DNA of 29,761 bases from a virus: positions 1 to 29,761 of IMG/VR virus record IMGVR_UViG_3300030061_002111; one strand, written 5' to 3'. This document shows positions 1 to 29,761 of this stretch, piece by piece; position 1 is the first letter of the stretch; each line of letters begins with the position of its first letter. Both the position numbers and the translations under genes were made by a program. The notes under the pieces are model-generated. The model was not told the DNA's origin and made no database searches. It was given only the letters and a program-made list of their open reading frames with translations.

Positions 1-1
1 T

Positions 2-118
2 CCTTTTGGATTTATTTCTGATGGATTTAATGACGAAACCACCTTTGTAGATAATTCTGGTGACAGATGGTATGCTGACGAATATGGTGACAGATCATAC
101 ATGTGGGATTACATGTAA
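2..118 (+). CDS. gp17: Terminase large subunit gp17, C-terminal fragment (probable)
   Basis: An open frame enters from the left edge and stops at TAA 116-118. It gives 38 residues, including PFGFISDGFNDET and a tail rich in Asp, Tyr and Trp. I identify it mainly from position: in T4 and cyanophages, gene 17 (the ATPase/nuclease that packages DNA through the portal) lies immediately upstream of gene 18. The fragment contains no ATPase or nuclease motif, so homology cannot be shown here. Its stop codon overlaps the ATG of the next ORF (TAATG), which suggests translational coupling. The partial coding frame is well supported, but the name is an inference from synteny. Confidence 0.55.
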   Translation, partial: PFGFISDGFNDETTFVDNSGDRWYADEYGDRSYMWDYM

Positions 119-339
119 TGGATTTTGATGATCAAGTAGAACTAGAACATCTACTATTTCTCGAACGTAAATGTAGAGTATGTGGAAAGATTAAAAGTTT
201 ACTTGATGATTTTTATCTTACAAGAAAAGATAGAGGTACACTTCCATCAGCATATTCATACGAATGTAAAGAGTGCACAATAAATCGTGTAAAAAGAGGT
301 AGAAAAAGCAATTTGACTTGGGAATACCCCGATTGGTGA
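118..339 (+). CDS. Small double-CxxC zinc-finger protein
   Basis: This 73-aa protein starts at ATG 118, which overlaps the upstream stop codon. A GTG 15 nt earlier is in frame but would overlap more. Cys19-x-x-Cys22 and Cys50-x-x-Cys53 flank a basic and aromatic segment (DFYLTRKDRG, YSYECKEC), the pattern of a four-Cys zinc ribbon or treble clef. The C-terminus is basic (RVKRGRKS). Small proteins of this K-x-C-x-x-C...YECKxC type are common in cyanophages and have no assigned function. Nucleic-acid binding is plausible. Its place between the terminase and the sheath gene suggests late co-expression with packaging and tail genes. Nothing else can be inferred. Confidence 0.7.
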   Translation: MDFDDQVELEHLLFLERKCRVCGKIKSLLDDFYLTRKDRGTLPSAYSYECKECTINRVKRGRKSNLTWEYPDW

Positions 340-378
340 ACATTCACGCATCGTTTCCCCGTTGAAAATACCCCTTTT

Positions 379-386
379 CATAAATA
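379..386 (+). promoter_or_regulatory. Candidate T4-type late promoter upstream of gp18
   Basis: CATAAATA differs from the T4 late consensus TATAAATA at the first base only. It sits about 36 nt before the gp18 start and is followed by a Shine-Dalgarno sequence GAGGGA at 408-413. Such promoters are read by host RNA polymerase carrying phage gp55, which is encoded in this window. A short AT-rich match, so moderate confidence. Confidence 0.55.
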
Positions 387-421
387 TTTTTAGATAAATT
401 TGGCTGCGAGGGAAAAACAAG

Positions 422-2584
422 ATGCCACTAAATTTAGCATCTCCCGGTATTGTAGTAAGGGAAGTGGATCTAACGGTAGGTAGGGTTGATCCTACTTCTT
501 CCGGTGTCGGTGCAATTGTTGCACCTTTCGCACAAGGTCCTGTAGACGTTCCTACAATAGTCGGAAGCGAAAAGGATCTTTTAGATACTTTCGGACAACC
601 ATATAACACAGATAAGCACTATGAGCACTGGCTCACTGCTTCTTCATACTTAGCATATGGTGGATCACTACAGGTCGTTAGAGCAGATGATACAGGTCTC
701 AAAAATGCATTTGTTGGAGCTGCATCTTCAATAAAAATCAAAAGTTTAGATCATTATGAAGAACTTGGATATGATGAAAATGCAATTACTGATGTAGTTG
801 TTGCGGCAAGAAATCCTGGTTCTTGGGGTAATGGTTTAAGAGTTGGTATTATTGATAGCAGAGCAGATCAAATTCTTACCTTAGGTGCAGCAAATAATAT
901 TGCTGTTGGTATGGGAGTTACTCAGGCAATTCCTGCTAACACAGTTGTTGCTGGATCTGGAACAACATCAGTTCTGACCGGACACCTAAAAGGTATTGTC
1001 ACAGAAGTTGATGGGACTGATATTTCAGTAAAAGTTCTTGAGCATGTTTCAGGATCAACAGTAACAGAAGTTGACTATCAACCTTCTGGAGCATATGCAT
1101 TCTCTACAAGTGTAAATGTAGCAATTCACACTGCAGGTCAATCAACATCATATGCATCTACTTCAGTCAGTGCAGAAAAAGATTGGTTTGATCAACAGAC
1201 CTTAACAACGACTTCTTCTACTACTGTTAAGTGGAACACGTTATCAGATCGTCCAGGAACTTCTTCATATGCTGCGGCAAGGGGATCTAGATTTGATGAA
1301 GTTCATGTTGTCGTGATTGATGGAGATGGAGGTGTTACTGGAAACAGTGGAACGATTCTTGAGAAGAGTCTCAGTCTTTCAAAAGCAAAAGACGCAGAAT
1401 TCTCCTTAGGTTCACCACAATATTGGAGAAAGTTCATTTCAAATGGATCTCAGTATATCTTTGGTGGTTCCGAACCTGCAGGTATTGTAACTACTGGATT
1501 TAAGAGTGGAACTTTTGATCTTGAGACAGATGTTGGTTGGGATCAAAATGCAGAGGGAATCACCTTTGCGGCAAGTGGAAATTCTAACAATGTACTTACA
1601 GGTGGAAAAAATTATGGTGGAAAACTAGGAATCACTTCTACTGGAGCATTGAGTTCTGGTTTAGATGGACTGGTATCTGGGTACAATTTATTTGAAAATA
1701 CTGAACAGTATGATGTAGATTTCATTCTTATGGGATCTGCAGGATATGCTAAAGAAGATGCACAAGCACTTGCTAATAAGTGTATTGCTGTTGCTGAAGC
1801 AAGAAAAGATGCAGTAGCATTCATCTCACCATATAGAGGTGCAGCATTAACTGATACTACTGTCGATACAGCAGTGACCGTTAATTCAGCAGAAACTATT
1901 ACAGAAAATGTAATTAGTTTCTTTTCTCCTGTCACTTCATCGACTTATGCAGTCTTTGATAGTGGTTATAAGTATATGTTTGATAGGTTTGCAAATACCT
2001 TCAGATATGTTCCTTTGAATGGAGACATTGCTGGACTTTGTGCAAGAAATGATGCGAATAATTTCCCATGGTTCTCACCAGCAGGAACTAATAGAGGGGC
2101 AATCCTGAACGCAGTCAAACTTGCATATAACCCAAGCAAGACACAGAGAGACAAACTTTATTCGAATAGAGTCAACCCAGTAATCTTCTCACCTGGTTCT
2201 GGTATTATTCTCTTCGGAGACAAAACTGGATTTGGTAAGTCATCGGCATTTGATCGTATCAATGTTCGCAGATTGTTCCTCTTCCTCGAAGATGCAATTT
2301 CTGCTGCTGCTAAAGATCAACTCTTTGAATTCAATGATGAAATTACAAGAACCAACTTTGTAAATATTGTTGAACCATTCCTTCGTGATGTCCAGGCAAA
2401 GAGAGGAATCTTCGACTTCGTTGTTATTTGCGACGAAACGAATAACACTGCTGCTATTATAGATAATAATGAGTTCGTAGCAGACATCTTTATTAAACCC
2501 GCAAGATCAATCAACTTCATCGGTCTTACGTTTGTTGCCACCAGAACTGGTGTTTCATTTGATGAAGTAATCGGTAACGTTTAA
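422..2584 (+). CDS. gp18: Tail sheath protein gp18
   Basis: This is the contractile sheath subunit of the myovirus tail, 720 aa against about 660 in T4. The N-terminus carries the characteristic PGIVVREVDLT stretch (residues 8-18). The C-terminus carries the conserved sheath ending RSINFIGLTFVATRTGVSFDEV, which is part of the fold that packs against the tube and neighbouring subunits. The Ser/Thr/Gly-rich middle (about residues 150-330) is probably the variable surface-exposed domain. A Shine-Dalgarno GAGGGA lies 8 nt before the ATG, and a late promoter motif lies upstream. It is followed after 19 nt by the tube gene, the standard 18-19 order. Confidence 0.96.
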   Translation: MPLNLASPGIVVREVDLTVGRVDPTSSGVGAIVAPFAQGPVDVPTIVGSEKDLLDTFGQPYNTDKHYEHWLTASSYLAYGGSLQVVRADDTGLKNAFVGAASSIKIKSLDHYEELGYDENAITDVVVAARNPGSWGNGLRVGIIDSRADQILTLGAANNIAVGMGVTQAIPANTVVAGSGTTSVLTGHLKGIVTEVDGTDISVKVLEHVSGSTVTEVDYQPSGAYAFSTSVNVAIHTAGQSTSYASTSVSAEKDWFDQQTLTTTSSTTVKWNTLSDRPGTSSYAAARGSRFDEVHVVVIDGDGGVTGNSGTILEKSLSLSKAKDAEFSLGSPQYWRKFISNGSQYIFGGSEPAGIVTTGFKSGTFDLETDVGWDQNAEGITFAASGNSNNVLTGGKNYGGKLGITSTGALSSGLDGLVSGYNLFENTEQYDVDFILMGSAGYAKEDAQALANKCIAVAEARKDAVAFISPYRGAALTDTTVDTAVTVNSAETITENVISFFSPVTSSTYAVFDSGYKYMFDRFANTFRYVPLNGDIAGLCARNDANNFPWFSPAGTNRGAILNAVKLAYNPSKTQRDKLYSNRVNPVIFSPGSGIILFGDKTGFGKSSAFDRINVRRLFLFLEDAISAAAKDQLFEFNDEITRTNFVNIVEPFLRDVQAKRGIFDFVVICDETNNTAAIIDNNEFVADIFIKPARSINFIGLTFVATRTGVSFDEVIGNV

Positions 2585-2603
2585 TTTAGAGGTATAAGAA
2601 ACA

Positions 2604-3203
2604 ATGGCAAATCGTCAACAGGTAAATACTTTACCACTAAGAACTATCACCGACTTCAAAAGTAAGTTAAAGGGTGGTGGTGCAAGACCTAATCTATTTG
2701 AGGTGGAACTTACGTTCCCCTCAATCGTTGGAGTTCAGGATGAAAATGAAGTTCTTGATAATGCAAGATTTTTAGTAAAGGCAGCAAACTTACCTGCTTC
2801 TACAATTGCACCTATTGATATTCCTTTCAGAGGAAGAATCCTGAAGATTGCGGGTGACAGAACATTCGAAACCTGGACAATCACAGTTCTCAATGATACT
2901 TCATTCTCTATCAGATCTGCATTTGAAAAGTGGATGAATACCATCAACAAACTGGATAATGCTACTGGTGAAACTGATCCAGCACTTTATCAAGTGGATG
3001 CAAAAGTTAATCAATTGAATCGTGATGGTGGAACCCTTAGAAGATATATTTTCAAGGATGTTTTCCCAACTAATATTTCTGCAATTGATTTAAGTTATGA
3101 AACCACTGATACTATTCAGGAGTTTACTGTTGAGATGCAGGTTCATTTCTATGAAGCAATTAAAGGTAATGCTCCAGAATCTGGTGGTGAAAGCATCAGC
3201 TAA
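2604..3203 (+). CDS. gp19: Tail tube protein gp19
   Basis: This 199-aa protein forms the inner tube of the contractile tail, through which DNA passes. It sits directly downstream of the sheath gene, as in T4. Typical features are the N-terminal FKSKLKGGGARPNLFEVEL, the central TFETWTITVLND and the C-terminal RYIFKDVFPTNISAIDLSYE segment of the tube beta-barrel. An AGAGG sequence lies about 11 nt before the ATG. Its C-terminal half resembles the protein at 8701-9246, which appears to be a tube-fold paralogue. Its stop codon overlaps a late promoter-like TAAATA motif that probably serves gp20. Confidence 0.95.
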   Translation: MANRQQVNTLPLRTITDFKSKLKGGGARPNLFEVELTFPSIVGVQDENEVLDNARFLVKAANLPASTIAPIDIPFRGRILKIAGDRTFETWTITVLNDTSFSIRSAFEKWMNTINKLDNATGETDPALYQVDAKVNQLNRDGGTLRRYIFKDVFPTNISAIDLSYETTDTIQEFTVEMQVHFYEAIKGNAPESGGESIS

Positions 3204-3206
3204 ATA
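3199..3206 (+). promoter_or_regulatory. Candidate late promoter for gp20
   Basis: GCTAAATA overlaps the gp19 stop codon (TAA 3201-3203) and lies 31 nt before the portal ATG. The CTAAATA core recurs before several late genes here. It is a weak single motif, supported mainly by position and recurrence. Confidence 0.4.
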
Positions 3207-3236
3207 GTAAAATAACAGTCTAAGCAAGTTTATAAT

Positions 3237-4892
3237 ATGGCAAAACTTTTTGGTTTTTCTATTGAGGATAACGAGAAAAAATCCAAGACTATAGTTTCCC
3301 CCGTCCCCGAAAATAACGAGGACGGGGTTGATAACTATATTAGTAGTGGATTTTATGGTTCGTATGTAGATATTGAAGGTCAATATAGAACAGAATTTGA
3401 CTTAATCAAAAGATATAGAGAAATGTCACTTCATCCCGAAGCGGATGGGGCAATAGAAGATGTTGTAAATGAAGCAATCGTCAGTGATCTTTACGATTCA
3501 CCGATTGAGATTGAACTTTCTAATCTCAATGCAACTGATAATTTAAAGAAAGCAATCAGAAAAGAATTTAAATATATCAAAGAAATTTTAGATTTTGATA
3601 AGAAGTCTCACGAAATTTTTAGAAATTGGTATATTGATGGAAGACTTTATTATCACAAAGTAATTGATCTCAAAAAACCTCAGGAGGGTATTAAGGAACT
3701 GAGGTATATCGACCCCATGAAAATGAGGTTTGTAAGACAAGAGAAGAAAAAAGATAAAAATCTTATTGGACCAAATATTCCTGGTCGTGATGAATCTAAA
3801 AATGGAATTGCTCCAGAGATTGAGGAGTACTTTGTTTATACTCCTAAACCCACATATCCGACTAATAATTTGGCAGGTGGTGGTGGATCAAAGGGAACTA
3901 AGATTGCAAAAGATGCAATTACCTACTGCACTTCAGGTCTTGTAGATAGAAATAAAGGGTCTGTTCTTTCTTATCTTCATAAGGCAATCAAAGCACTCAA
4001 TCAACTTAGAATGATTGAGGATTCTCTGGTAATTTATAGATTATCAAGAGCACCAGAACGTCGTATTTTTTATATTGATGTTGGCAATCTTCCTAAAGTA
4101 AAGGCGGAGCAATATCTTCGTGATGTTATGATGCGTTATCGTAACAAGCAAGTTTATGATGCAAATACTGGAGAGATTCGTGATGACCGCAAATTTATGT
4201 CCATGATGGAAGACTTCTGGCTTCCTAGAAGAGAAGGTGGTAGAGGAACAGAAATTTCTACACTTCCTGGTGGACAGAACTTAGGGGAACTTGCCGATAT
4301 TGAGTATTTTCAAAAGAAATTATATAGAGCACTTGGAGTTCCCGAATCAAGAATTGCCGCCGATGGTGGTTTCAATCTTGGTCGTTCTTCTGAGATTCTG
4401 AGAGATGAACTCAAGTTTGCCAAATTTGTTGGTCGTCTGAGAAAGAGATTTGCTCAGATGTTCAATGATATGTTGAAGACTCAATTGATTCTTAAAAATA
4501 TTGTATCACCCGAAGATTGGGATAAAATTTCCGATCACATCCAATATGATTTCCTGTATGACAATCAGTTTGCAGAACTCAAAGAAACTGAAATGTTGAA
4601 TGAGAGACTTGGTGTTCTCGCAACAATTGAACCTTATATTGGCAAGTATTATTCAACTCAATGGGTTCGTAGTAAAGTACTCCGTCAAACTGATTCTGAA
4701 CAGATTGAAATGGATGAACAAATTGAACAAGAAATTAAAGATGGAATTATTCCAGATCCAAGTGCCGTAGATCCTATTACTGGAGAACCACTACCACAAG
4801 AAGGTGAGCAAGGAATGATAGGTGATGTTCCGATGGAACCAGAAGTTGATGGTGGAATAACTGATGCAGACGGCAAAGCTGCCGAGATATAA
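3237..4892 (+). CDS. gp20: Portal vertex protein gp20
   Basis: This 551-aa portal protein forms the dodecameric ring at the head vertex. The ring nucleates prohead assembly, is the channel for DNA packaging and later joins head to tail. The length is close to T4 gp20 (about 524 aa). Recognisable family segments are LRYIDPMKMRFVRQEKK (about residues 155-170), the long helical region with RAPERRIFYIDVGNLPK and the conserved EYFQKKLYRALGVPESR. The C-terminal 60 residues are acidic and Pro/Gly-rich, possibly a disordered tail. It is followed immediately by a perfect late promoter motif and the core protein gene, as in the T4 order 20-67. Confidence 0.96.
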   Translation: MAKLFGFSIEDNEKKSKTIVSPVPENNEDGVDNYISSGFYGSYVDIEGQYRTEFDLIKRYREMSLHPEADGAIEDVVNEAIVSDLYDSPIEIELSNLNATDNLKKAIRKEFKYIKEILDFDKKSHEIFRNWYIDGRLYYHKVIDLKKPQEGIKELRYIDPMKMRFVRQEKKKDKNLIGPNIPGRDESKNGIAPEIEEYFVYTPKPTYPTNNLAGGGGSKGTKIAKDAITYCTSGLVDRNKGSVLSYLHKAIKALNQLRMIEDSLVIYRLSRAPERRIFYIDVGNLPKVKAEQYLRDVMMRYRNKQVYDANTGEIRDDRKFMSMMEDFWLPRREGGRGTEISTLPGGQNLGELADIEYFQKKLYRALGVPESRIAADGGFNLGRSSEILRDELKFAKFVGRLRKRFAQMFNDMLKTQLILKNIVSPEDWDKISDHIQYDFLYDNQFAELKETEMLNERLGVLATIEPYIGKYYSTQWVRSKVLRQTDSEQIEMDEQIEQEIKDGIIPDPSAVDPITGEPLPQEGEQGMIGDVPMEPEVDGGITDADGKAAEI

Positions 4893-4895
4893 ATA
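4888..4895 (+). promoter_or_regulatory. Late promoter TATAAATA
   Basis: An exact match to the T4 late consensus TATAAATA. It overlaps the gp20 stop codon (TAA 4890-4892) and lies 25 nt before the gp67 start. It probably drives 67, the 89-aa gene and 21. Confidence 0.7.
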
Positions 4896-4920
4896 TAAAA
4901 TATAGTTATTATAAATTTTC

Positions 4921-5091
4921 ATGGAAGAAATTGTAAATTTAATCGGAGCAGACGAATCTGCATCCGATATTAGTGACAAAATTAAGGATGTTTTGTATGC
5001 AAAAGCAGCAGAACGTATTGATGGTATTCGTCCAACAGTTGGCGCATCCATGTTTGATGACCAGCAAGATAATTCCGAAGGGGAAGAATAA
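4921..5091 (+). CDS. gp67: Prohead core protein gp67 (small)
   Basis: This 56-aa ORF begins at ATG 4921 (MEEIVNLIGADESASDIS) and has an acidic end (DDQQDNSEGEE). It sits exactly where T4 places gene 67, between portal and protease. Small, acidic, Asp/Glu-rich proteins here form part of the internal scaffold core that gp21 degrades during head maturation. Its stop overlaps the next start (TAATG, 5089-5093). The name rests on synteny, composition and my recall of similar cyanophage gp67 N-termini. There is no catalytic motif. It is below the usual ORF length cut-off but well supported by the tight overlap and upstream late promoter. Confidence 0.75.
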   Translation: MEEIVNLIGADESASDISDKIKDVLYAKAAERIDGIRPTVGASMFDDQQDNSEGEE

Positions 5092-5360
5092 TGGCAAGAA
5101 CTTTATTGGTTGGTATTGGAACAGAAGTTCAATTAAATACAGCAACCTCTTTAGATAATGCAACGGTGGTTAGAGTTTTTAATGGAACTGCTGGAGATGC
5201 TACTGTCAGTATTGCAAAAAGTACCACAACTGGTTATGCAAGCACTGCAACAGTGACACTTCCAACTGATCGAATTGAGTTCTTTGAAAAAGGTGCTCAA
5301 GATTTAATTTCTGCATCTGCTGCAGGAGTTGTAGGATTTAAAGTAGGATTTACAGGTTAA
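5091..5360 (+). CDS. Conserved small beta-rich protein in gp68 position
   Basis: This 89-aa protein starts at the ATG that overlaps the gp67 stop codon. The sequence is rich in Thr, Ala, Gly and Val with alternating beta-strand patterns (TLLVGIGTEVQLNTAT, TATVTLPTDRIEFFEK, GVVGFKVGFTG). It looks like a compact beta-sandwich, not the helical acidic core protein gp68 that T4 has here. It has no Cys, no signal peptide and no membrane segment. A small head decoration or structural protein is plausible from its late-operon position, but nothing in the sequence proves it. Five nucleotides separate it from gp21. Confidence 0.75.
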   Translation: MARTLLVGIGTEVQLNTATSLDNATVVRVFNGTAGDATVSIAKSTTTGYASTATVTLPTDRIEFFEKGAQDLISASAAGVVGFKVGFTG

Positions 5361-5365
5361 TACAA

Positions 5366-6016
5366 ATGAAACTCATCACCGAAGAAATTTCAAACGTAAA
5401 AATCATTACCGAAGGTAAAGGTTCTGGAAAGAAACTTTATATTGAGGGTGTATTTCTCCAAGGCAATTTAAAAAATCGCAATGGAAGAATGTATCCTATG
5501 GAAACTCTTTCCAAGGAAGTTGGTAGATATAATGAAACCTTTGTTCAAAAGGGTCGTGCTCTCGGAGAACTCGGCCATCCTGATGGACCTACCGTAAATC
5601 TTGACAGAGTTTCTCATAAGATTACTTCTCTCACTAAAGAGGGAAATAATTTTAGAGGTAAAGCACAAATCCTCAATACACCTATGGGTAAGATTGCATC
5701 TTCACTTCTTGATGAGGGTGTAATGCTTGGAGTTTCTTCTCGTGGTATTGGTTCTCTAAAAGAAGACCGTGCTGGAATCAAAGTTGTTGGTGAAGATTTC
5801 ATGTTAGCAACTGCTGCTGATATCGTTGCCGATCCTTCTGCCCCCGATGCTTTTGTATCAGGAATTATGGAAGGAAAAGAGTGGGTTTGGGAAGGAGGAA
5901 TTCTTCGTGAACAACTCGCAGAAAAGACACAGAGAAGAATTAATACTCTGGTTGACCAAAAAACCCTTGAAGAGCACAAACTGAGCTTATTCAATAATTT
6001 CTTATCAAATCTTTAA
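5366..6016 (+). CDS. gp21: Prohead protease gp21
   Basis: This 216-aa serine protease of the herpesvirus/T4 prohead family digests the scaffold and trims gp23 during head maturation. GELGHP places the probable catalytic His at residue 71. LGVSSRGIGS places the catalytic Ser at 124 or 125, and DIVADPSAPDAFV follows, as in the family. The length matches T4 gp21 (212 aa). The N-terminus contains I-T-E triplets that fit the (L/I)xE self-cleavage rule of T4 gp21. It lies between the core protein and scaffold genes, the classic 67/68-21-22-23 order. Confidence 0.95.
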   Translation: MKLITEEISNVKIITEGKGSGKKLYIEGVFLQGNLKNRNGRMYPMETLSKEVGRYNETFVQKGRALGELGHPDGPTVNLDRVSHKITSLTKEGNNFRGKAQILNTPMGKIASSLLDEGVMLGVSSRGIGSLKEDRAGIKVVGEDFMLATAADIVADPSAPDAFVSGIMEGKEWVWEGGILREQLAEKTQRRINTLVDQKTLEEHKLSLFNNFLSNL

Positions 6017-6018
6017 TT

Positions 6019-6026
6019 TATAAATA
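6019..6026 (+). promoter_or_regulatory. Late promoter TATAAATA upstream of gp22
   Basis: A perfect T4-type late consensus lies three bases after the gp21 stop codon and 32 nt before the gp22 start. It would allow the scaffold gene to be transcribed separately from the protease gene. Confidence 0.7.
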
Positions 6027-6057
6027 AATATAGATTAATACAAACATATCTAATCAA

Positions 6058-7176
6058 ATGTCCGTTGGTAGCAATTTACAAGAAATGGAAAACGTAGTAA
6101 CCAAAGGCGCTGCTGCAGCTGAACCAATGCAAAAACTGTCCCTTTCAACTCCCGGACAGGCTTCTGTAGAGGATCTCGGTGGCCCAACCCCAGAAAATTA
6201 CAAAACAGACGACGACTCTGCAAAGTTAGCAGAACCTAAGATCGCAACTGTCAAAGACATTGTGAACAGAGGTGCTAAACCTGCCGAACCCATGCCTAAA
6301 AAAGGTATGAAGGAAGAGGAAGAAGTCGAAGGTGAAGTAGTCGAAGAGGAAGAAACCACTGCATCTGCCGAAGATGTAGTTTCCGAAGAGGAAACTGCTG
6401 AAGACGCAGAAGTTGTTTCAGAAGAAGAGGAAGCACCCGAAGCAGAATACAACGTCGAAGAAGATGTTGAAGCACTGCTTGCTGGTGAAGAACTTTCTGA
6501 AGATTTCCAAGAGAAAGCACGCACCATTTTTGAAACTGCTATCAAGGCAAAAGTTGCTACAGTTCAAGAAGAACTGAAAGCACAATATGAAGCAACTTTA
6601 GAAGAAGAAGTTTCCGTTATCAAGGAAGAACTTACTACTAGAGTTGATGCATATCTTGAGTATGTTGCCGAAGAGTGGATGACCGAAAATCAACTCGCAA
6701 TCGAGCAAGGACTCAAGGCAGAAATGACCGAATCGTTCCTCACTGGAATGAAGAGTCTTTTTGAAGAACATTATGTACAAATCCCTGAAGAAAAATATGA
6801 TGTAACCGCCGCAATGGTGGAAAAACTAGATGAGATGGAAGATAAACTCAACGAGCAAATTAATAAGAATATTGCTCTCAATCAAAGATTAGCTGAGTCG
6901 GTTGCTGATGTAATCTTCTCCGATGTCTGTGAAGGTCTCGCACTTTCCCAGAAGGATAAACTCGCTTCTCTTGCCGAAAATGTTGAGTTTGATAGTGAAG
7001 ATACATATCGTGAGAAACTGGTTACCCTGAGAAATTCCTATTTCCCAGATAATGCCGGTGCTCAAAGAGACGAGTCAGAGAATATTTCCGAAAGTTCGGA
7101 GGTATCTACACAACAACCAGTTACTGGTTTAATGGAATCGTATCTTGATGCTCTGACAAGAGTTTCGCAAAAGTGA
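6058..7176 (+). CDS. gp22: Prohead scaffolding core protein gp22
   Basis: This 372-aa protein is the main internal scaffold of the prohead and is degraded by gp21 before DNA packaging. It is very acidic: about residues 85-150 are dominated by Glu with Ala, Val and Ser, and long helical or coiled-coil stretches follow (AKVATVQEELKAQYEATLEE and onward). T4 gp22 is about 270 aa, so the Glu-rich N-terminal extension makes this one longer. L7-Q8-E9 matches the protease consensus. It sits between gp21 and gp23 under its own late promoter. The low-complexity GAA/GAG coding produces long spurious reverse-strand ORFs. Confidence 0.93.
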   Translation: MSVGSNLQEMENVVTKGAAAAEPMQKLSLSTPGQASVEDLGGPTPENYKTDDDSAKLAEPKIATVKDIVNRGAKPAEPMPKKGMKEEEEVEGEVVEEEETTASAEDVVSEEETAEDAEVVSEEEEAPEAEYNVEEDVEALLAGEELSEDFQEKARTIFETAIKAKVATVQEELKAQYEATLEEEVSVIKEELTTRVDAYLEYVAEEWMTENQLAIEQGLKAEMTESFLTGMKSLFEEHYVQIPEEKYDVTAAMVEKLDEMEDKLNEQINKNIALNQRLAESVADVIFSDVCEGLALSQKDKLASLAENVEFDSEDTYREKLVTLRNSYFPDNAGAQRDESENISESSEVSTQQPVTGLMESYLDALTRVSQK

Positions 7177-7185
7177 TTTTTAAAT

Positions 7186-7193
7186 TATAAATC
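7186..7193 (+). promoter_or_regulatory. Candidate late promoter for gp23
   Basis: TATAAATC matches seven of eight bases of the late consensus and lies 31 nt before the capsid gene, in the short 22-23 gap. An AAGG Shine-Dalgarno core follows at 7211-7214. Confidence 0.5.
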
Positions 7194-7223
7194 AAACTAA
7201 AATTTTTAACAAGGTAAATTCAA

Positions 7224-8630
7224 ATGCAAGGTTTCAATGCTGAACACCTTCAGGAGAAGTGGGCACCTATCCTCAACCATGAGGGTCTCGGAGGCATCCA
7301 AGATGCACATAAGAGAATGGTTACCGCAGTTCTTCTGGAGAACCAAGAAAAAACTTTAAGAGAGGAAGCAGAATTCCTCGGAGAAGCAGGTCCTACCAAC
7401 TCCGCAGGTACAGGCGGTTTCAGTGGTAGTGCTGGTAACACTGTTGCTGGTTTCGACCCCGTTCTGATCTCTCTGATCAGACGTGCAATGCCTAACCTGG
7501 TCGCATATGACCTCGCAGGCGTTCAACCAATGAACGGTCCTACTGGACTCATCTTTGCAATGCGTTCCCGTTACGCTACTCAGAGTGGAACAGAAGCACT
7601 GTTCGACGAGGCAGATACCGCATTCGCAAACAGTGGTATTTCTACTTCAGGACTTTATGTTCCTGGTAGTGACAACTCCAACGTTGGTTTAGGAACAGGC
7701 ACCGGCAATGCTGGTAGCAGCGATCCTTCCGCACTCAACCCAAGCACTAATGTAACCCAAAGTGCATATGGTGTTGGTCAGGGTATGGACACCGGAATGT
7801 CCGAAGGACTCGGTGCCGATGGTGACAACAACTTCAACGAGATGGCATTCTCGATTGAGAAAGTCACCGTTACTGCTAAGTCAAGAGCACTGAAGGCAGA
7901 GTACTCCTTAGAACTCGCACAAGACCTTAAGGCAATCCACGGTCTGAATGCTGAAGCTGAACTCGCAAATATTCTCTCTACAGAGATTCTTGCTGAGATC
8001 AACAGAGAAGTCATCAGAACCATCTACAAGACTGCTGAAACTGGTGCAACCAAGAATGTTGCTAACCAAGGAATCTTCGACCTCGACGTTGACAGCAACG
8101 GTCGTTGGTCTGTTGAGAAGTTCAAGGGTCTTATCTTCCAAATCGAGAGAGATGCGAACGCAATCGCACAAAGAACTCGTAGAGGGAAGGGCAACATGAT
8201 TCTGTGTTCCGCAGATGTTGCTTCCGCACTGACCATGGCAGGAGTCCTCGACTACACCCCTGCACTCAACGCAAACTTGAACGTTGATGACACCGGTAAC
8301 ACCTTCGCAGGTGTACTTGCTGGTAAGTACAGAGTCTACATTGACCCATATTCCTCTAACGCAACTGCTGATCAGTACTATGTTGCTGGTTATAAGGGTT
8401 CTTCACCTTATGACGCAGGTCTGTTCTATTGCCCATACGTTCCACTTCAGATGGTTCGTGCAGTTGGAGAGAACACCTTCCAGCCCAAGATTGGCTTTAA
8501 GACTCGTTACGGTATGGTTGCAAACCCATTTGCCGATGGCAATGCTTCCGGCACAGTCACCAACCCTGGTGCTATCAAGGTCAACGCAAACCGTTACTAC
8601 AGAAGAGTCACCGTCAGAAACCTCATGTGA
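7224..8630 (+). CDS. gp23: Major capsid protein gp23
   Basis: This 468-aa precursor of the HK97-fold hexamer subunit forms the head shell. The family is recognisable from LISLIRRAMPNLVAYDLAGVQP, the GLIFAMRSRYA segment and the end YGMVANPFADG...RYYRRVTVRNLM. The N-terminal propeptide (residues 1-54) is helical and ends at F-L-G-E54, matching the (L/I)xE site cut by gp21 and predicting mature protein from Ala55. A Gly/Ser/Asn-rich insert spans about residues 135-190. Codon use is richer in C-ending codons than in neighbouring genes, typical of the most highly expressed phage protein. It is followed by a strong terminator. Confidence 0.97.
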   Translation: MQGFNAEHLQEKWAPILNHEGLGGIQDAHKRMVTAVLLENQEKTLREEAEFLGEAGPTNSAGTGGFSGSAGNTVAGFDPVLISLIRRAMPNLVAYDLAGVQPMNGPTGLIFAMRSRYATQSGTEALFDEADTAFANSGISTSGLYVPGSDNSNVGLGTGTGNAGSSDPSALNPSTNVTQSAYGVGQGMDTGMSEGLGADGDNNFNEMAFSIEKVTVTAKSRALKAEYSLELAQDLKAIHGLNAEAELANILSTEILAEINREVIRTIYKTAETGATKNVANQGIFDLDVDSNGRWSVEKFKGLIFQIERDANAIAQRTRRGKGNMILCSADVASALTMAGVLDYTPALNANLNVDDTGNTFAGVLAGKYRVYIDPYSSNATADQYYVAGYKGSSPYDAGLFYCPYVPLQMVRAVGENTFQPKIGFKTRYGMVANPFADGNASGTVTNPGAIKVNANRYYRRVTVRNLM

Positions 8631-8653
8631 TCCACGGTTCACATATTTCTTAC

Positions 8654-8679
8654 AGGGATCCGAAAGGGTCCCTTTTTTT
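8654..8679 (+). terminator. Intrinsic terminator after gp23
   Basis: AGGGATCC (8654-8661), a GAAA loop (a stable GNRA tetraloop) and GGGTCCCT (8666-8673) form an 8-bp stem with one T-G wobble, followed by a run of seven T. It ends the late head operon. Confidence 0.9.
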
Positions 8680-8680
8680 A

Positions 8681-8688
8681 TCTAAATA
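8681..8688 (+). promoter_or_regulatory. Candidate late promoter after the gp23 terminator
   Basis: TCTAAATA lies directly after the terminator and 13 nt before the next ATG. Its CTAAATA core matches other late motifs here. The very short distance to the ATG would leave almost no leader, so confidence is low to moderate. Confidence 0.4.
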
Positions 8689-8700
8689 CAAATAAAAACA

Positions 8701-9246
8701 ATGACTGCATTTCCGGAGCAGATAGGTAATAGGAATTTTTTATCACCGGTTGGTTTTAAGTTCACATTATCAAAAAATCCAAAAATTGCTTTCTTTTGCA
8801 ATACGGCAAGAATACCTGAAATTAATCTAGGCACAGCAATACAACCATCATATCTCAAGGATGTGGATGTTCCTGGAGATAAGTTAACTTATGGTGATTT
8901 TTCTTTGACATTTTTGGTTGATGAGAATATGCAAAATTATATGGCAGTGCATAACTGGATGACTGGACTTGGATTTCCAGAAACAACACAGCAATTTAAA
9001 GATTTAACAACTGATGAAGATAGTGTAAGAGAGTTGAATAGACAATTCAGTGATGGAAGTCTTCATATTCTAAACAGCAATTTCAGAGACGTTGCTATTG
9101 TAAAATTTAAAGACTTATTTCCAATCTCACTAACTTCTTTGGATTTTGAAGCATCTGATACAGATATAAACTACTTTACAGCAGAGGTTACTTTCAAGTA
9201 TACTGTGTATAATGTCTTAGCTGCTGACAACAGAACACCCTTATGA
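8701..9246 (+). CDS. Tail-tube-fold protein, gp19 paralogue; probable gp3-type tail completion/sheath stabilizer
   Basis: This 181-aa protein shares visible features with the tail tube protein at 2604-3203. Its C-terminal FKDLFPISLTSLDFEASDTD lines up with FKDVFPTNISAIDLSYETTD of gp19, and both then continue with an alternating beta-strand. The N-terminus, FLSPVGFKFTLSKNPKIAFF, is also tube-like. Cyanophages usually carry the tail completion and sheath stabilizer gene (gp3) between 23 and uvsY, which fits this place. T4 gp3 caps the tube at the head-proximal end. A second tube-initiator type protein is the alternative. The stop overlaps the uvsY start (ATGA). Confidence 0.7.
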   Translation: MTAFPEQIGNRNFLSPVGFKFTLSKNPKIAFFCNTARIPEINLGTAIQPSYLKDVDVPGDKLTYGDFSLTFLVDENMQNYMAVHNWMTGLGFPETTQQFKDLTTDEDSVRELNRQFSDGSLHILNSNFRDVAIVKFKDLFPISLTSLDFEASDTDINYFTAEVTFKYTVYNVLAADNRTPL

Positions 9247-9674
9247 ATCTTGAAAAAATTCAGGAGATGTGGGAAAAAGATTCCCAGATCGATCCTGACA
9301 ACCTACATGATGAGTCACTAAAGATACCACAACTTCACTCAAAATACTATACACTTTATAATACGATTACCCTTTTACGTGAAAAATCAAGGGAGTCATA
9401 CAATCGTGTTAGATTGGAAAGACACAATTATTACACAGGAAAGGCACCGGCAGAAGTATATGTCGAAGACCCTTTTCCATATAAAGTAAGAGATAAAGAA
9501 GCACTCCAAAGATACATGGAGGCAGACGAAAAGTTAAATAGTATTGACCTTAAGATTCGTTACTATGATGTAATGCTTAAGTTTTTAGAAGAAATTATCA
9601 AGACAGTTGCTAATAGAACGTTTCAAATTAAGAATGCAATAGAGTGGCATAAATTTCAAGCAGGATTTAATTAA
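9243..9674 (+). CDS. uvsY: Recombination mediator UvsY
   Basis: This 143-aa protein matches T4 UvsY (137 aa) in length and layout: an N-terminal LEKIQEMWEKDSQID, a conserved region with LYNTITLLREKS, the basic RLERHNYYTGKAP motif and a C-terminal segment ending in IKNAIEWHKFQAGFN. UvsY loads the UvsX recombinase onto gp32-coated single-stranded DNA during recombination-dependent replication. It starts by a 4-nt ATGA overlap with the tube-like gene, so late structural and recombination genes are translationally coupled. The helicase UvsW, its functional partner, is two genes downstream. Confidence 0.92.
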   Translation: MNLEKIQEMWEKDSQIDPDNLHDESLKIPQLHSKYYTLYNTITLLREKSRESYNRVRLERHNYYTGKAPAEVYVEDPFPYKVRDKEALQRYMEADEKLNSIDLKIRYYDVMLKFLEEIIKTVANRTFQIKNAIEWHKFQAGFN

Positions 9675-9677
9675 CCT

Positions 9678-9869
9678 ATGGAAGACGATCAGTATTATAG
9701 TATAGAATTAAATATCAGAGGTATAAGACTCATTCACACGGGTCTTAAACAGGCAGTAGAAAAGTGGGCAGGAGGTGAACCTGAGGAGCAGGAAGACCTC
9801 ATTTCAATGAGAGATAATTTTTATAGAATGGTTCTTGAGCACCAATTTCAAAGTCTAGACATGGACTAA
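9678..9869 (+). CDS. Small acidic hypothetical protein between uvsY and uvsW
   Basis: This 63-aa ORF begins 4 nt after uvsY (MEDDQYYSIELNIRGIRL). It is predicted helical, acidic in its second half (GGEPEEQEDLISM) and ends QSLDMD. It contains no Cys motif or membrane segment. I do not recognise the family. The tight spacing and uniform strand make it credible, and a role in recombination or repair is only guilt by association. The stop codon overlaps a CTAAATA late motif. Confidence 0.7.
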   Translation: MEDDQYYSIELNIRGIRLIHTGLKQAVEKWAGGEPEEQEDLISMRDNFYRMVLEHQFQSLDMD

Positions 9870-9872
9870 ATA
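9866..9872 (+). promoter_or_regulatory. Candidate late promoter for uvsW
   Basis: CTAAATA overlaps the stop codon (TAA 9867-9869) of the 63-aa ORF and lies 24 nt before the uvsW ATG. T4 uvsW is a late gene, so a late promoter here is expected. It is a short motif. Confidence 0.4.
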
Positions 9873-9895
9873 TCCATAGGTGAAACTTATGGTTA

Positions 9896-11359
9896 ATGTC
9901 TCATTTGATTATATCAAAGAAAAACGAGGTATACCTTCAGGTAGAAGCAGAGCCGCACGTCTACTATGAGTTAGCAGACCAATTTACCTTTGAAGTTCCT
10001 GGTGCAAAGTTTATGCCTCAGTATCGCAACAGATACTGGGACGGAAAGATTCGTTTATTCAATACCCAAAACGGAGAGATATATGTTGGGTTATTGGATA
10101 AGGTTACAAAATTCTGTGATGATCACGGATACACCTATGAGTTTGTAAACAGTAAGTATTATGGTCTCCCATTTGAGACTAATGATATGATCTCTAAAGA
10201 GGGTGTCAAAGACTATATGAATGCTATTTGTAAGTATTCCCCGAGAGATTACCAAGTTGAGGGAGTATACGACGCCCTACGACATAATAGAAAGTTGTTG
10301 ATATCCCCAACTGCTTCTGGAAAGTCTCTGATGATATATTCTCTTGTGAGATATTACGTTGAGAAGCAACAAAATATTCTGATAGTCGTTCCGACGACTT
10401 CGCTAGTAGAACAGATGTATAAAGACTTTGCAGACTATGGTTGGGATGTAGGTTCATTTTGTCACAAGATATACGCTGGTAGAGAAAGGGAAACTGATTC
10501 CCAAGTTATCATCACTACCTGGCAGTCCATCTACAAACTCCCCCGAAAATATTTTGAACGATTTAACGTAGTTGTTGGGGATGAGGCACACCAGTTCAAA
10601 AGTAAGTCATTAATATCTATAATGTCAAAACTTGCAGACTGTAAGTATCGTTTTGGATTCACAGGAACACTTGATGGAACACAGACACACAAGTGGGTTC
10701 TAGAAGGGTTGTTTGGTCCTTCTTACAAGATCATCAGGACAGAGGAACTGATGGCAAAAGGTCATGTTGCCAAACTGGATATCAATGTTCTTCTACTGAA
10801 GCACCCAGCACATAAATTTGAAAACTTTGAAGAAGAAGTTCAGTATATCATCAATCATGATCGCAGAAACAAATTCATCAGAAATCTTGCTCTAGACCTT
10901 AAAGGCAATACACTCATACTATTTTCAAGGGTAGAAGGTCACGGTCAACCATTATATGAACTAATAAATAATAATAGTGTAGAAACTCGTCACGTATTCT
11001 TTGTTCATGGTGGTGTAGCCACACAGGATAGAGAAAAAGTAAGAGAGATCACAGAGCAAGAAAACAACGCAATTATTGTTGCTTCATACGGAACATTCAG
11101 CACAGGAATTAACATTAAGAATCTCCACAATGTTATTTTTGCTTCTCCATCCAAATCTAGAATTCGGAATCTCCAGTCTATTGGACGTGTGCTTAGGAAA
11201 GGCAACAATAAGACAAAGGCAACTCTCTATGACATTGCTGACGACATTTCCTACAAATCCCGGAGAAACTACACACTTAATCATTTAATTGAAAGAATCA
11301 AAGTTTATAACGAAGAAAATTTTAATTATGATATTGTAAACATACCGTTAAAGAATTAA
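9896..11359 (+). CDS. uvsW: RNA-DNA and DNA-DNA helicase UvsW
   Basis: This 487-aa superfamily 2 helicase is close to T4 UvsW in length. The N-terminal substrate-binding region has FMPQYRNRYWDGKIRLF (about residues 39-55). Walker A is SPTASGKS (137-144), and the DEAH box is VVGDEAH (226-232). Motif III follows in RFGFTGTLDG, and the C-terminal helicase motifs VASYGTFSTGINIKNLHNVI and QSIGRVLRKG complete the core. UvsW unwinds R-loops and branched DNA, and so shifts T4 from origin-dependent to recombination-dependent replication. I use ATG 9896. An ATG at 9889 is out of frame and soon closes. The Sm-like gene follows after a single nucleotide. Confidence 0.95.
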   Translation: MSHLIISKKNEVYLQVEAEPHVYYELADQFTFEVPGAKFMPQYRNRYWDGKIRLFNTQNGEIYVGLLDKVTKFCDDHGYTYEFVNSKYYGLPFETNDMISKEGVKDYMNAICKYSPRDYQVEGVYDALRHNRKLLISPTASGKSLMIYSLVRYYVEKQQNILIVVPTTSLVEQMYKDFADYGWDVGSFCHKIYAGRERETDSQVIITTWQSIYKLPRKYFERFNVVVGDEAHQFKSKSLISIMSKLADCKYRFGFTGTLDGTQTHKWVLEGLFGPSYKIIRTEELMAKGHVAKLDINVLLLKHPAHKFENFEEEVQYIINHDRRNKFIRNLALDLKGNTLILFSRVEGHGQPLYELINNNSVETRHVFFVHGGVATQDREKVREITEQENNAIIVASYGTFSTGINIKNLHNVIFASPSKSRIRNLQSIGRVLRKGNNKTKATLYDIADDISYKSRRNYTLNHLIERIKVYNEENFNYDIVNIPLKN

Positions 11360-11360
11360 T

Positions 11361-11798
11361 ATGGAAGACGAATTTTACTCAATTATAAAACTTACATCTG
11401 GTGAAGAAATATTATCTCTGGTTTCTGTTGATGAAAATGATGGAGATCCAGTAATTTTATTACAAAATCCTATTACCATGAAAGTGCTTCATAGTCCTCA
11501 TGGTATGCATCTTAAAGTTAAATCTTGGATAGAAATGTCATCGGATGATATCTTTATTATCAGACCTGAAAGGATTATTACGATGACTGAAACTAAAGAT
11601 CAAAAATTAATTGATATTTACAATAGTTACATCGAAGATGAAGAAGATATGGATATCTACACACCTAGAAGGAACTCTACCGATGAACCTTCAGGTGAAA
11701 CTAAACCTTGTAGAAAGATGGGATACTTATCTTCAGTAGAAGAAGCAAGAAAAACTCTAGAGAATATCTTTAAACTTACAGATACTAAAGAAAGCTAA
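11361..11798 (+). CDS. Sm-like protein A (cyanophage Sm-like family)
   Basis: This 145-aa protein has an N-terminal domain of about 90 residues with the pattern IIKLTSGEEILSLV, QNPITMKVL, then HLKVKSWIEMSSDDIFII and RPERIITM. This is the strand order expected of a small Sm/LSm-type barrel. The same layout recurs in the genes at 22481, 26631 and 26938 (see findings). The acidic 50-residue C-terminal tail (YIEDEEDMDIYTP) is unique to this copy. Sm folds bind RNA in ring assemblies. An RNA role is an inference from fold, not from any catalytic residue. It lies one nucleotide behind uvsW. Confidence 0.65.
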   Translation: MEDEFYSIIKLTSGEEILSLVSVDENDGDPVILLQNPITMKVLHSPHGMHLKVKSWIEMSSDDIFIIRPERIITMTETKDQKLIDIYNSYIEDEEDMDIYTPRRNSTDEPSGETKPCRKMGYLSSVEEARKTLENIFKLTDTKES

Positions 11799-11847
11799 GC
11801 CCTTCTCTTCAACCTTCACAAAGGCACTCTACTCAACATTCCTTATA

Positions 11848-11875
11848 TTGTCAAGCTTCAAAAGTGTGGTATAAT
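11848..11875 (+). promoter_or_regulatory. Sigma70-type promoter upstream of gp55
   Basis: TTGTCA (11848-11853), a 16-nt spacer and TATAAT (11870-11875) are present, with an extended -10 TGG just before. It lies 33 nt before the gp55 start in a 110-nt non-coding gap that holds nothing else I can identify. Host sigma70 RNA polymerase should read it early or mid infection, producing the late sigma factor. Confidence 0.75.
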
Positions 11876-11908
11876 AAACATAACTTATAATATAAAGAGT
11901 AATGACTC

Positions 11909-12433
11909 ATGCCAAAGAAGAAATCAGAACATTATGTAAATAATAAAGAATTGTTGGAAGCAATGATTGTCTATCGTACTAAGGTAGAAAAATCATACAT
12001 GAAGGCTTTCAATAAAGACCTCACTGAATTTCCAAAGCAGGAAAGAGGTAAGAGATGGGAAGGTAAACCACCCATTCCAAACTATCTTGGAGAGTGCTTT
12101 CTCAAAATTGCCACCCACCTCTCATACAAACCAAACTTTGTTAATTACATGTTCCGAGAGGACATGATTTCTGATGGTATTGAAAATTGCGTACAATACA
12201 TTCATAACTTTGATCCAGAGAGGTCTAAGAACCCTTTTGCATACTTTACTCAAATTATCCACTATGCCTTCCTGAGACGCATTCAAAAGGAGAAGAAGCA
12301 ACTGGAAATCAAGACCAAGATTATTGAGAAGACCGGATTCGATGAAGTAATGATGGTTGACGATAGCTTGCTTTCTGGGCATAGTTCGGAGTATAATAGC
12401 ATCAAAGATGCGATCCAATACAAGAATAGATGA
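11909..12433 (+). CDS. gp55: Late sigma factor gp55
   Basis: This 174-aa divergent sigma70-family factor redirects host RNA polymerase to TATAAATA late promoters. The family start YVNNKELLEAMIVYRTK matches the T4 gp55 start, and the region-2-like core is MFREDMISDGIENCVQYIHN followed by FDPERSKNPFAYFTQIIHYA and FLRRIQKEKK. It lacks a region 4, as expected because gp55 relies on gp33 for that role; gp33 is not seen in this window. It is preceded by a strong sigma70 promoter, and its stop overlaps the gp47 start (ATGA 12430-12433). Confidence 0.95.
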   Translation: MPKKKSEHYVNNKELLEAMIVYRTKVEKSYMKAFNKDLTEFPKQERGKRWEGKPPIPNYLGECFLKIATHLSYKPNFVNYMFREDMISDGIENCVQYIHNFDPERSKNPFAYFTQIIHYAFLRRIQKEKKQLEIKTKIIEKTGFDEVMMVDDSLLSGHSSEYNSIKDAIQYKNR

Positions 12434-13464
12434 AGATTGCGATTATTACAGATACCCACTATGGTGCCCGTAAGGGTTCCAAGTATCTCCATGACTATTT
12501 TGAGAAGTTCTATGACGATGTATTCTTTCCTACCCTAGAGGCAGAAGGAATTGATACTGTCATTCACATGGGTGATGTTTTTGATAGTAGAAAATCTATT
12601 GACTATCAGAGTCTGGAGTGGGCAAAGAGAGTTGTATTTGAGAGACTCAAGAAGTATAAGGTTCATGCAATCATTGGCAATCATGATTGTTACTACAAGA
12701 ATACTAATGATGTAAACTCACCAGCACTCTTACTTCAGACTTACAAGAACATCAAAACCTATAGTGAAATTTCCGAAATTACTATAGATAAACTAAAAGT
12801 ATTGCTTGTCCCCTGGATAAACTCTGAAAACTTTGAGGAAAGTGCCAAAACTATCAAAAGTTCCAAGTGTGTATGTGCAATGGGTCATCTTGAATTGAAT
12901 GGATTCAGAGCACATCGTGGTCATGTCATGGAGGATGGCATGGATTGCAATCTGTTTGATAAATTCGATAAAGTATTTTCCGGACACTATCATACACGAA
13001 GTGATAATGGAAAAATCTTCTATCTAGGTAATCCTTATGAGATGTTCTGGAATGATGTAAATGACACTAGAGGATTTCATATCTTTGATACGGAAACCCT
13101 CACCCATACTCCAGTCAACAATCCTTATAAATTATTTTATAATATTTACTATGAAGATACTAATTATAAACTCTTCAATGTAAGTGAATATGAAAATAAA
13201 ATTGTAAAAGTTATTGTCCGTAAAAAATCAAAACCAAAAGATTTTGAAAAATTTATCGACAAACTTTATTCAATCGGAGTTCAAGATCTCAAAATCATTG
13301 AAAATTTTGATATTCAGGAAAATGAAGATTTTGAAATAGGAGACGAAGAAAACACACTATCAATTTTGAATCGATATATCGATGAATCCGAAACTCAATA
13401 CGACAAGAACATTATCAAAAATATTTTTCAAGACCTTTACAAACAAGCTTGCGAAGTAGAATAA
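12430..13464 (+). CDS. gp47: Recombination endonuclease subunit gp47 (Mre11/SbcD-like)
   Basis: This 344-aa nuclease subunit partners with gp46 in the phage Mre11-Rad50 complex. The complex resects double-strand ends for recombination-dependent replication and helps degrade host DNA. All calcineurin-like phosphodiesterase motifs are present: D8-x-H10 (ITDTHYG), G48-D49 (MGDVFD), GNHD (83-86), MGH153 and GHYH (185-188). The length matches T4 gp47 (339 aa). Gene start overlaps the gp55 stop by 4 nt. Unlike many phages, 47 and 46 are separated by a small DUF3110-like gene. Confidence 0.96.
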   Translation: MKIAIITDTHYGARKGSKYLHDYFEKFYDDVFFPTLEAEGIDTVIHMGDVFDSRKSIDYQSLEWAKRVVFERLKKYKVHAIIGNHDCYYKNTNDVNSPALLLQTYKNIKTYSEISEITIDKLKVLLVPWINSENFEESAKTIKSSKCVCAMGHLELNGFRAHRGHVMEDGMDCNLFDKFDKVFSGHYHTRSDNGKIFYLGNPYEMFWNDVNDTRGFHIFDTETLTHTPVNNPYKLFYNIYYEDTNYKLFNVSEYENKIVKVIVRKKSKPKDFEKFIDKLYSIGVQDLKIIENFDIQENEDFEIGDEENTLSILNRYIDESETQYDKNIIKNIFQDLYKQACEVE

Positions 13465-13740
13465 ATGTATCTCCTTACTCTTAAAGAAAGCAAAGATGAA
13501 GGTGCCTATGCTGTAAAAGATAAGTATGGCGAAAAGGTTTTATTTTTGTTTGAGGAAGAGGATGATGCAGTTCGCTATGCTATGATGTTAGAAGATCAAG
13601 AAGATCAAATTATGGATGTTGTTGAAGTTGATGATGAACTTGCCATAAAAACATGTAAAATTCATAGTTACAAATACACTGTGATTACCCCTGATGACAT
13701 TGTGATTCCCCCTAAACATGATAACCTTCAAGACGATTAA
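13465..13740 (+). CDS. DUF3110-like protein between gp47 and gp46
   Basis: This 91-aa acidic protein begins immediately after the gp47 stop codon. Its features VLFLFEEEDDAVRYAMMLEDQ and AIKTCKIHSYKYTVITPDD resemble the DUF3110 family, which is almost confined to cyanobacteria and their phages. That supports a cyanobacterial host. The family has no established function. The compact alpha/beta pattern resembles a small regulatory or binding domain. Its last 23 nt overlap the start of gp46. Whether it contacts the 46/47 nuclease is unknown, but its place and coupling make that a reasonable question. DUF identity is from pattern memory, not a search. Confidence 0.7.
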   Translation: MYLLTLKESKDEGAYAVKDKYGEKVLFLFEEEDDAVRYAMMLEDQEDQIMDVVEVDDELAIKTCKIHSYKYTVITPDDIVIPPKHDNLQDD

Positions 13741-15430
13741 ATATAAAAACTTTTTAAGTGCAGGTAATACCTGGACTGAAATTGATTTTCAAAAACACAC
13801 TACCAATTTGATTATCGGAACAAATGGTGCAGGAAAGTCCACCATGTTGGATGCACTGACGTTTGTGTTGTTTAATAAACCATTTCGAAAAATTAATAAA
13901 CCTCAACTGGCAAATACAACAAACGAGAGAGATTGTTTGGTAGAGATTGAGTTTTCTGTCAATAGTCGTGACTACTTGGTTCGTCGTGGAATAAAACCAA
14001 ATGTATTTGATATTGAAGTTAATGGCAATCCTCTTCATAAAGAAGCAGATGATCGTGCTAATCAACGTATTTTGGAAGAAAGTATTCTTAAGGTAAATTA
14101 TAAATCATTCACTCAAATTGTAATTTTGGGTAGTAGCACCTTTGTGCCTTTTATGCAATTAACTACTGCTAATCGTAGAGAGGTCATTGAAGATCTTTTG
14201 GACATTCGTATCTTTTCGGCAATGAATAACTTGATTAAAGAAAGGATTAGAGTTATGAGAGACCAATCAAAATCTTTAGATCTTAAAAAAGAAAATATAA
14301 AAGATAAAATTGTGATGCAAGAAAGTTTTATCAGTGAACTTGAAGAGAGGGGAAATGTTAATATAAATGCCAACAAGGAAAAAATTATCAGTCTTGATGC
14401 AGAAATTGTTTCTTATATGGAAAAAAATTCCTCTCTTGAAAAGAGTATCTTGGGATATGGTGAAGATCAAAAATCTGTTACTGGTGCAGGAGACAAATTA
14501 GTAAAACTCAACAATCTTCGTGGAAAAATATCTCAAAAGGTAGGCACAATTACCAAAGAACATAAGTTTTTTACAGAAAATACGGTCTGCCCTACCTGTC
14601 AGCAGGATATAGAAGAAGAGTTTCGTGTAAATAGAATTAGTGACGCTCAAAATAAAGCAAAGGAACTCAAGAAGGGTTATGAAGACCTGGAAGAGACTAT
14701 AAAGTTGGAACAAGAACGAGAGCGTCAATTTAATTTACTTTCAAAGGAGATTACTAAACTCAATAATGGCATTTCTCAAAACAATACTCGAATCTCTGGA
14801 TGTAACAGACAGATCAGAGATTTGGAATCGGAGGTTCAGAGACTTACCGAGCAAGTTGCAAACAGAAATACTGAACATGAAAAGTTAGCAGAGTTTAAAG
14901 TAACCCTCCAAGACACAATTGAAAATCTTTCCGACAAACGGATGGAGATGTCTAATTATGATTTTGCATATTCACTTCTTAAAGATGATGGTGTGAAGAC
15001 GAAGATTATTAAAAAATATCTTCCCTTCATTAATCAACAAGTGAATCGTTATTTGCAGATGATGGATTTTTATATTAACTTTAATTTGGATGGTGAATTT
15101 AATGAAACAATAAAATCTCCAATTCATGAAGATTTTTCCTATGCATCTTTTAGTGAAGGTGAAAAAATGAGAATTGACTTGGCACTCCTCTTTACTTGGA
15201 GAGAAGTTGCAAGAGTCAAAAATTCTGTTAATACCAATCTCTTAATTATGGATGAAGTATTTGATTCATCTCTTGATGGATTTGGAACTGAAGAGTTTCT
15301 TAAAATTATCAGATATGTCATCAAGGGTGCTAATATTTTTGTGATTTCTCACAAATCTGATTTGCATGATAAATTTGACAATGTTATAAAGTTTGATAAG
15401 GTAAAAGGTTTTTCACGAATGGTGTCATGA
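13718..15430 (+). CDS. gp46: Recombination endonuclease subunit gp46 (Rad50/SbcC-like)
   Basis: This 570-aa SMC-family ATPase subunit of the gp46-gp47 complex is close to T4 gp46 (560 aa). Walker A is GTNGAGKS (34-41). Long coiled-coil arms flank a zinc-hook CPTC at 291-294. The ABC signature ASFSEGEKMR is at 477-486, and Walker B is NLLIMDEVFD at 507-516. The hook dimerises two arms through Zn, and ATP binding clamps DNA for the gp47 nuclease. The gene starts inside the end of the DUF3110-like gene, without an obvious Shine-Dalgarno sequence, so translation is probably coupled. The end overlaps the next ORF by ATGA. Confidence 0.96.
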   Translation: MITFKTIKYKNFLSAGNTWTEIDFQKHTTNLIIGTNGAGKSTMLDALTFVLFNKPFRKINKPQLANTTNERDCLVEIEFSVNSRDYLVRRGIKPNVFDIEVNGNPLHKEADDRANQRILEESILKVNYKSFTQIVILGSSTFVPFMQLTTANRREVIEDLLDIRIFSAMNNLIKERIRVMRDQSKSLDLKKENIKDKIVMQESFISELEERGNVNINANKEKIISLDAEIVSYMEKNSSLEKSILGYGEDQKSVTGAGDKLVKLNNLRGKISQKVGTITKEHKFFTENTVCPTCQQDIEEEFRVNRISDAQNKAKELKKGYEDLEETIKLEQERERQFNLLSKEITKLNNGISQNNTRISGCNRQIRDLESEVQRLTEQVANRNTEHEKLAEFKVTLQDTIENLSDKRMEMSNYDFAYSLLKDDGVKTKIIKKYLPFINQQVNRYLQMMDFYINFNLDGEFNETIKSPIHEDFSYASFSEGEKMRIDLALLFTWREVARVKNSVNTNLLIMDEVFDSSLDGFGTEEFLKIIRYVIKGANIFVISHKSDLHDKFDNVIKFDKVKGFSRMVS

Positions 15431-15630
15431 GTAATTGGAGAGAAGAATATAAAAGTTATACTAGTAACAAGAAAGAACTTGATCTTCTAGAAAACGGACC
15501 AAAGAGTCTGGCACAGTCATGGCATATGCAAGCCATGTATAATAAGTGGAAGAACATCAAGGGAATCAAGGATCCAGAACCACCAAATTGTCAATCTTCA
15601 CTAAAGGAGTTTTTCCGTGACAACCCCTAA
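15427..15630 (+). CDS. Small hypothetical protein downstream of gp46
   Basis: This 67-aa ORF starts in the ATGA overlap with gp46. It begins MSNWREEYKSYTSNKKELDL and is hydrophilic, Lys-rich and predicted helical. A Trp/Tyr-containing middle (SWHMQAMYNKWKNIKGI) is its only distinctive part. I do not recognise a family. Overlap with both neighbours supports translation as part of the 55-47-46 operon. Its end overlaps the next gene, which has its own good Shine-Dalgarno sequence inside this ORF. Confidence 0.65.
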   Translation: MSNWREEYKSYTSNKKELDLLENGPKSLAQSWHMQAMYNKWKNIKGIKDPEPPNCQSSLKEFFRDNP

Positions 15631-15838
15631 CTGGCAACACCACTCCAAGAAGGAGCAGAAACGAACTCTCAAACCTCAAGCAATGAGAGCAAGGAGAGAG
15701 GCACTCAGACAGTTCAAGAAGCGTCACAGGAACCGCCCAGACAAGGCGGTTTCGTCGTATTATGAGTCCATACGAACGGAACATTATGGCAGTTTCACAC
15801 GAGATCAAATCCCAACTAGCGAAACTTCTAGCAACTGA
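15617..15838 (+). CDS. Small basic protein with GTG start
   Basis: This 73-aa ORF begins at GTG 15617. The start is supported by AAAGGAG at 15603-15609 with a 7-nt spacer, an unusually good Shine-Dalgarno for this region. The first half is very basic (KKEQKRTLKPQAMRARREAL, FKKRHRNRPDKA), suggesting nucleic-acid or ribosome binding. It overlaps the preceding ORF by 14 nt and the following VWA gene by 53-77 nt, depending on that gene's start. The last 25 or so residues, in the overlap, are less conserved-looking and could be constrained by the other frame. No family is recognised. Confidence 0.6.
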   Translation: MTTPNWQHHSKKEQKRTLKPQAMRARREALRQFKKRHRNRPDKAVSSYYESIRTEHYGSFTRDQIPTSETSSN

Positions 15839-17897
15839 AGATCTTGTAGTGGAACACAAGAACGTTGAAACTGCCTGCTTCAATGTTCACACCAGAGTGC
15901 TGACTCTCCCTATGTGGGATGGTGCCACCAATCAAGTTTACGATATGTTGGTGGCACACGAGGTGGGTCATGCACTCTATACTCCAGATCGTGATTGGAT
16001 TAAAGAATATAAGATTCCTCCACAGTTTGTGAATGTTGTGGAAGATGTTCGTATTGAGAAACTGATGAAGCGTCGTTATGCTGGCATCTCTAAGACCTTT
16101 TATCGTGGATATAATGAACTCTCTGACAATGATTTCTTTGGTGTAGAGTGTGAAGATGTGAGCAAGATGAACCTTGCCGACCGTGTAAATCTTTATTTCA
16201 AGATTGGTAATTTTGTTGATATTCCTTTTGGTGAATATGTAGAGATGCCTATCGTTCGTATGATTGAAGGTTGTGAGGATTTTGATGATGTTCTCCTGGC
16301 ATCAGAAGCACTTTACAAATATTGTAAGGAGCAGATGGATACTGAGACCAAGACTGATATGGATTCATTGGAATCTCAAGGTTCTAGTTCATCTGAAGAA
16401 CATGGTGATGAATCGATGCAGCAGCAACCTGGTGAAACTGATGATGGAGAAATGCAGGATACGGAAGAAGTTTCTGATCAAGTTGGAGAGCAAGAGGATA
16501 AAAATACTACTCAAGCAGGAGAAACAAATCAAGAACCTGAAGTGAATACGATGGACGCACTCAATGATGCCATCAAGGAACTTACATCTAATGGTGGTGT
16601 TGAGAATGTGTATATTGAACTTCCCAAGGTAAATCTTGATGATATTATTGTTTCTAATAAGAGAATTCATGAGGAGTGTGATGAGCACTGGGGAGATCCT
16701 TTTGATCCCCATATCTTTGATCTCCCTGATTCTGAATTCTTAAAGTTCAAAAAGTCTGCACAAAAAGAGGTGAATTATCTTGTCAAAGAATTTGAATGCA
16801 GAAAATCTGCTAGTAGTTATGCTCGTGCTACTGTTAGTCGGACTGGAGTTTTGGACTGCTCTAAACTCCACACCTACACATACAACGAAGACCTATTCAA
16901 GAAGGTAACCACACTTGCTGATGGTAAGAATCATGGACTGGTCTTTGTTCTTGACTGGTCTGGTTCAATGGGAAATGTGATGCTTGATACGATGAAGCAA
17001 CTCTTCAATCTTGTGTGGTTCTGTAAGAAAGTTGGTATTCCTTTTGAGGTTCATGCCTTCACCAATGAGTATCCTCTCATCAATGAGACATCTGGTATTA
17101 GAGAACTTTCATATCAAAAGAAAGAAGGGTTGATGCATGTTGGTGAATATTTCTCACTCATGAATATCCTGACACATAATGTCAGTGGTAAGGTTCTGGA
17201 ACATCAGATGAAGAATATTTTCCGACTTGGATATTACTTCAGTCGTTATGCAATGTATCCTATTCCCATCGGAATGGGACTTTCAGGAACTCCTCTCAAT
17301 GAAGCAATGATTAGTCTTCATCAAATTATTCCTCAATTCAAGAAGACTAATGGTGTTGAGAAAGTTCAGTGTGTTGTACTGACTGATGGTGAGGGATATT
17401 GTCCTAAGTATCATCGTGAGATTCAACGTTCTTGGGAGCACGAACCTTTCATTGGTCTCGCTAGTATTGGATATAACTGCTTCTTGCGTGACCGTAAGAC
17501 CGGAAATACTTATGCTCTCGATGGAAATTGGGGTGAAATTACAGATATTCTTCTTACAAACTTGAGAGATAAATTTGCAGACACCAACTTCATTGGTATT
17601 CGTGTTCTTGAAGGTCGTGATGCAAATTCGTTTATTCGTCGTTATTGTGATTATGGTGAGTATTCAAAATTGGTAAAATTGCAGGATGAATGGAAAAAAA
17701 GAAGGTCATTTGCCATCAAAAATTCTGGATATCATTCTTACATTGCACTTTCTGCAACTGCTCTCGGAAATGAATCTGAATTTGAAGTTGAAGAGTCTGC
17801 CTCTAAAACTCAAATCAAGAAATCATTCATGAAGAGTCTGAAAAACAAGAAGATGAACAAGAAGATTTTGAATGAGTTTATTGAACTCGTTGCCTGA
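15762..17897 (+). CDS. VWA-domain protein with HExxH metallopeptidase-like N-terminus (CobT-like)
   Basis: This 711-aa protein has three parts. The N-terminus has HEVGH (66-70) followed by NVVEDVRIE (about 91-99), the layout of zinc metallopeptidase-like domains linked to VWA proteins. Residues 190-262 form a Glu/Asp/Gln/Ser-rich linker. The C-terminus is a von Willebrand A domain with a MIDAS site: D398-W-S400-G-S402, then GTPLNEAM and LTDGEG. CobT, the partner of CobS in cobaltochelatase, also has an acidic linker and a C-terminal VWA domain, and cobS is the next gene. MoxR ATPase plus VWA pairs also act as metal-insertion or remodelling chaperones, so cobalamin synthesis is not established. 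ATG 15786 is an alternative start. A terminator follows. Confidence 0.85.
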   Translation: MSPYERNIMAVSHEIKSQLAKLLATEDLVVEHKNVETACFNVHTRVLTLPMWDGATNQVYDMLVAHEVGHALYTPDRDWIKEYKIPPQFVNVVEDVRIEKLMKRRYAGISKTFYRGYNELSDNDFFGVECEDVSKMNLADRVNLYFKIGNFVDIPFGEYVEMPIVRMIEGCEDFDDVLLASEALYKYCKEQMDTETKTDMDSLESQGSSSSEEHGDESMQQQPGETDDGEMQDTEEVSDQVGEQEDKNTTQAGETNQEPEVNTMDALNDAIKELTSNGGVENVYIELPKVNLDDIIVSNKRIHEECDEHWGDPFDPHIFDLPDSEFLKFKKSAQKEVNYLVKEFECRKSASSYARATVSRTGVLDCSKLHTYTYNEDLFKKVTTLADGKNHGLVFVLDWSGSMGNVMLDTMKQLFNLVWFCKKVGIPFEVHAFTNEYPLINETSGIRELSYQKKEGLMHVGEYFSLMNILTHNVSGKVLEHQMKNIFRLGYYFSRYAMYPIPIGMGLSGTPLNEAMISLHQIIPQFKKTNGVEKVQCVVLTDGEGYCPKYHREIQRSWEHEPFIGLASIGYNCFLRDRKTGNTYALDGNWGEITDILLTNLRDKFADTNFIGIRVLEGRDANSFIRRYCDYGEYSKLVKLQDEWKKRRSFAIKNSGYHSYIALSATALGNESEFEVEESASKTQIKKSFMKSLKNKKMNKKILNEFIELVA

Positions 17898-17936
17898 TAA
17901 ATACTCTCAACTAAACCAATTCTTGAACTGTCCACT

Positions 17937-17960
17937 AGGCACCTTGTAAGGTGCCTTTTT
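17937..17960 (+). terminator. Intrinsic terminator between VWA gene and cobS
   Basis: AGGCACC (17937-17943), loop TTGTAA and GGTGCCT (17950-17956) form a perfect 7-bp stem, followed by five T. Including loop bases, the palindrome extends to AGGCACCTT/AAGGTGCCT. It ends the gp55-46-VWA operon, and its loop also provides a -35-like TTGTAA for the next promoter. Confidence 0.85.
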
Positions 17961-17970
17961 CTTGTATAAT
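17944..17970 (+). promoter_or_regulatory. Candidate sigma70 promoter for cobS
   Basis: TATAAT at 17965-17970 is a perfect -10, 24 nt before the cobS ATG. TTGTAA at 17944-17949 is a possible -35 but the spacer is only 15 nt. That hexamer is the loop of the preceding terminator. The -10 is convincing, while the -35 assignment is tentative. Confidence 0.6.
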
Positions 17971-17994
17971 AACTTCAGTTAAACAAAACAACCG

Positions 17995-19074
17995 ATGGGT
18001 CTGTCTAAAGAAAGCATCATTGAGTGTCTTCGCGAATCTTATGGTGAGTCTATAAATTCTGCTGAAATCAAGGCATTCTGTCAGATGAATGATTTTAACT
18101 ATCAGACTGTCACTAACAAATTGACTGATTGCAAAGTTGGTCGTGGTAAGTGGAACCTGACTATTCAAGAAAAACTTGAGCAAAATTATCAGGCACCTCC
18201 TGCTATGCCTGTTGTAGAACAAAACCTTATCCCTCTGAAAGATGAAACTTTCGTTAAGTTCGGACCATTTGGTGATCTTAAAAAGATTATACAAAGTAAG
18301 TTTTTCTATCCTGCTTTTATTACTGGTCTCTCTGGAAATGGCAAAACATTTTCAGTGGAGCAAGCCTGTGCTCAATTGGGCAGAGAACTTATTCGTGTAA
18401 ACATTACTATTGAAACCGATGAAGATGATCTTATTGGCGGCTTCCGCCTTGTTGATGGCAACACCGTCTGGCACAATGGCCCAGTCGTCGAAGCACTTGA
18501 ACGAGGTGCTGTCTTGCTCCTTGATGAGATCGACCTCGCTAGTAACAAAATTCTCTGTCTCCAATCTATCCTTGAAGGAAAGGGAGTTTTCCTTAAGAAG
18601 ATCGGACGACGAGTTGATCCTGCAAGTGGATTCAACGTCATCGCCACAGCAAACACTAAGGGTAAAGGTTCAGACGATGGACGATTCATTGGAACTAACG
18701 TGCTCAATGAAGCCTTCCTCGAACGATTCCCAGTAACTCTTGAGCAAGAATATCCCACTCCCACTAATGAAGTAAAAATTCTTTTGGGTGTTGCTGCCTC
18801 TGTCGGTAAGCATGATGAGGATTTCTGTAGGCGTTTGGTTGATTGGGGTGACATCATCCGTAAGACCTTCTATGATGGTGGTATTGATGAGATCATCAGC
18901 ACTCGTCGTTTGGTTCACATCATCCGTGCTTATGGCATTTTCAATGATAAGGCAAAGGCAATTCAAGTTTGCGTCAATCGTTTCGATGATGAAACCAAGC
19001 AAGCATTCATGGAGCTCTATGATAAGGTTGATGCTGATTTCCAAATGCCAATTGACGAAGAGGTTCAATCCTGA
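17995..19074 (+). CDS. cobS: CobS-like MoxR-family AAA+ ATPase
   Basis: This 359-aa ATPase has an N-terminal region of about 85 residues with a helix-turn-helix look. The AAA+ core follows: Walker A GLSGNGKT (111-118), a DEDDLIGGFRL pore/insert region, Walker B GAVLLLDEIDL (171-181), sensor-1 IATAN220 and arginines in GRFIGTN and FLERFP. The conserved ETDEDDLIGG and WHNGPVVEAL segments are typical of the CobS/MoxR clade, and cobS is a common cyanomyovirus gene. In bacteria, CobS works with CobT and CobN to insert cobalt in vitamin B12 synthesis. CobN is absent here, so the phage role may be ATP-driven remodelling with the VWA protein just upstream. Confidence 0.88.
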   Translation: MGLSKESIIECLRESYGESINSAEIKAFCQMNDFNYQTVTNKLTDCKVGRGKWNLTIQEKLEQNYQAPPAMPVVEQNLIPLKDETFVKFGPFGDLKKIIQSKFFYPAFITGLSGNGKTFSVEQACAQLGRELIRVNITIETDEDDLIGGFRLVDGNTVWHNGPVVEALERGAVLLLDEIDLASNKILCLQSILEGKGVFLKKIGRRVDPASGFNVIATANTKGKGSDDGRFIGTNVLNEAFLERFPVTLEQEYPTPTNEVKILLGVAASVGKHDEDFCRRLVDWGDIIRKTFYDGGIDEIISTRRLVHIIRAYGIFNDKAKAIQVCVNRFDDETKQAFMELYDKVDADFQMPIDEEVQS

Positions 19075-19080
19075 TATAAT
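19052..19080 (+). promoter_or_regulatory. Near-consensus sigma70 promoter inside the end of cobS
   Basis: TTGACG (19052-19057), a 17-nt spacer and TATAAT (19075-19080) with extended -10 TGA immediately before. It lies within the last codons of cobS, and the -10 ends 5 nt before the next ATG. It probably drives the replication operon that runs to the terminator at 25810. Expected transcription start is at or next to the ATG, suggesting a leaderless mRNA. Confidence 0.8.
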
Positions 19081-19085
19081 AAATT

Positions 19086-19472
19086 ATGACTAACTCTTGG
19101 TCCATGCTCTATGATGAAATTTTGAAAATGGATAGACTTGACGACGGTATTGGTTCCATTACCTTACAATCGGAACCATATGCTCAATACAAATATAGTG
19201 AGGAGAAAATCCTCAATGAACTGAAAGAATATATTACCAGCACTTATAAACAACACTATTCTGCTGGTAATGACAAAATTCAGACTCTTGATCTGATTGA
19301 AGCTTGTGGTGATGGTGAGGCATTCTGCCGATCTAATATTCTAAAGTATGCTTCTCGATACGACAAGAAGGGCACTGCCCGTCGTGATATTATTAAGATT
19401 CTGCATTATGCAGTTCTTCTCCTACACTTCAGTGATAAGAGCGCACCTCCGACCGAAACTTACAATCAATGA
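19086..19472 (+). CDS. DUF3310-like (SaV-like) protein
   Basis: This 128-aa protein has the family pattern in its second half: HYSAGNDKIQTLDLIEACGD (57-76), then NILKYASRYDKKGTARRDI and KILHYAVLLL. DUF3310 proteins typically read HY...IDVIEA...GNVIKYLLRY and are widespread in phages, sometimes described as nucleotide kinase-like, without firm function. Here it opens the replication operon, directly under a near-consensus promoter. The ATG at 19086 is so close to the -10 that initiation would be leaderless. The in-frame ATG at 19104 is the alternative start. Its stop overlaps the upstream ATG option of gp45 (ATGA). Confidence 0.8.
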   Translation: MTNSWSMLYDEILKMDRLDDGIGSITLQSEPYAQYKYSEEKILNELKEYITSTYKQHYSAGNDKIQTLDLIEACGDGEAFCRSNILKYASRYDKKGTARRDIIKILHYAVLLLHFSDKSAPPTETYNQ

Positions 19473-19495
19473 CCACAAAATTACGCGAACGCACC

Positions 19496-20164
19496 ATGAA
19501 ACTGAGTGATTCAACTCTGTCTATTTTGAGAAATTTTGCAGGAATTAATAATTCTATTCTTGTAAAGCAAGGCAATCGTCTTCGCACTATTTCTGTTGCT
19601 AAGAACATCCTAGCAGAAGCAAATCTTACTGAAGAATTTCCTTCTGACTTTGCACTTTATGATCTTAATCAGTTTCTCAATGTAAATAACAGTCTCTTTA
19701 GAAATCCTGAATTAGATTTTACTGATAGGGGATACGTTGTTATCAGTGAAGGCAAATCTAAGCAAACCTTTTTCTTTGCCGATCCAAATGTAATTGTCAC
19801 TCCTCCGGATAAAGACATTACTCTTCCCACTGAAGATGTTTGTTTTGAACTGAGTACAGAGCAACTTGATAAACTTCTTAAGGCAGCTGCCATCAACCAA
19901 CTTCCAGATTTTTCTGCTATTGGTAGAAATGGTAAGGTGACTTTGGTTGTTCGTGATAAGAAGAATGATACATCTAACAACTTTAATATTGTTGTTGGTG
20001 AAACTAACTCTGAATTTACATTCAACTTTAAGGTGGAGAACATTAAGATTCTTCCCGGAACTTATGAAGTTGTTGTGTCACAAAAACTTCTGTCACGATT
20101 TACCTCTAAAAACCATGATCTGACTTATTATATTGCTCTAGAACCAGATTCTACATTTGAGTGA
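19496..20164 (+). CDS. gp45: Sliding clamp gp45
   Basis: This is the trimeric DNA polymerase processivity clamp. It also activates late transcription when tracking on DNA. It has 222 aa from ATG 19496, close to T4 gp45 (228 aa). The start MKLSDSTLSILRNFAGIN matches T4 MKLSKDTTALLKNFATIN, which is why I choose it. An upstream in-frame ATG at 19469, overlapping the previous stop as ATGA, would add nine residues and could provide translational coupling. The C-terminus has PGTYEVVVSQKL and YYIALEPDSTFE, matching T4 YVVALEADSTHDF. It stands beside gp44, gp62 and RegA, the T4 clamp/clamp-loader cluster. Confidence 0.93.
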   Translation: MKLSDSTLSILRNFAGINNSILVKQGNRLRTISVAKNILAEANLTEEFPSDFALYDLNQFLNVNNSLFRNPELDFTDRGYVVISEGKSKQTFFFADPNVIVTPPDKDITLPTEDVCFELSTEQLDKLLKAAAINQLPDFSAIGRNGKVTLVVRDKKNDTSNNFNIVVGETNSEFTFNFKVENIKILPGTYEVVVSQKLLSRFTSKNHDLTYYIALEPDSTFE

Positions 20165-20165
20165 T

Positions 20166-20693
20166 ATGAACATCTTTGTGACCGATCCTGACCCCATTGT
20201 TTGTGCTCGGGTCCTACCTGACAAACACATCGTTAAGATGCCTCTGGAGTGCTGTCAGATGCTTTCTATCGTTGCATCCGATAAGTGGGGTCATGGGTTT
20301 GGAACTCTTCCCAAAGCAGATGGCACACCTTATTCTACTAATAAGGGTGCATTTCGAAATCACCCTTGCACCATATGGGCATCAGATTTTGTTCTTAACT
20401 GGCGTTGGTTGATTCGTCATGGTCTTGCTTTATGTGAGGAGTATTCACACAGATATCAAAAAATTCATACTTGTTTAAATGCTCTCTCCCATGCGAACAA
20501 AATTTTTCCCTACGGAGATCCAGCAGGAAGATCCGGAAAAGAACCCAGACCATTTGCAAGAGCAATGCCAAATGAGTTTAAATTTGACACAAGCATTGAC
20601 ACTTTTACTGCTTACAAAATGTATATTGCATCCAAACCTTGGGTTGCATCTAATTATCTTCGTGACTCATCCAGAAAACCGGATTGGATATAA
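20166..20693 (+). CDS. Conserved phage protein of unknown function (possible DNA glycosylase-like)
   Basis: This 175-aa protein starts at ATG 20166, just after the gp45 stop; an earlier TTG is less likely. Conserved-looking motifs are MNIFVTDPDPIVCARVLPDK, H-I-V-K-M-P-L-E-C-C-Q-M-L, then NHPCTIWASDFVLNWRWLI and LCEEYSHRYQKIHTC. Phage proteins with this DKHxVKM...HPCxxWA...LCEEYxxRY layout are common. I recall some being labelled pyrimidine-dimer DNA glycosylase, but the similarity to T4 DenV is weak by eye. Its place in the replication operon, between clamp and speD, is compatible with DNA repair. Function should be treated as unknown. Confidence 0.7.
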   Translation: MNIFVTDPDPIVCARVLPDKHIVKMPLECCQMLSIVASDKWGHGFGTLPKADGTPYSTNKGAFRNHPCTIWASDFVLNWRWLIRHGLALCEEYSHRYQKIHTCLNALSHANKIFPYGDPAGRSGKEPRPFARAMPNEFKFDTSIDTFTAYKMYIASKPWVASNYLRDSSRKPDWI

Positions 20694-21029
20694 ATGAAGC
20701 ATATACTTTTTACCCTTAAAGGATGTCCATACGGATTGCTCGACGATGAATCACATATTCGCAATGTGTTGGCAAATGCTGCCCAGTTGTCTGAAAGCAC
20801 ATTACTGAATATTTCATCACATAAATTTGATCCACATGGCGTGACTGCCATAGCACTTCTTGCCGAGTCTCATATTTCTATTCACACTTGGCCTGAAAAC
20901 AACATGGCAGTTTGTGATATATTCACTTGTGGGGATCATACTAATCCACGAACTGGTGCTACTTACATATATGAAGCAATGGGAGCAACAGATTTAGTTT
21001 CCGAAATGTTTAACAGACCTCTACATTAA
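20694..21029 (+). CDS. speD: S-adenosylmethionine decarboxylase proenzyme SpeD
   Basis: This 111-aa class 1B (bacterial/archaeal small form) AdoMet decarboxylase makes decarboxylated AdoMet, the aminopropyl donor for spermidine. The self-processing site is AESHISIHTWPE (57-68): cleavage between Glu58 and Ser59 converts Ser59 to the pyruvoyl cofactor. His64 and Cys79 (FTCGDHTNP) are the expected processing and proton-transfer residues. The protein is complete, and all key residues are kept, so it should be active. speD is a known cyanophage auxiliary metabolic gene, thought to favour phage replication through polyamines. No speE is visible here, so the host enzyme may complete the step. It abuts the upstream stop. 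Confidence 0.95.
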   Translation: MKHILFTLKGCPYGLLDDESHIRNVLANAAQLSESTLLNISSHKFDPHGVTAIALLAESHISIHTWPENNMAVCDIFTCGDHTNPRTGATYIYEAMGATDLVSEMFNRPLH

Positions 21030-21031
21030 TT

Positions 21032-21976
21032 ATGCGTGATGAATTTCTCTGGGTTGAAAAGTATCGACCCAAAACAATTGAAGAATGTATTTTACCAACA
21101 AACATTAAGAAGACTTTCCAAGACTTCCTAGATAAAGGTGAAATACCAAACATGCTTTTAACTGGACCTGCAGGGTGCGGTAAAACGACTGTTGCTAAAG
21201 CATTATGCAATCAACTAGGAGTAGACTACTATGTCATCAATGGATCCGATGAGGGACGATTCCTTGATACTGTCAGAAACAATGCGAAAAATTTTGCTTC
21301 GACCGTCTCACTTCAAGCAACTGCGAAACACAAAGTCATCATTATTGATGAGGCAGATAACACAACCAACGATGTACAACTCCTCTTACGGGCGTTTACT
21401 GAGGAGTTTAGTAACAACTGCAGATTCATCTTCACTTGTAATTTCAAAAACAGAATCATCGAACCCTTACACTCTCGATGCACTTCAGTTGAATTTGGAA
21501 TTAAAGGAAAAGATAGACAGGCAATCGCCGCATCATTCTTCAAACGCATCCAAGAAATCTTGGTTGCAGAAAGTGTTGAATATGATAACAAGGTCCTGGT
21601 AGAACTAATCAATAAGCACTTCCCTGATTGGAGACGTGTATTAAATGAGTGTCAAAGATACTCTGTTAGTGGTAAAATTGACTCTGGCATTCTTGCCACT
21701 TTCTCTGATGTTGCGGTAAATGATCTTCTCAAAAATCTTAAGGACAAAAATTTTCCGGAAGTTAGGAAGTGGGTCGTTTCTAATCTGGACAATGATACTA
21801 CTGTACTTCTGCGTCGTATTTACGATGCTCTTTATAATGCCCTTGAAAACAATAGCATTCCTGCTGCTGTGCTCGTTCTTGCTAAGTATCAGTATCAGTC
21901 TGCATTCGTGGCAGACCAGGAGATAAATATGCTTGCCTGTCTTACTGAAATTATGGTGGAGTGTGAGTTCAAATGA
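21032..21976 (+). CDS. gp44: Clamp-loader ATPase gp44
   Basis: This 314-aa AAA+ subunit of the clamp loader opens and loads the gp45 clamp (4 gp44 : 1 gp62 in T4). The family opening LWVEKYRPKTIEECILP is clear. Walker A is GPAGCGKT (45-52), Walker B is VIIIDEAD (102-109), and the SRC arginine-finger motif is at 148-150. T4 gp44 has 319 aa. It starts 2 nt after speD. Unusually, its partner gp62 is not adjacent but about 3 kb downstream, beyond small ORFs, a methylase and a glycosyltransferase. The stop overlaps the next ATG (ATGA). Confidence 0.96.
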   Translation: MRDEFLWVEKYRPKTIEECILPTNIKKTFQDFLDKGEIPNMLLTGPAGCGKTTVAKALCNQLGVDYYVINGSDEGRFLDTVRNNAKNFASTVSLQATAKHKVIIIDEADNTTNDVQLLLRAFTEEFSNNCRFIFTCNFKNRIIEPLHSRCTSVEFGIKGKDRQAIAASFFKRIQEILVAESVEYDNKVLVELINKHFPDWRRVLNECQRYSVSGKIDSGILATFSDVAVNDLLKNLKDKNFPEVRKWVVSNLDNDTTVLLRRIYDALYNALENNSIPAAVLVLAKYQYQSAFVADQEINMLACLTEIMVECEFK

Positions 21977-22131
21977 AGATTGAGATCGAGTTTTCCAAGG
22001 ATGTAGATTATCCAAAAGAAAAGTTGGGCACATTCATCTGGAACTACATTGAAGACGATTGCCATATCACTGGATTTGGTGATTCAATCGGAGAGTGTTT
22101 TGAAGAGATTATTCGTTACAGGACTATGTAA
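21973..22131 (+). CDS. Small hypothetical protein after gp44
   Basis: This 52-aa ORF begins MKIEIEFSKDVDYPKEKLGT and ends EEIIRYRTM. It starts by ATGA overlap with gp44, and its stop overlaps the next start (TAATG at 22129-22133). It is acidic with a possible beta-alpha pattern and one central GFGDS turn. I recognise no family. Overlap with both neighbours is the main support that it is translated. It is the first of a run of small genes inserted between gp44 and gp62. Confidence 0.6.
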   Translation: MKIEIEFSKDVDYPKEKLGTFIWNYIEDDCHITGFGDSIGECFEEIIRYRTM

Positions 22132-22346
22132 TGAATGAAAATGAACTAGAAGAACTGAGGTATGATGTAGCACATTATCTACTCAGTAAAATGAGTAAGG
22201 GTTCTCAGTTTCAATATGCCCTAGATCGCATGATTCAACTCTGTGATCACTATGATGAAGAAGGATTGAAAGAGATTCTTTCCGAATCAAAAACAGATAT
22301 GAAAAACCATCTTAAAAAGAAAAAGTCTAAGGGTGGGGGATTTTAA
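22131..22346 (+). CDS. Small hypothetical helical protein with Lys-rich tail
   Basis: This 71-aa ORF (MNENELEELRYDVAHYLLSK) is predicted almost wholly helical, with an acidic first half and a basic C-terminus KNHLKKKKSKGGGF. There is no Cys cluster or membrane segment. The start overlaps the preceding stop, and the stop is immediately followed by the next ATG. The charged tail could bind nucleic acid, but this is a guess. Unknown family. Confidence 0.6.
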   Translation: MNENELEELRYDVAHYLLSKMSKGSQFQYALDRMIQLCDHYDEEGLKEILSESKTDMKNHLKKKKSKGGGF

Positions 22347-22484
22347 ATGAGCGACAAAATTGTATGGACACAAAAACCTCTGATTTCTGACAGAGATTGT
22401 ATTCTTCTTTGTCTGAAGAATGCTCCCTGCGGAACAAGTAGAAAACAAGTTGAACGATTAATTAAGGAGTTTGAAACTAAATGA
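22347..22484 (+). CDS. Small hypothetical protein (45 aa), wHTH-like look
   Basis: This 45-aa ORF starts directly after the previous stop codon and ends with an ATGA overlap into the Sm-like gene. The sequence MSDKIVWTQKPLISDRDCIL continues to APCGTSRKQVERLIKEFETK, which resembles the recognition helix region of a small winged-helix or HTH domain. It is too short to assign. Translation is supported by perfect packing with both neighbours. Confidence 0.55.
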   Translation: MSDKIVWTQKPLISDRDCILLCLKNAPCGTSRKQVERLIKEFETK

Positions 22485-22774
22485 TTGATGTAAAATTGAT
22501 TAGAATCATCACAGGAGAAGAAGTGGTGGCAGAATTAATTTCTGAAACTGAAACTGAAATCACAGTTAAAAATGGATTAGTAGTTATTCCAACAGCACAA
22601 AATGTTGGATTTGCTCCATGGGCAACTGTGATCGATAAAGATAATCCAGAAATTACCCTTGGTAAGCAACATGTAATTTACATCGTTGATGTTGACTCTG
22701 GAGTCAAAAAGAAGTATAATGAATTATTTGGTAGTAAATTAATTACTCCAGACGAAAAAAAATTAGTTCTTTAA
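22481..22774 (+). CDS. Sm-like protein B (cyanophage Sm-like family)
   Basis: This 97-aa protein is the compact form of the family. IDVKLIRIITGEEVVAELIS is the first helix/strand pair, a short ITVKNGLVVIPTAQ follows, then GFAPWATVIDKDN and QHVIYIVDVDSGVKKKYNEL. The G-E-E turn and the later P-W motif are shared with the other three family members in this window. An Sm/LSm fold suggests ring-shaped RNA binding, and cyanophage Sm-like proteins have been described structurally. The RNA partner is unknown. It is coupled by ATGA to the small ORF upstream. Confidence 0.7.
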   Translation: MIDVKLIRIITGEEVVAELISETETEITVKNGLVVIPTAQNVGFAPWATVIDKDNPEITLGKQHVIYIVDVDSGVKKKYNELFGSKLITPDEKKLVL

Positions 22775-22778
22775 AATT

Positions 22779-22970
22779 ATGAAACTTCGAGCACAAGTTA
22801 AATCTAGATTTTATTATGTTTTCTGGGCAATTGCTACAGTGTCTGTGGTTGCCGGTCAACTTTATGTTGGTACTGGATATCGTGTCCTTGCACAGGAAAT
22901 GATGACACTAATTGGTAAAGTTGATGGAGTTCTTTTGCATTCATCACCCAATGCTCCCAGACTTTACTGA
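22779..22970 (+). CDS. Small single-pass membrane protein
   Basis: This 63-aa protein has a basic N-terminus (MKLRAQVKSR) followed by one hydrophobic segment, FYYVFWAIATVSVVAGQLYV (about 11-30). This fits an inner-membrane anchor with the N-terminus in the cytoplasm. The remaining 30 residues would be outside or in the periplasm. An uncleaved signal anchor is more likely than a secreted protein, since no clear AxA cleavage site follows. Holin-like or host-membrane roles are possible but unsupported. The stop overlaps the next ATG (TGATG). Confidence 0.65.
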   Translation: MKLRAQVKSRFYYVFWAIATVSVVAGQLYVGTGYRVLAQEMMTLIGKVDGVLLHSSPNAPRLY

Positions 22971-23206
22971 TGGGATTGCATAAAATTGATAAGAATAATC
23001 TAATTGAACCAAGAGTAAAAACTACTCCAGAGAATGTTCAAGAGGCAAATGAAGCATTGTTTCATGCTAAAATGACTCTGCCTGCTGCCGCAAAACATTG
23101 TGGTATGACTCATAAGGAAATGAAACTGACCTTTTGGGAATTTTTAAAGTATAACAAACCTGATTATGAAATCTCTCAAGACTCCCCTCAGATATCCGGG
23201 GGGTAA
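22970..23206 (+). CDS. Small HTH-like hypothetical protein
   Basis: This 78-aa protein starts in overlap with the membrane-protein stop codon. Residues about 33-56 (AKMTLPAAAKHCGMTHKEMK) read like a helix-turn-helix of the type found in small DNA-binding proteins, with the Gly turn before MTHKEM. The C-terminal end overlaps the Dam methylase start by 41 nt. It could be a regulator of this insert, but there is no direct evidence. Family not recognised. Confidence 0.6.
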   Translation: MGLHKIDKNNLIEPRVKTTPENVQEANEALFHAKMTLPAAAKHCGMTHKEMKLTFWEFLKYNKPDYEISQDSPQISGG

Positions 23207-24062
23207 ATCTCGTGCCTGTGTAAAATTAGATCAATACATTCCAGATCTTCGTGATTATAAAGACTATCATGAACCATTTCTGGGTGGTGGTAGTGTTGCT
23301 ATTCATATTACTAAAAAGTATCCACATCTCAACGTGTGGGTAAATGATCTATATGAACCTCTTTATAATTTTTGGAGAGTTCTACAAGATGATGGATATG
23401 AAATGTTCAAAAGACTTCAAGAATTGAAGTCTAGATATCCTGATCGTGAATCTGCAAAGGGTCTATTTTTAGAAGCAAAAGATGTTGTAAATGATTATGA
23501 TCAATCCAATCTATTTCGTGCTTGTAGTTTTTTCGTTGTTAACAAGTGCTCTTTTTCTGGTCTCACTGAGTCCTCATCCTTTAGCGCCCAAGCATCTGAA
23601 TCAAACTTCTCAATGCGAGGAATTGAGAAACTAACAGGTTACTCTGAGATTATTAAGAACTGGAAAATTACAAACCTCAGTTATGAACAACTCCTTACTG
23701 ATAACAAAGAGTCCTTTACCTACCTTGATCCCCCCTATGACATCAAGGATAACCTTTATGGAAGGAAGGGGGGTATGCATAACAGATTCAACCACGATGA
23801 TTTTGCTGCCGATTGTGATAGGTTTATTGGTCCTCAACTCGTATCTTACAATTCGTCTCAACTGGTCAAGGATCGTTTCCAAGGATGGGAAGTAGGAGAA
23901 TTTGATCTTACCTATACAATGAGATCTGTTGGTGAATATATGCGAGAACAAAAAGAAAGAAAAGAACTTGTTCTCATGAATTATGATAAGAAACCAAAAG
24001 TTCAAATTTCATTTGATGGATGTTATAATTTTTCTAAGTTGAAGAAAGAGGGACTCGTATGA
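23166..24062 (+). CDS. dam: DNA adenine methylase, D12 class (Dam-like)
   Basis: This 298-aa N6-adenine methyltransferase has motifs in the alpha (D12/Dam) order. The AdoMet-binding start is LRYPGGKSR (8-16), FLGGGSVAI follows (38-46), then a target-recognition region with FFVVNKCSFSGL, and the catalytic DPPY is at 188-191 (TYLDPPYD). T4 Dam is 259 aa and methylates GATC. The target here cannot be read from sequence. Methylation probably protects phage DNA or affects replication timing. It begins inside the HTH-like gene and overlaps the glycosyltransferase by ATGA, so the two are translationally coupled. Confidence 0.93.
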   Translation: MKSLKTPLRYPGGKSRACVKLDQYIPDLRDYKDYHEPFLGGGSVAIHITKKYPHLNVWVNDLYEPLYNFWRVLQDDGYEMFKRLQELKSRYPDRESAKGLFLEAKDVVNDYDQSNLFRACSFFVVNKCSFSGLTESSSFSAQASESNFSMRGIEKLTGYSEIIKNWKITNLSYEQLLTDNKESFTYLDPPYDIKDNLYGRKGGMHNRFNHDDFAADCDRFIGPQLVSYNSSQLVKDRFQGWEVGEFDLTYTMRSVGEYMREQKERKELVLMNYDKKPKVQISFDGCYNFSKLKKEGLV

Positions 24063-24985
24063 GTAAATCAATGAGAGAAAAATTAGATAATCTTCGTCAA
24101 AGAAAAAACAAAGAATATCAAAACATAATTTATTATTCATATAAAATGAGCGAACATGATCATATTAATGATCATGAATTGAAACGTTTGAAGCACAGTA
24201 TTGAATCTTTGAAAAAGTTTAATACTGAAATATGTGTTTATTTGTTTTGTGATAATACTGATTTCATTCCATATGATTTTTGCTCGAAATATGATGTAAA
24301 TCTGAGACCCTTCATGGATGGATTTGATCACAACATGTTAAGTGCATGGTCAATTCATAGATGGTATAATCTCAAATATTTTAAAGATAGATCTTGCAAT
24401 ATTCTTTATCTTGACTCTGATACTATTTTTTATGATAATCCTCAGTATTTGTTTGACACCTATTGTCATCATGATGTATATGGTAGAGAAGAGTTTGGAT
24501 TTAGGCATGACCCTAACACAGGTGGTGGGAAAGGCATCAGAGAGTCTTTAGATAAAGTAGATGCTGCCATTTATGATCTTGGTGGCAAATGTGAGGTTCA
24601 TAAGTATTGTCTTGGTGTGATACTGATGAATAATAATTTTCACAATGAGATTATTAATCGTCTTGATGAACTTACTGAATTGATGCAATTGTTTAAATTT
24701 AGTGAGGTTCTGATGCCAATTCCCAATCCACGAATTATAGATCAGTATGCTGTATGGATTATCTTTAGTCGTCTTGAATTGAATGGTGGAATGTTTGCCA
24801 GTCAAGATGTAACCATGGGATTTAAAGAGAGGAAGCATGAAGAATTTTTTAATCCCGTTGTCCTTCACTACACAACAAAAGGTGAACAAGGACTTGCTGA
24901 GTCTGATGAGAAATATGCTAACCTTATCAGAGACACCGATGAGTTAGGTGCAGAAATAGACCCTTATAGTATGATTTTATCATGA
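24059..24985 (+). CDS. GT-A-fold glycosyltransferase
   Basis: This 308-aa protein has a DxD metal/nucleotide-sugar motif in ILYLDSDTIFYDNPQYLF (D119, D121). A preceding alpha/beta region with LKRLKHSIESLKKFNTEICV and VYLFCDN is the typical start of GT8-like or related GT-A enzymes. Later conserved elements are CLGVILMNN and PRIIDQYAVWIIFSRL. The acceptor is unknown. T4 DNA glucosyltransferases are GT-B, so this is not their homologue. Its coupling to the adenine methylase and place inside the clamp-loader locus suggest a nucleic-acid target, while protein or surface-glycan modification is the ordinary alternative. It overlaps both neighbours by ATGA. Confidence 0.85.
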   Translation: MSKSMREKLDNLRQRKNKEYQNIIYYSYKMSEHDHINDHELKRLKHSIESLKKFNTEICVYLFCDNTDFIPYDFCSKYDVNLRPFMDGFDHNMLSAWSIHRWYNLKYFKDRSCNILYLDSDTIFYDNPQYLFDTYCHHDVYGREEFGFRHDPNTGGGKGIRESLDKVDAAIYDLGGKCEVHKYCLGVILMNNNFHNEIINRLDELTELMQLFKFSEVLMPIPNPRIIDQYAVWIIFSRLELNGGMFASQDVTMGFKERKHEEFFNPVVLHYTTKGEQGLAESDEKYANLIRDTDELGAEIDPYSMILS

Positions 24986-25365
24986 TTGAATTGAAGGATT
25001 GGTTGAATAGCATTAACCAGACAAAGAAAAACCTTATTGATGAAGATCCTTTGCTTGAAAAGGATTATCCTCCATATATTATTAACCGTTGTTTCTCCGG
25101 GCATCTTGATGCAATTATGTTTGCGAATGAGATGAACATGTATAATTCGATTGACAAAAAGTTGCAATATGATTTTTATCTAAATAGTCTGAGGAAAAAG
25201 AAGAGATTTTCTCCCTGGCTCCGTAAAGATAAAATCAAAGATCTTGATTATGTCAAACGTTATTATGGATATAGTAATGAAAAGGCACAACATGCTTTGA
25301 AAATCCTAACAACAGAACAACTTAATTTTATTAAATCGAAATTTGAAACTGGAGGAACAAAATGA
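24982..25365 (+). CDS. gp62: Clamp-loader small subunit gp62
   Basis: This 127-aa protein matches the cyanophage gp62 type, shorter than T4 gp62 (187 aa). LKDWLNSINQTKKNLIDEDP opens the protein. YPPYIINRCFSGHLDAIMFA is its most recognisable segment, and LNSLRKKKRFSPWLRKDKI and YYGYSNEKAQHALKIL follow. gp62 binds the gp44 tetramer and makes the loader able to open the gp45 clamp. It lies directly before regA as in T4, joined by ATGA overlaps on both sides. It is separated from gp44 by an insert of about 3 kb. Confidence 0.9.
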   Translation: MIELKDWLNSINQTKKNLIDEDPLLEKDYPPYIINRCFSGHLDAIMFANEMNMYNSIDKKLQYDFYLNSLRKKKRFSPWLRKDKIKDLDYVKRYYGYSNEKAQHALKILTTEQLNFIKSKFETGGTK

Positions 25366-25802
25366 GCGTGGTTCAAGAGCCCATAGTGAAATGGTCACCT
25401 GATCAGATGGTTGAAGTAACTCTCAGCGAACCTGATGATTTTCTTAAGGTGAGAGAAACACTGACAAGAATTGGTGTTGCATCAAGAAAAGAAAAAAAGA
25501 TTTATCAATCGTGTCATATTCTTCATAAGCAAGGTCGTTATTATCTTGTGCATTTTAAAGAACTTTTTGCGCTAGATGGTAAACATGCCAACATCACGAT
25601 CAACGATGTTCAAAGACGTAATCGTATTGCTCAACTACTTGCTGATTGGGGCCTTATTAGCATCGTTAGTGCTGATAAAATACAAGATATTGCTCCACTA
25701 AATCAGATTAAAGTTTTATCTTACAAAGATAAAGGAGATTGGGTGTTAGAAACCAAGTATAATATTGGGTCCAAGAAGAAAAGAACAGAGGAAACCGAAT
25801 AA
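25362..25802 (+). CDS. regA: Translational repressor RegA
   Basis: This 146-aa RNA-binding repressor resembles T4 RegA (122 aa) throughout: LSEPDDFLKVRETLTRIGVA matches LKEPEDFLKVKETLTRMGIA. The signature IYQSCHILHKQGRYYLVHFK follows, and RRNRIAQLLADWGLISIV matches the C-terminal half. A basic tail (KKKRTEETE) is an extension. In T4, RegA binds AU-rich initiation regions of early mRNAs, including 44, 45 and 62, all encoded upstream in this operon, and its own. The gene is the last in the operon and is followed by an intrinsic terminator 7 nt after the stop. Confidence 0.96.
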   Translation: MSVVQEPIVKWSPDQMVEVTLSEPDDFLKVRETLTRIGVASRKEKKIYQSCHILHKQGRYYLVHFKELFALDGKHANITINDVQRRNRIAQLLADWGLISIVSADKIQDIAPLNQIKVLSYKDKGDWVLETKYNIGSKKKRTEETE

Positions 25803-25809
25803 AAACATG

Positions 25810-25833
25810 CGGGGTTTACTACCCCGTTTTTTT
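25810..25833 (+). terminator. Intrinsic terminator after regA
   Basis: CGGGGT (25810-25815), loop TTACT and ACCCCG (25821-25826) form a perfect 6-bp GC-rich stem followed by seven T. It ends the clamp/clamp-loader operon. Confidence 0.9.
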
Positions 25834-25843
25834 GTGTTTCCTA

Positions 25844-25849
25844 TATAAT
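25844..25849 (+). promoter_or_regulatory. Candidate -10 element for hsp20
   Basis: TATAAT lies 11 nt after the regA terminator T-run and about 100 nt before hsp20. No convincing -35 box is found at the normal distance, where the terminator stem sits. Use by another sigma factor or an activator is possible. Confidence 0.45.
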
Positions 25850-25856
25850 TAGTAGT

Positions 25857-25946
25857 GTAGGAGGAAGGGTTCCTAGAACCCCTTCTACGCCAACGATTGC
25901 CTTCGGGGATCACACAATCTAATCTCGCTTTAAAAGGAGAAGTACA
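25857..25946 (+). promoter_or_regulatory. Structured 5' leader of hsp20
   Basis: The leader contains a hairpin GAAGGGTTC (25864-25872), loop CTA and GAACCCCTTC (25876-25885), with one bulged C and no T-run. A second weak stem GATTG...CAATC encloses CCTTCGGGG, which has a UUCG-type loop. A strong Shine-Dalgarno AAGGAG (25934-25939) sits 7 nt before the ATG. It could be a stability element or a regulator of heat-shock gene translation. No known riboswitch is recognised. Confidence 0.5.
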
Positions 25947-26381
25947 ATGGGAAACCTCACAAGATACGGTGCTGCGGATCTGCCTGCGTTAATGGAACGC
26001 ATAAATAAGAATAGCATTGGTATGGATGAATACCTTAGTAGGGTGTTTGACCTTCACGAAACAACTACTAATTATCCACCATACAATCTAGTCACGGTTA
26101 GTAACGTAGAATCAAGACTAGAACTAGCATTGGCAGGATTCAAACCAGCAGAAGTAAATGTCTACACACAAGACGGAAAACTCTTTGTCGAAGGACAAAA
26201 AGAAGATACAGAAACAGAAACGGAATATGTCCACCGAGGAGTGGCTCAAAGATCTTTCACCAGATCTTGGACCCTCAGTGATGAGACGGAAGTTAGATCA
26301 GTTAGCTTTGAGGATGGGTTGCTAAGTATTGTTCTAGGAAGAATTGTACCTGAGCATCATCAAAGGAAAGAGTGGTTCTAA
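25947..26381 (+). CDS. hsp20: Small heat-shock protein Hsp20
   Basis: This 144-aa alpha-crystallin-domain chaperone has its domain at about residues 48-135: YNLVTVSNVESRLELALAGF at the start, GKLFVEGQKED in the middle, RGVAQRSFTRSWTLSDE as the conserved loop/strand and VRSVSFEDGLLSIVL at the end. It lacks a clear C-terminal IxI motif, although I-V-P follows the domain. Hsp20 is a core cyanomyovirus gene thought to protect phage or host proteins during infection. It is a monocistronic unit with its own leader, a strong ribosome binding site and a terminator. Its stop codon overlaps a CTAAATA motif (26378-26384). Confidence 0.93.
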   Translation: MGNLTRYGAADLPALMERINKNSIGMDEYLSRVFDLHETTTNYPPYNLVTVSNVESRLELALAGFKPAEVNVYTQDGKLFVEGQKEDTETETEYVHRGVAQRSFTRSWTLSDETEVRSVSFEDGLLSIVLGRIVPEHHQRKEWF

Positions 26382-26410
26382 ATACAATTGAATATCGTCG
26401 CCGTATGGAC

Positions 26411-26452
26411 GGAGGGGAAACTGGCAAAATCCAGTTGACGCCCCTCCTTTTT
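26411..26452 (+). terminator. Large intrinsic terminator after hsp20
   Basis: Outer stem GGAGGGG (26411-26417) pairs with CCCCTCC (26441-26447), and inner stem AACTGG (26419-26424) pairs with CCAGTT (26431-26436) around a CAAAAT loop. The GACG linker makes an internal bulge. Five T follow. The 3' half contains the -35 box of the next promoter. Confidence 0.88.
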
Positions 26453-26463
26453 ATTGGTATAAT
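26435..26463 (+). promoter_or_regulatory. Sigma70 promoter nested in hsp20 terminator
   Basis: TTGACG (26435-26440), a 17-nt spacer and TATAAT (26458-26463) with extended -10 TGG. The -35 hexamer equals that of the promoter at 19052. The expected start is about 26470, 15 nt before the next ATG. It likely transcribes the small ORF, two Sm-like genes, the UPF0489-like gene and gp43. Confidence 0.8.
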
Positions 26464-26484
26464 GGTTTTAAGAAAACATCAATT

Positions 26485-26634
26485 ATGAGCAAGAAAAAGA
26501 AAAAGGATGATGAGTGGACGTATGAAAAAACTGCCGAAACTGAAGAGGCAATTAAACGTCTGCACGAAACAATTCGTATGCGTAAACTAAAAGAGCATGA
26601 CGACAAAATGGGTTATGACACAGGAGGAAAATGA
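26485..26634 (+). CDS. Small highly charged hypothetical protein
   Basis: This 49-aa ORF starts MSKKKKKDDEWTYEKTAETE and ends DDKMGYDTGGK. It is rich in Lys, Glu and Asp and predicted to be a single helix with a basic N-terminus. It is the first ORF after a near-consensus promoter, and its stop overlaps the Sm-like start (ATGA). No family is recognised. Position behind a strong early promoter suggests an early, possibly host-directed, small protein, but this is inference. Confidence 0.6.
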   Translation: MSKKKKKDDEWTYEKTAETEEAIKRLHETIRMRKLKEHDDKMGYDTGGK

Positions 26635-26945
26635 GTATTAAACTTGTAATGTTGAAATCTGGTGAATCTCTAATCACCGATGCAAAAGAACTTATTGTTG
26701 AAGATAAGGTGTGTGGATATCTTTTTTGTAAACCACACAGGATAGAATATCGAAAACCAATTCTTCTTTCTGAAGAAAAAGAAACCACTGATGGAGAGGT
26801 GCAAGTTTCATTATCTCCTTGGATTTTGTTGACATCTGAAAATCAAATCCCAGTTCCAACTGATTGGTTGGTCACCATGGTAGACCCTGTGCAATCAATT
26901 AAAGAAATGTATGTGGAAAGAGTTGGGGAAGAGGAAGATGATTAA
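26631..26945 (+). CDS. Sm-like protein C (cyanophage Sm-like family)
   Basis: This 104-aa protein follows the family pattern: SIKLVMLKSGESLITDAKEL, LFCKPHRIEYRKPILL, then VSLSPWILLTSENQIPVPTD and WLVTMVDPVQSIKEMYVERV. The later half aligns well by eye with the next gene (SPWL...ILTIVDPTNLIIKSYME), showing tandem duplication. A GGAGG ribosome site lies close before the ATG. Predicted to form an Sm-type barrel, perhaps as hetero- or homo-oligomeric rings. RNA binding is an inference from fold. It overlaps both neighbours. Confidence 0.7.
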   Translation: MSIKLVMLKSGESLITDAKELIVEDKVCGYLFCKPHRIEYRKPILLSEEKETTDGEVQVSLSPWILLTSENQIPVPTDWLVTMVDPVQSIKEMYVERVGEEEDD

Positions 26946-27183
26946 GTGTTTAGTTCTTCAAAACGGATTAATTCTTATTGCAAAAATTGAAGAAATTCAA
27001 GTTGAAATTGGAGAACCAAATTGCAAACTTTCGGAAGTTGCACTGGTCAACTCCGATGATACTGTAAGTCCTTGGTTGACATGCACAGAGCAAAAAGATC
27101 TGCTGTTTAGATCAGAGGATATTTTGACAATTGTTGACCCCACAAACTTGATTATTAAATCATACATGGAAGTCATTGCATGA
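26938..27183 (+). CDS. Sm-like protein D (tandem paralogue of C)
   Basis: This 81-aa protein starts at ATG 26938, inside the end of gene C, with an 8-nt overlap. An upstream in-frame ATG at 26911 would overlap more and is less likely. It keeps the first strand pattern (IKCLVLQNGLILIAKIEEIQ) and the S-P-W and VDPTN motifs, but the usual G-E-E turn is replaced by N-G-L, so it is the most diverged copy. It may be a second ring subunit. The stop overlaps the next gene by ATGA. Confidence 0.65.
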   Translation: MIKCLVLQNGLILIAKIEEIQVEIGEPNCKLSEVALVNSDDTVSPWLTCTEQKDLLFRSEDILTIVDPTNLIIKSYMEVIA

Positions 27184-27950
27184 GGGTTTTAAGTATTGAT
27201 TTGGATTACATTATGGGTCCAGTCATTGAACTTTATAATGGTTTGATGTTTAATGATAATCCAACAATAAGGTGGGAACAATTTTTTAACAGAACTGATT
27301 TTAATGAGAGTCATTTTCGCATTGATCAATCAAATTTATTATTTTGTTACAATACTTTTTTAAAGGCACTTCGCAATTGTGATAGTGTCTCTTTTGGTTA
27401 TGAGCATGATTCTATTTTATTCAGTATTGCTGATTATGAGAATATTGATTTGATCAATATAGATCACCATGACGATGTTTTTGGTGGAGACTATATTAGA
27501 GAAATGCCAGATGAACATGCATACCAAGCAGAGTTCCATGAAATCATGGAACACAATAGGGTTCATGAAGGAAACTGGGGTGCCTGGTTGGGTGGACATG
27601 ATAAATTAAATTCATTTACTTGGATTGGAAATAAGAACAGTGTAAATAAAATACGTAATAAATTTAATGCAGAAGTAGTTCCTAACTATAAAAATGTAGA
27701 GAAAGAAGACTATAAGTTCGATAATTATAATTTTGACCACATCTTTGTGTGTATGTCGCCGCAGTACATACCCCCAAATCACTGGCATTATTTTGCGATG
27801 TTCATCAGTGCATTTGAGGAATTTGCTGGAAAGGATGCTATAATATACACGGAAAAGTTTGAGACCAACGTTCGCCACCAAAGGATTCATAATGAGATTT
27901 TACACCAATGTTCAAATGGTCGGGGATCACTTTCTGGTCAGGGGGTATGA
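27180..27950 (+). CDS. Arginase-superfamily/UPF0489-like protein (putative)
   Basis: This 256-aa protein has acidic/His clusters typical of metal-binding ureohydrolase-like folds: S-I-D7-L-D9-Y near the N-terminus, E75-H76-D77 in VSFGYEHDSIL, and L-I-N-I-D95-H-H-D-D99. The E-H...IDxHxD spacing resembles UPF0489 proteins, some of which are peptide arginases that turn Arg into ornithine. Other features are GNWGAWLGGHDKL (131-143) and MSPQYIPPNHWHYF. The order of motifs is not that of classical arginases, so assignment is tentative. It starts in ATGA overlap with Sm-like D, and its last 59 nt overlap gp43. A link with speD polyamine metabolism is conceivable only. Confidence 0.5.
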   Translation: MRVLSIDLDYIMGPVIELYNGLMFNDNPTIRWEQFFNRTDFNESHFRIDQSNLLFCYNTFLKALRNCDSVSFGYEHDSILFSIADYENIDLINIDHHDDVFGGDYIREMPDEHAYQAEFHEIMEHNRVHEGNWGAWLGGHDKLNSFTWIGNKNSVNKIRNKFNAEVVPNYKNVEKEDYKFDNYNFDHIFVCMSPQYIPPNHWHYFAMFISAFEEFAGKDAIIYTEKFETNVRHQRIHNEILHQCSNGRGSLSGQGV

Positions 27951-29761
27951 GAACGGAAGACATTTTGCTACAAGAGAAAAGTTTTATCCAACTCTTTTCG
28001 TTCCTTCTAAAAAGAAAACAAAATACAAAACTCTTGAGGGGGAGCACGTTGAATCTATAGAACCAGGTACAGTCCGCGATTGTAGAGACTTTATCAAAAA
28101 GTATGATGGAGTAGAGAACTTTAAAATTTACGGAAATGATCGATATATCTATCAGTATATTTCTGAAATGTATCCTGAAGAGGAGATTAAGTTTGACACC
28201 AGTAAAGTTAAAATATCCACTATTGATATTGAGGTCAAATCTGAAAATGGATTTCCTGATGTAGAATCTGCAGCAGAAGAAGTTCTACTCATCACAGTGC
28301 AGGATTATACAACTAAACAGATTCGCACATGGGGTCAGGGTCCTTTTAATAATAAGCAAGAGAATGTTATCTATAAAGGATTTAGAACTGAATATGAACT
28401 TCTGAATGACTTCATCAACTGGTGGATGATTGAGGATAATACACCAGAAGTGGTGACTGGTTGGAATAGTGAACTATATGACATGCCATATCTGGTTCGT
28501 CGTATTGAAAGAATTCTTGGTGAAAAGTTGATGAAACGCATGTCACCTTGGGGTCTTGTCACTGAACGTGAGACATTTATTGCTGGTCGTAAACATATTT
28601 CTTATGATGTTGGTGGAGTCACACAACTTGATTACCTAAATCTTTATAAGAAGTTTACTTATAAGGCACAAGAATCCTATCGTCTGGATTATATTGCCAG
28701 TGTAGAACTAGGACAGAAAAAACTTGATCACAGTGAGTTTGACACCTTTAAAGATTTCTATACTAATGGATGGCAGAAGTTTGTAGAATACAACATCATT
28801 GACGTGGAACTTGTTGACCGTATGGAAGACAAGATGAAATTGATTGAACTTGCGATTACTATGGCATACGATGCCAAGGTAAACTATAATGATGTATTCT
28901 TTCAAGTTCGTATGTGGGATGCGATCATCTACAACTATCTCAAAAAACGAGATATTGTGATCCCACCGAAAGAACGTTCAGACAAAGATTCCAAATACGC
29001 AGGTGCTTATGTCAAGGAACCGATTCCGGGAAAGTATGATTGGGTTGTGTCTTTTGACCTTAATTCTCTCTACCCTCATCTTATTATGCAATACAACATC
29101 TCGCCAGAGACCTTACAAGATACTCGACACCCTTCAGTTACGGTCGATAAAATCCTCAACGAGGAACTGACATTTGAGATGTATAAGGACAATGCGGTAT
29201 GTGCCAATGGTGCTATGTACCGGAAGGATGTGCGTGGGTTCTTACCAGAACTGATGGAGAAAATCTATAAGGACCGAACCATCTACAAAAAGAAGATGCT
29301 TAAGGCAAAGCAAGATTATGAAAAAACTCCAACTAAGGCACTGGAGAAAGAGATTGCGCGATGCAATAACATTCAGATGGCTCGTAAGATTCAACTCAAC
29401 TCTGCATATGGTGCTATTGGTAATCAGTATTTTAGGTACTATAAACTGGCCAATGCGGAGGCGATTACGCTTTCTGGGCAAGTCTCTATCCGTTGGATTG
29501 AGAATAAGATGAACGGATTTCTAAATAAGATTTTGCAAACCGAGGAAGTGGATTATGTTATCGCATCTGACACTGACTCAATCTATCTTAATATGGGACC
29601 TCTTGTTGATAAATTTCTTAGTAATAAGTCTGACGATAAAACAAAAGTTGTTCAGTTACTTGATAAGATCTGTGAAGACAAGTTGGAACCATTCATCGAA
29701 CAATCTTATCAGGAACTTGCGAACTATGTTCAGGCGTATGAGCAAAAAATGATTATGAAAC
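27892..29761 (+). CDS. gp43: DNA polymerase gp43 (5' part, cut by window end)
   Basis: The frame is open from ATG 27892 to the right edge (623 residues, no stop). AAGGA at 27881-27885 gives a 6-nt spaced ribosome site. It is a family B replicative polymerase with 3'-5' exonuclease. Exo motifs are TIDIEV (D112, E114), GWNSELYD (W191 to D197) and YNIIDVELVD (D304). Polymerase motif A is DLNSLYP (D389), the KxxxxxxYG helix is RKIQLNSAYGAIGN, and motif C is ASDTDS (D560, D562). T4 gp43 has 898 aa, so about 200-250 residues, including the thumb, lie beyond the window. Its first 59 nt overlap the UPF0489-like gene in another frame. Confidence 0.96.
   Translation, partial: MRFYTNVQMVGDHFLVRGYENGRHFATREKFYPTLFVPSKKKTKYKTLEGEHVESIEPGTVRDCRDFIKKYDGVENFKIYGNDRYIYQYISEMYPEEEIKFDTSKVKISTIDIEVKSENGFPDVESAAEEVLLITVQDYTTKQIRTWGQGPFNNKQENVIYKGFRTEYELLNDFINWWMIEDNTPEVVTGWNSELYDMPYLVRRIERILGEKLMKRMSPWGLVTERETFIAGRKHISYDVGGVTQLDYLNLYKKFTYKAQESYRLDYIASVELGQKKLDHSEFDTFKDFYTNGWQKFVEYNIIDVELVDRMEDKMKLIELAITMAYDAKVNYNDVFFQVRMWDAIIYNYLKKRDIVIPPKERSDKDSKYAGAYVKEPIPGKYDWVVSFDLNSLYPHLIMQYNISPETLQDTRHPSVTVDKILNEELTFEMYKDNAVCANGAMYRKDVRGFLPELMEKIYKDRTIYKKKMLKAKQDYEKTPTKALEKEIARCNNIQMARKIQLNSAYGAIGNQYFRYYKLANAEAITLSGQVSIRWIENKMNGFLNKILQTEEVDYVIASDTDSIYLNMGPLVDKFLSNKSDDKTKVVQLLDKICEDKLEPFIEQSYQELANYVQAYEQKMIMK

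Follow-up and report, generated by a model that had tools for sequence, protein, structure and literature searches.

AAA+/VWA couples related to the phage pair

The closest described counterparts of the locus studied here are the cyanophage 'peptidase' and 'cobS' genes, named cobST in PMC8651126; the genes, their order and their place are the same, and the difference lies in the reading of their function. A MoxR ATPase beside a vWA protein with an N-terminal metallopeptidase domain was described in group 2.2 jumbo phages by Iyer et al. 2021 (PMC7824862). This architecture, likened here by description, is shared with our pair, which is thus not new in its architecture, that having been published in 2021 for other jumbo phages. 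The examples given, ASV44728/ASV44729, belong to those other phages and were not tied to the cyanophage cobS/peptidase pair. No Agrobacterium phage was present among the matches listed by tblastn for the protein from our window (the whole 29,761-nucleotide stretch analysed, from IMG/VR virus record IMGVR_UViG_3300030061_002111).

NorQ-NorD shares with the phage pair a CbbQ/NorQ-like AAA+ ATPase and a VWA protein comprised of an N-terminal domain, a linker and a C-terminal VWA domain with a MIDAS; however, its target is nitric oxide reductase, and we know of no HExxH zincin head described for NorD. The NorQ pore holds a VWA finger of NorD (PMC9976466, PMC13036017). CobS-CobT, of the CobNST system, likewise includes an AAA+ protein and a VWA protein with an acidic linker, but requires CobN, and genuine CobT lacks both HExxH and the ED pair. 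In bacteria (Ectothiorhodospira, L207), a DUF2201 'putative metallopeptidase', an HxxxH/NxxxD protein with a VWA-like end, adjoins a MoxR-like ATPase. The window protein differs in having no match to Pfam DUF2201 (PF13203) above the cut-off, and membership of that family was rejected. Midasin/Rea1 (Mdn1) shares the VWA/MIDAS: the best matches of the window's VWA domain by VIA-align were the MDN1/Rea1-MIDAS (Z 17.3) and the NorD VWA (Z 15.6). Midasin is a single giant protein with six AAA domains and no metallopeptidase head, and acts in ribosome assembly.

Organisation of the locus and its two products

The window is a fragment from a T4-like ocean cyanophage, the nearest named relative of which is Synechococcus phage S-SKS1. 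All of the features described below are on the plus strand. The gene for the 711-aa VWA protein (15762..17897; PHROG 459 'peptidase', phage 'CobT') is followed by that for the 359-aa CobS-like AAA+ ATPase (17995..19074; PHROG 249 'porphyrin biosynthesis'). Both lie between the genes for a gp46-like (SbcC-like) recombination nuclease subunit (13718..15430; PHROG 77) and a gp45-like sliding clamp (19469..20164; gp45-slide_C, PHROG 223), as is typical of the pair in cyanophages. Over the VWA protein, cyanophage counterparts show up to 76% amino acid identity, and the ATPase is 83% identical to that of S-SM2. The true start of the VWA protein is probably Met9 (15786), judged from sequence, as Met9 is conserved and the S-SM2 gene begins there.

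The two genes are the well-known cyanophage "peptidase" and "cobS" (T4-GC 146 and 150), have long gone under the label "cobalt chelatase", and are present in about 460 phage records, cyanophages for the most part. The original prediction had singled out the pairing without CobN. No gene matching CobN was found in PHROG scans of the window. The pair is not unusual; phages normally lack a CobN of their own, and cyanobacterial hosts have CobN. PADLOC returned no known anti-phage defence match for the VWA protein or the ATPase, and such a role was rejected.

The sequence GATAAATA (17896..17903) overlaps the VWA stop codon and matches the cyanophage late-promoter consensus NATAAATA (PMC2984593); of 140 loci, 54 have ATAAATA at the stop of the VWA gene. 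Downstream are an intrinsic terminator-like hairpin followed by a T run (17937..17956), with a comparable hairpin in 34/102 intergenic regions, and a sequence match to TATAAT (17965..17970), a candidate −10 box of the ATPase gene. TATAAT was observed near the ATPase start in 98/140 loci, relative to 13.7 expected.

The VWA protein contains HEVGH, NVVEDVRIE, an acidic linker and an intact MIDAS, so that every element predicted from the open reading frames, including the adjoining MoxR/CobS ATPase, was confirmed. The N-terminal zincin-like domain (aa 16-201; 15807..16364) was modelled alone by AF2 with a pLDDT of 90.1. A PDB fold search with this model gave 17 top matches that were all zinc metallopeptidase-type folds, with Z scores of at most 6.0, a range in which the common arrangement alone may be shared; HExxH zincins made up almost all of the neighbours, and the zincin-type matches include ZMPSTE24, ArdC, minigluzincins, IrrE, BlaR1 and SPRTN. 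In the predicted model, HEVGH (aa 66-70; 15957..15971) lies in helix 57-73 and NVVEDVRIE (aa 91-99; 16032..16058) in the following helix 87-105, where E94 or D95 is the candidate third metal ligand. The metallopeptidase-like character proposed for the N-terminus, which a chelatase label does not explain, is supported. Solved structures were also searched by sequence alone with the VWA protein, without a useful result. In shuffles of the protein, HExxH alone was present in 4.6%, and HExxH followed by EDxRI in 0/20,000; a search probe lacking HExxH recovered homologues of which 106/106 carry the motif. A chance motif was rejected on these two grounds.

The linker (aa 196-262; 16347..16547) is predicted to be disordered, with a pLDDT of about 40-65 over most of its length, and the composition of aa 196-270 is acidic and of low complexity (23 D/E vs 2 K/R). 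The VWA domain (aa 388-711; 16923..17894), delimited by fold matches and conservation, has a full, conserved MIDAS comprising D398/S400/S402 (16953-16967), T510 (17289) and D542 (17385). CobT structures (9uka and relatives) were absent from the fold search, which is uninformative on this point either way.

In the ATPase, AAA_5 (1.3e-18) and CbbQ_C both exceed the Pfam cut-offs, which places it in the MoxR/CGN type, and the Walker A (GLSGNGKT; 18325-18348) and Walker B (LLLDEID; 18511-18534) motifs are intact. The co-encoded VWA partner with a conserved MIDAS and the NorD/Midasin-like VWA fold are likewise features of MoxR/VWA couples. The predicted likeness of the layout to both CobS-CobT and MoxR-VWA systems is supported.

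Conservation of the metal site and the cobalt chelatase question

The HExxH motif is kept in 170/170 collected homologues of the VWA protein, and a diverse set of 112 homologues shows no variation at H66, E67, H70, N91, E94 and D95. The pair occurs in two phage lineages that are ~20% identical, and between them these six residues are the only invariant columns, together with a P, a T and a G. The hhalign comparison of the two N-terminal domains gave 97.8% (E 1e-12) and, judging by this comparison, the domains are homologous. Pseudomonas phage hairong keeps the pair and has lost HExxH, against the expectation that every copy retains it, so the metal site is not always needed. This loss, and that in all of the genuine CobT checked, could suggest that HExxH is a relic and that AAA+/VWA remodelling alone matters; we consider this very improbable, given the retention of the motif in all collected homologues and the fact that no residues of the domain are better conserved than those of the site.

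A same-strand ATPase gene is present at 140/170 loci, and the remainder are mostly cut by a contig end. Against the expectation of constant adjacency, one contig clade has no ATPase gene within 3.5 kb downstream; one of its contigs carries the gene elsewhere, and two fragments yielded none. The AAA matches in Staphylococcus phage K and a Microbacterium phage had no such VWA partner adjoining.

The VWA domains of second-lineage phages are clear CobT_C members. The direct hhalign signal between the cyanophage VWA domain and the genuine CobT VWA is weak (14.9%), so the link to CobT passes via the second lineage, with 78.6% for the first step and 99.9% for the next. The N-terminus of the second lineage is collinear with genuine CobT over 113 columns, again weakly (9.5%).

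A viral CobST was proposed by Liu et al. 2021 (PMC8651126), in which the pair would supply the missing CobS/CobT motor to CobN-bearing hosts and raise cobalamin synthesis. CobS is the best match of the ATPase among the NCBIfam equivalogs, and CobN was found in 56/59 cyanobacterial genomes while CobT was found in 0/59. However, the ATPase scored 70.7 bits against TIGR01650 (CobS), for which the cut-off is 558.55, and there was no match to TIGR01651 (CobT, cut-off 759 bits) anywhere in the window. Furthermore, the metal site is intact here and lost in genuine CobT, all checked examples of which lacked both HExxH and the ED pair. The pair is carried by pelagiphage HTVC008M, and relatives are present in Salmonella phage SSU5 and E. 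coli K-12 phage PhiR41_1. SAR11 is B12-auxotrophic (PMC9296465), and CobN was present in 0/79 genomes of Enterobacteriaceae, the family hosting the second-lineage enterobacterial phages; similarly, 9/16 pair-bearing bacterial assemblies were without CobN. Because relatives are found both in phages that infect B12-auxotrophic SAR11 and in those of CobN-less Enterobacteriaceae, the pair cannot in general serve to help a host CobN. The co-occurrence check suggested at the outset, in phages of cobN-less hosts, therefore went against a general chelatase role. Since cyanobacteria have CobN, such a role may hold for this phage, or for cyanophages, alone; we regard the viral CobST as unlikely.

Genomic context and the proposed machine

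In the second, distant lineage, DNA polymerase III alpha adjoins the pair in every locus tested, and in ICP2 primase, helicase and polymerase genes are near it. Other neighbours were found in S-CREM2, S-CRM01 and one clade of metagenome contigs, so the neighbourhood is not universal. For the group 2.2 jumbo-phage pair, a role in virion assembly was suggested (PMC7824862), and a chaperone-protease that remodels and trims structural proteins could be envisaged here, with a prohead protease and head genes located upstream in the window. We consider this improbable, as both lineages place the pair among replication and recombination genes and outside the head and tail clusters.

Another alternative is that the pair is a NorQD-like metal-insertion chaperone that opens a phage or host metalloenzyme, such as ribonucleotide reductase, with HExxH handling the metal. 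The nearest solved AAA+/VWA couples (NorQD, CobST) insert metals, the VWA resembles that of NorD, and HTVC008M encodes both ribonucleotide reductase subunits. However, in zincins an HExxH accompanied by E and N/D partners marks a hydrolytic zinc site, and a constant metalloenzyme neighbour is absent across both lineages; this explanation is accordingly rather unlikely.

We favour, with moderate confidence, the interpretation that the pair is a MoxR-type AAA+/VWA protein-remodelling machine whose VWA subunit bears an intact zincin head and that, in general, it does not act as a cobalt chelatase. Its role probably lies in replication or gene expression of the phage itself rather than in vitamin B12 synthesis. 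We infer ring assembly, metal binding, peptidase activity and the target as follows. The 359-aa ATPase would form a ring, onto which the VWA domain may dock and turn with ATP hydrolysis, in the way demonstrated for NorQ-NorD. The MIDAS metal would grip an acidic residue of the target. The N-terminal domain, on its acidic linker tether, would coordinate a metal with H66 and H70 plus either E94 or D95, and could cleave or clip the target with E67 as the general base. The target would most likely be a phage replication, recombination or late-transcription protein, or a host protein sitting on such a protein. More tentatively, the pair could be a viral ATP-powered metalloprotease that removes or processes proteins at the phage replication fork, in which the VWA adaptor joins a ring ATPase and a zincin that are separate products, with the bacterial cobaltochelatase subunit CobT a relative whose protease site was lost; we hold this to be possible, though doubtful.

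Core auxiliary metabolic genes listed for marine cyanophages include cobS, which is often cited as evidence of viral steering of ocean vitamin B12. Should the two genes encode a remodelling protease, this inference would no longer hold across hundreds of genomes and numerous metagenome surveys, and T4-like marine phages would possess a near-universal machine with no known job. With relatives in an E. coli K-12 phage, the question of function is directly testable in a CobN-less host.

The gene pair in its phage setting

The window, a 29,761-base virus record from a T4-like cyanophage, encodes an HExxH-bearing VWA protein (711 aa; 15762-17897, + strand) adjoining a CobS-type AAA+ ATPase (359 aa; 17995-19074, + strand) without CobN, all of which had been predicted and was confirmed in the sequence. 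Ahead of the pair come, in order, genes for tail sheath, portal, prohead protease, capsid, UvsY, UvsW, gp55, gp47 and gp46; after it follow gp45, denV, speD, gp44, gp62, regA, hsp20 and the start of a DNA polymerase, assigned at the window end by its own sequence and its location in S-SM2. Two ORFs, 24059-24985 (308 aa) and 27180-27950 (256 aa), showed no PHROG match at 1e-5. The best named relative was Synechococcus phage S-SKS1, with a VWA protein identity of 76%.

Judged from the bases at 17895-17994, the ATPase gene seems to be separately controlled. A late-promoter match (GATAAATA) within this interval overlaps the VWA stop codon, and an intrinsic terminator (17937-17956) and a TATAAT (17965) lie between the genes. 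TATAAT was present near the ATPase start in 98 of 140 related loci, against 13.7 expected, and 54 of the 140 had ATAAATA at the VWA stop. The sequence ATAAATATT (380-388), 34 bases upstream of the tail sheath ORF (at 422), fits the cyanophage late promoter NATAAATA.

The VWA protein was found by tblastn in 463 phage records and the ATPase, with at least 80% query coverage, in 459. These were cyanophages almost throughout, the others being three Pelagibacter, one Stenotrophomonas, one Pseudoalteromonas and one Ochrobactrum phage record. The database labels are "peptidase" for the VWA protein and "cobS" or "porphyrin biosynthesis" for the ATPase. The cobS gene is on the cyanophage core gene list of Sullivan et al. 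2010 (PMC3037559), and Liu et al. 2021 (PMC8651126) named the pair cobST, considering the "peptidase" label mistaken. The Roseobacter phage CRP-810 paper and the Escherichia phage Cyrano record take the cobaltochelatase subunit CobT for the other cobT (phosphoribosyltransferase, lower ligand). In one contig clade (L137, L140, L169, L184, L187 and L194), the roughly 3.5 kb downstream of the VWA gene contains no ATPase gene; in the L187 contig that gene lies well apart, and none was found in the L137 and L194 fragments. In Staphylococcus phage K (L005, 4241-5682), the gene for a small AAA ATPase of this general type precedes a 281-aa ORF that carries neither an HExxH nor a DxSxS motif.

Conservation and predicted fold of the putative metal site

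HExxH was kept in all 170 collected VWA-protein homologues; as the collection scans had HExxH among their probes, homologues also carrying an HExxH-free probe were counted apart, and all 106 of these retained it. It was also present in eight relatives from annotated phage genomes, located via tblastn matches or position. Residues invariant over 112 sequences included H66, E67, H70, T74, N91, E94 and D95, together with the MIDAS residues D398, S400, S402 and D542; T510 was almost invariant. The site is thus a genuine conserved feature at the sequence level, with metal binding putative.

A second phage lineage, with a more CobT-like VWA protein adjoining a CobS-like ATPase, includes SSU5 (Salmonella), RHph_X66 (Rhizobium), ICP2 and JSF27 (Vibrio), PhiR41_1 (E. 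coli K-12), CRP-810 (Roseobacter), hairong (Pseudomonas) and Gordonia phages. A pair of this lineage, with DNA polymerase III alpha, also occurs within a cyanobacterial assembly (L095, Phormidium willei), on contig LSZA01000124, which is probably a phage contig or contamination. The N-terminal domains of the two lineages are homologous (hhalign probability 97.8%, E 1e-12), and only nine columns are invariant across both (P, H, E, H, T, N, E, D, G); these mark the putative metal site and the positions around it. As ICP2 and JSF27 are exceptions, with V where others have E94, D95 is favoured as the third ligand. In hairong (L213, 4989-7067), a further exception, HExxH is gone (LDSEIAKVL) while the VWA domain and ATPase are retained; this copy could be a natural intermediate en route to the CobT state.

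In genuine CobT (five proteins, four exceeding the TIGR01651 cut-off), the site is lost, for example GDSMALRKACH versus phage LDHEVAHILFT and VEQAR versus phage LEDVF. Because the alignment with the phage N-terminal domain is collinear across 113 columns yet statistically weak, common descent of the domain is likely, short of proof.

The AlphaFold2 model of the VWA protein (112 sequences) had a pLDDT of 82.8. The best structural matches of its VWA part were MDN1/Rea1-MIDAS (Z 17.3) and the NorD VWA domain (Z 15.6), both of which dock on AAA+ rings. In the NorQ-NorD couple, the VWA domain has a finger lodged in the pore and itself rotates (PMC9976466, PMC13036017).

Modelled alone with both lineages aligned, the N-terminal domain reached a pLDDT of 90.1. 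Foldseek returned nothing at E ≤ 0.001 for this model, the leading matches being ArdC, selecase, abylysin and jannalysin. The top 17 VIA-align matches were all folds of the zinc metallopeptidase type and included ZMPSTE24, ArdC, minigluzincins, IrrE/PprI, BlaR1 and SPRTN, some of which are classed as zincins. With Z no higher than 6.0, this does no more than suggest a zincin-type fold; what lends the evidence its persuasiveness is that so many different zincins agree with the HExxH motif. A search against viral models gave long matches in haloarchaeal tailed viruses, Gordonia phages and Thermus phage P74-26.

Cobalt chelation and the probable role of the pair

Liu et al. 2021 (PMC8651126) proposed that viral CobST commandeers host CobN. 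This is possible for cyanophages alone, since cyanobacteria have CobN in 56/59 genomes and CobT above the cut-off in 0/59. However, the pair is present in pelagiphage HTVC008M, cobS and cobT are reported in pelagimyophages (PMC7029224), and SAR11 is B12-auxotrophic (PMC9296465). Phages of the second lineage infect enterobacteria or are resident in them; CobN was found in none of 79 genomes of Buttiauxella's family (a sample with many reduced symbionts), and of 16 bacterial assemblies that carry the second-lineage pair, 9 were without it. The co-occurrence check suggested with the original prediction, on hosts lacking cobN, thus went against a general chelatase role, with the pair or its relatives in SAR11 and enterobacterial phages. 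Furthermore, the ATPase's score of 70.7 bits fell far below the CobS cut-off (558.55), and a CobT family search with the VWA protein gave no match. Cobaltochelatase as the general role is therefore unlikely.

A MoxR and vWA architecture with a metallopeptidase head was published in 2021 for other jumbo phages (PMC7824862). A partial literature search found it nowhere tied to the cyanophage cobS/peptidase pair, and site loss in genuine CobT nowhere shown; given this partial coverage, priority is not proven. The genes were already known, and the label accepted for their function is probably wrong.

In T4-like phages the pair neighbours gp46/gp47 and the gp45 clamp, whereas in ICP2 it is found with primase, helicase and polymerase. 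DNA polymerase III alpha lies beside it in all eleven second-lineage loci tested, preceded by a sigma factor in some, and by annotation also in SSU5, RHph_X66, PhiR41_1 and hairong. A single theme of replication-type genes is maintained though the neighbours differ by lineage; this is guilt by association, and exceptions exist. Because this theme holds across lineages, we favour a role in which the pair would act as a machine remodelling or clipping replication or late-transcription proteins; the virion-assembly role, suggested for a similar pair in group 2.2 jumbo phages (PMC7824862), is the less favoured.
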